Shown: positions 1 to 64,000 of the stretch, piece by piece
Layout: every line of letters begins with the position of its first letter
Position numbering within the stretch: the stretch's first letter is position 1
NCBI GenBank assembly: GCA_016779935.1
Contig: JADHMQ010000001.1
Coordinates: forward strand, 192,369-256,368
Source: Flavobacteriales bacterium
GTDB taxonomy: Bacteria > Bacteroidota > Bacteroidia > Flavobacteriales > UBA7312
Direction of reading: 5' to 3'
Length of the DNA stretch: 64,000 bases
The notes under the pieces: generated by a model
Seen by the model: the letters and a program-made list of their open reading frames with translations, nothing else
What the model was told of the DNA's origin: nothing
Database searches by the model: none
Translations under genes and position numbers: made by a program

Positions 1-1320
1 TCCTTTTGAATGTTTAGCCATTTGGATTTTGTAGTATGTTTTTGAGTTTAAATCAACGAATTGAGAAGGGGTTATTGTTTCTTCAAATTCTTTTTGTTGT
101 TCAAAAATTTGCTGGAAAACTTTTGGTTTGAAAATATCTACTAATAGTGTATCTCCTTCAATATTTACGACCTCTTTTGTAATTTTAATGAATTTATCAG
201 TAGGGTAGTTTTCATCAAAATAAGATGATGCATCTTTTCTAGATGTTGCGTTTAGGTAATTTAAATAAATAGCTTCACTCATTTTGTCTGTTAGCTGAAC
301 TCCATTAACACTAACTACCGCTCCTTTAGGAGTATTTGGTTCTTTATCTAGGTAATCTGGAACATCATCATTATCTGTGTCAATAGGGCAACCAACGGCA
401 TCCACTTTAACTCTTGATGGTGTGCCTATACAAAAGTCGTCAATATCTGGAACTCCATCACCATCTTCATCTTCTCTGTCTAAGCTTTCGAAATTTACTA
501 GATAGTCGTCGTGCACTTGAGGAACGTAATCTTCTTCTTCACAGTTTTTACAGTATAAGTCATAAACTGCATGTACTGAATTAACGAAGTATTTATCTGA
601 TGAGCCATCAACAATATTATCAATATAATCAGAATTTGTATAGTGATATGCAGAACTAAAGTTTAGGTTTAATCTATCGTTTATCTTAAATTTTACTCCT
701 AAAGTGACGGGAATTTCTATTGCTGTTTGGCTATATGCCTCTGTATTTTCAGGGTTTAAAAGCCAGTCGCCTAGTAAATCAATTTCATATTCATTATTAC
801 TATCATCATTTGAGCCCTTTGAGTCAAATTTTAGATAGTTTAAACCTAGACCAATGTAGGGGGTCAGTTTATTTTGTGAACTAGATTTATTTAAATTATA
901 GTTAAATCTAAAACCAATTGAATTTAGTGTACTCTTGAAGTTTTTTGGTAAATCATCTCTGGAAATGCCATCTACTCTTACAACACCTTCTTGCATGATT
1001 AATGCTGCATCTAAATTCTCATTTAAACTAGCAGCTAAACCAATTTGAAACCCTGATTGCCCAATAAGTCCTGAATTACGTGTGTCAGAAATATCTCCTC
1101 TAAAGTTAAAATTACCAAAGCCAATATATAGTTTTGGTTCTAGTTTTTTAGGCTCATTAGGATTAGCATCAGTATCTAAAGCTTGGTTTGAAACACTGTC
1201 TTCAGAATTTTCTGAAACTCCAGATTGGTATTCAGAGGGTATATATTCTGGGTCTGGAATTTGTGCCCACGCAAGCGTAATTAAAGTACTTAAAATTGCT
1301 GTTGAAACGAATTTTTTCAT
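1..1320 (-). CDS. Outer-membrane beta-barrel protein with thrombospondin type-3-like repeats (partial)
   Basis: The reading frame is open from an ATG at 1320 to the window edge, so the C-terminus is missing. Residues 1-19 form a Sec signal peptide ending TLAWA before Q20. Alternating hydrophobic strands follow (LYIGFGNFNFRGDI, LTPYIGLGLNYLKF), as in an outer-membrane barrel. Past about residue 270 there are Asp-rich calcium-type repeats (DEDGDGVPDIDDFC, DTDNDDVPDYLD) like the thrombospondin type-3 linkers of Bacteroidota OmpA-like proteins. The last visible residues (SKTYYKIQMAKHSKG) resemble the start of a SPOR or other peptidoglycan-binding domain; this is a guess. It probably links outer membrane and cell wall. 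Confidence 0.75.
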   Translation of the reverse strand, partial: MKKFVSTAILSTLITLAWAQIPDPEYIPSEYQSGVSENSEDSVSNQALDTDANPNEPKKLEPKLYIGFGNFNFRGDISDTRNSGLIGQSGFQIGLAASLNENLDAALIMQEGVVRVDGISRDDLPKNFKSTLNSIGFRFNYNLNKSSSQNKLTPYIGLGLNYLKFDSKGSNDDSNNEYEIDLLGDWLLNPENTEAYSQTAIEIPVTLGVKFKINDRLNLNFSSAYHYTNSDYIDNIVDGSSDKYFVNSVHAVYDLYCKNCEEEDYVPQVHDDYLVNFESLDREDEDGDGVPDIDDFCIGTPSRVKVDAVGCPIDTDNDDVPDYLDKEPNTPKGAVVSVNGVQLTDKMSEAIYLNYLNATSRKDASSYFDENYPTDKFIKITKEVVNIEGDTLLVDIFKPKVFQQIFEQQKEFEETITPSQFVDLNSKTYYKIQMAKHSKG

Positions 1321-1375
1321 CTAAATTCTTATTAGTTGTGATCGTCTGTAAAACTAAGAAAATTTCTATTATGAA

Positions 1376-2077
1376 CTAGAAGTTTGGCTTCAGCAAATAT
1401 TTAAAATAAAAGTTGTCAATACATTCAACGGCTTCATCAGCTGTGTCTACTAGATTAAAAAGGTCTAAATCTTCTGGGCTAATATTTTGTTCTTTTGCTA
1501 GCATTACTTCTCTTATCCAGTCAATTAATCCACTCCAATATTTTTTTCCGACCAAAACAATTGGAAAAGGAGCTATCTTTTTTGTTTGTATCAGCGTAAT
1601 AGCTTCGAAAAGTTCATCTAAGGTTCCAACACCACCAGGCATTACAACAAAACCTTGTGCGTACTTTACAAACATCACTTTTCTCACAAAAAAGTAGTCG
1701 AAGTTAATGAGTTTGTCGTTATCTATGAAGCTGTTTGCCTCTTGTTCGAATGGAAGGTCAATGTTTAATCCAACAGATTTTCCAGCACCTTGTTTTGCGC
1801 CTTTATTACCAGCTTCCATAATACCAAAACCACCACCGGTTATTACTCCATATCCTTTTTTTGTTAATTTTTCAGCTATTTCTTCAGCTTGTTTATAGTA
1901 AGGATTTTCCGGCTTAGTACGTGCTGAACCAAAAATTGACACACAAGGTCCAATTTTTGATAGTGTTTCAAATGCCTTAACAAACTCAGCCATTATTTTA
2001 AAAATTTGCCAAGAATCATTTGTCTTAATTTCGTTCCAACTTTTTAATTTAAACGCTTTTTCAATTTTTTTCTTCAT
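1376..2077 (-). CDS. LOG family protein (TIGR00730-type Rossmann-fold nucleotide hydrolase)
   Basis: A 233-residue Rossmann-fold protein with the LOG-family signature PGGVGTLDELFE (about residue 147) and an upstream GGGFGIMEAGNKGA nucleotide-binding segment. Family members cleave the N-glycosidic bond of nucleoside 5'-monophosphates (cytokinin riboside phosphate or, in bacteria, AMP-like substrates); the substrate here cannot be read from sequence. It ends in an aromatic-rich tail. It lies 12 bases downstream of uvrA on the same strand and probably shares its transcript. The family assignment is firm, the physiological role is not. Confidence 0.88.
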   Translation of the reverse strand: MKKKIEKAFKLKSWNEIKTNDSWQIFKIMAEFVKAFETLSKIGPCVSIFGSARTKPENPYYKQAEEIAEKLTKKGYGVITGGGFGIMEAGNKGAKQGAGKSVGLNIDLPFEQEANSFIDNDKLINFDYFFVRKVMFVKYAQGFVVMPGGVGTLDELFEAITLIQTKKIAPFPIVLVGKKYWSGLIDWIREVMLAKEQNISPEDLDLFNLVDTADEAVECIDNFYFKYLLKPNF

Positions 2078-2089
2078 GTTTTATATGTG

Positions 2090-4915
2090 TTAGTTTATTA
2101 ATTCATCTTTAAGAAAAGGTGCCGTATGCCCTTTTGTTGATTGTATAAGTTCTTCAGGTGTTCCTGTATTTATTACATTGCCACCATTTTTACCACCATC
2201 AGGGCCAATTTCAATTATGTGGTCAGTCATTTTTATAACATCAAGATTGTGTTCTATAACGACCACTGTATTTCCTTTATTTACTATTTTTTCTATTACT
2301 TGAAGAAGTACGTTTACATCTTCAAAATGAAGTCCTGTTGTGGGTTCATCAAGAATGTAAAATGTATTTCCAGTACTTTTCTTTGCCAATTCACTAGCTA
2401 GTTTTACTCTTTGGGATTCACCACCTGAAAGAGTAGTGGATTGTTGTCCGAGTTTTACATAGCCCAATCCAACATCTACTAAAGCACTTATTTGTCGTTT
2501 AATTTTCGGATGATTATCAAAAAATTCTAAGGCTTGGTTGAGAGTCATTTCTAGAACGTCTGAAATAGATTTTCCTTTATATCTTATTTCTAAGGTTTCT
2601 TTGTTGTAGCGTTTACCATTGCAGCTTTCACAATTGACATATACATCAGGCAAGAAATTCATTTCAATAGTTTTTACGCCAGCACCTTTGCAGTCTTCAC
2701 ATCTGCCACCACTTACATTGAATGAAAATCGACCAACTTTATACCCTCTTGCTTTTGATTCTGGGTGATTAGTATAAAGGGCTCTTATCTCTGAAAATAC
2801 ACCAGAATATGTAGCGGGGTTTGAACGAGGTGTTCGCCCAATAGGCGACTGGTCAACTTCAATGACTTTATCAATGTGTTCTAGTCCACTTATAGAATCA
2901 TATTCAAGAGGTTTTTTTACACTATTATAAAAATACTGATTGAGAATAGGATATAGTGTTTCATTTACTAATGTGCTTTTTCCACTACCAGAAACGCCTA
3001 TTACTCCTATAAATTTAGCTAGTGGGAAGTCAACATTAATGTTTTTGAGATTGTTTCCTCTTGCTCCTTTTATTGATAGTTTTTTGCCATTACCACTTCT
3101 TCGTTTAGAGTTTGGCTGAATCGATTGTACTCCTGTTAGATAGTCTATTGTTAAAGAACCTTTAGAAAGAAACTCTTTGATATTTCCTTGAGCAATAATT
3201 TCCCCACCATGAATTCCTGCGCCAGGTCCAATATCAATAATGTGGTCAGCGGATAGAATCATATCCTTATCATGTTCTACCACAATGATTGAATTACCAA
3301 TATCTCGTAGTTTCTTTAAAGATTGAATGAGTTTATGATTATCCCTTTGGTGTAATCCAATGCTTGGTTCATCTAAAATGTAGAGAACATCTGTTAACTG
3401 AGAACCTATTTGTGTAGCTAGTCGAATTCTTTGGCTCTCACCACCTGAAATGCTTCTTGATGAACGGTTTAAAGAAAGATAATTTAGACCAACGTCTATT
3501 AGAAACTGTATTCGCTTGCTTAATTCTTTGATAATTTCGTTACCAATTATTTTTTGTTTTTCATTGAGTTTGCTCTCTAGACTATCAATCCATTTTTTTA
3601 GTTCAATGATATCCATCTCAGCGACTTCAGAGATGTTTTTCTCATCTATTTTGAAAAATAATGATTCCGTTTTTAATCGAGAACCATTGCATTTTTTACA
3701 TTCTTTTTTAATCATGAATTCACTTGCCCAACGTCTTAATTTTGTGGATGATGAGTTCTTGAATTGGTCTTCAATGAAATTGATAATCCCTTCAAAGTTA
3801 ATTTTATACGATTTGCTAAGTCCAGCTTCTTTTAGTTCAACATCAAATGTTTCATTTGATCCATATAGAATAGCGTCCATCCCTTTTTTAGGAATATCTT
3901 TTATTGGTGTGGATAAAGTGAAATTGTATTTTCTTCCAATAGTTTCAATCTGACCAGTAATCCATGTATTAGCATTCTTGGCAATGGGAGTTAGGCCACC
4001 ATTATTGATGCTTAGATTTTCATTAATGATTTTACTTTTATCAATAACTGACTTAACGCCTAAGCCGTTACATTTTGAGCATGCCCCTTTCGGAGAATTA
4101 AATGAAAAACTGTTTGGTTCTGGTTGTGCATAAGAAATGCCTGTTTTGGAACACATTAAGTGACGACTGAAATAACGTTCATTACCACTTTCAATATTAA
4201 GAGTCATTATCAATCCATCTCCGTACTTCATAGCGGTTTCTATGGATTGTTTTAAGCGTTTTTCATTTTCTTTTTTGATGATAAGCTTATCGATAACAAT
4301 TTCAATATCGTGAGTTTTAAAACGATCAAGCTTCATTCCGGGTGTTATTTCGGTTAGCTCACCATCGACTCTTACTTTCAAAAAACCTTGTCTGGCAGTT
4401 TGCTCAAAAAGTTCCCTATAATGTCCTTTTCTTGAAATAACAACAGGGGCAAGGATAATGGTTTTCTCTTGACTTAGTTCATTTGTAATGATGTCATTAA
4501 TTTCATCATTGGTGTAAGAAACCATTTTTTCACCAGTATTGTAAGAATATGCATCAGATGCTCTTGCGAAAAGTAATCTTAAAAAGTCATAAATTTCAGT
4601 AATTGTTCCTACTGTAGAGCGTGGGTTTTTATTAGTCGTTTTTTGTTCAATAGAAATAACAGGGGAGAGACCACTGATTTTATCGACATCGGGACGTTCT
4701 AAACCGCCAAGAAATTGTCTAGCATAAGCGGTAAACGTTTCAATATACCTTCTTTGACCTTCAGCATAAATAGTATCAAAAGCAAGTGATGATTTTCCGC
4801 TGCCACTCAAGCCTGTAATGACTACCAATTCATTTCTAGGAATAGTAATGTCAATATTTTTAAGGTTATGCTCCTTCGCTCCAAATATTTGAAGTGTTTC
4901 TTTACTTTTACTCAT
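2090..4915 (-). CDS. uvrA: Excinuclease ABC subunit UvrA
   Basis: Damage-recognition ATPase of nucleotide excision repair, 941 residues, the normal length. It carries two ABC ATPase modules: Walker A motifs GLSGSGKSS (residues 35-43) and GVSGSGKST (about 645), and signatures [12 protein letters not shown] and [12 protein letters not shown]. Cysteine pairs CKKCNGSR and CEDCKGAG...[10 protein letters not shown] are present. The first zinc module has [10 protein letters not shown], but its expected N-terminal CXXC partner is only MCSKTG. UvrA loads UvrB, encoded separately at 15.7-17.6 kb. Its first 8 bases overlap the end of the upstream lytic transglycosylase gene, which suggests translational coupling. 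Confidence 0.97.
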
Positions 4916-5879
4916 CTAAAGGGTTACTTTCTGAACTTGTTTTCTGATTGTTTAAATTGTAAGCCCCGCTTAAGGGAATCTTAATATCATAAACTTTTCT
5001 AGAGGCATTGGTTAAGTAACTTTGCCTTAACCAAGGGTTATGAATTTTCAAAATTTTATAATTTAAACCTAAGTTATTTGAAAAGTCTGCCCAACTACCA
5101 ACGCTTGAATCTACTTTTACAGTATATGTTGGTATATTTTTATAGAGGTCTTCATTTCTAAATTGAAAGCCATATTTTTTTGGGTTTTCAATAATTTCTT
5201 TGATGGCTAAAATTCTAAATACATATCTAGAAGTTTCATCATTTAACAATAAATTATAATAACCCTCACATTTTTGTCTGTCGAGTTGCTTTTGAAGTCC
5301 TGACCTACCCATATTGTAGGCAGCTGCAGCTAAGGTCCAACTCCCAAATTTTTTTTTGGCAGAAGATAAAAAATCACAGGCAGCTAATGTGGATTTTTCT
5401 AGGTGATAACGTTCATCAATTTCTGAATTCACCTCCAGTCCGAATTCTGTAGCCGTTGATTTCATGATTTGCCAAAATCCTTTTGCACCGGCTGGTGAGG
5501 TTACGTTTTCTAAGCCACTTTCTATTAATGCCAAATATTTAAAATCATCAGGAATATTGTTTTCTTTAAGAATAGGCTCAATTATAGGAAAGTATTTAGC
5601 AGCTCTTTTGTGTAGTAGCAAGGTGTTGGATTGCCAATAAGTATTTTTTAGAAGTTCTTTATCATACCTTTCCCAAATATCAGGATTTTCTATTGGTGCT
5701 CTTTCGTTCGCAAAATAAAGATTGTTTACAGGTTTTGGTAGGGCAAAAATTGAGTACTTTTCTTTGAGATTCTCAAGAATTGATAAATTATCTGCATGCT
5801 CTTTTGATGAAAAGGTAAAAAGAGAGAGAATAAGTACAGACACTAGAACTATTGAACTGAAAGTGATGTATTTTTTCAT
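4908..5879 (-). CDS. Lytic transglycosylase, SLT/MltD type
   Basis: A secreted peptidoglycan lytic transglycosylase of 323 residues. An N-terminal hydrophobic segment (about 5-24) serves as a signal peptide or anchor. The SLT domain shows the catalytic glutamate in LALIESGLENV (Glu120), followed by SPAGAKGFWQIM and the AAAYNMGRSGL motif. The C-terminal part (from about 250) contains TYTVKVDSSVGSWADFSNNLGL and looks LysM-like, which would bind glycan strands. It cleaves murein between MurNAc and GlcNAc during wall turnover. It sits directly between rfbC (adjacent, no gap) and uvrA (8-base overlap), so the three form one minus-strand operon. Confidence 0.9.
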   Translation of the reverse strand: MKKYITFSSIVLVSVLILSLFTFSSKEHADNLSILENLKEKYSIFALPKPVNNLYFANERAPIENPDIWERYDKELLKNTYWQSNTLLLHKRAAKYFPIIEPILKENNIPDDFKYLALIESGLENVTSPAGAKGFWQIMKSTATEFGLEVNSEIDERYHLEKSTLAACDFLSSAKKKFGSWTLAAAAYNMGRSGLQKQLDRQKCEGYYNLLLNDETSRYVFRILAIKEIIENPKKYGFQFRNEDLYKNIPTYTVKVDSSVGSWADFSNNLGLNYKILKIHNPWLRQSYLTNASRKVYDIKIPLSGAYNLNNQKTSSESNPLDE

Positions 5880-6422
5880 TTAGAAAGGGCTTTTAAAATG
5901 TTTAAAGTTTTGGGCTAGTTGGTCTTTTTCAGAAACAATAGGAGAAGAAACATTCCAATCTATATTTAAGTCCTCGTCGTTCCATAAAATTGATCCTTCA
6001 GACTCTTTGGAGTAAGGGCCAGTGCATTTGTAACTAAAAATCGTATTATCTTCAAGTGTTAGAAAGCCATGGGCAAAACCAGGGGGTATCCAAAACTGTA
6101 AATTATTTTCTCCACTAAGCAGGATACTTTTGTATTGTCCGTAAGTTGGTGAGTTTTTACGAATATCTACAGCAACATCTAACACACTTCCTTGAATGAC
6201 TCGAACTAATTTTCCTTGTTCAAAGGGTGGGTTTTGAAAGTGTAATCCTCTTAACACGTCTTTGTGTGACATGGATTGGTTATCCTGAACGAAAGTAACA
6301 GTAGGTACTTCAGTATCAAATTTGTACTTATTGAAGCTTTCAAAAAAATAGCCTCTGTTGTCACCAAATACAGTTGGTTCAATAGTTAGTAATCCTTGAA
6401 TATGACATTTTGTAATTTCCAT
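5880..6422 (-). CDS. rfbC: dTDP-4-dehydrorhamnose 3,5-epimerase
   Basis: A 180-residue cupin-fold epimerase that converts dTDP-4-keto-6-deoxyglucose to dTDP-4-keto-L-rhamnose for surface polysaccharides. Family hallmarks are DNRGYFFESFNKYKF near the N-terminus, the catalytic histidine in VLRGLHFQNPP (His61), VLDVAVDIRKNSPTYG, WIPPGFAHGF and the YKCTGPY tyrosine segment. Length is normal. No other rhamnose genes (rfbA, B, D) lie in the window, so the pathway is split. It is first in the operon with the transglycosylase and uvrA, and has a good Bacteroidota-type promoter 27 bases upstream. Confidence 0.95.
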   Translation of the reverse strand: MEITKCHIQGLLTIEPTVFGDNRGYFFESFNKYKFDTEVPTVTFVQDNQSMSHKDVLRGLHFQNPPFEQGKLVRVIQGSVLDVAVDIRKNSPTYGQYKSILLSGENNLQFWIPPGFAHGFLTLEDNTIFSYKCTGPYSKESEGSILWNDEDLNIDWNVSSPIVSEKDQLAQNFKHFKSPF

Positions 6423-6448
6423 AGAGTTAAATCTAAGGGTTAAAGATA

Positions 6449-6456
6449 CAAAACTA
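6449..6456 (-). promoter_or_regulatory. -7 element TAnnTTTG for rfbC
   Basis: Reads TAGTTTTG on the minus strand, 27 bases before the rfbC start. It matches the Bacteroidota primary-sigma -7 consensus TAnnTTTG. It is arranged back to back with the FKBP promoter at 6493-6500. Confidence 0.6.
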
Positions 6457-6492
6457 CAAGCAGAAATTACTCTAAACTATCTATATTTAAAG

Positions 6493-6500
6493 TATATTTG
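6493..6500 (+). promoter_or_regulatory. -7 element TAnnTTTG for the FKBP gene
   Basis: Reads TATATTTG, a full match to the Bacteroidota -7 consensus, 19 bases before the ATG at 6520. The leader would be short. No clear -33 TTTG was seen. Confidence 0.65.
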
Positions 6501-6519
6501 CCCCTCAAAATTAACTACG

Positions 6520-7182
6520 ATGAAGAATATATTTTTATCCCTTATTGTGCTATTGGGATTTTCAAGTATTAATGCACAAAATTTAAATACCGAGATGGAA
6601 AAAGTAAGTTATAGTTTGGGTGTAAACGTAGCCAAAAGCGTTAAAAACCAAGGTCTAGAAAGCATTGATGCAGATGCAATTGCTAAGGCTTTTAAAGATG
6701 TTTTTGAAGGTAATACATTAGAAATTTCTGAAGAAGAAGCTAATATTGTTCTCCAAGACTATTTTGGAAAACTAGCTAATGCACAACAAAAGGCTAATGT
6801 TGAAGCTGGTCAGAAATTCTTAGATGAAAACGCTAAGAGAGAAGGAGTAGTTACTACTTCAACTGGTTTACAGTACGAAGTTCTTCAAGAAGGTAGTGGA
6901 GACTCTCCTAAAGAAACAGACAATGTAACTGTACATTACCATGGAACATTAATTGATGGTACTGTTTTTGACAGTTCTGTTGACAGAGGTCAGCCGGCTA
7001 CATTCCCAGTAAATGGTGTTATTCCAGGATGGGTTGAAGCATTACAGTTAATGAACCCGGGCGCTAAGTACAAATTATTCATTCCTTCTAACCTAGCTTA
7101 TGGTGAAAGAGGTGCAGGTGGAGCTATTGGACCAAATGCTACTTTGGTATTCGAAGTTGAATTAATTTCAATTGGTGGATAG
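6520..7182 (+). CDS. Secreted FKBP-type peptidyl-prolyl isomerase
   Basis: A 220-residue periplasmic foldase. Residues 1-19 are a signal peptide (cleavage after SINA). An N-terminal helical dimerisation region (about 25-105, with MEKVSYSLGVNVAKSV) precedes an FKBP domain (about 125-219) with VTVHYHGTLIDGTVFDSS, GVIPGWVEALQLM, FIPSNLAYGERGAG and VFEVELISI, as in FkpA/Mip proteins. It catalyses cis-trans isomerisation of prolyl bonds in exported proteins. A paralogue at 37605-38279 has a nearly identical FKBP domain but a lipoprotein-type N-terminus. It is a single-gene unit with its own promoter and a strong terminator. Confidence 0.95.
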   Translation: MKNIFLSLIVLLGFSSINAQNLNTEMEKVSYSLGVNVAKSVKNQGLESIDADAIAKAFKDVFEGNTLEISEEEANIVLQDYFGKLANAQQKANVEAGQKFLDENAKREGVVTTSTGLQYEVLQEGSGDSPKETDNVTVHYHGTLIDGTVFDSSVDRGQPATFPVNGVIPGWVEALQLMNPGAKYKLFIPSNLAYGERGAGGAIGPNATLVFEVELISIGG

Positions 7183-7203
7183 TTTACTAACACAACAGTA
7201 AAT

Positions 7204-7233
7204 AAAAAAGCCCCGCATTTGCGGGGCTTTTTT
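7204..7233. terminator. Bidirectional intrinsic terminator between the FKBP gene and lpdA
   Basis: A perfect GC-rich stem (GCCCCGC / GCGGGGC, loop ATTT) is flanked by six A on the left and six T on the right. It therefore terminates both convergent genes. Confidence 0.92.
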
Positions 7234-7254
7234 ATTGTTTTAAGTATGTGTAAA

Positions 7255-8643
7255 TTACATATGTATCACTTCGCCGTATGCTGCAGCAACAGCTTCCATT
7301 ACCGCTTCACTCATAGTTGGGTGAGGGTGGACTGCTTTTAAGATTTCGTGACCTGTTGTTTCTAATTTACGAGCTACAACAGCTTCTGCAATCATTTCAG
7401 TTACATTGTATCCAATCATGTGGCAACCTAACCACTCGCCGTATTTTGCATCGAAAATAACTTTTACAAAACCGTCTTTGTGCCCAGCTGCAGATGCTTT
7501 ACCTGAGGCAGAGAATGGAAATTTACCAACCTTTACATCATAACCAGCTTCTTTGGCAGCTTTTTCAGTATACCCAACGGATGATATTTCAGGTGAACAA
7601 TACGTACACCCTGGAATGTTTCCGTAGTCCAAAGGCTCTGGATTATGACCAGCTATTTTTTCTACACAAATAATTCCTTCAGCAGAAGCTACGTGAGCTA
7701 ATGCTTGAGTAGGCAATACATCACCGATAGCGAAGTATCCAGGGATATTTGTTTGGTAGTAATCATTCACAAGAATTCTTCCTTTGTCAGTAACGATACC
7801 AACTTCTTCTAGTCCAATGTTTTCAATATTAGCAGTAATACCAACTGCTGAAAGAACCACATCGCATTCAATTGTTTCTTCGCCTTTTTTAGTCTTAACG
7901 CTAACAACACATCCTTTTCCTGAAGTAACAACACTTTCTACTGAAGAATTAGTCATTACTTTAATACCAGCTTTCTTGAATGTACGAGCGAGTTGTTTTG
8001 AAACGTCTTCATCTTCAACAGGAACGATATTAGGCATGTACTCAACTACTGTTACGTCAACACCCATTGCATTATAGAAGTATGCAAATTCTACGCCGAT
8101 AGCACCTGAGCCAACTACTACTAATTTAGATGGTTTTTTCTCTAATGTCATCGCTTTTCTATAGCCGATAATTTTCTTACCGTCTTGTGGAAGGTTTGGT
8201 AGTTCTCGTGAACGAGCACCTGTAGCAATGATGATATTTGAAGCACTGTATTCTGTTGTTTTACCATCAGCATCAACTACATCAATCTTCTTGCCAGCTT
8301 TTACGGTAGCGGTACCCATTATGACTTCAATTTTATTCTTTTTCATTAAGAAGTCAATACCTTTACTCATACCGTCTGCAACATCTCTGGAGCGAGACAC
8401 TACATTATTGAAATCTGCTTCAGCACCTTTTACTGAAATTCCGAAATCTTCAGCATGGTTTATGTATTCAAATACTTGAGCAGATTTTAAGAGTGCTTTT
8501 GTTGGGATACATCCCCAATTTAAGCATACACCTCCTAAAGATTCTTTTTCAACAATAGCGGTTTTTAATCCTAATTGTGAAGCACGAATGGCAGTAACGT
8601 ATCCGCCAGGTCCACTTCCTATAACAATGACATCAAAATTCAT
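7255..8643 (-). CDS. lpdA: Dihydrolipoyl dehydrogenase (E3)
   Basis: The E3 flavoprotein of the pyruvate and 2-oxoglutarate dehydrogenase complexes, 462 residues from the chosen start. It has an N-terminal FAD motif VIVIGSGPGGYVTAIRA, the redox disulfide GGVCLNWGCIPTKAL (Cys40, Cys45), a central NAD-binding VVVGSGAIGVEFAYF, and the C-terminal HPHPTMSEAVMEA with the His-Glu pair. The ATG at 8643 is preferred over an in-frame GTG at 8670. The former gives the usual MNFDVIVIG beginning, and a -7 promoter element overlaps the GTG codon, so the GTG should lie upstream of the transcript. It is apparently monocistronic. Confidence 0.96.
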   Translation of the reverse strand: MNFDVIVIGSGPGGYVTAIRASQLGLKTAIVEKESLGGVCLNWGCIPTKALLKSAQVFEYINHAEDFGISVKGAEADFNNVVSRSRDVADGMSKGIDFLMKKNKIEVIMGTATVKAGKKIDVVDADGKTTEYSASNIIIATGARSRELPNLPQDGKKIIGYRKAMTLEKKPSKLVVVGSGAIGVEFAYFYNAMGVDVTVVEYMPNIVPVEDEDVSKQLARTFKKAGIKVMTNSSVESVVTSGKGCVVSVKTKKGEETIECDVVLSAVGITANIENIGLEEVGIVTDKGRILVNDYYQTNIPGYFAIGDVLPTQALAHVASAEGIICVEKIAGHNPEPLDYGNIPGCTYCSPEISSVGYTEKAAKEAGYDVKVGKFPFSASGKASAAGHKDGFVKVIFDAKYGEWLGCHMIGYNVTEMIAEAVVARKLETTGHEILKAVHPHPTMSEAVMEAVAAAYGEVIHM

Positions 8644-8669
8644 ATTTTTCTTTTGTTTAAAATCGACCA

Positions 8670-8677
8670 CAAATCTA
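8670..8677 (-). promoter_or_regulatory. -7 element TAnnTTTG for lpdA
   Basis: Reads TAGATTTG on the minus strand, 26 bases before the ATG at 8643. Its position argues against the upstream GTG start at 8670. Confidence 0.6.
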
Positions 8678-8721
8678 ATAAATTCTGTAACAGAAAACGA
8701 AGTAATTTATCAATACTTATA

Positions 8722-8742
8722 TTAACAATACTCAATTGTTAA
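8722..8742. repeat. Perfect inverted repeat between mnmE and lpdA
   Basis: TTAACAAT / ATTGTTAA with a 5-base spacer (ACTCA). It lies about 45 bases upstream of the lpdA -7 element and 39 bases past the mnmE stop. No T-tract follows, so a regulator operator is as likely as a weak terminator. Confidence 0.4.
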
Positions 8743-8780
8743 ACTCCTCATTTTATATTAAAAGTTTAGTAAAGGATTGA

Positions 8781-10133
8781 TTACTTTCCGATACAGAAAT
8801 TTGAAAAAATATTATCCAGTAAATCGTCGGTTGAAATTTCACCTGTAATCTCTCCAATATGAAAAAGCGCTTGTCGGATATCCATAGCAATAAAATCACC
8901 ACTTATTCCACTATTTAACCCTTCTGAAGTTTTTATCACAAAGTTTAGTGATAATTGTAGAGCTTCAAGATGTCTATTGTTACTGACTAAAGTATCGTTT
9001 CTGTCAAATTCATTGTCATGAACACATTCTAATAGTTTCTTTGAGAAAGCATCAATACCTTTTTTGTTTTTTGCTGAAATGGTTAATGCTTTTGGTAATT
9101 CATATGAAATACTTGGATTTAAGTCAACCTTATTTGCAATAATTAAAGGTTCTTTAAGTCCATTGGCTTTTAACTTTTCTAACTCATCAAGTTGTTCGGA
9201 AAGTTTTTGTGAGGCATCAATGATAAAAATAATGATTTGAGCATTTTGAGCTTTTTCAATGGCTTTTTTTATACCAATATTTTCAATTACATTATCCGTT
9301 TCCCTAATGCCAGCAGTATCAATAAAGCGAAATTGAATGCCATCAATAATTATGGTGTCTTCAATAGTGTCTCTAGTTGTTCCTGCAATCTCTGAAACAA
9401 TGGCTCTATCTTCATTGAGTAGAGCATTCAATAGTGTAGACTTTCCAACGTTAGGTCGACCAATGATGGCTACTGGGACACCGTTTTTCATTACATTACC
9501 AACAGTAAAGGAGTCAATTAGTCGCTTTAAAACAACTTTTATTTTTTCAAGTAAAGCATTGAATTTCTGTCTATCGGCAAATTCTACATCTTCCTCACCA
9601 AAATCCAATTCAAGTTCTATTAATGAGGCGAAACTAATTAGTTCATCTCGTAATACTTTTAGCTCATTAGAGAAGCCACCGCGCATTTGATGCATGGCTA
9701 CTCTGTGTGCGGATTCATTTTCTGAAGATATTAAGTCTGCAACTGCTTCAGCTTGCGATAAATCCATTTTACCATTCGAAAAGGCACGTAAAGTAAACTC
9801 ACCTGCTTTTGCCATTCTAGCACCAGCACCAATAAACAGTTGGATAAGCTGATTTTGAATGTATTTAGAGCCATGACAAGATACTTCAATAACATCTTCA
9901 CCAGTGTAGGAGTGAGGGTTTCTGTAAACACTAACCACTACTTCATCAATAATTTGTTGTTCTTTTCTAATAGTTCCAAAATGAAGAGTATGGCTTTTTA
10001 CTGCTGAAATATCTTTTGAAAAAAAAGAATTACAGATGTCAATGGCTTTACTGCCGGACAGTCTTATTATAGAAATAGCACCTTTTCCAGATGAAGTTGC
10101 TAAGGCACAAATGGTATCATTGTTAATAAACAT
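8781..10133 (-). CDS. mnmE: tRNA modification GTPase MnmE (TrmE)
   Basis: A 450-residue GTPase that works with MnmG to put the carboxymethylaminomethyl group on wobble uridine 34. The N-terminal folate-binding domain (about 1-120) is followed by a helical domain and an inserted G domain with GRPNVGKSTLLN (G1), AGTTRDT (G2), DTAGIRET (G3) and NKVD (G4). The protein ends in the diagnostic FCIGK, whose cysteine is part of the C-x-G-K motif. Length is normal. MnmG is not in the window. The putative -7 element lies only five bases before the ATG, so the transcript would be leaderless or nearly so. Confidence 0.97.
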   Translation of the reverse strand: MFINNDTICALATSSGKGAISIIRLSGSKAIDICNSFFSKDISAVKSHTLHFGTIRKEQQIIDEVVVSVYRNPHSYTGEDVIEVSCHGSKYIQNQLIQLFIGAGARMAKAGEFTLRAFSNGKMDLSQAEAVADLISSENESAHRVAMHQMRGGFSNELKVLRDELISFASLIELELDFGEEDVEFADRQKFNALLEKIKVVLKRLIDSFTVGNVMKNGVPVAIIGRPNVGKSTLLNALLNEDRAIVSEIAGTTRDTIEDTIIIDGIQFRFIDTAGIRETDNVIENIGIKKAIEKAQNAQIIIFIIDASQKLSEQLDELEKLKANGLKEPLIIANKVDLNPSISYELPKALTISAKNKKGIDAFSKKLLECVHDNEFDRNDTLVSNNRHLEALQLSLNFVIKTSEGLNSGISGDFIAMDIRQALFHIGEITGEISTDDLLDNIFSNFCIGK

Positions 10134-10137
10134 TTGA

Positions 10138-10145
10138 CAAAGATA
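10138..10145 (-). promoter_or_regulatory. -7 element TAnnTTTG for mnmE
   Basis: Reads TATCTTTG on the minus strand and ends five bases before the mnmE ATG. Transcription would begin at or next to the start codon. Confidence 0.5.
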
Positions 10146-10188
10146 GAAAGTCTTTTACTTTTTTGTTTTCCTAATTCATATTTCATTT

Positions 10189-10196
10189 TAAATTTG
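10189..10196 (+). promoter_or_regulatory. -7 element TAnnTTTG for sucD
   Basis: Reads TAAATTTG, 28 bases before the sucD ATG. A TTTTG at 10161-10165 lies upstream, slightly farther than an ideal -33 element. Confidence 0.6.
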
Positions 10197-10224
10197 CAAA
10201 AATAAATTTTACCAAAAAATCAAT

Positions 10225-11103
10225 ATGAGTGTATTAGTTGATAATCAATCGAAAATTATTGTTCAAGGTTTTACTGGAAGTGAAGGTACTTTTCATGCCG
10301 GTCAGATGATTGAATATGGAACCAATATTGTTGGTGGAGTAACACCAGGAAAAGGGGGGCAAGTTCATCTAGAAAAACCAGTATTTAATACTGTTGCAGA
10401 AGCTGTTGAAAAAGTTGACGCTAATACATCTATAATATTTGTGCCACCAGCATTTGCTGCTGATGCCATCATGGAATCTGCCGCTGCAGGTATAAAAGTA
10501 ATTATTTGTATCACAGAAGGAATTCCTACTAAAGATATGATTACTGTCAAAGAATACATTTCTGACAAAGACTGTCACTTAGTTGGTCCTAATTGTCCGG
10601 GTGTTATCACGCCAGGAGAGGCAAAATGTGGAATTATGCCAGGATTTGTCTTTAAAGCTGGTAGAATTGGAGTAGTATCTAAATCAGGTACTTTAACTTA
10701 TGAAGCTGCTGACCAAATTGTAAAGGCAGGAATGGGTATTTCTACTGCTATCGGAATTGGTGGTGATCCTATTATCGGAACAACAACAAAGGATGCGGTT
10801 GAATTGCTGATGAATGACTCTGAAACTGATGGTATTGTAATGATTGGTGAGATTGGTGGTCAGTTAGAAGTTGACGCTGCTCATTGGATTAAAGCTAATG
10901 GCACTAAGCCAGTGGTTGGTTTTATTGCTGGACAGACTGCTCCTAAAGGAAGAACTATGGGACATGCAGGTGCAATAGTTGGAGGGGAAGACGATACAGC
11001 TGAGGCTAAAATGAAAATTATGAGCCAATGTGGAATTCATGTTGTTGAATCGCCAGCAAGTATTGGTGAGAAGATGGCTGAACTAATGGGTGTAAACGCT
11101 TAA
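10225..11103 (+). CDS. sucD: Succinate-CoA ligase (ADP-forming) alpha subunit
   Basis: Alpha subunit of succinyl-CoA synthetase, 292 residues; it makes succinate and a nucleoside triphosphate in the TCA cycle. The CoA-binding Rossmann segment [14 protein letters not shown] is near the N-terminus. [13 protein letters not shown] follows, and the phospho-histidine lies in [12 protein letters not shown]. The partner sucC is not adjacent, a split often seen in Bacteroidota. It has its own promoter and terminator, so it is transcribed alone. Confidence 0.97.
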
Positions 11104-11123
11104 CATTATTTAAACTTTTCTAG

Positions 11124-11147
11124 AAAGACGCTTCATGCGTCTTTTTT
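11124..11147 (+). terminator. Intrinsic terminator after sucD
   Basis: Stem AAAGACGC / GCGTCTTT with a five-base loop, followed by a run of T, starting 20 bases after the sucD stop. Confidence 0.85.
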
Positions 11148-11188
11148 ATTTTAATACACTATATTTATAATCTAAAATTAATGTCAAT

Positions 11189-11935
11189 ATGGAACTTTTA
11201 AAAGGTAAAACAGCAATAATTACAGGAGCATCCAGAGGAATTGGAAAGGGTATTGCTCTAAGCTTTGCACAAAACGGTGCAAACATTGCTTTTACGTATT
11301 TATCATCCGATGAAAAAGCAAAAGCATTAGAAGCTGAATTAAGTGAATATGGAATAAAAGCAAAAGGCTTTAAGTCTGATGCATCTAATTTTGAAGCTGC
11401 TCAAACTTTAGCTGATGATGTGATGTCAACATTTGGTTCTATTGATGTTTTGGTAAACAATGCTGGTATTACCAAAGACAACCTTCTTATGCGAATGAGT
11501 GAGGAGGATTTTGATAAAGTAATGGAAGTGAATTTAAAATCCATTTTCAATTTAACAAAAGCGGTATTACGACCAATGCTAAAGCAAAGAGCAGGTTCAA
11601 TTATTAACATGAGTTCTGTTGTTGGTGTTAAAGGAAATGCTGGTCAAGCTAACTATTCTGCTTCCAAAGCAGGTATAATTGGATTCTCTAAATCTACAGC
11701 ATTGGAGTTAGGTTCTAGAAATATTCGTTGTAACGTTATTGCTCCAGGATTTATTCAGACTGAAATGACTGAAAAACTAGATGAAAACGTTGTAAAAGGT
11801 TGGACGGACAGCATCCCACTTAAAAGAGGAGGAAATCCTGAAGATATAGCTAATGCTACATTATTTTTAGCGTCCGATATGTCTTCTTATATTTCAGGTC
11901 AAGTGTTGAATGTTTGTGGAGGAATGCTGACTTAA
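11189..11935 (+). CDS. fabG: 3-oxoacyl-[acyl-carrier-protein] reductase
   Basis: A short-chain dehydrogenase of 248 residues that reduces 3-oxoacyl-ACP with NADPH in fatty acid elongation. It shows the cofactor motif TGASRGIGKGIA at the N-terminus, NNAG, the catalytic Ser-Tyr-Lys set (INMSSVVG, YSASKAG), and the FabG-type C-terminus SSYISGQVLNVCGGML. Length and motifs fit FabG closely, although SDR enzymes can have other substrates. Its stop codon overlaps the ATG of the next gene (TAATG), so the two are probably co-translated. Confidence 0.93.
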   Translation: MELLKGKTAIITGASRGIGKGIALSFAQNGANIAFTYLSSDEKAKALEAELSEYGIKAKGFKSDASNFEAAQTLADDVMSTFGSIDVLVNNAGITKDNLLMRMSEEDFDKVMEVNLKSIFNLTKAVLRPMLKQRAGSIINMSSVVGVKGNAGQANYSASKAGIIGFSKSTALELGSRNIRCNVIAPGFIQTEMTEKLDENVVKGWTDSIPLKRGGNPEDIANATLFLASDMSSYISGQVLNVCGGMLT

Positions 11936-13959
11936 TGAATGGTATTACAACTGAGTGGTCAATGTTTTGGATTCTAGGCTGTTTGGCTTTAGCATTCGCT
12001 TTATCATTCTTTTTGTACAATAAACGTTCATCGACTTCTTTCAAATCCACTAGAAGTATATTATTTGCTTTACGATTTATTACGGTCTTTTTAATATCTT
12101 TTTTTCTTCTAAAGCCTTTCATAAATAGTCAAAGTATTTTAAAAGAACAACCAATAGTTACTATTGGTATTGACAATTCTTCTTCAATTGTTGAGCATTC
12201 AAATAATTCTTTTAATTCAGACGATTTCAAAAACAACATTAATTCTTTGATAGGAGAATTATCGGATGATTTTGACCTTGAGTACTATACTTTTGGTGAA
12301 CAAATAAAAAGAGATGGCGATATTAACTTTAGCGATAGATTGACAGATGTTTCAGCTTATTTGAATGAAATTTCTGATTTATATAGCAATAGAAATGTAG
12401 TCGCTAATATTGTAGTTTCAGATGGAATTTATAATTCCAACTCAAATCCATTATATGCTAAATATTCATTTGATGCTCCTTTATACACTGTCCTTTTGGG
12501 AGATACAACTCAAAAAAGAGACGTAGAACTCACCACAGTTTCATATAATGAGTTAGCGTATTTAGGAAACACTTTTCCATTAAAAGTAAGTGTATTAGCA
12601 CAAAACTGCTTGGATGAGAATTTAAGTGTTAGTGTATGGGAAAATGATATTAAAATTAAAGAAGAGCAAGTAAAGGTAAACTCTACAAATGCTCAGTATT
12701 ATTTTGATTTCTACTTGGACGCTAAAAAAATAGGTGTTCAGAAATATTCACTAAAAGTAAATCCACTAGAGAAAGAGAAGAATATTTTTAATAATCAAAA
12801 GGACATTTATATTGATGTTCTAAAAAGTAAACAGAAAATATTACTGCTTTCTGATATTACTCATCCAGATATATCGGCTATTAGTAATGCTATTGAATCC
12901 AATAAAAATTACCGTCTAATAGTTGAGTCAATTGATGATTTTGACGGCAATTACGAGTCTTATAGTTTGGTAATAGCTTTCCAAACAAACATCCCTGCAA
13001 CAGACTTGCCTATTTTTTATTTTTTAGGCAATTCTATATCATCCATTCAAACGGATTGGTTTTCATACGAATCTAAGAATTCATTAAATGAAGTCATTGC
13101 TACCTATACGCCATTTTCATTATTCTCACTTGATGAAAAATGGAATGATCTTTTGCAGCAGTTACCCCCTTTGTATTCTCCTCTTTCTGTACTAGAATTT
13201 TATTCTGAACATTCAAGTCTATTCTTACAAAGCGTATTGGGAATAGAAACTGAAAAGCCGATTTTTTCCTTTTCAAAACAAAACGGTCAAAGAAATGCTG
13301 TATGCACAGTTGAAGGTCTATGGAAATGGAGATTATTTGAATTTATGAAAACAAAAGACCATAAACTTTTTAATGAGCTCATCAATAAGAGTATTCAGTT
13401 TTTGGCAGTTAAAGAAGATAAAAGGTCTTTTCGTTTGAGGTATGATAAATTGATTTTTGAGAATGAGCCACTATTGATTGAGGCTGATTTTTATAACTCA
13501 AATTTTGAACTCATTACCACTCCAGATGTGAGTATAACCATCACCGATGAAAATGGAGCAGATTTTCCATATACTTTTAATAAGCTTGACAATAATTACT
13601 TTTTAGAACTACAGCAATTAAGCGTTGGTAATTACACATTCACGGCATCTGTTCTTCATAATGGAGAAGAGTATGTGAATAAAGGACAGTTTTCAGTATT
13701 ACAATTGGAAGTTGAAAAAATGAATTCAAAGGCTAATCATCAATTACTGTATTCTCTTTCTGAAAAATATAATGGTAAATCCTTTTATCTATCAAAATTG
13801 AGTGAGTTAAAGTCAGAACTAAATAAAATAGAATCTTCAATTTTGAGTTATGTTACTAAATCTCAAATTGATTTTATTAATTTGAGATGGATTTCCATTC
13901 TTTTATTTGTATTTTTGGTAACTGAATGGTTCGTGAGGAAAAGGAACACTAATATTTAA
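11935..13959 (+). CDS. VWA-like membrane protein
   Basis: A 674-residue protein of unknown function. Two N-terminal membrane segments (about 10-28 and 41-61) precede a von Willebrand A-like region. That region begins PIVTIGIDNSSSIV, with the metal-site pattern D80-x-S82-x-S84, and continues through NIVVSDGIYNSNSNP. A long beta-rich periplasmic part follows. One last membrane segment near the C-terminus (WISILLFVFLVTEWFV) ends in a basic tail. Such proteins are widespread in Bacteroidota and resemble the Bat/aerotolerance type. The ATG at 11935 is preferred to a TTG at 11914 inside fabG. Placement after fabG suggests, but does not show, an envelope role. Confidence 0.75.
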   Translation: MNGITTEWSMFWILGCLALAFALSFFLYNKRSSTSFKSTRSILFALRFITVFLISFFLLKPFINSQSILKEQPIVTIGIDNSSSIVEHSNNSFNSDDFKNNINSLIGELSDDFDLEYYTFGEQIKRDGDINFSDRLTDVSAYLNEISDLYSNRNVVANIVVSDGIYNSNSNPLYAKYSFDAPLYTVLLGDTTQKRDVELTTVSYNELAYLGNTFPLKVSVLAQNCLDENLSVSVWENDIKIKEEQVKVNSTNAQYYFDFYLDAKKIGVQKYSLKVNPLEKEKNIFNNQKDIYIDVLKSKQKILLLSDITHPDISAISNAIESNKNYRLIVESIDDFDGNYESYSLVIAFQTNIPATDLPIFYFLGNSISSIQTDWFSYESKNSLNEVIATYTPFSLFSLDEKWNDLLQQLPPLYSPLSVLEFYSEHSSLFLQSVLGIETEKPIFSFSKQNGQRNAVCTVEGLWKWRLFEFMKTKDHKLFNELINKSIQFLAVKEDKRSFRLRYDKLIFENEPLLIEADFYNSNFELITTPDVSITITDENGADFPYTFNKLDNNYFLELQQLSVGNYTFTASVLHNGEEYVNKGQFSVLQLEVEKMNSKANHQLLYSLSEKYNGKSFYLSKLSELKSELNKIESSILSYVTKSQIDFINLRWISILLFVFLVTEWFVRKRNTNI

Positions 13960-13980
13960 CAATTAAAAAATTAAAACAGG

Positions 13981-14826
13981 ATGTTTGAAAATAATGATTC
14001 AGGTGGATTTAACCCTAAACTACCTAGATTTTTTGTAATAGGATTTGTAGCAATTATATTTTTACTAATTACTGGAGGAAATATGTTTTATACTGTAAAC
14101 CCTGGAGAAAAAGCGGTAGTATTTAAGCGATTTGGTGGAGGACTAGATAAAGATTTAGTAGTCCCTCAAGGATTTCACTTTATAGCACCATGGAACAAAG
14201 TCTATATTTATAACGTGAAAATTCAGGAAGACTATGAGGCAATGGAAGTGTTGTCTAAAAATGGTTTATCCATTAAAATTGATTTGTCTTTTCGTTTTAC
14301 GCCAGACATGAGTCAACTTGGATACCTTCACGATTTAGTAGGAGAAGATTACTTAGAGAGTATCATTCGACCAGAAATTCGTTCTGTAACTAGGGAGGTA
14401 ATTGGTGAGTACTTACCAGAAGAATTATATTCCACAAAACGTGAGGAAGTTGAAGATAAGATTTATGAAATTACATCTAGATCAATTGGTGATAAATACA
14501 TTTTCTTAGATGCAATTTTAATTAGAGATGTAACTCTTCCAAAAACACTACAGGCAGCGATTGAAAATAAACTACGTCAAGAGCAAGAAGCTTTAGAGTA
14601 TGAGTTCAAACTATTGAGAGAATCTAAAGAAGCCGAAAGAAAGCGAATTGAAGCTGAAGGTATTTCAGACTTCCAGAGAATTGTAACCAAGACCATTACA
14701 CCTCAATTATTGAAATGGAAAGGTGTGGAAGCTACTCAAGAATTATCAAAATCACCAAACTCTAAAGTTATTGTTATTGGAAATGGTGATGGCGATTTAC
14801 CAATTATCCTTGGCGGTAACGATTAA
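13981..14826 (+). CDS. Prohibitin/SPFH-domain membrane protein
   Basis: A 281-residue protein with one N-terminal membrane segment (about 17-37) and a prohibitin-like SPFH domain (about 38-215: NPGEKAVVFKRFGG, PQGFHFIAPWNKV, IIRPEIRSVTREVIG). A charged helical segment follows (ALEYEFKLLRESKEAERKRI) and a conserved tail. Proteins of this type form large membrane-bound ring assemblies that modulate proteases or membrane microdomains. It lies 21 bases after the VWA-like gene and probably belongs to the same transcript. No NfeD partner is seen nearby. Confidence 0.88.
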   Translation: MFENNDSGGFNPKLPRFFVIGFVAIIFLLITGGNMFYTVNPGEKAVVFKRFGGGLDKDLVVPQGFHFIAPWNKVYIYNVKIQEDYEAMEVLSKNGLSIKIDLSFRFTPDMSQLGYLHDLVGEDYLESIIRPEIRSVTREVIGEYLPEELYSTKREEVEDKIYEITSRSIGDKYIFLDAILIRDVTLPKTLQAAIENKLRQEQEALEYEFKLLRESKEAERKRIEAEGISDFQRIVTKTITPQLLKWKGVEATQELSKSPNSKVIVIGNGDGDLPIILGGND

Positions 14827-14854
14827 TTAATAATAACCTAAACAATATAAGATT

Positions 14855-15217
14855 ATGAAGAAAGTAATTTTAATGTTGGCATTTGTATTGCCATTAGCAA
14901 TGATGGCTCAAACTAGACCAGCACCAGCAAAAAAGCCAGTTCCTGCTGAAAGAGTTTCTAAAAAAGTGAACTATATGGAAATGATATATTCGGAGGAAAT
15001 AGCAGGAAAGAAAGGCAGTAAAGAGGTGAAAGCAACCTATACCTTTAATTCTACTAACCCTAGAATTGATAAAATGATGACTGAAACCTCTGGAAAGTTT
15101 AAAACAGTTGTAGATGCAATGAACTATCTTTCATCAATGGGTTGGGAACTAGTTTCGGTGAGTGATGAAAAGTATTATTTTAAGAATAGTAAAAGTAAAC
15201 CACCGGTTAAAAGATAA
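14855..15217 (+). CDS. Small secreted protein with a DUF4177-like C-terminus
   Basis: 120 residues. A signal peptide (MKKVILMLAFVLPLAMMAQ) is followed by a Pro/Ala/Lys-rich linker and a compact domain. The ending (MNYLSSMGWELVSVSDEKYYF) resembles the 'LN-x-GWELVSV' ending of DUF4177 proteins. The function is unknown. It follows the SPFH gene by 28 bases and is closed by a strong terminator, so it is the last gene of the operon that starts with fabG. Confidence 0.7.
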   Translation: MKKVILMLAFVLPLAMMAQTRPAPAKKPVPAERVSKKVNYMEMIYSEEIAGKKGSKEVKATYTFNSTNPRIDKMMTETSGKFKTVVDAMNYLSSMGWELVSVSDEKYYFKNSKSKPPVKR

Positions 15218-15221
15218 TTTT

Positions 15222-15246
15222 AAGCCTCTGAAAAGAGGCTTTTTTT
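15222..15246 (+). terminator. Intrinsic terminator whose U-tract touches the next start codon
   Basis: Stem AAGCCTCT / AGAGGCTT (loop GAAA) with seven T ending at 15246. The ATG of the next gene begins at 15247. The AGAGG inside the 3' arm is the only SD-like sequence for that gene. Confidence 0.85.
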
Positions 15247-15651
15247 ATGAAACAATATCCAGAAAAAATACTATTAGCATGGGGAGAAGCTATCTCAGGT
15301 AACACTGAAATTAGAGATTGGCTTATGAAAAATAATTATCCTGAATTGGGCTTGTTTTGTTTTGCTCTTTATTTTGATAAAAAAGCATCCGATTGGCTAA
15401 TGAAAAATGCTCCCCATTTGTTAGCTATGATAAAAGGCGTTGAAGGTAAAAAAGATGCCATTCGTTGGTTAGAAATCAATGGATTCACCTTACTATCTAG
15501 AATAGCTAAAGCAGCAGATGACGATAAAGAGCAAATGCGTTGGCTAATGACGAACGATAAACTTTTTGGTGCTATTGCTCAGCGAATTAAATTAGTGAAA
15601 GACGATATTGAAGAAACTAATAACGATGTACATCGTTGGGGCTATGAATAG
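15247..15651 (+). CDS. Small protein of four 25-residue W-L repeats
   Basis: I do not recognise this 134-residue protein. Trp25, Trp50, Trp74 and Trp99 are spaced 25, 24 and 25 residues apart. Each is followed by Leu and then a similar segment (DWLMKNNYPEL, DWLMKNAPHLL, RWLEINGFTLL, RWLMTNDKLFG). This is a regular tandem repeat, most likely helix-turn-helix units of a small solenoid. There is no signal peptide or membrane segment, so it should be cytoplasmic. The start codon follows directly on the U-tract of a terminator. Its end is three bases from the convergent uvrB stop. Confidence 0.72.
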   Translation: MKQYPEKILLAWGEAISGNTEIRDWLMKNNYPELGLFCFALYFDKKASDWLMKNAPHLLAMIKGVEGKKDAIRWLEINGFTLLSRIAKAADDDKEQMRWLMTNDKLFGAIAQRIKLVKDDIEETNNDVHRWGYE

Positions 15652-15653
15652 AG

Positions 15654-17642
15654 CTATTTTTTCAATTTCTTTAGCTCAGTAAGCTTGTCTCTGAGCTTAA
15701 CAGCTTCAAGAAAGTCTAAATCTTGAGCAGCATTTTCCATTTGTTTACGTGTATTTTTAATAGCCTTTTCAAGTTCTTTAGAGTTGGAATAATCGGCATT
15801 TGATTCTGCCGCCATACTCATGCCTTCTTTAATAGCGTAAGGATTTAGCTTTTTAGCTAATTCGTTGTCTTTTTTCTTATTGAGCGGGGTAGGTACTAGA
15901 CCATTTTCCGTATTGTATGCCATTTGCTTCTCACGCCTTCTATTGGTTTCATCAACAGTGAGTTGCATACTGTTAGTAACTCTATCGGCATACATTATGA
16001 CTAATCCATTTACATTTCTGGCAGCTCTACCTGCAGTTTGCGTTAATGAGCGTTGTGAGCGTAAAAAACCTTCCTTATCAGCATCTAAAATAGCCACAAG
16101 GCTAACTTCTGGTAAGTCAAGGCCTTCTCTCAAAAGGTTTACACCTACCAATACATCAAATAAGCCTTCTCTTAGTTCATGTAGTATTTCCACGCGTTCC
16201 AAGGTGTCCACATCAGAATGAATGTATCTACACTTAATATTGAATCTAGTGAGGTATTTTGTTAGTTCTTCCGCCATTCGCTTAGTAAGAGTAGTAACAA
16301 GTGTCCGCTCATTTTTATCTATTCTAAGCTTAATTTCTTCAAGCAAATCGTCTATTTGATTGAGTGAAGGACGCACGTCAATAATAGGGTCTAGTAATCC
16401 GGTAGGTCGAATTACTTGCTCTGCTACAACACCTCCAGATTGTTCTAATTCAAAATCGGCTGGCGTTGCACTTACATATATAAATTGGTTGTTTATGGTT
16501 TCAAATTCCTCAAATTTTAGTGGTCTATTGTCCATAGCAGCAGGTAATCGGAATCCATATTCTACTAAGTTTTCTTTTCTAGATCTATCGCCACCATACA
16601 TGGCTCTAATCTGAGGAATGGTAACGTGACTCTCATCAATAACCGTCAAGAAATCGTTTGGGAAATAATCTATTAGACAGAATGGTCTGGTGCCAGCTTT
16701 TCTTCCGTCAAAATAACGGGAGTAATTCTCAATTCCAGAGCAGTAACCTAATTCGCGAATCATTTCTAAATCATAGTTTACACGCTCATCAAGACGTTTA
16801 GCTTCTGTCTTTCTATCCGTATTATGTAGAAATTGCACTTGGTCCATAAGGTCATCTTGAATTTGATGAATGGCACTTTGTATACGGTCTTTTGAAGCAA
16901 CGAATATGGTAGCAGGAAAAATCCTCAAGTACTCAAACTTTTCAATGATGCTATTATTTACTGGGTCAAAACTTTCTATTTCTTCAATTTCATCACCCCA
17001 AAAATGAATTTTGTAAGCTATATCTGCATAGGCTGGGAAAATAGAAACCGTATCTCCTCTAACCATAAAATTTCCACGTTCAAATTGATTGGCTGATCTA
17101 GAATATAAGGATGTTACAAACTGATTTAGTAATTTATTCCTACTTAGTTTTTGTCCCGCGTGTATTTCAATGACATTATTATTGAATTCTTCTGGATTTC
17201 CAATTCCATAAATACAAGAAACGGATGCGACCACAATGATATCTTTTCTGCCTGATAGTAGAGTAGAGGTGGTGCTTAAACGGAGTTTTTCTATTTCATC
17301 GTTAATGGATAAGTCTTTCTCGATATATGTTCCTGAACTTGGTATATAGGCCTCAGGTTGATAATAGTCGTAGTAAGATACAAAATATTCAACAGCATTA
17401 TTTGGAAAAAACTGCTTAAACTCACTGTAAAGTTGAGCGGCTAAAGTTTTATTATGACTTAATATCAAGGTAGGTTTTTCAACTTCCTTTATCACATTTG
17501 CTATTGTAAACGTTTTTCCAGAACCTGTAACTCCAAGTAGAGTTTGATGCTTTTCATCGTTATAAATCCCTTGAGCTAATTGTTTTATAGCTTGTGGTTG
17601 GTCACCCGTTGGTTTAAAATCAGAAAAAATTTCAAACCCCAT
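15654..17642 (-). CDS. uvrB: Excinuclease ABC subunit UvrB
   Basis: Helicase-like damage-verification subunit of nucleotide excision repair, 662 residues. It has Walker A GVTGSGKT (37-44), the tyrosine-rich beta-hairpin YYDYYQPEAYIPSSGTYIEK that clamps the damaged strand, the DESH box in TVIDESHVT, the helicase motif VTTLTKRMAEELTKYL, QTAGRAARN, and a C-terminal UVR coiled coil (MENAAQDLDFLEAVKLRDK) that contacts UvrC. Its start overlaps the stop of the upstream DUF349 gene by one base, so the two form an operon. uvrA is 11 kb away on the same strand. Confidence 0.97.
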   Translation of the reverse strand: MGFEIFSDFKPTGDQPQAIKQLAQGIYNDEKHQTLLGVTGSGKTFTIANVIKEVEKPTLILSHNKTLAAQLYSEFKQFFPNNAVEYFVSYYDYYQPEAYIPSSGTYIEKDLSINDEIEKLRLSTTSTLLSGRKDIIVVASVSCIYGIGNPEEFNNNVIEIHAGQKLSRNKLLNQFVTSLYSRSANQFERGNFMVRGDTVSIFPAYADIAYKIHFWGDEIEEIESFDPVNNSIIEKFEYLRIFPATIFVASKDRIQSAIHQIQDDLMDQVQFLHNTDRKTEAKRLDERVNYDLEMIRELGYCSGIENYSRYFDGRKAGTRPFCLIDYFPNDFLTVIDESHVTIPQIRAMYGGDRSRKENLVEYGFRLPAAMDNRPLKFEEFETINNQFIYVSATPADFELEQSGGVVAEQVIRPTGLLDPIIDVRPSLNQIDDLLEEIKLRIDKNERTLVTTLTKRMAEELTKYLTRFNIKCRYIHSDVDTLERVEILHELREGLFDVLVGVNLLREGLDLPEVSLVAILDADKEGFLRSQRSLTQTAGRAARNVNGLVIMYADRVTNSMQLTVDETNRRREKQMAYNTENGLVPTPLNKKKDNELAKKLNPYAIKEGMSMAAESNADYSNSKELEKAIKNTRKQMENAAQDLDFLEAVKLRDKLTELKKLKK

Positions 17643-19429
17643 TAAATTGAATTGATTAATTTAATTTTTGCCTTGAGTTCCTCAATGCTATCGTATCCAT
17701 TTTGGATTTTTTTCAATACTTGTTGTTTGAGTTTGTCAGCACCTTTTGAATTACCAAAGAAGGCGACATTGGTCTCGTATTGATTAATTTCTTTTTGTAA
17801 GTCGTTAATTTTAGTTTTCAAAAATTGCTTCTCTTTATCAAGGGCAAGAGGGCTTGAGTTCTCCTTTAAACGATCTAGTTTACTATTGAACCTAACATTT
17901 TCAAGTTCTTTTTTATCGACTTTCATTTTTGAATAGAAGCCGTCAATAGTCTTTTTGAAAGTGTTTTCTATTTCGAAATTATCTCTAGGCACACTTCCAA
18001 TGGCGTACCATTCTTTTTGAAAGAGTTTAAGGCTTTCAAAATTTGATGAGTTATCATCAGTCAAGTTATAAGCTCTCACTTTTTCTAATAACTCTTCTTT
18101 GAGTTTTAAGTTACCAGCTTTTTCTTTATCTAAGTCTGCGAAGAACGCTTTCTTATTCTTGTAAAACGTATTTACAGCCTTTTTAAAACGATTCCATAAC
18201 TTATCTGAAAGACTTTTAGGAAGATGACCACTTTTCTTCCAGTCATCTTGTAATTTTATGAATTGTTGTGAGTGATGTTTCCAATCGATATTGTCTGATT
18301 GGATTAACTCTTCTGCTTTCTCACAAAGTTTTGTTTTAGCGTTTACTATTTCTTTATTTTCAACTTTCTTAGTTTTGTAAAACTCATTTTTTTTTGCGTA
18401 AAATAAAGATAAACTTTCTCTTAAAGTCTTCCAGGCTTCTTTGTTATCTTCTTTATTTAGGCCACCCTCTTTTTTCCATTTTAGTTCTAATTCTTGAACT
18501 TTCTCGGTGAGTTTATTCCATCTACTATGGTTGTCTGCACTTTCATTAGTTAGTTCGTTGATTTGTTGACAAATTTCTTGTTTGTTTTTGAAAGCTTGAG
18601 TGCCACGTTCTTTAAGTTCTACATAATGGTCATTACGTTTCTTATGAAGTTCTCTACTTGCATTTTTAAAACGTTCCCACATTTCTTCTCTAAGTTCACG
18701 TTTTACTGGACCAATTTCTTTCCACTTTTGGTGAAGCTCTTGTAGTTCATTGTGGATTTTATTTATTGATTTTTCATTCAGTAGAGCTTCAGTAGCTTCA
18801 CATATTTGAAGTTTTTTCTCATAGTTTTTATTGAAGTCTAAATCTCTCAGTTCATTATTGATTTTTACATAATCATAAAATCGTTCAACCTGATAGTGAT
18901 AGGATTTCCAAATTTCATTGCGATAACCTATAGAAACTTCACCTGTATTTCTCCACTTTTCTTGTAAAGCTTTAAACTTTTCGAATGTGTCTTTGAGAGT
19001 TTCTTCTGTATTAATTAAGGCTTCTATATCTTCGATTATAGCTGTTTTAATCTTGTGATTTTTAATATAATCGGACTCAATCTTTTCTCTTAAATCGTTC
19101 TTTTTCTTTTTGAAATTATTTAAGAGATTTTTAAATTCTTTCTCTAATGGGTGAGTGTATGAAAATTCTTCCTCAACGCCACCATCAGCTATGAAATCTG
19201 ATTTTTTTTGTTCTTTTTCAGAGTTTACTTTTTTGTAGAAAACAGACTTTATAATATCAACGGTTTTAGCATTGCTAAATACATCTTCTGATTTGTTAAG
19301 CTCATTAACTTCATTTATTATTTCATCCAAAGTTAATTCGCTGTAATCTTTTAAAGGAGTTGTAATTTCATTAGTTACCTCATCTGAAATAACTTCTTCA
19401 TTTGTATTTTCTGTTTTTTTTAGACTCAT
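17642..19429 (-). CDS. DUF349-repeat protein
   Basis: A highly charged, helical cytoplasmic protein of 595 residues. It consists of about five DUF349 units of roughly 70 residues. Each shows a W-x(2)-x-G-x-(4-6)-W/N pattern: WRNTGEVSIGYRNEIW, WKEIGPVKRELREEMW, WKKEGGLNKEDNKEAW, WKKSGHLPKSLSDKLW and the diverged WYAIGSVPRDNFEIE. The ends are Glu/Lys-rich coiled coil. Function in Bacteroidota is unknown. It is the first gene of the operon with uvrB, which may only reflect co-transcription. A -7 element lies 26 bases upstream. Confidence 0.88.
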   Translation of the reverse strand: MSLKKTENTNEEVISDEVTNEITTPLKDYSELTLDEIINEVNELNKSEDVFSNAKTVDIIKSVFYKKVNSEKEQKKSDFIADGGVEEEFSYTHPLEKEFKNLLNNFKKKKNDLREKIESDYIKNHKIKTAIIEDIEALINTEETLKDTFEKFKALQEKWRNTGEVSIGYRNEIWKSYHYQVERFYDYVKINNELRDLDFNKNYEKKLQICEATEALLNEKSINKIHNELQELHQKWKEIGPVKRELREEMWERFKNASRELHKKRNDHYVELKERGTQAFKNKQEICQQINELTNESADNHSRWNKLTEKVQELELKWKKEGGLNKEDNKEAWKTLRESLSLFYAKKNEFYKTKKVENKEIVNAKTKLCEKAEELIQSDNIDWKHHSQQFIKLQDDWKKSGHLPKSLSDKLWNRFKKAVNTFYKNKKAFFADLDKEKAGNLKLKEELLEKVRAYNLTDDNSSNFESLKLFQKEWYAIGSVPRDNFEIENTFKKTIDGFYSKMKVDKKELENVRFNSKLDRLKENSSPLALDKEKQFLKTKINDLQKEINQYETNVAFFGNSKGADKLKQQVLKKIQNGYDSIEELKAKIKLINSI

Positions 19430-19454
19430 CTTGTTAATTAATTTGAACGTAACA

Positions 19455-19462
19455 CAAATTTA
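19455..19462 (-). promoter_or_regulatory. -7 element TAnnTTTG for the DUF349-uvrB operon
   Basis: Reads TAAATTTG on the minus strand, 26 bases before the ATG at 19429, in the short gap after aroE. Confidence 0.6.
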
Positions 19463-19487
19463 ATATTTATAATTTTAAATGCTAGAT

Positions 19488-20207
19488 TTACTTAGACCAA
19501 ATTATATATGACTTTTCTGCTTGTATTTGTAGCATTTCTAACCCATTTTTTGTTTGGCAATTATAATGTTTTCCTTTTTTTATGAATTCTGTTTCCTCAG
19601 GATTATACACTAGATCGTAAAGCAAATGATTTTCAGATAAGTATTCATATGGTATTGGTGGAAAAGAATGGATATCTGGATAGGTTCCAAGCGGTGTGCA
19701 ATTAATAATGATTTGATGATTATTTATTGTTTTTTTATCAATTGAGTGATAGTTGAATTCTGACTTTCTAGAAATGACTTTATACTCTATTTTTAATTCT
19801 TTTAAAGCATAAATAATAGCTTTTGATGCTCCACCACTACCCAAAATCAATGCTTTTTTATGAGTATTATTTAAAAGAGGCTTGATGGATTTTTTGAAAC
19901 CAATATAATCTGTATTATGTCCTATGAGCTTATCGTTTACTCTTTTTACGCAATTGACTGCATTAATTTCTTTTGCTGATTCATCAATATCATCCAAAAA
20001 TGGAATTATAGACTCCTTGAAAGGAATGGTTACATTAAAGCCAGAAAGTTCAGACAGCAACTCATTTTCAAATAGCTTTTCAAGCTTTTCGGATTCAAAA
20101 TTTATGTATTGAAAATGGCTTATATTCTCTTCCTTAAACTTTTTCTCAAAGTAATTTTTTGAAAAGGAATGTTTTAGAGGATAGCCAATTAAACCGAAAG
20201 TTTTCAT
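19488..20207 (-). CDS. aroE: Shikimate dehydrogenase
   Basis: NADP-dependent reduction of 3-dehydroshikimate in aromatic amino acid synthesis. At 239 residues it is on the short side but complete. It shows the shikimate-binding GYPLKHSFSKNYF, the catalytic lysine in NVTIPFKES (Lys64) and aspartate in GHNTDYIGF (Asp100), the nucleotide motif LGSGGASKAI, and NCTPLGTYPD. Its first four bases overlap the end of the upstream DUF368 gene (ATGA), so it is translationally coupled in a minus-strand run that also holds the rhodanese and phosphosulfolactate synthase genes. Confidence 0.95.
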   Translation of the reverse strand: MKTFGLIGYPLKHSFSKNYFEKKFKEENISHFQYINFESEKLEKLFENELLSELSGFNVTIPFKESIIPFLDDIDESAKEINAVNCVKRVNDKLIGHNTDYIGFKKSIKPLLNNTHKKALILGSGGASKAIIYALKELKIEYKVISRKSEFNYHSIDKKTINNHQIIINCTPLGTYPDIHSFPPIPYEYLSENHLLYDLVYNPEETEFIKKGKHYNCQTKNGLEMLQIQAEKSYIIWSK

Positions 20208-21184
20208 GTTTGTTTCTTTGCTAATAATTCAACAGCGGTTATTGTTAGTACACCAAGAAACATTATTCCCAAAACTATGAATTCACTTTTAGTCCATGCG
20301 TTTGGAATATAGCGTTCATAGCCAACGAGTAGGGGTTCGCCGTGTCGATTTAATACTTCGAAATTGAATACTTCTTCTTTCCATGGCCAAATAATGCTTA
20401 ATGAACCGAAGACAAAGCCTGTAAGTAAGGAAAGAGTTTGGTCATGAAAGCGTTTGAATATGATTGAAATAAGGTTTGAAAAGAGGATAATCCCTACAAT
20501 TGAACCTACTAAAAATAGCATGAAATAAATAAGATATTCAAATTGTGGACTTTCTATAAAATTTATTACAGTGCCATTTAAAAAAGCTTCAACAAAGTCA
20601 GTTAGACTATTGATAGACTTTACCATCAAAAGGTGATAATTCCCCATTAGCATCAGAATGTATGAGCCTGATAAGCCTGGAAGTATCATGCCACATATTC
20701 CTATTAGTCCGCAGATAAAAATATATAGGTAGGACGTGTTTTCAGTAGGTGAGGGGGAAAGAAATGACAAGGCAGATGCGATGCCCAATCCAATAATGAA
20801 CAAACTTATTGTTGTCCATTTCCATCTATTGATTTTTTTGCTGATGGGATATATTGAGGCTAATACAAGTCCAAAAAAATAACCCCATGTTTCTGATGGA
20901 TATTCAATTAATAAATAGTCAAATAATTGAGCGAGTAATAAAACACTTAATACCATTCCAAATAGGATTGGTACAATAAATTTTAGATTGAGCTGAATTG
21001 ATAAATCTTTAAATTTCCCTTTAGATAAAAGGCGTATTGATTCTATATTAAATGATTTTAGTGAGTTAATAAATTCTTCATAGATGTTTGTTATTAGAGC
21101 AATTGTTCCACCAGAAACTCCTGGCACAACGTTTGCTGCTCCCATTGCTAATCCTTTAAGGGTAAGTGTTATAAATTTTAGCAT
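20204..21184 (-). CDS. DUF368 membrane protein (PopT-like undecaprenyl-phosphate translocase)
   Basis: A 326-residue polytopic membrane protein with about eight hydrophobic helices. The family signature is at the N-terminus (KGLAMGAANVVPGVSGGTIA) and again in the repeated half (ICGMILPGLSGSYILMLMG). DUF368 proteins have been shown in other bacteria to recycle undecaprenyl phosphate across the membrane (PopT). By family this protein probably returns the lipid carrier for peptidoglycan and surface glycan synthesis; specificity here is inferred. It is flanked by aroE (4-base overlap) and a rhodanese gene (1-base gap). Confidence 0.9.
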   Translation of the reverse strand: MLKFITLTLKGLAMGAANVVPGVSGGTIALITNIYEEFINSLKSFNIESIRLLSKGKFKDLSIQLNLKFIVPILFGMVLSVLLLAQLFDYLLIEYPSETWGYFFGLVLASIYPISKKINRWKWTTISLFIIGLGIASALSFLSPSPTENTSYLYIFICGLIGICGMILPGLSGSYILMLMGNYHLLMVKSINSLTDFVEAFLNGTVINFIESPQFEYLIYFMLFLVGSIVGIILFSNLISIIFKRFHDQTLSLLTGFVFGSLSIIWPWKEEVFNFEVLNRHGEPLLVGYERYIPNAWTKSEFIVLGIMFLGVLTITAVELLAKKQT

Positions 21185-21185
21185 T

Positions 21186-21482
21186 TTAAACAGTTAAAAT
21201 TTTTTCTTCCCAAGCAGCATAGCCTCCTTCCAAGTCTTGAATATTTGTTAAGGAATGCATTTTTTCTAGCATATATTTTAGTGAGCGGCTTCTTTTTCCA
21301 CTGTTGCAGTATATTACAACTGGTTTATCGTTTGGAATTTCATCAATTCTATCCATAAATTGACTGAGTGGGATATTGAATTCGCTGATATAACCGTTTT
21401 CACATTCATAGGGTTCCCTAATGTCAATAATTACAAGAGTTTCGTTTGACTGAATTTTCTGTTTAAGTTCTTTGGCATTCAT
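21186..21482 (-). CDS. Single-domain rhodanese-like protein
   Basis: 98 residues, a single rhodanese domain with the catalytic cysteine in VIYCNSGKRSRSL (Cys59) and the early motif VIIDIREPYECENGYI. Such proteins carry sulfane sulfur as a persulfide. There is no signal peptide, so it is cytoplasmic. It lies 12 bases downstream of the phosphosulfolactate synthase-like gene. The two may be linked in sulfur metabolism (for example persulfide or sulfite supply), but this is inferred from position alone. Confidence 0.9.
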   Translation of the reverse strand: MNAKELKQKIQSNETLVIIDIREPYECENGYISEFNIPLSQFMDRIDEIPNDKPVVIYCNSGKRSRSLKYMLEKMHSLTNIQDLEGGYAAWEEKILTV

Positions 21483-21494
21483 TTGTTTGAAGTT

Positions 21495-22253
21495 TTAAGG
21501 CAGATGGTCAAAAAAGGTGTCACCACGAAGTCCTAATCTGAGACATTCAAGTGGAATTACTTCATTGTGAGCAATATTTCCGAGATTTACATTTGGTCCC
21601 ATTAGTTTAATAAACCAAACTTGTTGGTTTTTTTGAGGGGATTCCCAAATGATATTATCGTTATCAATCTTCGTCAAAATTTCTTCAATAAGGTCTGAGC
21701 GTACTTCACCACTACCTCTATAAATACCAACATTTCCGCCTTCTCTTGCTTCGGCAATTACTTTCCATGAACCAGCATCAATTTCTTTTTGCATTAGTTC
21801 AATCCATTTATATGGAGGAATTAATTTATTAGCATCTTTAGATCCAACTTCAGATAACACTCTGAAATTATTACATAGTGATTTAATATAATTACATTTC
21901 TCAACATGAGATATTTCAATTGAACCATCAGAAACCTCAATAGTATCAATGTTATATTTATCTAATATTCTTTTATAGTCATCAAACATATCTCTGGCTA
22001 TAAAAGCCTCAAAAAGTGTTCCGCCGAAATAAATGCTTATGTCAGCTTCTTGATAAAGCTTAATTTTTTGTTCAAGATTTGTGCTGATTATAGAGGTGCC
22101 AAAACCAAACTTTACCAAATCAGTGAGGTGTCCAGCAGTTTCAATGAAGTCTTCAACTTGTCTGATACTTAGGCCATTATCCATCATCATTGTCAAGCCA
22201 TTTTTTCTTGGCTTTGAAGCACGATTAGGCAAGTGTGTAATATTGAAATTCAT
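21495..22253 (-). CDS. Phosphosulfolactate synthase-like protein (ComA family)
   Basis: 252 residues matching the ComA fold: the N-terminus RASKPRKNGLTMMMDNGLS, VKFGFGTSII, a central YFGGTLFEAF, IEVSDGSIEIS and a C-terminal LGLRGDTFF. In methanogens ComA adds sulfite to phosphoenolpyruvate to give phosphosulfolactate, the first step to coenzyme M; a Bacillus relative makes spore sulfolactate. The product's use in Bacteroidota is not settled; a link to sulfonate or sulfonolipid synthesis is possible. ComB or ComC homologues are not in the window. It lies five bases downstream of the TPR gene. Confidence 0.85.
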   Translation of the reverse strand: MNFNITHLPNRASKPRKNGLTMMMDNGLSIRQVEDFIETAGHLTDLVKFGFGTSIISTNLEQKIKLYQEADISIYFGGTLFEAFIARDMFDDYKRILDKYNIDTIEVSDGSIEISHVEKCNYIKSLCNNFRVLSEVGSKDANKLIPPYKWIELMQKEIDAGSWKVIAEAREGGNVGIYRGSGEVRSDLIEEILTKIDNDNIIWESPQKNQQVWFIKLMGPNVNLGNIAHNEVIPLECLRLGLRGDTFFDHLP

Positions 22254-22258
22254 GTAAT

Positions 22259-23659
22259 TTATTTTTTGTGTTCGGTCAGCAAATTTAACAGAATTATGTT
22301 TGATTTTACACTTGGCATGTATCTAAAAAAATCTTCGTGTTTTTCATAGTTTATTATTAAGGCTTCTTTGAAAAATTGCAAGCCTAAATCATCGTTGCCA
22401 GATTTAAATAAATAAGCTGATATCCTATAAGATAATTCGGCTTTTTTAGGGTTAAGTTTAATGGCTTTTTTCAATAAGTCTATAGCTTCACTATATGATT
22501 CGTATTGAAATAACAAGTGCGAATAGTTTAGCCATGTTTCAGAATCAAATTCATCAAGCTCTAGTACTTTTCTGTATGCTATTTCAGCTTCTTTGATAAA
22601 GCCCACTTTTTCATGTATTTGAGCATAAGAAAATAAATAGTCAATATTTGATGGGTTTATATCAACGGCTTTCTTTATATGGTAAGATGCTTCAATGTGT
22701 TGTCCCTGTAAATCCATAATTAGAGCAAGAGCAAACCACGATTCATCGAAATTTTCATCTTTTTTTATGGACTTATGAAAGTATGATTTTGCTTTTTCAA
22801 GTTTATCAAGCTTTTCATAGTAATCACCTATATCATAGAATAAAGCAGCATTTGGTTCTCTGTATTTTACAGAATCTAAGCAGCAATCAATAGCGTTTTG
22901 ATAATACCCTAGTTCAGAAAGAGAGTCAGCTTTATTTATGTATGCTTTTATATAATCTTCTTGAATATAAATGGTGTAATCAAATGCTTCAATCGCATTT
23001 ATGTGATCTTCTTTTCTTTGATAGGCTGCTCCTAAGTAAAACCATGCTTCATAATCGTATGGATTTGAACACAAATATTTTTTAATAAATGTTATAGCTC
23101 TATTTGAATTTTCTTCAATTTCTGATGAAATAATATATGTGTACCAATACAAATCGTTTTTAGAATCTAACATTAGCAGTTTTTCTAGCATGTCGTTAGA
23201 CTTTGAATAATCGTCTACAAATTGGTATTCATTAGCTAAAGAGGAAATGACTTCTTCATTAAATGGATTTGTAATTAAAAGCTCTTCCAAAATCTCAATG
23301 GCTTCGGTGTGCTGTTTTAATTTACTATGAACAATGGATAATGTATAGAGATAATCTTCATTTTTTGAATAAGAAATTTCGTTTAGCTTATTTAAAGCCT
23401 CCTGTGGTCTGTCAAAAAAGATTAAAACTTGTGCTTTTTTAAGATTAAGTTGAAATGAAAACGGAAAAAGCTTTTCATATAAAGTGAAAGCTTTAATGAT
23501 TTTTTTCTTGTTTTCCTTTTCGCAGTAATGGTCAATAATTCGCTCAACTTCTTCTGATTCAAAATATTCGAAGCGTTGGCTTTCAAGCATTTTGTTAAAT
23601 CGATTAATTAAGTTTTTAGTATTGTTATCCTCCCGCGGGGTTAAGTCGTCTTCATTCAT
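22259..23659 (-). CDS. Tetratricopeptide repeat protein
   Basis: 466 residues made of about ten tandem TPR units from residue 50 onward (for example DYEAWFYLGAAYQRKEDHI, ESWFALALIMDLQGQHIEAS, ETWLNYSHLLFQYESYSEAI). There is no signal peptide or membrane helix, so it is a cytoplasmic scaffold or adaptor. The N-terminal 45 residues are acidic and probably flexible. Close spacing (5 bases) to the phosphosulfolactate synthase-like gene makes it the likely first gene of this minus-strand run. Its partner is unknown. Confidence 0.88.
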   Translation of the reverse strand: MNEDDLTPREDNNTKNLINRFNKMLESQRFEYFESEEVERIIDHYCEKENKKKIIKAFTLYEKLFPFSFQLNLKKAQVLIFFDRPQEALNKLNEISYSKNEDYLYTLSIVHSKLKQHTEAIEILEELLITNPFNEEVISSLANEYQFVDDYSKSNDMLEKLLMLDSKNDLYWYTYIISSEIEENSNRAITFIKKYLCSNPYDYEAWFYLGAAYQRKEDHINAIEAFDYTIYIQEDYIKAYINKADSLSELGYYQNAIDCCLDSVKYREPNAALFYDIGDYYEKLDKLEKAKSYFHKSIKKDENFDESWFALALIMDLQGQHIEASYHIKKAVDINPSNIDYLFSYAQIHEKVGFIKEAEIAYRKVLELDEFDSETWLNYSHLLFQYESYSEAIDLLKKAIKLNPKKAELSYRISAYLFKSGNDDLGLQFFKEALIINYEKHEDFFRYMPSVKSNIILLNLLTEHKK

Positions 23660-23742
23660 ACTATAAAGATAATTTTAAAGTATTTATTTTCAAAAATATT
23701 TTTGATTAGTTTATGAACAAAGAAATCAACACAGCAGTTTTT

Positions 23743-25003
23743 TTACCTAATCAATGTAACTTGACCAACTAACTTTTGCTCTTCACCATTTAGGAAAACT
23801 ACATGTATTTTATAAACGTACACATCAGTTTGACAAAGTTCTCCTTTATAATATCCATTCCATCCGACTGACATTTTTTCTGTTGAAAAAATATGCTCTC
23901 CCCATCGGTTGAAAATATCTAGTTTGTAATTTTTTGCGCCTAATATTACTGGATGAAAGATATCGTTTATTTCATTGTTTTGATGAATGTTTCCATTATT
24001 CATATTATGAGAATTCGGTGTAAATGAATTAGGAATTATGATATTTCCTTTAGAGTTGTTTGTAACTGAAATTGTCCTGTAACTTGTGTCTGAACACAGT
24101 TCATTTTGAGCGATAAGTACAATATTATAATACCCATTCTCATCATAGGTATGTGTTGGATTAATTTCTGTTGTAGTTGTTGAATCCCCAAAATCCCAAA
24201 TGTAATTCGTGGCAAATTCTGATTGATTATTTGTTTCTAGAATTAGGCCAGGCTCATCGAATAATTCAGTATTTACTGTAAATCGTGATATTGGTGTTTT
24301 GAAAACTAACCAATGTATCTGGATAACATAAAAGGCTAGAAGATGGGCTTATAGAAGCATCGTCTATGTCCCAAATTCTTAAAGGTGTAAAAGTAGCTAA
24401 ACTTGCCCCCCCTTGAAGAGTATTGCATTCATTTTCAGCAGTAAGCGTTACTTGTGTGGCGCAATTTACTGTGCCTTTTTCATAAGTATGAGTAATATGT
24501 TGTCCTGCATTATTGAAATCATATGTTTCGTTATTTGTACCGTCAAAAAAACTCCATATAAAAACTGTATTTTCTGATATATCTGTTGATGAATTTATAA
24601 ACTCTAAACTACCAGGAGCACATGTGCTTGTAAGACCACCAAATGGAATTTGAATGGAGGCGTTTGTGGGTTCTTCCATAATTAGTTCACCCGTTATCAC
24701 ACATGTGATGTCAGTTAAATTTATGGTTATTGTATAATTTTGAACAGTTGATAAGTAAATATGGCTAATTGGTGAATTAGCAGTCCAGCTTGTTCCAGTT
24801 GTAAATGTACTACCATCACCCCAATCAATAGAGTAATTCCCAATATTTGAATTAGATTGTAAAGATAAATTATAATCGTTTCCATCACATACTATCCATT
24901 TTGGAGTAGAAGATAAATTACCTTCAAAATCATAAAAATCAGGACACTGAGCAGTACAATAACAAGTAATTATACATAGGATGTATGTAAGATGTAATTT
25001 CAT
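23743..25003 (-). pseudogene. Frame-broken type IX secretion substrate with gliding-motility C-terminal domain
   Basis: Starting at the ATG at 25003, an intact signal peptide (MKLHLTYILCIITCYCTAQ) and PKD-like beta domains are read until a stop at 24266-24268. The +1 frame is open without interruption from about 24300 down to 23743. It encodes a complete PKD domain (NYIWDFGDS...INPTHTY) and a gliding-motility C-terminal domain (NSFTPNS, FNRWGEHIF, GWNGYYKGE, GQVTLIR). One extra base near 24296-24310 explains the break. The two parts end and begin mid-domain, and relatives I recall are much longer, so an internal deletion is also possible. A sequencing error cannot be excluded. Confidence 0.75.
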
Positions 25004-25078
25004 AGGCTTTATCAACATCAAAGGTCATTAAAATTTGTTGAAAATGAATTTTTTTGTAATTGTATTTATCTAAAGTAT

Positions 25079-25086
25079 TACATTTG
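25079..25086 (+). promoter_or_regulatory. -7 element TAnnTTTG for glmM
   Basis: Reads TACATTTG, 23 bases before the glmM ATG. A TTTG at 25053-25056 is a possible -33 element with a slightly long spacer. Confidence 0.6.
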
Positions 25087-25109
25087 TAATCTTATTAAAA
25101 TGTGTATAA

Positions 25110-26492
25110 ATGACATTGATAAAATCCATTTCTGGAATTAGAGGTACGATTGGAGGAAAAGTTGGTGAAGGATTATCTCCAATTGATACAGTAAGATTTA
25201 CGGCAGCATATGGTAGTTGGATAAAATCAAACACCACACATTCAAATGTCAAAATTATAGTAGGTAGGGATGCGCGTATTTCAGGAGATATTATTCGTCA
25301 ATTGGTAGTAAGTACGTTACAATCTCTGGGAATTGATGTGCTTGATTTAGGACTATCAACCACACCAACGGTTGAAGTTGCTGTAGAAATGGAAAATGCT
25401 GATGGTGGTATTATTTTAACAGCTAGTCATAACCCAAAGCAATGGAACGCCCTTAAACTATTAAATAGTAAGGGAGAATTTATTAATGGTAAAGATGGGG
25501 CTGAGGTACTAGAAATAGCAGAAGCCGATAATTATATATTTTCCGATGTTGATAGTTTGGGTAAGTACTCACAAGATAATGCATACATTCAAAAACATAT
25601 CGACAGTGTATTGGCTTTAGAATGGGTAAAGCCAAATATTATTAAGGAAGCAAAATTTAAGGTCGTTGTAGATGCTGTAAATTCAACAGGTGGCTTAGCT
25701 ATTCCACAATTATTAGAAGCTTTAGGTGTTGAGTGTATACCTCTTTATTGTGAGCCTAATGGTCACTTTCCACACAATCCTGAGCCATTACCTGAACATT
25801 TAACTGAGATATCAAAACTCGTCGTTGAGCATTCAGCTGATTTAGGTATTGTAGTTGATCCTGATGTTGATAGATTAGCTATTGTAAATGAAGATGGCAG
25901 TATGTTTGGTGAAGAATATACTTTAGTTGCTGTAGCAGATTATATATTATCTAAACAAAAAGGGAACTCAGTATCAAATTTATCATCCTCAAGAGCTTTG
26001 AAGGTTGTTACAGAAAAGTATGGAGGAGAGTATTATTCATCTGCAGTAGGAGAGGTGAATGTTGTTGATAAGATGAAATCTTGTGAAGCAGTTATTGGTG
26101 GTGAAGGAAATGGAGGGATAATTTATCCTGATTCTCACTACGGAAGAGATTCTTTAGTAGGAGTGGCACTTTTCTTATCTCATCTTGCAGAAAAAAAGTT
26201 AAAATGCTCAGAATTAAGAGCAACCTATCCCAATTATTTTATGTCAAAGAATAAAATTCAATTGACACCAGAGATTAATGTAGATGTCATTTTAAATACA
26301 ATGTCTGATAAATATTCTAATGAGGATGTTACTACTATAGACGGTGTTAAAATTGATTTTGAAAACGAATGGGTACATCTCAGAAAATCAAATACTGAGC
26401 CGATTATTAGAATATACACTGAAAGCACCAGCCCTGACTCTGTAAATACCTTAGCATTACGTTTTATGAATGAAATTAAAGAATTGACTTAA
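25110..26492 (+). CDS. glmM: Phosphoglucosamine mutase (phosphohexomutase family)
   Basis: 460 residues of the alpha-D-phosphohexomutase superfamily. The active-site phosphoserine lies in LTASHNPKQWNALK, the metal loop in VDPDVDRLAI, the sugar-binding loop in GGEGNGGII and the phosphate-binding loop in RKSNTEPIIRIY. The N-terminal SISGIRGTIGG is typical of the Bacteroidota GlmM group, which interconverts glucosamine-6-P and glucosamine-1-P for UDP-GlcNAc. Phosphomannomutase activity cannot be excluded from motifs alone. It is followed after 10 bases by a cysteine desulfurase gene, probably in one transcript. Confidence 0.9.
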   Translation: MTLIKSISGIRGTIGGKVGEGLSPIDTVRFTAAYGSWIKSNTTHSNVKIIVGRDARISGDIIRQLVVSTLQSLGIDVLDLGLSTTPTVEVAVEMENADGGIILTASHNPKQWNALKLLNSKGEFINGKDGAEVLEIAEADNYIFSDVDSLGKYSQDNAYIQKHIDSVLALEWVKPNIIKEAKFKVVVDAVNSTGGLAIPQLLEALGVECIPLYCEPNGHFPHNPEPLPEHLTEISKLVVEHSADLGIVVDPDVDRLAIVNEDGSMFGEEYTLVAVADYILSKQKGNSVSNLSSSRALKVVTEKYGGEYYSSAVGEVNVVDKMKSCEAVIGGEGNGGIIYPDSHYGRDSLVGVALFLSHLAEKKLKCSELRATYPNYFMSKNKIQLTPEINVDVILNTMSDKYSNEDVTTIDGVKIDFENEWVHLRKSNTEPIIRIYTESTSPDSVNTLALRFMNEIKELT

Positions 26493-26502
26493 ATTTTTAA
26501 TC

Positions 26503-27633
26503 ATGAAAGTATACTTAGATAACGCTGCTACTACAAAAATTGACCCTGAGGTAATCGAGGTTATGTTGCCAATTTTAAATGAAGGTTTTGGAAACCCATC
26601 ATCTATTCATTCCTTTGGAAGAGAGTCACGTGCACTCGTTGAAAAAGCTAGAAAAAATGTCGCTCGTCATTTGAATTGTAACCCCGGAGAAATATTTTTT
26701 ACTTCTGGTGGAACAGAAGCCGATAATATGGCTATCAAATGTGGTATGCTTGATTTAGGAATTAATCATGCTATCACCTCTAAAATTGAACACCATGCAG
26801 TTGGGCATACTCTTGAAGATATGTCTTCTAAAGGCTTAATTAAGCTTTCTTTTGTGAATCTTGATGATAAAGGGAATGTTGACTTAAAACATTTGGAGGA
26901 ATTATTGAAAACCAATAAACGTTCTTTTGTTTCTCTAATGCATGCTAACAATGAAATTGGCAACCTTTTGTCTTTAGGAGAAGTTGCTAATATATGTGAA
27001 AAATATAATGCTGTATTTCATTCCGATACAGTACAGACAATGGCTCATTACACATTTGACTTAAAGACAATAAACATTCATTTTATAACTGGTGCTGCTC
27101 ACAAGTTTCATGGTCCTAAAGGAAATGGGTTTTTATATATAAATGAAAATATCAAGATTAAACCTTTGATATATGGTGGTGGACAGGAAAGAAACATGAG
27201 AGCTGGCACTGAAAATGTTTATGGAATTGTTGGTTTATCAAAGGCTATGGATGTTTCTTATTCAGATTTAGAAAATCATAGAAAACATATTGAGTCTTTA
27301 AAAATACGGATGATTGAAGGCTTAAAGAAATCTATTCCTGGAGTAGAGTTTAATGGTGAGAGTGCCAATATTGAAAAATCATTATATACTGTCTTAAGTG
27401 TAATGTTCCCAAAGACTGACATTGGAGAAATGCTATTCTATAATTTAGATATTATGGGTGTTGCTTCTTCTGGAGGGAGTGCATGCTCTTCTGGTAGTAA
27501 TTTAGGTTCTCATGTTCTTCGTAATATAGGATCAGACATGAGTAGGCCTTCATTACGTTTTTCGTTTAGTAAATTTAATACAGAAGAAGAAATCGATTAC
27601 ACTATAAGTCAACTAAAGTCATTATTTAGCTGA
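26503..27633 (+). CDS. Cysteine desulfurase (NifS/IscS family)
   Basis: A 376-residue fold-type I PLP enzyme that transfers sulfur from cysteine to a carrier. It shows the N-terminal YLDNAATTKIDPEV, the cofactor-contacting IEHHAV, the PLP lysine in GAAHKFHGPKG, and the catalytic cysteine in a flexible loop SGGSACSSGSN (the short-loop NifS/IscS type rather than SufS). It serves Fe-S cluster or tRNA thiolation pathways; no scaffold gene is adjacent. Its last 25 bases overlap the end of the convergent glycosyltransferase gene. Confidence 0.93.
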   Translation: MKVYLDNAATTKIDPEVIEVMLPILNEGFGNPSSIHSFGRESRALVEKARKNVARHLNCNPGEIFFTSGGTEADNMAIKCGMLDLGINHAITSKIEHHAVGHTLEDMSSKGLIKLSFVNLDDKGNVDLKHLEELLKTNKRSFVSLMHANNEIGNLLSLGEVANICEKYNAVFHSDTVQTMAHYTFDLKTINIHFITGAAHKFHGPKGNGFLYINENIKIKPLIYGGGQERNMRAGTENVYGIVGLSKAMDVSYSDLENHRKHIESLKIRMIEGLKKSIPGVEFNGESANIEKSLYTVLSVMFPKTDIGEMLFYNLDIMGVASSGGSACSSGSNLGSHVLRNIGSDMSRPSLRFSFSKFNTEEEIDYTISQLKSLFS

Positions 27634-28619
27634 TTGAATTCTCGTTTCTTAGCAAAGAAATATGAAAATATTATACTATTCTGAGGTAGAGATATCTTGT
27701 AGTCTTTTGGTCTTTTCTTTCTGAACTGTTTTAGAAAAGTGTAGTAATGAATATGAGCTTTGAGTATAGCAAAAATATGATGAGGCTTTTTATCTAAAAT
27801 CATTTTTACACTAGAAAGACCATCTAGTAACATTCGTGTAAAAAGTATTTTGAAACGGTTTTTTGGCTCTAGGTTTTTGTAAAGCATTAAAAGGTTGTTT
27901 CTATAATTTAAATACGTTTTAAAATAGCTTCCGTTTTTTAGAGTACCACCGCCAACATGATAAACGGTTGATTTTGGAATACACATGATTTTATAGCCTT
28001 TGTTTTTAAGTTTCCAACAGAGGTCAATTTCTTCCATGTGAGCAAAGAAGTCCCAGTCAAAGCCACCCACTTCATAAAAAGCTGTTGAACGTAAAAATAA
28101 GCATGCACCACTTGCCCAGAATATTTCTATAGGATTATCGTATTGTCCTTTATCTTCTTCTAAATTGTCAAAAATCCGACCTCTGCAATAGGGGTATCCA
28201 TATTTATCTAAAAATCCACCACATGCGCCAGCATATTCAAAGTGAGTTTTTTCGTCGTATTTTTTGATTTTTGGTTGACAAGCCGCTATTGACTTATCTT
28301 TTTCCATTTGTTCAATAATGGGCATTATCCAATTATCCGTGACCTCTACATCTGAATTCAATAGTACGTAGTAATCTGCACAAATGTGTTGAAGAGCATT
28401 GTTGTACCCCCCTGCATAGCCAGTATTATCTTTATTTTCCACAATTTTTACAGAGGGAAAATTCTCTTTCACATAATCCAATGATTTGTCAGTAGAAGCA
28501 TTATCAGCAACATAGACCTCTGCTTCTTTACTTTTTAGAATTACATCTCCTAAAAACGTTTTGAGCCAATGAAGTCCATTATAATTAAGAATTACTACTG
28601 CTACTTTTGGTGCTTCCAT
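27609..28619 (-). CDS. Glycosyltransferase family 2
   Basis: 336 residues with a GT-A fold. It starts VAVVILNYNGLHWL, then has VADNASTDKS and the metal-binding LLNSDVEVTD, followed by the acceptor-side FLRSTAFYEVGGFDWDFFAH...EEIDLCWK typical of rhamnosyl-type GT2 enzymes. It likely adds a sugar to a cell-surface glycan at the cytoplasmic face. The C-terminal basic amphipathic region (about 250-330) may touch the membrane. It overlaps the upstream acyltransferase gene by 19 bases and the convergent cysteine desulfurase gene by 25. Confidence 0.92.
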   Translation of the reverse strand: MEAPKVAVVILNYNGLHWLKTFLGDVILKSKEAEVYVADNASTDKSLDYVKENFPSVKIVENKDNTGYAGGYNNALQHICADYYVLLNSDVEVTDNWIMPIIEQMEKDKSIAACQPKIKKYDEKTHFEYAGACGGFLDKYGYPYCRGRIFDNLEEDKGQYDNPIEIFWASGACLFLRSTAFYEVGGFDWDFFAHMEEIDLCWKLKNKGYKIMCIPKSTVYHVGGGTLKNGSYFKTYLNYRNNLLMLYKNLEPKNRFKILFTRMLLDGLSSVKMILDKKPHHIFAILKAHIHYYTFLKQFRKKRPKDYKISLPQNSIIFSYFFAKKREFNQLNNDFS

Positions 28620-29452
28620 CTTCTATGCGACCACAACCAAAAGGCTGGGTTTTTATTAATATCTTCTTCTAGTTTTATGAAATGTAAGTTGGTTATTTCT
28701 CCTTCCTTAGTTTCCTTAGGATGTTCTGTTATTAGTTCAAATACAATTTCATAATAACCATGACTTTTAGGGCTTACTGTTGCGAAAAATACAGGACTAT
28801 CTAATTTTTTAGCCAATTTCTCTGTACCCAAAAATACAGGAGTTTTCTGATTTAAAAAATTAATCCAGTAATTTATCTCTTCAGATGATGGTGTTTGGTC
28901 ACCAACGATACCTATTAAACGGGCATTATTCTCTTTTTTAAGCAAAAATCGTACACTTTCTTTCATACTTACCATTCTAGCACTTAGTTGTCCTCTAATG
29001 CTCTTCATTTTAGTATTCCAAAAATTGGATGATAGCTCTTTATATATCGCTACCATTTGGTTATTAAAATGCATAGAAGTTGCTAGTAAACCCCATTCCC
29101 AATTTCCGTAATGTCCCATTACAACAATAACATCTCTATTATTATTGAGATAGTCGTTTATCAATTCGTCATTTTTAAATGATACTCGTTTTGATAAAAT
29201 ACTTTTATTAATAGAAAATAGCTTTAAGGATTCAGCCAGTAAGCGTCCAAAATAACGGTAGAAATCGTTAGCGATTTTATTTATTTCTTTTTTCGATTTA
29301 TGAGGATAAGCATTAGATAGATTGGTGAGGACTACGTTTTTCCTATATCCAAATATTCTCAGAAGCAATGTGAACTTCCAGGACAGTATATTTAACCATT
29401 TTAGTGGATAATATGAATAGAGTTTTATAATGAAATACAGTATGCTATTCAA
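28601..29452 (-). CDS. Lipid A-type lysophospholipid acyltransferase (LpxL/HtrB family)
   Basis: 283 residues. An N-terminal hydrophobic region anchors it to the inner membrane, and the acyltransferase box is VMGHYGNWEWGLL (HX4E). Further conserved blocks are IGIVGDQTP and a C-terminal HRRWKH near the end (FWLWSHRRWK). Family members transfer a secondary acyl chain to Kdo-lipid A; in Bacteroidota such proteins can also acylate other lipids. It is coupled to the GT2 gene by a 19-base overlap and follows the GWxTD gene by 6 bases, so the three form an envelope operon. Confidence 0.92.
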   Translation of the reverse strand: MNSILYFIIKLYSYYPLKWLNILSWKFTLLLRIFGYRKNVVLTNLSNAYPHKSKKEINKIANDFYRYFGRLLAESLKLFSINKSILSKRVSFKNDELINDYLNNNRDVIVVMGHYGNWEWGLLATSMHFNNQMVAIYKELSSNFWNTKMKSIRGQLSARMVSMKESVRFLLKKENNARLIGIVGDQTPSSEEINYWINFLNQKTPVFLGTEKLAKKLDSPVFFATVSPKSHGYYEIVFELITEHPKETKEGEITNLHFIKLEEDINKNPAFWLWSHRRWKHQK

Positions 29453-29458
29453 AAGAAA

Positions 29459-30865
29459 TTAGTTTGGAGTTTTGAAGTAATCAAAAGGAGATTTTTCCCC
29501 ATCATCACCACTATCATAATAATTTTCTTCAAATCGGTTAAGCCAATCGGTATCAGAAACTTCACCAGACTTATTAGAATAAACTAATCGGTATTCATTA
29601 GGCATATTTTTATTGCTAAAAATGAACTTTATATTACGTTCATTTCCAATATTGTAATAGTGCCAAACTTCAAATGGTTGAAATTGATTTGGTAAAACTT
29701 CTTCAGATATTGAATTTGGTTGCCCGTATGATAAATATATTCTACCTCTATCTGATAAATACCCTTTTTGAAGACCATTGCCAAACTTATTATTAACCGC
29801 TTTTACTTTATTTCGATAGGTAAGCCAAGAAGATTCCGAATCAAAAGGGTTTCTTTCTTTCCAGAAGTTGTAGAAGTAGTTTTGAAGCATTTTTAAATCA
29901 TCATAGTTTAGTTGATTGTCCGCAAAAATACTTTCTTTAGTAGTTTGAATGGGGTATAAATAATTAATGAAGAGTTTAAGAGAATCTTTATTAGTAATGC
30001 GTGAAACAAAAGTTCCTTCAACTGCAGTAACAGTATCAATAATGTCTTTATTCACTTTATAAAAAACTTGATTTTTGGAATGTAAGGTGTTGTTGTTTTT
30101 GTCTATGGCAGTAACTTCCAAATAATAGGTGCCAGTAGGAATGTCATTCAAGGAAAAACTCGCTAAAATTGGCGTTGTCTTTTTGTTGCTTTTTTTATTT
30201 AGCGCCAAATTATTAACAATTTTATTAGTCGATTGAGAAATGACTTTAGTCTGTAGTAGAACAGCCTCTTTACTATCGTTATAATACTCGTAATAGAATG
30301 TGATTTTTTTATTATTACTATTGTAAAAATTAGAGATGAAAGGCACTAAATCATAGCCTGATTTACTTAAAATGTTTACTTCTTTGGTGTCAGAATAACT
30401 ATCTATTAACTGAATATTTGAAAAGCCGTTTGTTGTTTTTACAGTCAAGTCTTGTTGATGGCTTATTTCATTATCACTATCATTATTGTCTTTTATGTTT
30501 AGTTTCAATTGATAATTACCGTCATTTAAAAAATACCGTTGTTGGTCAATAAATACAAAATCGATATTTGATGTATCATCTATCTCTGGACTATTAAGAT
30601 TATACTTGTCAAAAACGGTCTTATTGTCATTTGAAATTATCTCTATGGTAACTACTAGTGAGCTTTGAAATTTTCTATTGCCATTTAACACATAATTGAC
30701 GCTATTTCCATCTATTGAAAGATAGGTTTCAATGTATGTTTTATTTTCAGATTGGAATTTCCCAACATCAAATTGAGCATTTACAGACTGTGCATGGGAT
30801 AAATGGCTCAGAAAAAACATCATTAAAAATGTGTATATACTAGAAGAGATGAATGATGTTTTCAC
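29459..30865 (-). CDS. GWxTD-domain secreted protein
   Basis: 468 residues with a signal peptide (about 1-25, ending LSHAQ). The N-terminal two thirds are beta-rich and Ig-like. The C-terminal part (about 325-400) matches the GWxTD domain: FWKERNPFDSESSWLTYRN, then a GYLSDRGRIYLSYGQPN segment, where GYLSD stands in place of GWxTD. Function is unknown; the family is found in Bacteroidota and relatives and is secreted. It is first in the operon with the acyltransferase and the glycosyltransferase. Confidence 0.88.
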   Translation of the reverse strand: MKTSFISSSIYTFLMMFFLSHLSHAQSVNAQFDVGKFQSENKTYIETYLSIDGNSVNYVLNGNRKFQSSLVVTIEIISNDNKTVFDKYNLNSPEIDDTSNIDFVFIDQQRYFLNDGNYQLKLNIKDNNDSDNEISHQQDLTVKTTNGFSNIQLIDSYSDTKEVNILSKSGYDLVPFISNFYNSNNKKITFYYEYYNDSKEAVLLQTKVISQSTNKIVNNLALNKKSNKKTTPILASFSLNDIPTGTYYLEVTAIDKNNNTLHSKNQVFYKVNKDIIDTVTAVEGTFVSRITNKDSLKLFINYLYPIQTTKESIFADNQLNYDDLKMLQNYFYNFWKERNPFDSESSWLTYRNKVKAVNNKFGNGLQKGYLSDRGRIYLSYGQPNSISEEVLPNQFQPFEVWHYYNIGNERNIKFIFSNKNMPNEYRLVYSNKSGEVSDTDWLNRFEENYYDSGDDGEKSPFDYFKTPN

Positions 30866-30960
30866 TATAAATGAGGCTTAAAAATTAATCTTATGCTAAG
30901 TTACGAAAATATAATCAGTAATTTTTGCGGTTAATGTGTGTGTGAAAACCAAAAATATTT

Positions 30961-30968
30961 TACTTTTG
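30961..30968 (+). promoter_or_regulatory. -7 element TAnnTTTG for tRNA-Ser
   Basis: Reads TACTTTTG and ends nine bases before the mature tRNA 5' end. This gives a short 5' leader. Confidence 0.7.
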
Positions 30969-30977
30969 CCCTCCGCA

Positions 30978-31062
30978 GGAGAGATGGCAGAGTGGTCGAA
31001 TGCGGTGGTCTTGAAAACCATTGTACAGCAATGTACCGGGGGTTCGAATCCCTCTCTCTCCG
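30978..31062 (+). tRNA. tRNA-Ser (anticodon TGA)
   Basis: An 85-nt class II tRNA. Acceptor GGAGAGA pairs with TCTCTCC. The anticodon loop is CTTGAAA with TGA, the variable arm is long (TGTACAGCAATGTAC region), and the T loop is TTCGAAT. The discriminator is G. CCA is not encoded. Confidence 0.96.
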
Positions 31063-31063
31063 C

Positions 31064-31094
31064 AAAAACCAGCACCTAAGTGCTGGTTTTTTTT
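31064..31094 (+). terminator. Intrinsic terminator after tRNA-Ser
   Basis: Stem AAAAACCAGCAC / GTGCTGGTTTTT, loop CTAA, eight T. The T-tract overlaps the end of the convergent surface-protein gene. Confidence 0.9.
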
Positions 31095-33300
31095 ATTTAA
31101 AAAGGTGAATTGTTCCCGTTAATATTCTGGTGTTGTAAATAATCTTGTAGGTGTATAATCCGTGAGATACTTTATTTCCTTTAAATGTCCCATCCCAGTA
31201 GGTGTCTATATTATCAGTGCTGAAAATTAATTCACCCCACCTATTAAATATTGAAAATGTGTAGTCTAAAGGGGTAAAGTTTAATACAGGTTTTAATCCG
31301 TCATTAATAGAATTTTCATCTGGTGTGAAAGCAGTTGGCACATGAACTATTTCATTTATAGTTTTACTAATTTTAATATTTTTATAAATACTATCTCTAC
31401 AGTAATTAGAGTTTTCTGCAAACAAAATTACTTGTAAAATAGTGTCTAATTCGCTAGTGTAAGACTTCTCAACAGAGTAAGCATTGCTTACTTCTCCATT
31501 TCCCAACTTCCAAATGAAGTTATTGTCAGTTTTGTTTGATATGTTTTCAAAGTACATTTGTTGAGAGTTTTCTGAATTACCTAAATAGTGTACATTGAAA
31601 TTAGGCTCGGGTACAGGGAAAATAGTTACATAAAGTGAATCGGTTATATGACAACCATTTAATGAAGCGAAAGCTGTATAGTATCTATCATCATAAACTT
31701 TTTCTATTGTATTATTTGGCAAAATACCATCCCAAACTACTGTACCGTTTGATTCTGCATTTAAGAGTAATAATTCACCTTCACATATATTTTTATCATT
31801 TTCAATGCTTAGTGATGGTGTAGGTTTAATATAAATATTTATTGAATCAACCTCTACACAGCCGTTGTTATCGGCAGTTACTTTGTAAGTTCTTGACTGA
31901 GTCGGATAAAAAGAAGTGTTGTTATTAATATTGTTATCCCACGAAATGGTGGTTCCTGACGAAGAATATGCAGAAAGCACTACTTCATCTCCTTCACAAA
32001 TAGAAGTGTCCCGTTTAATATTCAAAGATAATTCTGGTCTTGATGAGACTGATATTTTAACACTATCTTTGTTGGTGCATCCGTATTTTTCAGAAAAAAC
32101 GGTGTACGTTTTTGTTGCTATTGGTGTAAAGGGTATGCTATCAGTTACATTATTATTCCAATTTATAGTTGCATTAGAAGGGTTTTCTGCTGATAAAACA
32201 ATTTCATCGCCATTACATATAGTTTTATCTAATCCAGCATCAACATAAGCATTCGTATAATTAACAAATACTACTGTGTCGTCCTTACACGTGCCAGACT
32301 CATAATACACTCTAAGTCTGAATGTTCCAGTATCTTGAGTAGTATAAAATACACTTTGACCGTCTTGATGAATAAATATGATGGTATCGCCAACACATAA
32401 ATTAGTACTTCCATGTGTAAAGCTAGCCGTAACGGTTGGGCAGTAAGGATTCATGTTTGACTCTATATCAGACCAATCGTTAACAATATTTGTATTTTCA
32501 TCAATAATTAATTGGTAATGCAATGCTGCCACAGATGAGTCTAATTCCGTATTATAAATAGTAAAAGGTTGTGCACCACCCCAAACTGTCCACGGTTTCA
32601 TAGGATTATCAATTTCTGATGATATAATTATTGAGCCTTCATTAGGTTTTGGTCTTCCTGGAAATATAGCCAAGGTTGTATGAGTACATATATCAAACAT
32701 ATCTCCAGAAAAATCAAAAGAACCACTTGTATATAGTTTGTTGCAATTCGGCACATCAACCATTGTTGCATAGCTGCCTGATGAGAAAATAGTTTCAGTA
32801 GGTGAAAGCCCAGCAGGTCCAATACTGGGATGTATTCTACTCATTTCAGGAGAGCCAAAACCGCCATTATTATAATATGTGCCATTACTCACTATTGTAC
32901 CATAAATATTATTGACTGTTGTAAATGGACTTTCACTGGTAGAGCCACTTTCAAAATTTTCAGATAACCAAACGACATGACCGCCTTCTTCAATAAAGTT
33001 TTGTACTATCTGTCTTTCAATTTCTTGAACGGGCTCCAATTCCCAGTTTTGAGTTGTACTATTAAAGAAATATCCTTCAGCGATATATGCAATATCAAAG
33101 TTACTAGTATCCAGACTGTTATTGATGTTAGATTCTGTCATGTGTATTTCTACAAAGCCAACGGATGAATAAACAGTTTGTAAATAGTTAGTATCAACCT
33201 TATTTGATGAGTTAAGTATAAAAATATTAACTTCTTGAGAATACAAATAAGAGAAAGAAAGCGACAAGAATACAAAGAAGTAATATTTGATGATATTCAT
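31093..33300 (-). CDS. Type IX secretion substrate with gliding-motility C-terminal domain (735 residues)
   Basis: A signal peptide (1-21, ending SYLYSQ) is followed by an N-terminal domain (about 22-270). Its core (SNFDIAYIAEGYFF, NFIEEGGHVVWLSENF) resembles GATase/ThuA-like folds that test a value against a line. Three tandem Ig-like repeats come next (TICNGDEIVLSAEN, SICEGDEVVLSAYS, NICEGELLLLNAES), then a PKD-like domain (FIWKLGNGEVSNAYSVEKSY) and the gliding-motility C-terminal domain (PTAFTPDENS, FNRWGELIF, YWDGTFKG, TGTIHLFK). The C-terminal domain marks it for the type IX secretion system. It is probably a surface adhesin. Confidence 0.88.
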   Translation of the reverse strand: MNIIKYYFFVFLSLSFSYLYSQEVNIFILNSSNKVDTNYLQTVYSSVGFVEIHMTESNINNSLDTSNFDIAYIAEGYFFNSTTQNWELEPVQEIERQIVQNFIEEGGHVVWLSENFESGSTSESPFTTVNNIYGTIVSNGTYYNNGGFGSPEMSRIHPSIGPAGLSPTETIFSSGSYATMVDVPNCNKLYTSGSFDFSGDMFDICTHTTLAIFPGRPKPNEGSIIISSEIDNPMKPWTVWGGAQPFTIYNTELDSSVAALHYQLIIDENTNIVNDWSDIESNMNPYCPTVTASFTHGSTNLCVGDTIIFIHQDGQSVFYTTQDTGTFRLRVYYESGTCKDDTVVFVNYTNAYVDAGLDKTICNGDEIVLSAENPSNATINWNNNVTDSIPFTPIATKTYTVFSEKYGCTNKDSVKISVSSRPELSLNIKRDTSICEGDEVVLSAYSSSGTTISWDNNINNNTSFYPTQSRTYKVTADNNGCVEVDSINIYIKPTPSLSIENDKNICEGELLLLNAESNGTVVWDGILPNNTIEKVYDDRYYTAFASLNGCHITDSLYVTIFPVPEPNFNVHYLGNSENSQQMYFENISNKTDNNFIWKLGNGEVSNAYSVEKSYTSELDTILQVILFAENSNYCRDSIYKNIKISKTINEIVHVPTAFTPDENSINDGLKPVLNFTPLDYTFSIFNRWGELIFSTDNIDTYWDGTFKGNKVSHGLYTYKIIYNTRILTGTIHLFK

Positions 33301-33319
33301 GGCAAAATTTTAAGTACAA

Positions 33320-33327
33320 CAAAGTTA
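33320..33327 (-). promoter_or_regulatory. -7 element TAnnTTTG for the 735-residue surface protein
   Basis: Reads TAACTTTG on the minus strand, 20 bases before the ATG at 33300. Confidence 0.6.
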
Positions 33328-33342
33328 AGAAAACTTTACAAA

Positions 33343-33831
33343 CTATAAATTTTTTCTAAGGTTTACCATTTTAATGGCTGTAATACTAGCTTCTACACCT
33401 TTGTTGCCATGTTTGCCGCCAGAGCGGTCTATAGCTTGCTGCATTGTATTGTCAGTTAGCACACCGAAAATAACGGCTTTATTATATTTTAGAGACACGT
33501 CTTTTATGCCATTTGCAGTAGTCTGGCATACATAGTCAAAGTGTTTGGTTTCGCCTTGAATAACACTTCCTAAGCAAATAACGGCATCAACGTTTTTTGA
33601 TTCTAATAAGAATTGAGCAGCAAGAGGAAGCTCAAAGCTACCAGGCACATTCTTTCTAATAATATCCTCTCTCTTACACCCACATTCTACAAGTGCTCCG
33701 TAAGCACCTGAAAATAAGTTTTCAGTGATATTTGCATTCCATTCCGAAACAACAATACCAATCTTCATGCCCTTAGCTGAAGGCACATCTTCTAGATTGT
33801 AATGAGATAAATTTTTATTTTCTGTTGCCAT
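33343..33831 (-). CDS. ribH: 6,7-dimethyl-8-ribityllumazine synthase
   Basis: 162 residues, the penultimate enzyme of riboflavin synthesis. It joins 5-amino-6-ribitylaminouracil with dihydroxybutanone phosphate. Conserved stretches are VSEWNANITENL, VPGSFELPLAAQFL, CLGSVIQGETKHFDYVC (with the catalytic histidine) and FGVLTDNTMQQA. The C-terminus ends normally. Its start codon abuts the U-tract of a terminator hairpin that ends the upstream TPR gene, which suggests either read-through dependence or a promoter inside that gene. Confidence 0.96.
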   Translation of the reverse strand: MATENKNLSHYNLEDVPSAKGMKIGIVVSEWNANITENLFSGAYGALVECGCKREDIIRKNVPGSFELPLAAQFLLESKNVDAVICLGSVIQGETKHFDYVCQTTANGIKDVSLKYNKAVIFGVLTDNTMQQAIDRSGGKHGNKGVEASITAIKMVNLRKNL

Positions 33832-33832
33832 T

Positions 33833-33857
33833 AAAAAAAGCTCGATAAACGAGCTTT
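33833..33857 (-). terminator. Intrinsic terminator after the TPR gene, touching the ribH start
   Basis: On the minus strand: stem AAAGCTCG / CGAGCTTT, then seven T, then AATG with the ribH start at 33831. It begins seven bases past the TPR gene stop. Confidence 0.85.
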
Positions 33858-33864
33858 AGTTAGA

Positions 33865-34551
33865 TTATTTTCTTAATTCAGCTCGATTAATATACTTTTC
33901 TATATCTCTCGCTTCATCAGAGGTAGAATACTTAGTTTTAATTAATGTATAGTATTCTACTGCTTTGCTGAACTTTTCTTCTTGCTCCAATGCCATTGCA
34001 GCTCTTTTAAGATAAATAGGAGCGGTGAATTCATTTTCACTGTTGAATGCTGCTTTAGTCCAATAGTTTATAGCTTCATCAACTTCGTCAATATTCATAT
34101 AAGCATCACCTAAACTTCCATAGCATATAGAAGATATGATTTCATCGTCACTTGAAAAATCACTTAAGTATTCAATAGCAGACTCATTATCGCCTGTACG
34201 TAAATAGCTGATTCCAGCGTAATAGTTTGCTAAATTGCCAGCATCTGTAGAACCGTAATCGTCTATAATGTCTAATAACCCTAAGTTATCATTAATACCA
34301 TTTAATGCTAGATTGAAGGAATCTTTTTCAAAATATTCTACAGCAACAAACAATTCAGTTTGAGCTTCTTCATTAATTGATTGAACATAAAATTTATCGT
34401 AGGCAAGATAAAGTGCAATCACTGCAACAACACCAAACACAAATGTAGAGAGTTGTTTTTGATTATTCTCCACCCACTGCTCAGTACGTGTTAGCGTTTC
34501 TTCAACAGCTGCAAACTGCTCTTCCGTTTTATTTACCTTCTTTTTAGCCAT
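33865..34551 (-). CDS. TPR protein with one N-terminal membrane anchor (YfgM-like)
   Basis: 228 residues from the chosen start (MAKKKVNKTEEQF). A Lys-rich cytoplasmic N-terminus and one membrane segment (about residues 33-53, STFVFGVVAVIALYLAYDKF) precede a periplasmic TPR-type helical domain with NYYAGISYLRTGDNESAIEY. The layout is that of YfgM, an ancillary factor of the Sec translocon that works with periplasmic chaperones. The start at 34551 is preferred to an in-frame ATG at 34593, because a -7 promoter element lies between them. Confidence 0.85.
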   Translation of the reverse strand: MAKKKVNKTEEQFAAVEETLTRTEQWVENNQKQLSTFVFGVVAVIALYLAYDKFYVQSINEEAQTELFVAVEYFEKDSFNLALNGINDNLGLLDIIDDYGSTDAGNLANYYAGISYLRTGDNESAIEYLSDFSSDDEIISSICYGSLGDAYMNIDEVDEAINYWTKAAFNSENEFTAPIYLKRAAMALEQEEKFSKAVEYYTLIKTKYSTSDEARDIEKYINRAELRK

Positions 34552-34571
34552 TTGTTTATAAAATTGAGCCA

Positions 34572-34579
34572 CAAAAATA
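34572..34579 (-). promoter_or_regulatory. -7 element TAnnTTTG for the YfgM-like gene
   Basis: Reads TATTTTTG on the minus strand, 21 bases before the ATG at 34551 and downstream of the alternative ATG at 34593. Confidence 0.6.
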
Positions 34580-34666
34580 ACTTTTTTTTCCATTTGAAAA
34601 ACTTTACAGACTATAGCTTATTTTAAGTTAAATTTTAGATAACTTAGTGCTAGTTAAGATACGCTG

Positions 34667-35761
34667 ATGTTTTTAGAAAAATTATCCGTTTTAAATTTCA
34701 AAAATCATGCTGAAAGTCGTTTGGATTTGAATCCAAACGTTAATTGTTTTGTTGGTAATAATGGTTCAGGAAAAACTAACTTGCTAGATGCTATTCATTA
34801 CCTTTCTTTTACAAAGAGTTTTTTTATTAAACAGGATAGTTTCAATATTCTTTACAATCAACCATTTATGTCTATAGAAGGCATTTTTGATAAAGACAAT
34901 ACTAAAGATATAATTCAATGTGCTGTAAAATCAGGTTCAAAGAAGGTTATAAGAAAGAATAAAAAAAATTATGACAAACTCTCTGAACACATTGGATTGT
35001 ACCCATTAGTGATGGTGTCGCCAACGGATAGCGAACTTCTTCTTGGTGGCAGTGATGTCAGAAGAAAATACATGGATAGTGTCATTTCTCAGTTTGATAA
35101 AGAGTATCTAATCTCGGTTATTCACTACAATAAACTCATTGCCCAAAGAAATGCATTACTAAAAACAATTAAATCCGATTATTCTTCACTATCTTTATAT
35201 GATGAACAGCTTGCTCCACTCACACAGACTATTTTTGAAAAGAGAAAGTCTTTTTTAGATTTATTGTTACCAATTTTCTTAAAATATTACAATGAAATTT
35301 CTGCTACAGATGAGAGAGTTAGCATTGATTACAACTCTCAGTTAACTGAGGGTAATTATTTAGAATTATCAAAACTTAATTTTGAAAAAGATAAAGTCGT
35401 TAAATTTTCATCAGTTGGAACGCATAAAGATGATTTAGTATTTAATTTGAACGATCATTTGATTAAAAGAGCAGGTTCTCAAGGTCAGCAAAAAACCTAT
35501 TTATTAGCACTCAAATTAGCTCAATTTGATTTTATGCAAGATGCTTTAGGCTATAAACCAATGTTACTATTAGATGATATCTTTGATAAATTAGATGACA
35601 ATAGGGTAGAACACCTAATGTCCTTGGTTCATCGCCATCATTTTGGGCAGATATTTGTAACCGACACTCATCCTGAGAGAACAAAGCAAATCTTTAACAA
35701 GATAAATGCTGACTTCAAATTGTTTCACATTAAAAACGGAGCCGTTGAAAAGGAAGAGTAA
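34667..35761 (+). CDS. recF: DNA replication and repair protein RecF
   Basis: A 364-residue SMC-like ATPase that loads RecA at gaps with RecO and RecR. It has Walker A GNNGSGKT (residues 30-37), DAIHYLSFTKSF, the ABC signature GSQGQQKT and Walker B PMLLLDDIFDKLD. It starts at the usual MFLEKLSVLNFKNH. dnaA and dnaN, its neighbours in many phyla, are absent, so this is not an origin region. Its end overlaps the DUF721 gene, a pairing common in Bacteroidota. Confidence 0.95.
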   Translation: MFLEKLSVLNFKNHAESRLDLNPNVNCFVGNNGSGKTNLLDAIHYLSFTKSFFIKQDSFNILYNQPFMSIEGIFDKDNTKDIIQCAVKSGSKKVIRKNKKNYDKLSEHIGLYPLVMVSPTDSELLLGGSDVRRKYMDSVISQFDKEYLISVIHYNKLIAQRNALLKTIKSDYSSLSLYDEQLAPLTQTIFEKRKSFLDLLLPIFLKYYNEISATDERVSIDYNSQLTEGNYLELSKLNFEKDKVVKFSSVGTHKDDLVFNLNDHLIKRAGSQGQQKTYLLALKLAQFDFMQDALGYKPMLLLDDIFDKLDDNRVEHLMSLVHRHHFGQIFVTDTHPERTKQIFNKINADFKLFHIKNGAVEKEE

Positions 35762-36038
35762 CCAACAGTCATTAGGAGATGTAATTAAAGATTTTCTTAG
35801 AGAAAGCGGTTGGGAACAAAAGCTTGATGAAGTAAAGATAATTACGGAATGGGATAAGTTATTGGGAGCTTCTTTGGCAAAGTATACGGATGAAGTATTC
35901 ATATCCAATAAAAAACTACACATAAGGCTAAATTCATCAACATTACGCCAAGAACTATCTTACCAAAGAAGTGAGCTTATAAAAAAGCTAAATGATGCTG
36001 TTGGTAAAGAAGTGATTGTTGATATAATCCTAAAATAA
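35706..36038 (+). CDS. DUF721 (DciA-like) protein
   Basis: 110 residues with DUF721 features: LGDVIKDFLRESGWEQKL, EWDKLLGASLAKYT and LHIRLNSSTLRQELSYQR. DUF721 includes DciA, the ancestral loader of the replicative helicase DnaB. Bacteroidota homologues are short and consist only of this KH-like domain. The ATG at 35706 gives a 56-base overlap with recF. A TTG at 35745 (reading LKRKSNQQ) would give the more usual basic N-terminus and a 17-base overlap. Coupling to recF points to replication and repair. Confidence 0.85.
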   Translation: MLTSNCFTLKTEPLKRKSNQQSLGDVIKDFLRESGWEQKLDEVKIITEWDKLLGASLAKYTDEVFISNKKLHIRLNSSTLRQELSYQRSELIKKLNDAVGKEVIVDIILK

Positions 36039-36070
36039 AAAAAGCCCTAATCCTGAAGGAAAAGAGCTTT
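36037..36070 (-). terminator. Probable terminator after ndk
   Basis: On the minus strand: outer stem AAAGC / GCTTT and inner stem TCC / GGA, with internal mismatches, followed by seven T. It lies between the convergent DUF721 and ndk genes. Confidence 0.5.
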
Positions 36071-36087
36071 CTAATGCATTTATTTAA

Positions 36088-36507
36088 TTATGAACGCTCT
36101 TCCTCTGTAAAGAAGAAATCAGCTTCAATAGCAGCATTTTCGTCAGAGTCAGAACCGTGTATAGCATTTTTTGCTTTACTCTCAGCAAATTCTTTCCTGA
36201 TAGTGCCATCAGCAGCTTCTGATGGATCAGTAGCGCCAATAAGTGCTCTGAAATCAGCAACAGCATTATCTTTTTCAAGAATTGCAGCTACAATAGGGCC
36301 AGAACTCATATAGCTTACCAATTCTCCATAGAATGGGCGTTCCTTATGAACTGCGTAGAAAGTACCAGCAGAATCAGTAGATAACTGTGTTTTTTTCATT
36401 GCTGCAATTCTAAAACCTGCAGCGTTTATTCGTTCTAAAATAGCACCGATGTTTCCTTTTTCTACGGCTTCGGGCTTAATCATTGTGAATGTTCTATTAG
36501 TTGCCAT
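36088..36507 (-). CDS. ndk: Nucleoside diphosphate kinase
   Basis: 139 residues from [18 protein letters not shown]. Ndk balances NTP pools through a phospho-histidine, here His117 in [29 protein letters not shown] and [17 protein letters not shown] are conserved. The ATG at 36507 is chosen over one at 36564, because all homologues begin close to the MIKP motif. The C-terminus ends [15 protein letters not shown], a Glu-rich tail common in Bacteroidota. It is divergent from the DHH phosphoesterase gene. Confidence 0.96.
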
Positions 36508-36593
36508 TTGTATAGTCATATAATTTGTTGGCGCGAATTTATAAAATTCCTTTGCTAAATACACTCAGTTTTATTCTTATTTTAGCAAACTTT

Positions 36594-37589
36594 ATGAAAG
36601 CAGAAGAATTAAATCAATTAAAATCGTTTTTGTCATCCCCAAGACGAATTGTAATAACTACTCACAAAGGGCCTGATGGTGATGCTATGGGTTCCTCTTT
36701 GGGCTTAGCTAATTATCTTCAAATAAAGGGGCATACAGTTTCAGTTATTACACCCAATGATTACCCTAGTTTTTTGAAGTGGATGAAAGGAAATGATAAC
36801 GTTATAGAATTCTGTTATCATGAAGAAAAAGCTAAGCGAATTACAGAAAAAGCAGAACTTATATTTTGTTTAGATTTCAATATACTTAGTCGAATTGACA
36901 CCTATGCTCCAGTAGTAGAGTCATCCAAAGCGCCAAAGGTTTTAATAGATCATCATCAACAGCCAGATACTTTCGACTTTAATTTTTCGGATACTACAGC
37001 TTGTTCAACCGCTCAATTAATTTTTGAATTCTTAGAGCTTTTGGGTGACCAACACTTAATTAATCAGGATATAGCAGAGTGCTTATACGCTGGCATAATG
37101 ACAGATACTGGGAATTTCAGGTTTAATTCGGTAACCTCAAAAACACATCAGATTGTTTCTACTCTTATAGAAAAAGGAGTGAGGAACGATTGGGTATATG
37201 ACAAGATTCATGATAATAATTCTGTAAGTAGATTAAAGCTTTTAGGCTATTGCTTAAACGAAAAATTAGAGGTCTTGCCAGAATTTAATGCTGCATATAT
37301 CTGTCTGACCGAAGAGGAGCTAAAGCGATTTAACTTTCAAAAAGGAGATACTGAGGGCGTTGTAAATTATGCACTATCAATAAAAGGAGTTAGAGTAGCG
37401 GCCTTTTTTGTTCAAAGAGATGATATAATTAAAATATCATTTAGGTCAAAAGGGGATATTTCAGTAAATCAGCTTTCTAGAGACCATTTTGGTGGTGGTG
37501 GACACATAAACGCTGCTGGTGGTGCTTCGACAGACATGGATTCTGCTATTCAAACATTCAAAAAAGTAATATCAAATTATATAAACTAA
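36594..37589 (+). CDS. DHH/DHHA1 phosphoesterase (NrnA-like oligoribonuclease/pAp phosphatase)
   Basis: 331 residues. The DHH domain has THKGPDGDAMGSSLGLANYL, FCLDFNILSRID, LIDHHQQPDTF and MTDTGNFRFNS. The DHHA1 domain ends with HFGGGGHINAAGG. This arrangement fits NrnA, which degrades nanoRNA and 3'-phosphoadenosine 5'-phosphate; some members also hydrolyse pApA made from c-di-AMP, and cdaA is present in the window. The ATG at 36594 (MKAEELNQL) is preferred over the one at 36525, which lies in the leader. It is followed after 15 bases by the FKBP lipoprotein gene. Confidence 0.92.
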   Translation: MKAEELNQLKSFLSSPRRIVITTHKGPDGDAMGSSLGLANYLQIKGHTVSVITPNDYPSFLKWMKGNDNVIEFCYHEEKAKRITEKAELIFCLDFNILSRIDTYAPVVESSKAPKVLIDHHQQPDTFDFNFSDTTACSTAQLIFEFLELLGDQHLINQDIAECLYAGIMTDTGNFRFNSVTSKTHQIVSTLIEKGVRNDWVYDKIHDNNSVSRLKLLGYCLNEKLEVLPEFNAAYICLTEEELKRFNFQKGDTEGVVNYALSIKGVRVAAFFVQRDDIIKISFRSKGDISVNQLSRDHFGGGGHINAAGGASTDMDSAIQTFKKVISNYIN

Positions 37590-37604
37590 CTAAAAATCAA
37601 TTTA

Positions 37605-38279
37605 ATGAAAAAAATCGTTATAATTTCCGGAGTAACTGCACTTATATTTTCATGCAATAGTGTGGATACAATGAACACTGAATTAACTACAAAAATGGAC
37701 TCTGTAAGTTACAGCTTAGGAGTGAGTCTTGCCAATAATTTAAAGACTAGCGGCTTTGAAACTGTTGAATCTGATGCTATTTCGTCAGCATTTAACGATG
37801 TTTTTTCTGAAAATGATGTGAAGATAAGCGAAGAGGATGCTAATGCTTTAATACAAGATTACTTCATGGAATTAAGTCAAAAGAAAAGTCAAGAAGCGAT
37901 TAGCAAAGGACAAGCGTTTCTTGATGAAAACGCTAAAAAAGAAGGTGTGGTCACAACAGCATCAGGTTTACAATATCAAGTTTTAACGCAAGGACAAGGT
38001 ACTAAGCCAGCTGCAAGTGATGAAGTAACAGTACATTATCATGGCACATTAATAGATGGCACTGTATTTGATAGCTCTGTTGATAGAGGTCAGCCAGCTT
38101 CATTTCCAGTAGGTGGTGTAATTCAAGGATGGGTAGAGGCTCTACAATTAATGAATGTAGGCTCAAAATATAAATTATTCATACCATCCAATTTGGCATA
38201 TGGCGAGAGAGGGGCAGGAGGTTCAATTGGTCCCAACGAAACACTTATTTTTGAGGTAGAATTACTATCGATTAATTAA
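37605..38279 (+). CDS. FKBP-type peptidyl-prolyl isomerase, predicted lipoprotein
   Basis: 224 residues, a paralogue of the gene at 6520-7182. The N-terminus MKKIVIISGVTALIFSC has a lipobox-like end (IFSC, Cys17), so it is probably anchored in a membrane. The helical region (KMDSVSYSLGVSLANNL) and the FKBP domain (VTVHYHGTLIDGTVFDSS, GVIQGWVEALQLM, FIPSNLAYGERGAG) follow closely. It acts on exported proteins in the periplasm. It shares a one-base overlap with the downstream methyltransferase-like gene (TAATG). Confidence 0.94.
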   Translation: MKKIVIISGVTALIFSCNSVDTMNTELTTKMDSVSYSLGVSLANNLKTSGFETVESDAISSAFNDVFSENDVKISEEDANALIQDYFMELSQKKSQEAISKGQAFLDENAKKEGVVTTASGLQYQVLTQGQGTKPAASDEVTVHYHGTLIDGTVFDSSVDRGQPASFPVGGVIQGWVEALQLMNVGSKYKLFIPSNLAYGERGAGGSIGPNETLIFEVELLSIN

Positions 38280-39016
38280 TGGCATTAATAAACGAATTAG
38301 AAAAGCAAGGTAACTTCTTGTTTAAGTATAGAGGGCAATTTCCTATTGTCCTCTTTATTTTGGCTATTCCTTTCATCTATGTCACTGAGGATATACCCCC
38401 TTTGCTAGCAGAAAATTATACTTTTTTGGCTATCGGTTTATCTGTTATAGGATTTGTCATTAGAGCTTACACAATTGGCACAACCCCTAGAGGGACATCA
38501 GGAAGAAACACTAAAGAACAAGTTGCTGAACAACTCAATAGTACTGGTATTTATTCCATGTTAAGACACCCACTTTATCTAGGGAATTATTTTATGTGGA
38601 TTGGTATTGTATGCTTTACTTATAATTGGTGCTTCGTTGTTATAGTTAGTCTTTTGTACTGGGTATATTACGAACGTATTATGTTTGCTGAAGAGCGATT
38701 TTTAGAACAAAAATTTGGTCATAACTATTTAGATTGGGCAAAAACATTACCAGCTTTTATACCTAAATTTTCAAACCTTAAGAAAAGCGAAATCCCATTT
38801 TCTTTTGTGAGTGTTTTAAGAAGAGAGTATTCTGGAGTATTGGCTACTGTTATTGGTTTTGTATTTGTAGATTTTTTGAGAAATTACTTTGCCGGTGATG
38901 ATGTACTTATTTCCAATTTTTCAATAGATATACTAATTGTTTCTGTGTTGCTAAGTTTAATTCTTAGAACGCTTAAAAGACACACTAAACTTTTGAATGA
39001 AGAAGGGAGGTCTTAA
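38279..39016 (+). CDS. Isoprenylcysteine carboxyl methyltransferase-like membrane protein
   Basis: A 245-residue protein with about six membrane helices and the ICMT/PEMT-type SAM-binding signature GIYSMLRHPLYLGNYFMWIG (about 96-115), followed by YERIMFAEERFLEQKFGHNY. The family methylates membrane-embedded or lipid substrates; bacterial substrates are mostly unknown. C-terminal helices (about 182-232) extend beyond the core domain. Start and the preceding stop overlap (TAATG), so it is translated together with the FKBP lipoprotein gene. Confidence 0.85.
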   Translation: MALINELEKQGNFLFKYRGQFPIVLFILAIPFIYVTEDIPPLLAENYTFLAIGLSVIGFVIRAYTIGTTPRGTSGRNTKEQVAEQLNSTGIYSMLRHPLYLGNYFMWIGIVCFTYNWCFVVIVSLLYWVYYERIMFAEERFLEQKFGHNYLDWAKTLPAFIPKFSNLKKSEIPFSFVSVLRREYSGVLATVIGFVFVDFLRNYFAGDDVLISNFSIDILIVSVLLSLILRTLKRHTKLLNEEGRS

Positions 39017-39054
39017 AAATTACAAAAGGCTATTTGAGGAGTTGACAAAAATAG

Positions 39055-39062
39055 TATATTTG
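39055..39062 (+). promoter_or_regulatory. -7 element TAnnTTTG for tRNA-Met
   Basis: Reads TATATTTG, 13 bases before the tRNA. A TTTG at 39033-39036 with an 18-base spacer fits the -33 element. Confidence 0.72.
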
Positions 39063-39075
39063 CCGACCCAACAAT

Positions 39076-39149
39076 GGCGAGGTAGCTCAGTTGGTTAGAG
39101 CGTCGGATTCATAACCCGGAGGCCGAGAGTTCAAATCTCTCCCTCGCTA
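39076..39149 (+). tRNA. tRNA-Met (anticodon CAT)
   Basis: A 74-nt tRNA. D arm GCTCAGTTGGTTAGAGC, anticodon loop TTCATAA (CAT), T arm GAGAG TTCAAAT CTCTC. Acceptor GGCGAGG pairs with CCTCGCT, with G-U at 1-72, so it is not the initiator. The pair next to the anticodon loop is A-C. A lysidine-type tRNA-Ile(CAT) is not excluded. Confidence 0.9.
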
Positions 39150-39154
39150 CTCTA

Positions 39155-39185
39155 AAAAAGCCCCTGCATTTGTAGGGGCTTTTTA
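39155..39185 (+). terminator. Intrinsic terminator after tRNA-Met
   Basis: Stem AAAAAGCCCCT / AGGGGCTTTTT flanks a short loop. It also faces the end of the convergent membrane-protein gene at 39188. Confidence 0.88.
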
Positions 39186-39187
39186 TT

Positions 39188-39622
39188 TTAGTTGTTTTCA
39201 GTTTGTATAGGCACTCTATTGCTAAGCATTAAGAAAGTCGCTAGACAACAGAAAATCACAAATAATAAATGATAATACATGCATACATCAGGAATGTTAG
39301 GGTCATTTTTTACAATAAAAACACCAATAACATTTATTATAATAAGTGCTAAAAATGTTTTAACAGCAAAAGACTTAAAGACTTTGGTGCCGTCATAATT
39401 CAGTTTATTTGGAAAAGAAATAATAATCTGAGCCATCCAAAGTGCTGCAACGATTAGGTGTGAAAGCTCTCCAGTTGAAAAATAAGAATTCATTTCAGCA
39501 GGAACTACTAAGAATCCGTAAAGAGTAAATCCTAGTAAAAAGAAAAAACGTTTTCGGGCAATAACGCCATACAGTGTAATTAGTACTGGAATGGCAGGAA
39601 CAATATGCAATAAAGTATCCAT
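39188..39622 (-). CDS. Small polytopic membrane protein of unknown function
   Basis: 144 residues with four clear hydrophobic segments (about 4-20, 25-42, 54-70 and 88-105), plus a fifth near 115-135 (LLFVIFCCLATFLML). No enzyme motif is seen and I do not recognise the family. The N-terminus is MDTLLHIVPAIPVLITLY. It stands alone between tRNA-Met and the methyltransferase-glyA operon. A short motif MYYH follows a Pro-rich loop, without known meaning. Confidence 0.65.
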   Translation of the reverse strand: MDTLLHIVPAIPVLITLYGVIARKRFFFLLGFTLYGFLVVPAEMNSYFSTGELSHLIVAALWMAQIIISFPNKLNYDGTKVFKSFAVKTFLALIIINVIGVFIVKNDPNIPDVCMYYHLLFVIFCCLATFLMLSNRVPIQTENN

Positions 39623-39696
39623 AAAATAACTTGTTAAGATTAGACATCTAAGTTATAATTATTTTAATAGAAATGGATAATAATGATTAATATGCT

Positions 39697-40476
39697 TTAT
39701 TTTTTGGTTGCTTTCAATGAGAAAACATATGGTAAGTTTTGATGTGCTCTATCTTTTAAAACATGTTTTCCAGCTTCTCTTTCTACCATTCCTTTAAGCA
39801 GATAAGGCGTGTAATTATATTCTTCAAAAGATTGAAGCTTTAGGCCATTAGATTCAAGAGCTACAAAAATTTCTGTAAGCGAATGGTTCCACCAGTAAAA
39901 TTCACTATCCAAATTTTCTCCACCGTCTGTATAGCTTCCTTTTTCTTTTTCAATCCTCATATCTTTGTCAAAGAAATAATCATGTCCTTCAAGAATACTT
40001 AAAAAAGGATGAGTTTCAACTAATAAAAAGGTGCCGCCTTTTTTAAGGTGTTTGGCAACAACCTCACCCCATTTTTTGAGATTAGGAAGCCATCCAATAG
40101 CGCCATAAGAAGAGAAAACAATATCAAACTCTTCTTCCAAATCAAGTTCTAATACATTAGACTCAATGAAGCGACAAGGCACATTAACTTCATTAGAAAG
40201 TTCTTTTGCAGCTTTAATGGCAGAAGGCGAAAAATCCACTCCCGTTGCTTCAGCACCTAGATTAGCCCATGAGATAGTATCTTGACCGAAATGACATTGT
40301 AAGTGCAGCATAGACTGCTTACTAACATCTTGCAATATAGATCGTTCAATATCATTTAAGCTGTATTTGCTCGATTTAAATTTTTCATTGTTGTAGAATC
40401 GAGACTCCATATGTACAGGCGTTCTATTCTCCCAAGACTGTAAATTCTTTTTGAAATGTTGGCTGAAATCACTCAT
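39697..40476 (-). CDS. Class I SAM-dependent methyltransferase
   Basis: 259 residues with a Rossmann methyltransferase fold. Motif I is LHLQCHFGQDTISWANLGAE, and the next acidic residue lies in ATGVDFSPSAI. FDIVFSSYGAIGWLPNL and LKKGGTFLLVETHPFL (motif III) follow. The C-terminal half (FYWWNHSLTEIF, FEEYNYTPY) resembles small-molecule methyltransferases. The substrate is unknown. Its first base overlaps the glyA stop, so it is translated with a one-carbon gene, which might supply methyl groups indirectly. Confidence 0.9.
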   Translation of the reverse strand: MSDFSQHFKKNLQSWENRTPVHMESRFYNNEKFKSSKYSLNDIERSILQDVSKQSMLHLQCHFGQDTISWANLGAEATGVDFSPSAIKAAKELSNEVNVPCRFIESNVLELDLEEEFDIVFSSYGAIGWLPNLKKWGEVVAKHLKKGGTFLLVETHPFLSILEGHDYFFDKDMRIEKEKGSYTDGGENLDSEFYWWNHSLTEIFVALESNGLKLQSFEEYNYTPYLLKGMVEREAGKHVLKDRAHQNLPYVFSLKATKK

Positions 40477-41750
40477 TAGTATGTAAAAAGCGGAAACTGT
40501 CCCATAAGGTCATTGACTTTCTTGCGCACATTTTGAATAACTTCTTCATTGTCAATATTCATAAGTACTTCGTCAATTAAGTCTACTATTTGAGGGATAG
40601 TATCTTCCTTCACACCACGTGTTGTTATTGCTGGAGTTCCAACTCGCATACCTGAGGTTACAAAGGGCGAATTATCATCAAATGGCACCATATTTTTATT
40701 TACAGTTATATCTGCCTTTACTAAAGTGTTTTCTGCGTCTTTACCAGTAATGCCTTTTGATCTTAAATCCAACAACATACAGTGGTTTTCAGTACCGCCA
40801 GAAATTACTTTATACCCTTTATCTATAAAGCATTGAGCCATTACTTTCGCATTTTTGATCACTTGAAGTGTGTATTCTTTAAATTCTGGCTCTAGAGCTT
40901 CTCCAAAAGCAACGGCTTTAGCACCAATAACATGCTCTAGTGGCCCGCCCTGGGTGCCAGGGAATACTGCTGAATCCAATAAAGAGGACATCTTTTTAAC
41001 TAAACCTTTTGGGGTTTTCAAACCCCAAGGGTTTTCAAAATCTTTCCCTACCATTATTAAACCACCTCTAGGTCCTCTCAACGTTTTGTGAGTGGTAGTA
41101 GTAAGAATGTGGCAGTAGGGAGCAGGATTGTTTAAATGTCCTGCAGCAATAAGTCCTGAAGGATGAGAAATATCACCCATTAAAAGAGCGCCTACTTTGT
41201 CGGCAATTTCTCTAAATCTTTTATAGTCAATATCTCTTGAGTAAGCTGAGGCACCGCAAATAATTAACTGTGGTTTTTCTTCAATTGCTGTTTGCTCTAA
41301 AGCATCGTAATCAATTAAGCCATCCTCTTCCTTAACAGAATAGAAACTAGTCTTATAAATTTTACCAGAAAAATTAACAGGAGATCCGTGAGTAAGATGT
41401 CCTCCATGAGCTAAATTGAAACCTAGGATTTTGTCACCCGGCTTAAGAACAGCTAAAAAGACCGCTGCATTAGCTTGAGAACCTGAATGAGGCTGTACGT
41501 TGGCATATTCAACACCAAATAATTCTTTCACTCTATCAATTGCTAATTGCTCAACCTTGTCAACAACTTCACAACCACCGTAATATCGTCTTTTAGGAAA
41601 ACCTTCAGCATATTTATTAGTTAATACAGAACCCATAGCTTCCATAACCTGTTCACTAACAAAGTTTTCCGAAGCAATCAACTCAATGCCGTGCATCTGA
41701 CGGTTTTTTTCTTCTTCAATTAATTCAAATATTCTTTCGTCTCTTTTCAT
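40476..41750 (-). CDS. glyA: Serine hydroxymethyltransferase
   Basis: 424 residues. It interconverts serine and glycine, moving the one-carbon unit to tetrahydrofolate. Family marks are [37 protein letters not shown], the substrate tyrosine region [15 protein letters not shown], and the PLP lysine in [29 protein letters not shown] and [12 protein letters not shown] follow. Length is normal. It is the first gene of a two-gene operon with the methyltransferase and has a good -7 element 32 bases upstream. Confidence 0.98.
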
Positions 41751-41781
41751 TGGTAAAATTTATCTAATTTCGTAACGCGAA

Positions 41782-41789
41782 CAAAGATA
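41782..41789 (-). promoter_or_regulatory. -7 element TAnnTTTG for glyA
   Basis: Reads TATCTTTG on the minus strand, 32 bases before the glyA ATG at 41750. It ends only five bases from the divergent ATG at 41794. Confidence 0.58.
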
Positions 41790-41793
41790 GTTA

Positions 41794-42741
41794 ATGAACA
41801 ATAATATTACTCAATTATTTGGTATAAAATATCCACTAATCCAAGCAGGTATGATTTGGTGTTCTGGCTGGAGGTTAGCATCGGCTGTGAGTAATGCCGG
41901 CGGACTAGGAGTTATAGGTTCAGGCTCAATGTATCCAGATGTGTTGAGAGAGCATATTCAGAAATGTAAATTACACACTTCAAAGCCTTTCGCAGTCAAT
42001 TTACCATTATTATATCCTCAGATTGATGATCATATTAATATTCTGATTGAAGAAGGGGTAAAGGTTGTTTTTACCTCTGCTGGAAATCCTGCTAAATGGA
42101 CGTCACACCTTAAAAAGCATGATATTACTGTGGTACATGTTGTAAGTAATGTCAAATTTGCCAAAAAAGCTTTAGAAGCCGGAGTAGATGCAATTGTAGC
42201 TGAGGGTTTTGAAGCCGGAGGTCATAATGGACGAGAAGAAACAACTACTATGTGCCTGATTCCTCTTATAAGAAAATCAGTTTCTCTGCCACTTATTGCG
42301 GCTGGAGGCATTGCGACCGGAAGTGGAATGTTGGCAGCAATGGCATTAGGTGCCGATGGTGTTCAGATAGGAAGTAGGTTTATAGCTTCGCCAGAATCTT
42401 CAGCACATCAAAATTTTAAAGATTTTATTCTTAATTCTAAAGAGGGTGATACCCAATTAATGCTAAAAGAAATTACACCAGTTAGACTACTAAAAAACGA
42501 GTTTTATAATCAGCTTATTGAAGCTTACAAAAATGGAGCGAAAAAAGAAGAACTTATCTCTTTATTAGGAAGGGGGAGAGCCAAGAAAGGAATGTTTATG
42601 GGAGACCTAAATGAAGGTGAATTGGAAATAGGACAAGTTTCTGCACTCATGGAAACTATAAAACCCGCTGCCGATATTGTTCATGAAATTATTGAAGAAT
42701 TTAATTTGGTAAAAAATAAAATGTCAGAAATGAAGTTTTAG
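41794..42741 (+). CDS. Nitronate monooxygenase-like flavoprotein
   Basis: A 315-residue FMN-dependent TIM-barrel protein of the 2-nitropropane dioxygenase/nitronate monooxygenase family. It shows YPLIQAGMIWCSGWRLASAV, NAGGLGVIG, AEGFEAGGHNGREE with the catalytic-type histidine, and the phosphate-binding GADGVQIGSRFI. Members oxidise alkyl nitronates such as propionate 3-nitronate; some relatives are enoyl-ACP reductases (FabK), which share the fold. It has divergent orientation to glyA and is followed by a type IX secretion substrate gene after 14 or 20 bases. Confidence 0.85.
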   Translation: MNNNITQLFGIKYPLIQAGMIWCSGWRLASAVSNAGGLGVIGSGSMYPDVLREHIQKCKLHTSKPFAVNLPLLYPQIDDHINILIEEGVKVVFTSAGNPAKWTSHLKKHDITVVHVVSNVKFAKKALEAGVDAIVAEGFEAGGHNGREETTTMCLIPLIRKSVSLPLIAAGGIATGSGMLAAMALGADGVQIGSRFIASPESSAHQNFKDFILNSKEGDTQLMLKEITPVRLLKNEFYNQLIEAYKNGAKKEELISLLGRGRAKKGMFMGDLNEGELEIGQVSALMETIKPAADIVHEIIEEFNLVKNKMSEMKF

Positions 42742-42755
42742 ACACAGAATAGTTG

Positions 42756-44255
42756 ATGGTAATGAAAGTTTTTCGATGTTTTATATTAACCTTGCTTGTT
42801 TGCAACTCCTTTGTAGTTTTTGCTCAAGACCCTAATCCACCCTTAATTACTAGAATTAGTGTTAACCCCGTAAGTGAACAAGTGGATATTTATTGGGTTA
42901 ATAATTCTAACCAGGTTACAGGTTACATCATTTATTTTGAAGATATCTCTGGATTATGGATACCGCTTGATACCGTCTTAGGTCTAACAAATACCAACTA
43001 TACCACTACCAATGCAAACCCACAAAATAAAATCGAAACCTTTAGTGTAGTTGCATTTGACGCAATGGGAAACAATAGTATTAGAAGCACTGCCCATTCA
43101 ACCATTTTTGTAAACAATTCTTATGAAGAATGCGATACCTCTGTTTTTTTAGATTGGAACCCTTATCTCAATATGGTAGGAATGGAAGCTTATCAGCTTA
43201 AAATTATTAGAGAAGATTTGACAAGCGGGACGATTTTTCCTGAAGAAACATTAGATTTAGAAAAAGAAGATACTTCTATTTTTTTAGCTGTGGATTATTC
43301 AAGTAAGTACACAATGTGGTTAGAAGCAACAAGTACAGCATCTTATGTGTCAAAATCAAATAGAATATCATTTACATCTACAGATATAGACATTCCAACC
43401 TTCAGCTACGTTAACAGGGTAACGGTGGAGGGAGAAACTAATATTAAGGTTACAGCATTATCTAACTCTGTTGACCTAAGCCATTTTAATATTTATCGAT
43501 CGTTTACAGCAGATGGATTTCAGTTTTTTTCAGGAAAAGCAGAATTATCGCCTAATGGATACTTATTTACAGATGATTTGGTTTTACCTTACAGAAACTT
43601 ATATTATTACAGAGCTAAGCCAGTAGATATTTGTGGTAAAGAATACGATTTAACGACTCTAACTAATCTAAGCGATACCTCAATCGTACATAACCTGAAG
43701 CTCGACCCTCAGAGTATTAATAAAGAAAGTATTTCAGTAATTACTGGAGAGTATGATGGTTTTATCAGTGCATCACATTTAGAAATATGGAAAGAGGTCA
43801 ATGGCGAGCGAACGTTTTTACAAAACGTGTACACTTTTACACCTTATGACATTTCCATTGAAAACGATTTTGGCAAAGTGTGTATCTATCAAATTTCTAC
43901 AGAAGATGACTTTAATGAATTAGGAAGGAAAGACACTGTTTTTTCAAACCAAGTTTGTATTTCTAAATCCCCTTTACTGTACATACCAAAAGCCTTTACA
44001 CCAGATAATGGTGATATTAAAAATGACGTTTGGAACATTACAGTCAATCAGTCAGAATCCATAGACTCTTACAAATTACAAGTCTTTTCTAGATGGGGGC
44101 AATTGGTATTTGAAACCAATTCATTGCAAGAGGGTTGGGATGGAACATTTGCAAATAATATTGCGGCAAACGGCATGTATATATTTGATATTCAAATCCA
44201 ATTTGCACAAGGGCAAACCCTAAGAGAAACAGGGCGTATAGTTTTACTAAGATAA
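42756..44255 (+). CDS. Type IX secretion substrate with gliding-motility C-terminal domain (about 500 residues)
   Basis: A signal peptide (MKVFRCFILTLLVCNSFVVFAQ from an ATG at 42762) is followed by fibronectin-III-like beta domains (VDIYWVNNSNQVTGYIIYF and later repeats). The gliding-motility C-terminal domain closes it: IPKAFTPDNG, FSRWGQLVFET, GWDGTFANN, NGMYIFDIQ and a final GRIVLLR. It is expected to be carried over the outer membrane by the type IX system and anchored at the surface. The start may be 42756 or 42762; a TTG at 42753 is less likely. It is close behind the nitronate monooxygenase gene. Confidence 0.85.
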   Translation: MVMKVFRCFILTLLVCNSFVVFAQDPNPPLITRISVNPVSEQVDIYWVNNSNQVTGYIIYFEDISGLWIPLDTVLGLTNTNYTTTNANPQNKIETFSVVAFDAMGNNSIRSTAHSTIFVNNSYEECDTSVFLDWNPYLNMVGMEAYQLKIIREDLTSGTIFPEETLDLEKEDTSIFLAVDYSSKYTMWLEATSTASYVSKSNRISFTSTDIDIPTFSYVNRVTVEGETNIKVTALSNSVDLSHFNIYRSFTADGFQFFSGKAELSPNGYLFTDDLVLPYRNLYYYRAKPVDICGKEYDLTTLTNLSDTSIVHNLKLDPQSINKESISVITGEYDGFISASHLEIWKEVNGERTFLQNVYTFTPYDISIENDFGKVCIYQISTEDDFNELGRKDTVFSNQVCISKSPLLYIPKAFTPDNGDIKNDVWNITVNQSESIDSYKLQVFSRWGQLVFETNSLQEGWDGTFANNIAANGMYIFDIQIQFAQGQTLRETGRIVLLR

Positions 44256-44276
44256 TCCTAGTTTAAATATTATTGA

Positions 44277-45782
<1,506 letters not shown>

Positions 45783-45815
45783 TAACTAAAAAACTAATTA
45801 TTAAATCTTAGAAAA

Positions 45816-47918
45816 ATGAACAGAATTTTAATTTTACTTGCCCTTGCATTTTCCTTCTCAACAGTGAATTATGCTACAGCTAGTAACCCAGGTGATGACA
45901 AGTCCGATGATGTTGTAATGTCAGTAGGACCAGAAAATGTACCTTTGGGTGAATTTGAAACTATTTTCAGAAAGAATAATACTGAAAATGAAGTCAACCA
46001 AGAATATTTAGATGAATATGCTGATTTATTCATTGACTTTAAAAGAAAGGTATTATATGCACAAGAAAATCAGATGGATACTTCAGCTAGCTTCAAAAAA
46101 GAATTAGCTGGATATAGAACTCAATTATCTAGACCATACCTCACCGATCAAGCAGCTGAAGATGAGCTCATCGAAGAAGCCTATGAAAGGATGAAATATG
46201 AGCTTAGAGCTAGTCACATTTTGTTAAATGTTGCTGAAAACGCTTCACCAGAAGATACTCTTAAAGCTTACAATGAGATTAAAAACCTCAGAAGCCGTAT
46301 CCTAAAAGGAGAAGACTTTGCTTCAATTGCAAAATCATTCTCAAATGACCCTTCAGCTAAAACAAATGGTGGAGATTTAGGGTATTTTTCAGCCTTTAGA
46401 ATGGTTTATCCATTTGAGACAGCAGCTTACAATACAGCAGTGGGTGATTTATCACAACCATTTAGAACTCAATTTGGCTATCATATATTAAAAGTAGTTG
46501 ATAAACGTCCTAACAGAGGTGAGGTTAAAGTTGCTCACATTATGATTGAAGAAAGAGACGATGCAACTCAAGAAGAAATACAAGGAAATCAAGAAAAACT
46601 AAGACAATTATTAGAATCTTTAGAAAACGGAAGTTCTTTTGAAGAGATGGCTAAGTTTTCTGATGATAAAAGCTCAGCATCTAAAAGAGGTGAATTACCA
46701 TGGTTTGGTGCTGGTCAAATGGTGCCAGAGTTTGAAAATGCTGCATTTAATTTGCAAAATACTGGAGATATCTCTAAGCCTGTGAAGTCTATGTACGGAT
46801 GGCACGTTATTAAGTTGTTAGATAAGAGACCTATTCCGTCATTTGAAGACTCTAAAGCTGAAATCCAGAGAAATTTAAAACGTGATACAAGAAGTAACAG
46901 AGGTGTTGAATCTTTAGTTGCTAAAATTAAAGAAGAGTATAATTTTACTGAAGTTAGAGGAATCAGCTCTAGAACATCAAGCAATCATGATTTTTATATC
47001 ACAAGATTGAATTTACTAACATTAGACTACGGTGGAAAAGGGGCTTCAAATCTTGATCCATTTTGCAAAATTAACTACAAAAACTGGGATAGAGACTTTT
47101 ACAAAACTCAGGGCAGAACAATGTTTACACTTGATGGTATTGAATACACTCAAGATGACTTTGCTGACTATTTAGCTGAGAATAAAATTACTACTGATTC
47201 AGCTAACACCTGCCCAATGGTGAAAAAGCGTTACGACGAATGGGTAACAAAAACGTGTTTGGATTATGAAGATTCTCAATTAGAAAACAAATACCCAGAG
47301 TTCAAAGCTCTAATGAAAGAATACCACGATGGTATTATGTTATTTGATTTAATGGATCAGAAAGTATGGTCTAAAGCCATTAATGATTCAGCAGGCCTTA
47401 TGAATTACTACAACCTAACAAAGGAAAATTACCGTTGGGATGAAAGAGCGATAACTAAAGTATATACTTCAAAAGATGAGGCTACTGCAAATAGAGTACG
47501 TACCCTAATCAATAATCGCTACAATTCTAAAGTTCTTAATTCTGAAGAAATTTCATATTTAAGACTAGGTAAAGGAGAGTTTTTCTTGAGTGATGATAGA
47601 ATTCTTTCGTTGATGAATCGTTACGAGTCTAACAGACTTAAAATTTCATCTAGAAACTTTCAAAAAGAAGAAAGTACAGTAGTAGATAACCATTGGTTCA
47701 ATGGCTTAACTGCTAATGAGAGTAACCTTGACGGATCAGTATTCTTTGCAGATGTCAAAGAAGTTAAAAATGGTGGTTTAAAAACCTTTGAAGAGGCTAG
47801 AGGCGAGGTGATAACCAATTATCAAAATTATTTAGAGGCAATTTGGAAACTTGAATTGGAAGAAAAGTACCCAGCTTCAGTTAACAAAGACGTATTGTAC
47901 TCTATAATAGAGAAGTAA
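45816..47918 (+). CDS. Periplasmic parvulin-type peptidyl-prolyl isomerase (700 residues)
   Basis: A signal peptide (about 1-22) is followed by a SurA-like N-terminal chaperone region (VPLGEFETIFRKNN, ADLFIDFKRKVLYA). Two parvulin domains are seen: one at about 128-228 (LRASHILLNVAENAS...FGYHILKVVDKR) and one at about 236-337 (VAHIMIEERDDA...YGWHVIKLLDKR). A long C-terminal extension (about 340-700) has no motif I know. It should assist folding of outer-membrane proteins. It is the first of three consecutive SurA-like genes followed by moxR, a block known in Bacteroidota. Confidence 0.9.
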   Translation: MNRILILLALAFSFSTVNYATASNPGDDKSDDVVMSVGPENVPLGEFETIFRKNNTENEVNQEYLDEYADLFIDFKRKVLYAQENQMDTSASFKKELAGYRTQLSRPYLTDQAAEDELIEEAYERMKYELRASHILLNVAENASPEDTLKAYNEIKNLRSRILKGEDFASIAKSFSNDPSAKTNGGDLGYFSAFRMVYPFETAAYNTAVGDLSQPFRTQFGYHILKVVDKRPNRGEVKVAHIMIEERDDATQEEIQGNQEKLRQLLESLENGSSFEEMAKFSDDKSSASKRGELPWFGAGQMVPEFENAAFNLQNTGDISKPVKSMYGWHVIKLLDKRPIPSFEDSKAEIQRNLKRDTRSNRGVESLVAKIKEEYNFTEVRGISSRTSSNHDFYITRLNLLTLDYGGKGASNLDPFCKINYKNWDRDFYKTQGRTMFTLDGIEYTQDDFADYLAENKITTDSANTCPMVKKRYDEWVTKTCLDYEDSQLENKYPEFKALMKEYHDGIMLFDLMDQKVWSKAINDSAGLMNYYNLTKENYRWDERAITKVYTSKDEATANRVRTLINNRYNSKVLNSEEISYLRLGKGEFFLSDDRILSLMNRYESNRLKISSRNFQKEESTVVDNHWFNGLTANESNLDGSVFFADVKEVKNGGLKTFEEARGEVITNYQNYLEAIWKLELEEKYPASVNKDVLYSIIEK

Positions 47919-47935
47919 TAATTAGTATTTAAATT

Positions 47936-48781
47936 ATGGGAAAAAAGGCTTTAGTATTCATTTTATGTTTAGGTCTTTTTTCCTGTGATTTTTTTAAAGA
48001 CGAATCAGAAATATTTCTTGTAGAGGTTTACGGCAATGAACTATTCTACAAAGATATTGAGCATTTAGTTACACCAGGACTAAATGAAACAGATAGTCTT
48101 AACCTTATCAACAATCTTCGTGAAAAGTGGGTGAAAGAACAATTGCTATTGCAAAAGGCAAGACTTAACTTACCCCTTATTCAACAAAACGTTACGGCAC
48201 AAGTTGAGAGTTACGAAAATGCACTTCTCATATATTCTTACCAACAAGAACTACTTAACCAAAAACTAGATTCAGTAATTTCAAAGGAAGAAATTCAAAA
48301 GTTTTATTCAGAAAATAAAAATAATTTTCTTCTCAAAGACGATGTTGTTACTGTAAATTATATAAAGTTAAAACGAGAAGTTCCTTATTTGTGGAAGGTA
48401 AAGTCTTTATACAAAAATAATGACGAGGACAGCAAGGTAAGTTTAGAAGATTATTGTTACCAATTTGCACAAGATTACTTTATTGAAGATAATTGGCAAT
48501 ACGTAAAAGATGTTTTTTTAAGTTTACCAAATAATGAATCTTCAAAAAGGTATCCTCTGAGAAAAGGAAAATCTCTAGAATTTACAGACGAAGAGTTTCA
48601 TTATTTTTTATATGTTAAAGAATATAAAGCGAAGGGTAGCGTTTCTCCATTGAGTATGATTGAAAATCAAATTCGTTCAATTATACTTAACAGAAGAAAA
48701 ATTAGTTTTCTTGAAGAAACCGAAATGAAACTGTATAAGACAGCATTATCAAAAAATCACATTCGATATGAAAAGAAATAG
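47936..48781 (+). CDS. SurA-like lipoprotein without a recognisable parvulin domain
   Basis: 281 residues. A lipoprotein signal ends LGLFSC (Cys17). The next part (EVYGNELFYKDIEHLV, LREKWVKEQLLLQKARL) and a segment KEEIQKFYSENKNNFLL resemble the N-terminal chaperone helices of SurA/PrsA-type proteins. No second half of a parvulin domain is visible; VVTVNYIKLKREVP may be its remnant. It lies between two parvulin proteins and overlaps the next gene by 14 bases. A holding chaperone role in outer-membrane protein folding is inferred. Confidence 0.75.
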   Translation: MGKKALVFILCLGLFSCDFFKDESEIFLVEVYGNELFYKDIEHLVTPGLNETDSLNLINNLREKWVKEQLLLQKARLNLPLIQQNVTAQVESYENALLIYSYQQELLNQKLDSVISKEEIQKFYSENKNNFLLKDDVVTVNYIKLKREVPYLWKVKSLYKNNDEDSKVSLEDYCYQFAQDYFIEDNWQYVKDVFLSLPNNESSKRYPLRKGKSLEFTDEEFHYFLYVKEYKAKGSVSPLSMIENQIRSIILNRRKISFLEETEMKLYKTALSKNHIRYEKK

Positions 48782-50093
48782 CATTTTAATTGCTTTATGT
48801 CTACTAAGTTTTTTGGGAAATTCTCAAAATTCTGTTGAAGGTATTGTAGCTGTAGTAGGAAATAAAGTTATTCTTAAATCTGCTGTTGAAACCCAATACT
48901 TGCAAATGCGTCAGAGTGCTGTAGTAGGAGAAGAAGCTAAGTGCCAGATACTCGATGAAATGATGTTTCAAAAACTCTTATCTCACCATGCAGAAGTAGA
49001 TAGTTTAGAAGTTTCGGAAGATGAAGTTGACAAAGCCATTGAGCAGCGAATAGACTTTTTTGTTAGCCAAATAGGATCTATTCAAAAATTAGAAGCATAT
49101 TTTGGTAAAACCATTTCTGAACTTAGAGAAGAGTTTCAGACACTATTCAGAGAGCAAATCTTAGGACAACGTATGGAAAGTAAGGTTACATCAGGAGTTA
49201 AAGCTACACCAAAGGATGTTTTGCAATTCTACAATAGAATTCCTGAAGATAGTTTACCTATTTTCCCTGAAGAAATTTACCTATCTCAATTAGTTGTTTT
49301 TCCAAAAGTAGATACTAAAGAAAGAGAACGTATTACCAATAAATTAAACGGATTTAAACAACGTATTAAAGACGGTGAAGATTTTGCCTTTTTAGCCTCT
49401 TTATACTCTGATGATCCTGGCTCTGCAAAGTTAGGTGGCGACTTAGGTTTTGTGAAAAAAGGAAAGCTTGTACCAAAGTTCGAATCAGTAGCTTTTAGAC
49501 TGCAAGAAGATGAACTTTCAGAAATCGTTGAAACTAAGTTTGGTTTCCACCTAATCCAAATGGTAAAAAGGAGAGGAGAGCAGTTTAAGATAAGACACAT
49601 CCTCATTAAGCCAAAAATTAGTACACAAGCTATTATAAATGCCAAATCAACACTCGATAGCTTAATAAATTTAATGGATTCTGATACTTTGAGTTTTGAG
49701 CAATTAGCTGTAAGGTACTCAGAAGATGAATCTAAAAATAATGGAGGAGTCATGGTAAATCCACAAACAGGTTCTTCCTCTTTTGTTTTAAAAGAATTAG
49801 ACGCCTCAGTATCATCCACTATTGATGGCTTAAGCCAGACAGAGATGTCAAAACCAACCGTTTTTGAAACTTTTGATGGTAGAAAAGCCTGTCGTGTTAT
49901 TCATGTGGATAGAATCATTGAAGAGCATAAAGCTAATTTAAAAGAGGACTACGATAGAATACAATCGGTAGCTTTACAAGAGTTGAAGGCGATAGCCTTA
50001 CAAAATTGGAAAAAAGAAAAAATAGAAGAAACCTATATTGATATCAAAGATGACTTTGATTGTGTATGGAGTGATAATTGGAAAAAGAAGTAA
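48768..50093 (+). CDS. SurA-like periplasmic peptidyl-prolyl isomerase
   Basis: 441 residues with a signal peptide (MKRNSILIALCLLSFLGNSQ), then a SurA N-terminal chaperone domain (VEGIVAVVGNKVILKSAVE; EMMFQKLLSHHAEVDSLEV). Two parvulin domains follow: about 170-270 (PEEIYLSQLVVFPK...KFGFHLIQMVKRRG) and about 273-380 (FKIRHILIKPKIS...GGVMVNPQTG). This is the usual SurA architecture for outer-membrane protein assembly. It overlaps the preceding lipoprotein gene by 14 bases and is followed by moxR after six bases. Confidence 0.93.
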   Translation: MKRNSILIALCLLSFLGNSQNSVEGIVAVVGNKVILKSAVETQYLQMRQSAVVGEEAKCQILDEMMFQKLLSHHAEVDSLEVSEDEVDKAIEQRIDFFVSQIGSIQKLEAYFGKTISELREEFQTLFREQILGQRMESKVTSGVKATPKDVLQFYNRIPEDSLPIFPEEIYLSQLVVFPKVDTKERERITNKLNGFKQRIKDGEDFAFLASLYSDDPGSAKLGGDLGFVKKGKLVPKFESVAFRLQEDELSEIVETKFGFHLIQMVKRRGEQFKIRHILIKPKISTQAIINAKSTLDSLINLMDSDTLSFEQLAVRYSEDESKNNGGVMVNPQTGSSSFVLKELDASVSSTIDGLSQTEMSKPTVFETFDGRKACRVIHVDRIIEEHKANLKEDYDRIQSVALQELKAIALQNWKKEKIEETYIDIKDDFDCVWSDNWKKK

Positions 50094-50099
50094 GAGAAG

Positions 50100-51053
50100 A
50101 TGTCAGAAGTGCAAGAGTTAGATAATTTTAAGAAGTCATATGAAGATTTTAGAGCTGAAATAGCCAAAGTCATTATAGGTCAGGATGAAGTTGTTAAAAA
50201 CGTATTAATTTCCATTTTTAGTCAAGGACATTGTTTACTAGTAGGAGTGCCTGGATTGGCAAAAACACTACTCGTTCAAACGATTGCTCAATCCTTAGGA
50301 TTAGAATTTAATAGAATACAGTTTACTCCAGACCTCATGCCATCTGATATAGTTGGCTCTGAAATTTTGAATGAAAACAGACAGTTTACCTTCAACAAAG
50401 GACCTTTGTTTGCAAATATTGTACTAGCTGATGAGATTAACAGAACGCCTCCAAAAACTCAGGCGGCATTGCTAGAAGCTATGCAAGAACGATCAGTTAC
50501 AGCAGCAGGTACTCGATATGAACTTGCAAAGCCATTCTTTGTATTAGCTACTCAAAACCCAATTGAGCAAGAAGGGACTTACCCATTACCAGAGGCTCAG
50601 TTAGACAGATTTATGTTTAACGTGGTTTTAGATTACCCTTCTTACGAAGAGGAATTAGAAGTTATTAAAAGCACAACCTCTGATAAAGAAGTTAAACTCA
50701 ATAAAGTACTTGATGCTGAGCAAATTCTTAATTATCAGAAGCTTATTCGTAAAATACCAGTTGCCGATAATGTGATGGAGTATGCCGTTAAGTTAGTTGC
50801 TAAAACACGCCCTAACACCGAACATGCTTCGGAAAGAGTAAATAAATTCATTTCTTGGGGAGCTGGACCAAGAGCATCTCAGTTTTTAGTTGTAGGAGCA
50901 AAGTGCCATGCTGCAATTAATGGTAAGTATTCTCCAGATATTGAAGATGTAAAAGCTGTAGCAGAACCTATTTTACGTCATCGTTTGGTAAAAACGTACC
51001 AAGCAGATGCTGAAGGTATTAGTATCGAACAACTCATTCAAGAACTACTGTAA
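50100..51053 (+). CDS. MoxR family AAA+ ATPase
   Basis: 317 residues of the MoxR/RavA group. Walker A is GVPGLAKTLL (about 57-66), Walker B lies in VLADEINRTPPKTQAALLEAMQE, sensor 1 in FVLATQNPIEQEGTYPLPEAQLDRFM and sensor 2 in VAEPILRHRLV. MoxR proteins usually work with VWA-domain partners to assemble or regulate proteins. No Bat operon follows; the nearest VWA-like gene is at 11.9 kb. The start of def overlaps its stop by one base (TAATG). Confidence 0.95.
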   Translation: MSEVQELDNFKKSYEDFRAEIAKVIIGQDEVVKNVLISIFSQGHCLLVGVPGLAKTLLVQTIAQSLGLEFNRIQFTPDLMPSDIVGSEILNENRQFTFNKGPLFANIVLADEINRTPPKTQAALLEAMQERSVTAAGTRYELAKPFFVLATQNPIEQEGTYPLPEAQLDRFMFNVVLDYPSYEEELEVIKSTTSDKEVKLNKVLDAEQILNYQKLIRKIPVADNVMEYAVKLVAKTRPNTEHASERVNKFISWGAGPRASQFLVVGAKCHAAINGKYSPDIEDVKAVAEPILRHRLVKTYQADAEGISIEQLIQELL

Positions 51054-51619
51054 TGATTTTGCCTATTGTAGCTTACGGTGCTACTGTTTTGAAGAAAAAG
51101 GCGGTAGAGATTCCACAGGATTATCCTCAACTGGAAAAGCTAATTGAAGATATGTTCGAAACCATGTATGAAGCCAATGGTGTAGGCTTAGCTGCACCTC
51201 AAATAAATAAAAGCATTCGTTTATTCATCGTTGATGGCAGTCCTTTTGCAGAGGATGAACCTGATATGGAAGACTTCTGCAAGGTATTTATCAACCCAAC
51301 AATTTTGGATGAAGAAGGCGAGGAGTGGAATTTTAACGAAGGTTGTTTATCTATTCCTAACATTCGAGAAGACGTTAGCCGAAAACCTAAAATACGTATT
51401 CAGTATCAAGATGAAGACTTTAATACTTTAGAAGAAGTCTATGAGGGTACTAAAGCACGAATCATACAACATGAGTATGATCATATTGAAGGCGTACTAT
51501 TTACAGATTATCTTAGTGGTATAAAGAAGCGTCTGCTAAAGGGTAAACTCATGGATATCTCTAAAGGAAATATTAAAGTGGATTACCGAATGAAGTTTCC
51601 ACTTAAAAAAGGAAGGTAG
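51053..51619 (+). CDS. def: Peptide deformylase
   Basis: 188 residues. It removes the formyl group from N-terminal methionine. The three active-site motifs are present: GVGLAAPQI, EGCLSIP (metal-binding cysteine) and QHEYDHIEGVLF (HExxH, two metal-binding histidines and catalytic glutamate). The C-terminal basic tail is usual. The start codon overlaps the moxR stop by one base, so it is read from the same transcript as the foldase and moxR genes. Confidence 0.97.
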   Translation: MILPIVAYGATVLKKKAVEIPQDYPQLEKLIEDMFETMYEANGVGLAAPQINKSIRLFIVDGSPFAEDEPDMEDFCKVFINPTILDEEGEEWNFNEGCLSIPNIREDVSRKPKIRIQYQDEDFNTLEEVYEGTKARIIQHEYDHIEGVLFTDYLSGIKKRLLKGKLMDISKGNIKVDYRMKFPLKKGR

Positions 51620-51684
51620 GTTAATCAAGTTTTGACCGTATTATTTCTTTGCTATTATGTTTTGGAATGTCAATCCAAAATATT

Positions 51685-51692
51685 TACATTTG
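51685..51692 (+). promoter_or_regulatory. -7 element TAnnTTTG for tRNA-Arg
   Basis: Reads TACATTTG, 38 bases before the tRNA. TTTG at 51661-51664 with a 20-base spacer fits a -33 element. Confidence 0.68.
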
Positions 51693-51730
51693 CCGACACA
51701 TTTTTTTACTGGTTGAATTCCGTAAAAATT

Positions 51731-51804
51731 GGTCGAGTAGCTCAGCTGGATAGAGCATCTGCCTTCTAAGCAGACGGTCACAGGTTCGAATCCTGTCTCG
51801 ATCA
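51731..51804 (+). tRNA. tRNA-Arg (anticodon TCT)
   Basis: A 74-nt tRNA with D arm GCTCAGCTGGATAGAGC, anticodon stem CTGC / GCAG with loop CTTCTAA (TCT), and T arm ACAGG TTCGAAT CCTGT. Acceptor GGTCGAG pairs with CTCGATC. CCA is not encoded. Confidence 0.96.
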
Positions 51805-51815
51805 CATTGATTATG

Positions 51816-51850
51816 CCCTTTTTCTCTTTCAGAGATTAAGGGTTTTTTTT
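51816..51850 (+). terminator. Intrinsic terminator after tRNA-Arg
   Basis: CCCTT / AAGGG outer stem and TCTCT / AGAGA inner stem with a TT/TT internal mismatch, followed by eight T. Confidence 0.75.
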
Positions 51851-51857
51851 AATCCAA

Positions 51858-54800
51858 TTAACGCAATAAATGTATTTCACCGTCAAAGAAGTGCTTTTTA
51901 CCAATAAGGTCAATTACTTCAACTCTGTAAGAATAAACACCATTCATACATTCCGTACCTTTTTGGGTTTTTCCATTCCAAGACTCATTAATATCATTAC
52001 TAGTGTATATAAGTTCTCCCCATCGGCTAAATATTCTAATAAAGAATTCACTTATTCCAAAGCCTTTACATAAAAAGACGTCATTTACATCATCATAATC
52101 AGGAGTAAAGGCAGTAGGGATGAATAATTCAAATTCAGGATTAATGATAACTTCATTTCTCATACTGTCCATACATCCGAATTCATTTTCGACTAACATA
52201 AGTATATCAAAAGTGCCAATATCGTTATACAGATGTGATGGATTACAGTCCGTATCAGAATAAGTGCTATCGCCAAACCACCACTGACAATAACTGACAT
52301 TTGAAGTGAAATTATTCATTTGAATCTGTGGACTAAGAATAGACGTTTCTCTGGGATAAACGGTAAAGCTAGCCAAAGGATTTTCCCTCACATATACATT
52401 GATTTCATCTGAAGAATTACCCAAACAGTAGTTGTCAGCATAATTTACAACTTTGTAATGTCCTACTTCACTTATAATAAAAGTGTCAATAGAGTTGAAT
52501 GAGGTGTAATTCAAAAGAATTTCATTGTCTACCGTTAACTCGTATTTAAAAGGTGCATTTCCATCATTGGACACATAAATCTCCATTGTTGTATCATTCT
52601 CACAAAGGAAATTATCGGTATAAAGATTAGTTACTGGCAATTCTTTGATGCTTATAATTACTGTATCAGTATCGGTACAATCATCTAGTGTAGTTGTGAA
52701 ATAGACTTGAACCTCTCCAAGCTCAATATCGGCTTGGCTATAATCGTAAATAATAGCGTTGGCAGTAGTTAAAAAATCTCCACTTCCGTTAGTTGTCCAT
52801 TCTGGATTAGCAGAGTTATTTGATGACCCATTGAGAAGGACTTCCTCATTCTCACATATTTGAATAAAGTTTGTGCTTAATGTTATTTCTGGGGTTTCCA
52901 GAAAGTTAATGGAAACAGCATCAGTAAATGTACATCCAAACGCATTTGTTTCTGTCCAACTAAAAGTATACAGGCCATAATCAGCTACGCTCACAGTAGT
53001 TTGTGGAGTATTTGTATCAGCAAATACAGCAGATGCATTGCTCCATACTGCTGAAATACCATTGTCTGTTGCAACTAGCTCAGTTTGTTTCCCACAAACA
53101 TCTTGATCGTTACCAGCAAAAGGAGTAGGGTTAGGGTTGACGTTGATGTTAACGGTATCGCTATTAAAGCAATTATCAGTACTTTCTCCAAAAAGAATGT
53201 AAGTATTTAGACCAACTGAAGGAGTAAAGGCTAAATTGTTTTGCACACCGTTATCCCATGAATAATTCATGCCACCACTTCCACTAAGAGTTATACTTTC
53301 GCCAAAACATATAGTTTGATCTTCACCAGCATTAATATTTGGCAAGGGGTGTATGGTTTGAACAGCTGAAGAAAAATCACTCACGCAGTTGTTGATGCTA
53401 GTTTCATTTAGATAAACGGTTGTAGTGCCTAGAAAGTAAGGAATAGCATAGGCATTAGAACTCTGAATAAAATCTGTGAGTGAAGAGTCGGAATACCAGC
53501 TAATCATAGAGCCGCTTTCAGATGGTGTTATAATTATGGGTAAAATACTTTCCCCATCACAGTATTCCGATGGCGACACTATAGGGCTAGCCGGAATAGT
53601 GAATACTTCAACATCTTCTTGACTACTAGTAGAACAGCTTGTTAAAGAGCCTGGAGTAGTGTATTCTATACTATAAAGGCTTCCTTCTGTTACATTGGAT
53701 AGAGCGCCTGTAATAACGTCTATTTCAGCACCATTTGGATTAGAAGAAAATGAAAACTGACCGCCAGATGTTCCAGAAATGATAACAGAATTGTTATCGC
53801 CATAGCAAAAGTCAGTAGTAATAAATGAAGGGTCTTCAAATGCAAGAGCAGTTGTTGACTCTACCGAAATACTAGGACAGTTGCCTGAAGTAGAATATTG
53901 AACATCATAAGTAGTACCAACCGTTGCATTACTAATATTGGCATTAAGTGGATTTATTGTGGCTCCATCACTACTGTTTAATAAGGAAAAATTACCACCT
54001 GTAGTACCATTAATTGTTGCTGTATTTTCAGTATCAATACAGAAATCACTAATGCTAAAAGAGGCATCATCCAAAGCGTTAATAATAACATTAATTGAGT
54101 CTGAAACTACATCGCATTCACCAATTTGACCACTAAGAACATAGGTTCCACTATCAGAAAGACTTAGGACTCCAAATGTGAAATTATTACCTGAAGCTGT
54201 AAAGCCACTAGGTCCATTCCAATTATAATCTGTGTTATTAATAAATTCCCCATTTAAAACCAACACATCGCCTTCACAGTAGGTTTCAGTTGAAGTAGTA
54301 ATTTTATGTTCGAATTTATTGAAATTACTAAAATAGCCGTATCTACTTGATGAATTTCGCCCCATAATTATTCCCACATGGAAAAAAGATGAGTCATTAG
54401 AGATGTTAGAGTTTGTAAGAACATTTACAAATGAAGGTTCAGTTATAGATGCAAATTTCCATTCACCAGATGTGTTAGGAACATCCTCAAAATCAGTATC
54501 CAAAATAATTCCACTTGCCCCATTAAATAAAAAGTCGTCTTCCCCTCCAGATTTAACCAAAATATTCAATTTAAAAAATGGATTGTTGACGGAACGAATA
54601 AAGGAAACGTTTTGTGAACCAGTACAATTAATAGGTGGCAGGATAGCACCACAAACTTCTGAGCCATAGCCAGTCATGTGCAGAGCAACTACAGGTTTAG
54701 TACTCGTAAAATATATGCATGGATCAAATAAATCCATTTGATATGTTTCGCTGGTATTAATGTTAGCAACAACCGCTCCATTTACTAATATATCTGTATT

Positions 54801-55625
54801 GTCTTCGGAGGCAGTAATGTAAATTTTATCTTCTTCATTTAATTCCCCCTTTATAACAATATATTCTAACCCCATTTGCTCAACAGGAATAAGCTGATCA
54901 GCCATTAAATCGAAAGCTGTTGGACCATAGTAAGGGTTACCAAGAACAGAATCATCACTAACAGAAACAGCAATAGGTTTATTGCTTAAAATATGAGTAC
55001 CTGAAGGGTGTAAAGAGCCAAAAACACTACTCGCCCTTAAAGAATATGTTTCACCCATATTAAGTGTAATAGTAAAGGTAGTATTTGCTAAATAGCCCTC
55101 TAAATCTTGTGTTGGAGTAATTTGTATTTCGGTATTGTCTTCAGTTGCAACAATATCAATACCAGCTTTACTCTGAGTATAATTATTGTTCAGAAACGTT
55201 TGGAAAGGTGTATAAAATTCAAGACCTAGAGCATTTTGCCCTTTTAAGGAAAAAATATCAGGGTTGTTAGTTGAGCCTTCTTCGTAATAGGCAGTTACTA
55301 GAGAAGTCGAGGAGATATAAATGCCATAGTTTAGAACTTCATTATAGGGCTTGTTTTCAATGATATCTATCCAAGCAGTTAGGTCAATGGATGCAGCATC
55401 ATTGGCACTCAAAGTAACTGTCTGATTGGGGAATAAAGCATTTGCGGGTTGACTTATTGTTATTGTTGCGGGCTCATCAAAGGAAGCAAAGCGTAGGTAT
55501 ATAGGCCTATCATCGTGTCCTATCCATACCTCTGGAGCAACAAACCAAAAAGAAGTATCACTTTGGGAGTAGCTAGAAGAAACACAACACAAAAAAGCGA
55601 TAAATATGAACGCTATCCTTTTCAA
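51858..55625 (-). CDS. Large type IX secretion substrate with IgGFc-binding-like N-terminus (1255 residues)
   Basis: A signal peptide (1-20) is followed by an IgGFc-binding-like region (about 22-440: DTSFWFVAPEVWIGHDDRP, ALGLEFYTPFQTFL, GPTAFDLMADQLIPVEQMG). A series of Ig/PKD-like beta domains comes next, several starting with a CEG/CFGESITLSGSG pattern. A last PKD domain (CQWWFGDSTYSD...NPSHLYND) precedes the gliding-motility C-terminal domain (IPTAFTPDYDDVND, FSRWGELIYTS, SWNGKTQKG, GEIHLLR). It is a probable surface adhesin exported by the type IX system. It lies between tRNA-Arg and tRNA-Pro. Confidence 0.9.
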   Translation of the reverse strand: MKRIAFIFIAFLCCVSSSYSQSDTSFWFVAPEVWIGHDDRPIYLRFASFDEPATITISQPANALFPNQTVTLSANDAASIDLTAWIDIIENKPYNEVLNYGIYISSTSLVTAYYEEGSTNNPDIFSLKGQNALGLEFYTPFQTFLNNNYTQSKAGIDIVATEDNTEIQITPTQDLEGYLANTTFTITLNMGETYSLRASSVFGSLHPSGTHILSNKPIAVSVSDDSVLGNPYYGPTAFDLMADQLIPVEQMGLEYIVIKGELNEEDKIYITASEDNTDILVNGAVVANINTSETYQMDLFDPCIYFTSTKPVVALHMTGYGSEVCGAILPPINCTGSQNVSFIRSVNNPFFKLNILVKSGGEDDFLFNGASGIILDTDFEDVPNTSGEWKFASITEPSFVNVLTNSNISNDSSFFHVGIIMGRNSSSRYGYFSNFNKFEHKITTSTETYCEGDVLVLNGEFINNTDYNWNGPSGFTASGNNFTFGVLSLSDSGTYVLSGQIGECDVVSDSINVIINALDDASFSISDFCIDTENTATINGTTGGNFSLLNSSDGATINPLNANISNATVGTTYDVQYSTSGNCPSISVESTTALAFEDPSFITTDFCYGDNNSVIISGTSGGQFSFSSNPNGAEIDVITGALSNVTEGSLYSIEYTTPGSLTSCSTSSQEDVEVFTIPASPIVSPSEYCDGESILPIIITPSESGSMISWYSDSSLTDFIQSSNAYAIPYFLGTTTVYLNETSINNCVSDFSSAVQTIHPLPNINAGEDQTICFGESITLSGSGGMNYSWDNGVQNNLAFTPSVGLNTYILFGESTDNCFNSDTVNINVNPNPTPFAGNDQDVCGKQTELVATDNGISAVWSNASAVFADTNTPQTTVSVADYGLYTFSWTETNAFGCTFTDAVSINFLETPEITLSTNFIQICENEEVLLNGSSNNSANPEWTTNGSGDFLTTANAIIYDYSQADIELGEVQVYFTTTLDDCTDTDTVIISIKELPVTNLYTDNFLCENDTTMEIYVSNDGNAPFKYELTVDNEILLNYTSFNSIDTFIISEVGHYKVVNYADNYCLGNSSDEINVYVRENPLASFTVYPRETSILSPQIQMNNFTSNVSYCQWWFGDSTYSDTDCNPSHLYNDIGTFDILMLVENEFGCMDSMRNEVIINPEFELFIPTAFTPDYDDVNDVFLCKGFGISEFFIRIFSRWGELIYTSNDINESWNGKTQKGTECMNGVYSYRVEVIDLIGKKHFFDGEIHLLR

Positions 55626-55658
55626 TTAATAAGGGTGTTAAGATTATTAAAGTAATTG

Positions 55659-55666
55659 CAAAACTA
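55659..55666 (-). promoter_or_regulatory. -7 element TAnnTTTG for the 1255-residue surface protein
   Basis: Reads TAGTTTTG on the minus strand, 34 bases before the ATG at 55625. Confidence 0.58.
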
Positions 55667-55716
55667 CATTATTATACGGAATTTTATACTTAAAGGTTAT
55701 GGATGAAAAATGGATT

Positions 55717-55748
55717 AAAAAAAAGGATTGAAACTAATCAATCCCTTT
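55717..55748 (-). terminator. Intrinsic terminator after tRNA-Pro
   Basis: On the minus strand: GGATTGA / TCAATCC stem with a 6-base loop and eight T, starting a few bases past the tRNA 3' end. Confidence 0.82.
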
Positions 55749-55753
55749 TGTAG

Positions 55754-55828
55754 TCGGGGTGGCAGGATTCGAACCTGCGACCTCCTGCTCCCAAAGCAGG
55801 CGCGATGACCGGGCTACGCTACACCCCG
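55754..55828 (-). tRNA. tRNA-Pro (anticodon TGG)
   Basis: A 75-nt tRNA. On the minus strand it starts CGGGGTGTAGCGTAGCCCGG, with anticodon stem CCTGC / GCAGG around TTTGGGA (TGG) and T arm GCAGG TTCGAAT CCTGC. Acceptor 3' strand CACCCCG, discriminator A. CCA is not encoded. Confidence 0.96.
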
Positions 55829-55841
55829 AGTGTAGAGTCTG

Positions 55842-55849
55842 CAAAACTA
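55842..55849 (-). promoter_or_regulatory. -7 element TAnnTTTG for tRNA-Pro
   Basis: Reads TAGTTTTG on the minus strand, 13 bases upstream of the tRNA-Pro 5' end, so this tRNA has its own promoter. Confidence 0.65.
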
Positions 55850-55887
55850 AACAAATAATGCAGACAGCCAAACTGTATTATTTTATG

Positions 55888-55974
55888 CGGAGAGAGGGGG
55901 ATTCGAACCCCCGATACCGTTACCGGTATAACACCTTAGCAGGGTGCCGCTTTCAGCCACTCAGCCACCTCTCC
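55888..55974 (-). tRNA. tRNA-Ser (anticodon GCT)
   Basis: An 87-nt class II tRNA on the minus strand. It starts GGAGAGGTGGCTGAGTGGC, with anticodon arm CACC CTGCTAA GGTG (GCT), long variable arm TACCGGTAACGGTA and T arm GGGGG TTCGAAT CCCCC. Discriminator G. CCA is not encoded. Confidence 0.96.
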
Positions 55975-55991
55975 AAAAAAGAACGAGGGCG

Positions 55992-55999
55992 CAAATTTA
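55992..55999 (-). promoter_or_regulatory. -7 element TAnnTTTG for tRNA-Ser(GCT)
   Basis: Reads TAAATTTG on the minus strand, 17 bases upstream of the tRNA 5' end. Confidence 0.65.
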
Positions 56000-56092
56000 T
56001 ACGATTTACATCGTTTCACAAAACATTTTGTTTTTTTATTTACAATGGAAATAAATTCAGTATTCAGGTTGTATTTAAATCGTGCGGAATGT

Positions 56093-56100
56093 TATATTTG
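56093..56100 (+). promoter_or_regulatory. -7 element TAnnTTTG for the peptide transporter operon
   Basis: Reads TATATTTG, 17 bases before the ATG at 56118. It lies inside the frame opened by a GTG at 56082, so that GTG cannot be the start if this promoter is used. Confidence 0.68.
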
Positions 56101-56117
56101 CATCACTACTCAAAAAA

Positions 56118-57878
56118 ATGATTATGTATAACAAGATACTTACGGTCATAATTTCAATAGTTCTACTCTCAGCATGTGTTGATAATAGAGATTTATCAAA
56201 AAATATTGTAATTGCTCATATATCGTCAAACCCAGATGGTCTACATCCATTCAATGACAATTCAGTGATGCGTTCCTTTATATTTGAGCACACTCAAAAA
56301 ACATTGGTTAAGTTGGACTTGCAAAGCTTGGAATATACGCCTTCTTTAGTGAAGACACTGCCAGAAATTTCGGAAGACGGCTTACGTTACCATTATGAAT
56401 TAAGAGACGATGTAAGATGGGAAGATGGGAGTGAACTAACCGCTGAAGATGTAGCTTTTACAGCAAAACTTCAGATTTGTCCATTAACTGACAACGCTAA
56501 TGTAAGAGGAAATTACTCTTCCGTTATCAAAAATGTTATTCTTTATCCTAATAACCCTAAGAAATTTACAATGGTGGCTTTTGGTAAAAACGTTACTAAT
56601 GCAAACATTTTCTCAGAAGTTTATATTCAGCAAAAATCACATTGGGATCCAGAAGGAATTCTTGACGACCTTACATTTGAAGAGATACACAATCCAAATT
56701 TTAAAGAAAAGAAAGAATGGTCTGAATGGTTTAACGCCTTTAATCATGGCGATAACAGGTACCAATCAGAACGTTTAGTAGGCTTAGGACCTTACCAAAT
56801 TTCAGAATGGGAAACAGGTTCGTACATTATTGCTAAGAAAAAAGAAAATTGGTGGGGTGATAATGATACATCTATCTACAACCAAAACTACCCTGAAGAA
56901 ATCATTTTTAAGATTATTACCGATGATGCTTCTGTATTCTTATCACTAAAGAGTCAGGAATTAGATGCTACCAATAGAGTAGGAACATCTAAGCTTTTTA
57001 AGCTTCAGAAACACGATTACTTTAATGAAAATTACCATTCTGACTTTTTAAACCAGTATTCATATTACTACGCAGGTCTTAATACACGACCTGATGGTAT
57101 AAAGAGAAAGAAATTCTTTACAGATGTTAAAGTACGTCGTGCTATGGCCCACTTAGTACCTGTGGATGAAATTATAGAAGTATTACTCCACGGAGAAGGC
57201 TCCAGACAAGTAGCTCAATTATCTAATCTTAAGAAGAACTATAACGATACGCTTAAACTTATTGAATTAGACGTAGAAAAGGCTAAGCAGCTTTTAGATG
57301 AGGCTGGTTGGGTGGATACCGATGACAATAATATCAGAGATAAAATGGTTAATGGTGAAAAACTTCAGCTAAGTTTTGAACTCAGTTATATGAGTGGTGC
57401 AGCTTCAAAAGAAACTGCACTTATGATAAAAGAAAGCATGTGGCGTGCAGGAGTAGAAGTTAACCCAAATCCAATGGATTTTACCTTGTTTTACAAAAAC
57501 GCTCAGGAGCATGACTTTGACATGATGTTAGGCGGATGGGGTGGTTCAGCATCTTACTCTAACCCTTATCAGTTATGGCATACCTCATCTTGGGCAAATA
57601 AAGGCTCCAACTTCTGTGGATTCGGTGATGCCTTTAGTGATTCTCTAATTGATGCTGCAAATGCTGCCATTGACCCTGAAGAACATAGACACGCAATCTG
57701 GCAACTACAAGCAAAAATATATGAAGACCAACCTTACGTGTTCATGTATAGCCCAAAACGAAAAATTGTGATTCATAAGCGTTTTGATAATGCGAATATG
57801 TATTATGAAAAACCAGGTTTTGTACTACATAACTTTAAGTTAAAAGAAAGTTATATGAACCAAACTCCAATGCCTTAA
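56118..57878 (+). CDS. Peptide ABC transporter substrate-binding lipoprotein (family 5)
   Basis: 586 residues, an OppA/DppA-type solute-binding protein. A lipoprotein signal (KILTVIISIVLLSAC) is followed by NPDGLHPFNDNS, the lobe-I motif YHYELRDDVRWEDGSELTAEDVAFT, the conserved VGLGPYQISEWETGSYI, and VRRAMAHLVPVDEIIE. The final quarter (MLGGWGGSASYSNPYQLWH, QLQAKIYEDQPYVFMY) is typical. Start is ATG 56118 (or 56124); the promoter position excludes GTG 56082. It is followed after 12 bases by two permease genes. Confidence 0.93.
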   Translation: MIMYNKILTVIISIVLLSACVDNRDLSKNIVIAHISSNPDGLHPFNDNSVMRSFIFEHTQKTLVKLDLQSLEYTPSLVKTLPEISEDGLRYHYELRDDVRWEDGSELTAEDVAFTAKLQICPLTDNANVRGNYSSVIKNVILYPNNPKKFTMVAFGKNVTNANIFSEVYIQQKSHWDPEGILDDLTFEEIHNPNFKEKKEWSEWFNAFNHGDNRYQSERLVGLGPYQISEWETGSYIIAKKKENWWGDNDTSIYNQNYPEEIIFKIITDDASVFLSLKSQELDATNRVGTSKLFKLQKHDYFNENYHSDFLNQYSYYYAGLNTRPDGIKRKKFFTDVKVRRAMAHLVPVDEIIEVLLHGEGSRQVAQLSNLKKNYNDTLKLIELDVEKAKQLLDEAGWVDTDDNNIRDKMVNGEKLQLSFELSYMSGAASKETALMIKESMWRAGVEVNPNPMDFTLFYKNAQEHDFDMMLGGWGGSASYSNPYQLWHTSSWANKGSNFCGFGDAFSDSLIDAANAAIDPEEHRHAIWQLQAKIYEDQPYVFMYSPKRKIVIHKRFDNANMYYEKPGFVLHNFKLKESYMNQTPMP

Positions 57879-57890
57879 TTAATCTAGAAT

Positions 57891-59387
57891 ATGTTAAAAT
57901 ATATAGCAAAACGAATACTTATTTTTATACCAACATTATTGGCAATTTCTTTGTTGGCATTCATCATAAGCATCAGTGCACCGGCTGATCCTGTTGAGAA
58001 GTTATCCAATTCTGCAGACAAGGAAGGAGCAGCCAATCAACAGTCTAATGCATCTAAGAAAACAAAGCAAGACCTAAGAAAAAAACTTGGTCTTGACTTA
58101 CCTGTTTTCTATTTCAGCTTTGGTTCTATTAGCGATAGTGATACCTTGTATAAGGTAGCTGATAAAGATCATTCGGCTACTTTAAGTGAGCTTTCACACT
58201 ATTATGGAAACTGGGAAGATGTCTCTGACTATTTCAATCAGATGTCGAAAACACAAACAAGTCATTTTTCATTGGACTTAGAGGATATTTTTAAGATGAA
58301 TATAGATCAAGATAGTATTCCTTTGTATTCTAAAAATGAAATTAATGATGTTATTACTCAATCTAATTTTGAGATAAACGCCATGCTGGAAACAGCAAAC
58401 CCCAGCGTTTTAGAGTCAAAATTCAACTCACTGGCTGATCTGTACGCTAAATATGGTTTTTTATCAGGAGTTAAGAAAGAATTTGATTTAGCTAAGTCAT
58501 CCTATGAAACTATGCTTAGCCAACAATCTTCTTGGAAAAGTTATGTGCCAAAGATTATCTGGTACGGTTCTAAAAACCAGTACCACTTTTGGTTGTTTGG
58601 TGATGGCGAAAATAGAAAAGGGGTTGTAAGAGGAGATTTTGGATACTCTTATATTGATAGTCAACCCATTAATACAAAAATATGGTCTAAGGTTTGGATT
58701 TCCTTTTCATTTTCAATCTTATCGGTATTGTTTGCATACATTATTAGTATTCCGCTTGGAATTTATTCAGCATATAAGAAAGACAGTAAGTTTGATAGAA
58801 TTTCATCAATCATAGTATTCGTATTATACTCTATGCCAGGATTCTTCATTGGTGTATTGTTAATTTATACTTTTGCTAACCCTGATACTTTAAGATGGTT
58901 CCCAGTATCTGGAATTCAAGACCCAACTTTATTTAATCCAAATTGGTCTTTTTGGGAAAAGACTGCCCATAGAGCACCTTATTTCATCTTACCTCTTATT
59001 ACCTATACATACAGCTCTTTTGCGTTTTTAAGTAGGATTATGCGAGTTGGTGTAATTGATGTTTTCGGACAAGATTATATCCGAACAGCAAGGGCTAAAG
59101 GGCTAGGAGAGGGTAAAGTTGTTATGAAGCATGCTTTGAGAAACTCATTGCTACCGATTATTACGGTGTTCGCTAATATTTTCCCATTAGCAATTGGTGG
59201 TTCAGTAATTATAGAAACCATTTTTACCATTCCTGGAATGGGATTTGAAATATATAACTCTATTCTGAATTCGGACTATCCTATGATTGTTGCAGTATTT
59301 ACAATAATTGGTTTTTTAACCATGATTGGTTATTTAGTTGCCGACGTACTCTATGCAGTTGTTGATCCACGAATTTCTTACAAATAA
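57891..59387 (+). CDS. Peptide ABC transporter permease, OppB/DppB type, with large insertion
   Basis: 498 residues, while OppB proteins usually have about 310. The N-terminal helix (about 8-28), LRKKLGLDLPVF (about 64-75), VRGDFGYSYIDSQP and the C-terminal core are all normal for OppB. That core includes IPLGIYSAY, the EAA-type loop DYIRTARAKGLGEGKVVMKHALRNSLLPI, and ETIFTIPGMGFEIYNSI. Between about residues 77 and 240 lies an inserted, soluble, helix-rich region facing the periplasm. It pairs with the next gene; no ATPase gene is in the operon. Confidence 0.92.
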   Translation: MLKYIAKRILIFIPTLLAISLLAFIISISAPADPVEKLSNSADKEGAANQQSNASKKTKQDLRKKLGLDLPVFYFSFGSISDSDTLYKVADKDHSATLSELSHYYGNWEDVSDYFNQMSKTQTSHFSLDLEDIFKMNIDQDSIPLYSKNEINDVITQSNFEINAMLETANPSVLESKFNSLADLYAKYGFLSGVKKEFDLAKSSYETMLSQQSSWKSYVPKIIWYGSKNQYHFWLFGDGENRKGVVRGDFGYSYIDSQPINTKIWSKVWISFSFSILSVLFAYIISIPLGIYSAYKKDSKFDRISSIIVFVLYSMPGFFIGVLLIYTFANPDTLRWFPVSGIQDPTLFNPNWSFWEKTAHRAPYFILPLITYTYSSFAFLSRIMRVGVIDVFGQDYIRTARAKGLGEGKVVMKHALRNSLLPIITVFANIFPLAIGGSVIIETIFTIPGMGFEIYNSILNSDYPMIVAVFTIIGFLTMIGYLVADVLYAVVDPRISYK

Positions 59388-59393
59388 ACAGAT

Positions 59394-60713
59394 ATGGAAC
59401 AGAATAATTTTTCGTTTAAAAAATACGCTTGGCAACAATTCAAAAAGAATAAGCCAGCACTTGTATCATTATATATCCTTATCGGACTCGTATTCATTGC
59501 ATTATTTGCGCCAATTATTGCCAATGACCAACCCTTATACTGTAAATATAAAGGTGAAACATTTTATCCTGCTTTCTCAACTTTAGTAAACCCTTCGAAG
59601 GTAGATTCAATTAAGAATGATGCAGGCCTTGTTGAAATGCTACAATTTGATATCACTGACTGGAGAAAGTTAGATTTAGAAAGTGTAGTGTGGGCACCAA
59701 TCCCTTATTCACCAGATAAAGGCGACAGATATAATAGAGAATATGTTTCGCCATTAGATGAGCAGCGCTATAAAAATAGCGATAATGAAATTGTTGCCAT
59801 TCCTGGTCGATTAAGACATATTATGGGAACTGATAATATCGGAAGAGATTTAGCTTCTGGACTTATTCATGGAACTAGAATTTCCTTATTAGTTGGAGTA
59901 TTGGCTATGGGTATAGCTAGTATAATTGGTGTCTTTTTAGGTGCTTTAGCCGGCTTCTTTGGCGATAGAAATTTATTGATGCCTAGGGTAAAATATATCT
60001 TTACATTGTTGGGTGTTTTCTTAGCCTTTTTCTATGGTTTTGGAGTACGAAAATATACCCTTTCAAATGCTTTTTCCACTGGTAATGGCGTTATGGAGTT
60101 GATTATCAGTTTATTGATAATCGTGGCTATTCTTGTGGGTATGAGGCTATTGTCTCGTTTATTTACTTTCGGATGGTTAGGGAAAGAAATAAGTGTGCCA
60201 ATTGACACCTACATTTCTAGAGGGATTGAAATATTAAATTCTATTCCAAGGCTGATTCTAATCATTACTATTTCTGCTATTTTTGTCAGAAGTATTTGGC
60301 TGATAATGGTCATTATTGGACTGACTTCATGGACTGGAATTGCTCGTTTTACTAGAGCAGAATTTTTAAGAATTAGAGAGTTGGAATATATTCAAGCTGC
60401 TAAATCTTTAGGCTTTTCCAATTTTAGAGCCATTGCAAAACATGCATTACCGAATGCTCTAGCACCAGTTTTTGTATCCATAGCCTTTGGTGTAGCCTCA
60501 GCTATACTCATTGAAAGTTCACTATCCTTTCTAGGAATTGGTGTGCCAGATGATGTGGTAACTTGGGGTTCATTATTGAATTTAGGTCGTCAGGAGTTTG
60601 AAGCATGGTGGTTGGTAATGTTCCCTGGATTTGCCATTTTCATTACAATTACAATTTATAATCTTATTGGTGAAGGTCTGAGAGATGCCCTTGACCCAAG
60701 GTTGAAGAGCTAA
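59394..60713 (+). CDS. Peptide ABC transporter permease, OppC/DppC type, with two insertions
   Basis: 439 residues against about 300 for typical OppC. The first helix (about 20-40) is followed by an enlarged periplasmic segment (about 45-135) before the conserved HIMGTDNIGRDLASGLIHGTRISLLVG. A second insertion of roughly 75 residues with two extra hydrophobic helices (about 200-255) sits after GALAGFFGDR. The EAA loop (LEYIQAAKSLGFSNFRAIAKHALPNALAPV) and ESSLSFLGIGVPDDVVTWG are normal. It ends exactly one base before the convergent cdaA stop. Confidence 0.92.
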   Translation: MEQNNFSFKKYAWQQFKKNKPALVSLYILIGLVFIALFAPIIANDQPLYCKYKGETFYPAFSTLVNPSKVDSIKNDAGLVEMLQFDITDWRKLDLESVVWAPIPYSPDKGDRYNREYVSPLDEQRYKNSDNEIVAIPGRLRHIMGTDNIGRDLASGLIHGTRISLLVGVLAMGIASIIGVFLGALAGFFGDRNLLMPRVKYIFTLLGVFLAFFYGFGVRKYTLSNAFSTGNGVMELIISLLIIVAILVGMRLLSRLFTFGWLGKEISVPIDTYISRGIEILNSIPRLILIITISAIFVRSIWLIMVIIGLTSWTGIARFTRAEFLRIRELEYIQAAKSLGFSNFRAIAKHALPNALAPVFVSIAFGVASAILIESSLSFLGIGVPDDVVTWGSLLNLGRQEFEAWWLVMFPGFAIFITITIYNLIGEGLRDALDPRLKS

Positions 60714-61490
60714 TTACTTTTGGTGCAATTCCTTTTGAAGTAGTTCTTTAAGCTGTTCGGCAGATAAGCTTATTTCGAGTTGACCTTTTTGAGCAACCGA
60801 AATTTTTCCTCTTTCTTCGGAAACGATAATCGCAATACAATCTGTATTTTCTGAAATACCTGCTGCAGCTCTGTGTCTCATTCCAAGATTAGATGGAAAA
60901 TTTTCATTTTCAATAGAAGGAAGCACACACCTTGCGGCTTTTACAGTATTACCCGTAATTATAACAGCACCGTCATGCAATGGACTATTTTTAAAGAATA
61001 TACTTTGAAGAAGAATACTAGAGGTTTTTGAATTAATAGCTTCCCCAGTTTCAATGTAGTTTGGTAGTCCGTTTTCTCTAGTAATTACTATAATAGCGCC
61101 AGTCTTTGTACTTGCCATTTTCTCACAAGCATCCGTAATTGCTGATATATTTACTTCAGCACCAGTCTCATCGTTTATCCAATTGAATTTTAACACCCCA
61201 TCTTTTGAGAAAAATTTAGTGTTTCCAATCATCAAAAGAAAACGCCTTACTTCTTGTTGGAAAACAATAATTACTGCTAAAACACCTACACCAATAAATT
61301 GCCCAAGTATTTCACTAAGTAAGTCCATTTGTAAGGCTTCAACCAACTTCCACAGGAGATATATTGCTGCAATTCCGATAAAAATCTTAATGGCAACAGT
61401 TCCTTTAATTAATTTATACAATTGATATAAAAGTATAGCCACCAAAAAGATGTCGACAATATCAAGTATGTTAAATTCGAGAAAACCCAT
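60714..61490 (-). CDS. cdaA: Diadenylate cyclase CdaA
   Basis: 258 residues. Three N-terminal membrane helices (up to about 82) are followed by a DAC domain with the two signature motifs PLHDGAVII (DGA) and LGMRHRAAAGIS (RHR). It makes the second messenger c-di-AMP from two ATP, acting in wall and potassium homeostasis. CdaR and GlmM partners, adjacent in Firmicutes, are absent here; glmM is at 25 kb. Its first base overlaps the folP stop, an order (folP then cdaA) common in Bacteroidota. Confidence 0.96.
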   Translation of the reverse strand: MGFLEFNILDIVDIFLVAILLYQLYKLIKGTVAIKIFIGIAAIYLLWKLVEALQMDLLSEILGQFIGVGVLAVIIVFQQEVRRFLLMIGNTKFFSKDGVLKFNWINDETGAEVNISAITDACEKMASTKTGAIIVITRENGLPNYIETGEAINSKTSSILLQSIFFKNSPLHDGAVIITGNTVKAARCVLPSIENENFPSNLGMRHRAAAGISENTDCIAIIVSEERGKISVAQKGQLEISLSAEQLKELLQKELHQK

Positions 61491-62350
61491 TACAAATTCG
61501 TTTTGGCGAAGTTAGTTAATTTTACACATTCCATAGCTTCCCAAACGTCATGTGCCCTTAAAATAGATATGCCTTTCTCTAGACAAATTGTGTGAATAAC
61601 GCTAGTGCCATTCAGTGCGTGCGCTGCATCAGTCTCCAGGGGTTTGTAAATCATAGACTTTCTAGAAACACCAGCTAGAAGTGGCAAATTTAGAGTATGT
61701 AAGTGCTCTAATCGGTTAAGGAGTTGGTAATTGTGCTCTAAGCTTTTGCCAAATCCAAAACCCGGGTCAATTATTATATTTTCAACACCTTTTTGTTTAA
61801 GCTGCTTAATCTTTTTTTCAAAATAACGTTTTACTTCATCTTCAATACAATCATATTGTGGATTATCTTGCATGTTTTGAGGTGTTCCTTTCATGTGCAT
61901 CATTATATAAGGCACTTTAAGTTGAGCAATAGTGTCGAACATTTTACTGTCAAGTTCACCTGCAGAAATATCATTTACAATGTCTCCACCAGCCTCAATA
62001 GAGCGTTTTGCAATTTTTGAACGGAAGGTGTCTATAGATAAGATAGCGGAGGGGAATTCGTTGTTAATATTTTTCAGATTTTTTTCAAGTCTTTGCCATT
62101 CTTCCTCTTCAGAGATGTGTTTGGCATTAGGCCTAGAAGAGTAGGCGCCAATATCGATAATAGTAGCCCCGTCTTCGAGCAATTTTTCAGTTTGATAGAG
62201 TGCTTTTTTTTCAGAATTATGTTTTCCACCATCAAAAAATGAGTCATCAGTAAGGTTTAAAATACCCATGACTATTGGTGTTGATAAATCAAGCAATTTT
62301 GCTCCGCTTTCTAACGTTATTGCTGTATTAAATTTTTTATTTTTATTCAT
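61490..62350 (-). CDS. folP: Dihydropteroate synthase
   Basis: 286 residues. It condenses p-aminobenzoate with dihydropterin pyrophosphate in folate synthesis, the target of sulfonamides. A TIM barrel with VMGILNLTDDSFFDGG, IIDIGAYSSRPNAK, ILSIDTFRSKIAKR, INDISAGE as VNDISAGELD, IIDPGFGFGKSLEHN, and the final ILRAHDVWEAMECV. Length is normal. It is coupled to cdaA by a one-base overlap and divergent from the DUF1599 gene. Confidence 0.97.
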   Translation of the reverse strand: MNKNKKFNTAITLESGAKLLDLSTPIVMGILNLTDDSFFDGGKHNSEKKALYQTEKLLEDGATIIDIGAYSSRPNAKHISEEEEWQRLEKNLKNINNEFPSAILSIDTFRSKIAKRSIEAGGDIVNDISAGELDSKMFDTIAQLKVPYIMMHMKGTPQNMQDNPQYDCIEDEVKRYFEKKIKQLKQKGVENIIIDPGFGFGKSLEHNYQLLNRLEHLHTLNLPLLAGVSRKSMIYKPLETDAAHALNGTSVIHTICLEKGISILRAHDVWEAMECVKLTNFAKTNL

Positions 62351-62373
62351 TATAAAAACGACTGATTTAACGC

Positions 62374-62907
62374 ATGGAACAGACCATTCAAGAGTACGAT
62401 GTGGCGTTTGCCAAATGTAAGGATATTTTTATCAAAAAAATGAAAGACTATGGGTGTGCATGGCGTATTCTTCGTTTATCTTCCTTAACTGACCAAATTT
62501 TTATTAAAGCCCAACGCATCAGAAGTATAGAGATGAAGGGTTCTCAAAAAGTAGGTGAGGATATTAGAAACGAGTTTATAGGCATTGTAAACTATTCCAT
62601 CATTGCGCTCATTCAATTAGAGAAAGGCATCGCTGAGCAACCTGATATGGAAAGCGAAGAAGTTCAACAGCTTTACGAGAAATTTTATATAGAAGCTAAT
62701 GAACTTATGCAGTCTAAAAATCACGACTATGGTGAGGCTTGGCGCGACATGAGAGTAAGCTCTTTAACTGACCTTATTTTGCAAAAACTTCTTAGAGTAA
62801 AGCAAATTGAGGATAATGAGGGTAAAACGCTTATTTCTGAGGGGATAGATGCCAATTACTTTGACATGATTAACTATTCAATTTTTGCACTTATAAAATT
62901 AAACTAA
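62374..62907 (+). CDS. DUF1599 protein with internal duplication
   Basis: 177 residues made of two copies of one domain: about 8-84 (CKDIFIKKMKDYGCAWRILR, SSLTDQIFIKAQRI, IVNYSIIALIQLE) and about 96-176 (ANELMQSKNHDYGEAWRDMR, SSLTDLILQKLLRV, MINYSIFALIKLN). The conserved K-x2-DYG-x-AWR and SSLTD patterns mark the DUF1599 (nucleotide-modification-associated) family. The function in Bacteroidota is not established. It is divergent from folP and one base before the DoxX-like gene, a fixed gene pair in this phylum. Confidence 0.9.
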   Translation: MEQTIQEYDVAFAKCKDIFIKKMKDYGCAWRILRLSSLTDQIFIKAQRIRSIEMKGSQKVGEDIRNEFIGIVNYSIIALIQLEKGIAEQPDMESEEVQQLYEKFYIEANELMQSKNHDYGEAWRDMRVSSLTDLILQKLLRVKQIEDNEGKTLISEGIDANYFDMINYSIFALIKLN

Positions 62908-62908
62908 A

Positions 62909-64000
62909 ATGAAATTTATAACATTCATATCTCGATTATTAGTAGGAGTTTTATTCATTATTTCGGGTCTAATAAAAGCCAACGATACAGTAGGTTTTTC
63001 CTACAAGCTTGAAGAATACTTTGCCGCTGATGTGCTTAACTTAGAATTCCTCATTCCACTGGCTTTAGTTATGGCAGCCGGTTTATGTATAGTAGAAGTT
63101 ATATTAGGGGTTATGGTATTGATAGGGTCTCGACCTAAACTAGCCAACTGGTCTTTAATGGCTATGACTGTATTTTTTACTTTTCTGACTTTTTATTCGG
63201 CATATTTCAACAAGGTAACAGATTGCGGATGTTTTGGAGATGCTATAAAGTTAACACCCTGGGAATCCTTTGGTAAAGACATCATTTTGTTAGTATTAAT
63301 CGGAATTTTATTCCTTGGTGAAAAATACATCAAACCCCTTTTCAATGAAAAGAAAGAAAATATGTTGATGGGTATAGTTACCTTTTTCTGTTTTGCTTTT
63401 GTAATTCACACTTATAGACACCTTCCTGTTGAAGACTTTAGACCTTATGCTGTTGGAAACAATATTATTGAAGGAATGAAAAGCTGCGATGAGTTGGGGT
63501 TGCCATGTACTGAAGAAGCACTTTATTATATCGTAAAAGATAAAAGTACTGGAGAAATTTCAGAAATGCTATCAACGGATTACCAAAACAAATGGGAGCA
63601 ATTTGACTTTGTAGAGGCTACTGAAAAATCCATTGTATTACAAGAGGGCTATGAGCCGCCCATTCATGACTTTTCAATTTCACAAAATGGAGTAGATTAT
63701 ACCTATTCTATCTTAGAAGAGGACAATGCATTTTTATTGGTGTGTTATAATATCACTAAAACATCTTCTTCAAAGCAAGAGGAGATAAATGCATTTTATG
63801 AAGAATGTCAAGCAAGGGGGATTTCCTTTTATGCTTTGTGTGCCTCTAGTGACGACAATATATTAGCATTTCAAGAAGAAAATAATATCGACTATCCATT
63901 TTACTTTACGGATGAAACTACATTGAAAACAATGATTCGTTCAAATCCTGGTTTAATGCTTCTTAAGAAAGGCACAATTCAAGGAAAGTGGCACCACAAC
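62909..64000 (+). CDS. DoxX-like (BT_3928 family) membrane protein, partial
   Basis: The frame is open from ATG 62909 to the window edge (364 codons, C-terminus missing). Four helices in residues 1-150 match the DoxX/MauE type (RLLVGVLFIISGLIKAND, CIVEVILGVMVLIG), with a CGCFGDAI cysteine motif after helix three. A soluble periplasmic region (about 175-364) follows, with a thioredoxin-like pattern (LLVCYNITKTSSS; FYEECQARGISFYALCASSD). It is a probable redox or thiol membrane protein. It begins one base after the DUF1599 stop. Confidence 0.85.
   Translation, partial: MKFITFISRLLVGVLFIISGLIKANDTVGFSYKLEEYFAADVLNLEFLIPLALVMAAGLCIVEVILGVMVLIGSRPKLANWSLMAMTVFFTFLTFYSAYFNKVTDCGCFGDAIKLTPWESFGKDIILLVLIGILFLGEKYIKPLFNEKKENMLMGIVTFFCFAFVIHTYRHLPVEDFRPYAVGNNIIEGMKSCDELGLPCTEEALYYIVKDKSTGEISEMLSTDYQNKWEQFDFVEATEKSIVLQEGYEPPIHDFSISQNGVDYTYSILEEDNAFLLVCYNITKTSSSKQEEINAFYEECQARGISFYALCASSDDNILAFQEENNIDYPFYFTDETTLKTMIRSNPGLMLLKKGTIQGKWHHN

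Follow-up and report, generated by a model that had tools for sequence, protein, structure and literature searches.

Introduction

Leucine-rich variant (LRV) repeats have units of ~24-26 residues, in which alpha and 3-10 helices alternate. Alpha-solenoids are divided into eight subfolds in a review of the fold (PMC11514114), with unit lengths of 30-34 residues in ankyrin, 35 in PPR, ~36 in Pumilio, ~40 in HEAT and 42 in armadillo repeats (PMC11514114). Here, we describe a protein of 134 amino acids (aa), P0001, whose 25-residue unit, marked by a Trp-Leu (W-L) pair, is shorter than all five of these units. Its gene lies in a stretch of 64,000 nucleotides (hereafter, the window) of contig JADHMQ010000001.1 from a Flavobacteriales bacterium. 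We refer to P0001 and its relatives as WL proteins.

With the WL family, the known helical repeats would gain a compact natural member, with a unit below the alpha-solenoid lengths given above. Small modular scaffolds of this kind are useful for the study of repeat-protein evolution and, as starting points, for the design of binders, and a model of the WL family would allow many hypothetical proteins to be named.

Repeat units of the WL protein

The WL gene was found at 15247..15651 on the + strand, as an open reading frame (ORF) with an ATG start. Comparison with its nearest relative gave a dN of 0.03, a dS of 0.71 and a dN/dS of ~0.04, with 4, 4 and 36 substitutions at codon positions 1, 2 and 3, respectively. 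The WL gene is a real coding gene under strong purifying selection.

Trp residues occur at positions 12, 25, 50, 74, 99 and 131 of P0001. Those at 25, 50, 74 and 99 are each followed by Leu and are spaced 25, 24 and 25 residues apart, as had been reported in a preliminary description of the sequence and is confirmed here on the translation. The same description gave each pair an N-x-x-L tail. An Asn followed by a Leu does come after each W-L pair, but the gap between the two varies (N29-x4-L34, N54-x3-L58, N78-x3-L82 and N103-x2-L106).

The regularity exceeds what is expected by chance. Self-similarity of P0001 reached z values of 3.5, 3.9 and 6.0 at lags of 24, 25 and 49 residues, and its top internal repeat segment scored 60, against a maximum of 48 among 2000 shuffled sequences. 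Moreover, a 25-residue unit HMM, trained solely on proteins from outside the taxonomic family of the window, found four units in P0001 with a summed score of 103 bits, against 7.5 bits for the best of 1000 shuffles. Self-similarity at lag 25 was detected in all 63 close relatives and in 95% of 43 distant relatives, so that homologues share the period. A chance pattern of Trp residues in an ordinary helical protein might be suspected from the replacement of Trp99 by other residues in some relatives, but the HMM scores and the conserved period already refute this reading, and we consider its probability negligible.

The first unit comprises aa 7-30 (15265..15336, + strand; unit HMM 37.8 bits), with helices predicted by AlphaFold2 (AF2) at residues 6-16 and 20-28, and contains W12 and W25-L26. 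Unit 2 covers aa 31-54 (15337..15408, +; 21.6 bits; helices 32-41 and 45-54) and has an invariant W50-L51. In unit 3, at aa 56-79 (15412..15483, +; 28.9 bits; helices 56-65 and 69-77), W74 is invariant. The fourth unit, at aa 82-104 (15490..15558, +; 14.3 bits; helices 81-90 and 94-103), combines a variable W99 with an invariant L100. The repeats thus span approximately aa 7-104, and they are followed by a ninth, C-terminal capping helix (aa 105-126 in the AF2 model) and a conserved tail with D127 and H129 (helix and tail together 15559..15648, +). The earlier statement that the protein is almost purely four repeats was therefore right about the repeats and slightly overstated with respect to the whole chain.

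Residue conservation

The 25-residue consensus of the unit reads x-E-L-a-A-f-a-x-A-I-x-G-[DN]-x-x-A-x-x-W-L-x-x-N-G-x. Across 338 stacked units, with positions counted from the Trp, the frequencies of the preceding conserved residues were 0.74 for L at -16, 0.50 for A at -14, 0.59 for A at -10, 0.63 for G at -7, 0.65 for D/N at -6 and 0.67 for A at -3. The Trp itself (position 0) had a frequency of 0.80, the Leu at +1 of 0.98 and the Asn at +4 of 0.58.

Among close-branch sequences, W12, W50 and W74 never vary, W25 is present in 92% and W99, the Trp of the fourth repeat, is the least conserved at 75%, being replaced by R, E, Y or H in some relatives. Sequences of the distant branch have Trp at the four positions in 82%, 59%, 47% and 65% of cases, partly with Phe or Tyr in its place. 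Judging from these alignments, individual repeat Trp residues are replaceable and the Leu of W-L is nearly fixed. No homologues devoid of the periodic Trp were encountered among these relatives.

In the tail, D127 is conserved in 100% and H129 in 98% of 51 sequences, forming a D-x-H motif. The nearly invariant residues as a whole are the core-type W, L, A and G of the repeats, short Y-P and E positions, and this D-x-H tail. Hence, the Trp periodicity emphasized in the preliminary description holds, but that description had overlooked that Trp12 is invariant and Trp99 less well conserved, and that a ninth helix and a D-x-H tail follow.

Predicted structure

The AF2 model of P0001, based on an alignment of 51 sequences, had a pLDDT of 93.3 and a pTM of 0.84. 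Its nine short helices amount to four and a half helical hairpins, and the D-x-H tail sits in a region of low confidence (pLDDT 61). The distant member L098, modelled from a separate alignment with a pLDDT of 90.6, had helices at residues 6-16, 20-28, 32-41, 45-53, 57-66, 70-78, 82-91, 95-103 and 107-124. The helix borders of the two models match despite little common sequence, and neither model contains beta strands.

AF2 can be over-confident on repeat sequences, as was demonstrated with perfect-repeat beta-solenoids (PMC11795689). Unlike these, the WL repeats are diverged and helical, and AF2 agrees from two independent alignments. The period, the unit HMM and the AF2 helices all indicate tandem helical units of like sequence and layout, as in alpha-solenoids. 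Because the 25-residue period is accompanied by confident and matching AF2 models, our results support the earlier suggestion of a short solenoid of regular two-helix units, and we consider it very probable that WL proteins are a repeat class with a helical solenoid fold.

Foldseek searches of the PDB with the P0001 and L098 models gave no significant match (best E-values 2.7 and 1.6). A second-look comparison with PDB folds (VIA) yielded Z-scores of 3-4.7 at an rmsd of 5-8, a low range that helical repeats often reach. The matches included a designed PPR protein (Z 4.7, rmsd 7.0, 102 residues aligned), alpha-SNAP/Sec17 (Z 4.5, rmsd 5.2, 112 aligned) and the TPR domains of STUB1 and Sgt2 (Z 3.8-4.2). 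Among viral structures, the best fold matches were weak and were ankyrin proteins, the top one from a giant virus (E 0.47, TMq 0.29).

Comparison with known repeats

P0001 had no match over the cut-off in Pfam or NCBIfam, and its relatives had only scattered weak matches in Pfam, NCBIfam and PHROGs. Sequences of solved structures gave no match below an E-value of 0.15. None of the enzyme families in the family libraries was matched by WL proteins, and a 25-residue WL unit was not described in the literature that we searched for short or new helical repeats. These searches agree with the initial view that the protein belongs to no known family.

WL proteins share with TPR, PPR and alpha-SNAP the antiparallel helical hairpins of an alpha-solenoid, and these folds were the best of the weak structural matches. 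The WL protein might accordingly be a miniature TPR/PPR-type solenoid with a concave groove that binds RNA or peptides, and the slightly basic distant branch (median charge ~+1) would suit such a role. However, WL helices are only 9-11 residues long, the unit has 25 instead of 34-35 residues, a sequence match is lacking, and no TPR or PPR model was among the Pfam matches listed for P0001 and the distant members scanned. WL proteins therefore differ from TPR/PPR family members both in the unit and in the Pfam match. Given also the low Z-scores, the lack of a significant Foldseek match and the mildly acidic character of P0001's own branch, we regard a TPR/PPR-type solenoid as rather unlikely.

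The likeness to ankyrin lies in stacked two-helix units and in a similar G-x-x-x-x-x-L-L-x-x-G register. In a weak profile alignment, G-x-x-x-x-x-W-L-x-x-N-G of the WL unit stands opposite G-H-x-E-V-V-x-L-L-x-x-G of ankyrin, and the ankyrin loop falls in a gap. The best of the weak Pfam matches among 34 distant members included Ank_2 (E 0.0059) and Ank_4 (E 0.0061), both weak and small given 34 tests, and P0001 had no Ank match. These matches, the paired registers and the viral fold match would be compatible with the WL protein being a divergent ankyrin domain that lost its beta-hairpin loops, and hence belonging to the ankyrin family by descent. Against this, hhalign of WL profiles with ankyrin gave probabilities of merely 2.6% and 0.9%, the AF2 models contain neither strands nor hairpin loops, and ankyrin was absent from the PDB fold matches listed. 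In their unit of 25 rather than 30-34 residues (PMC11514114), their lack of beta-hairpin loops, their Trp-Leu hallmark and their lack of a Pfam Ank match over the cut-off, WL proteins fall outside the ankyrin family as defined, and we consider a divergent ankyrin domain unlikely. Descent of the WL repeat from ankyrin is possible but unproven, because the sequence register fits a loop-less ankyrin but the hhalign probability is low.

HEAT, armadillo and Pumilio repeats likewise belong to the alpha-solenoid class, but their units are longer (~40, 42 and ~36 residues, respectively; PMC11514114), and none of them was among the Pfam matches listed for the scanned members. LRV units are close to the WL unit in length. 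They differ in that both elements of the WL unit are predicted to be alpha helices, and LRV was not among the listed Pfam matches either.

Within the alpha-solenoids, a known kind of repeat protein, WL proteins make up a new repeat class, and they look like a real, so far unnamed family of tiny scaffold proteins. A more far-reaching reading is that they form a distinct, undescribed alpha-solenoid subclass that occurs in Bacteroidia alone and whose unit, with 25 residues and the Trp-Leu hallmark, is the shortest regular helix hairpin. Such a subclass would have a superhelical geometry of its own, and its repeat surface and D-x-H tail would read a separate class of ligand. We put this forward tentatively, at slightly less than even chances.

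Distribution of the WL family

All 10 genomes sampled from the taxonomic family of the window carry the WL gene, at 57-94% identity. Among the other 138 relatives searched, it was absent; the sole match, L011, was rejected as chance, as it is a surface protein with repeats of its own. A match to a glycosidase-like ORF (L139) was rejected likewise.

Within the class Bacteroidia, WL family members were found in 98 of the 395 genomes and in 36 of the 197 genera. A profile of the distant branch (alignment A3) matched 95 of 295 class genomes and recovered P0001 at an E-value of 6e-24, and the profile of the close branch (A1) in turn detected the distant branch. Since each profile detects the other branch, their sequences place the close and distant branches in one superfamily with a shared 25-residue period.

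Between roughly a quarter and a third of the sampled Bacteroidia genomes carry a family member; the family is chromosomal and sporadic within the class. No WL relative was found in the plasmids, phages and viral contigs searched, and phylum-wide samples, in which the number of other-class genomes is unstated, gave no convincing member outside Bacteroidia. Very long open frames of 300-650 aa around some WL relatives (e.g. L054-L059) suggested fusions; these were rejected, as the upstream part resembles an unrelated GC-rich open frame.

Genomic neighbourhood

In the taxonomic family of the window, the gene order is an SPFH protein, a small protein with a signal-peptide-like start, the WL gene and a convergent UvrB-like gene. 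The SPFH/Band_7 (prohibitin-like) protein at 13981..14826 on the + strand (Pfam Band_7, E 1.7e-26) is a conserved neighbour, its order being kept in L005, L009 and L010. The small protein is a 120-aa ORF at 14855..15217 (+) without a Pfam match over the cut-off. It changes fast, as both its length and its sequence differ in L009 and L010. The ORF named UvrB-like from its sequence, at 15654..17642 on the - strand, also lies downstream in L005, L009 and L010, and in the window its stop is 3 bases past that of the WL gene.

A hairpin with a T-run, resembling an intrinsic terminator in a terminator scan, was found at 15222..15246 (+) and runs right up to the ATG with which the WL gene starts. It was kept within a few bases of this ATG in 10 genomes of the family, with compensating changes in the stem (CCTCT/AGAGG, CCTCA/TGAGG, CTCCA/TGGAG and CCCTG/CAGGG). 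The hairpin might simply terminate the upstream gene, or it might act in the control of the WL gene.

A second terminator-like hairpin, at 33831-33865, immediately precedes the start codon of an ORF of 162 aa on the - strand, lumazine synthase-like by its sequence. Of the window's 57 ORFs with 100 aa or more, these two alone have a terminator-like hairpin in such a position.

WL proteins might be functional partners of membrane-associated SPFH (Band_7) proteins. The WL gene follows an SPFH gene in the window's family, and in six loci of an unrelated branch (L074, L078, L079, L081, L087 and L091) a different SPFH protein (Band_7_1 + GYF_2) has a single WL gene or two of them next to it, in most of these loci together with a zinc-ribbon protein. 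Yet other WL branches have quite different neighbours, such as a nucleoside-recognition 'Gate' protein and a pseudouridine synthase, and the terminator-like hairpin directly before the WL gene of the window suggests a separate transcription unit. With two cases, coincidence is conceivable too, and we judge a partnership with SPFH proteins improbable. No partner gene common to all WL branches was found in the neighbourhoods.

Three of the loci with zinc-ribbon and SPFH proteins nearby carry tandem pairs of paralogous WL genes (L081, 3340-4151; L087, 3358-4222; L091, 2787-3635).

An uncharacterised protein of ~77 aa (c0; MRIIxxIPHPxxxITIFxMNDKYxVKFEAGPMEQTFKF...), without a Pfam match over the cut-off, is encoded at L094 3826-4050 and at 14 other loci (alignment A4). 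It mostly adjoins distant WL genes or lies a few bases off, in several cases close downstream. We rejected c0 as an obligate WL partner, because 107 of 295 class genomes have it, some of them from families that lack a WL gene, and because it is absent from the genome of the window.

Putative function

P0001 would be a soluble, single-domain mini alpha-solenoid, in which each 25-residue unit folds into two of the short helices. The W-L pair in the second helix would most likely pack in the core, against the Ala/Leu face of neighbouring helices. Four units, the N-terminal Y-P start and the ninth, capping helix would together form one closed small scaffold. The variable outer positions of the helices may provide a binding surface. 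The D-x-H tail, which is invariant yet flexible, may be a docking or ligand-contact motif. Taken as a whole, this model of a mini alpha-solenoid serving as a protein or peptide adaptor is the likeliest of the readings considered and moderately probable; for the role of protein-binding adaptor by itself, we rate the chances as about even. The lack of an enzyme family match points to an adaptor, as do neighbours that vary between families, as would be the case for a stand-alone adaptor.

The close branch is mildly acidic, with a median net charge of -2.3, and the distant branch, at +0.9, is near neutral to basic. Nucleic-acid binding, which the preliminary description had considered beside peptide binding, is therefore less likely for P0001, though it is possible in the wider WL family. 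Alternatively, the conserved Asp/His pair of the tail might be part of an active site or a metal site.

The C-terminus is prolonged in two WL relatives by a glycine-rich extension ending in Trp, in L093 at 3394-3915 (...GGVGGGGKW) and in L107 at 3277-3813 (...GGGGAGGLW).
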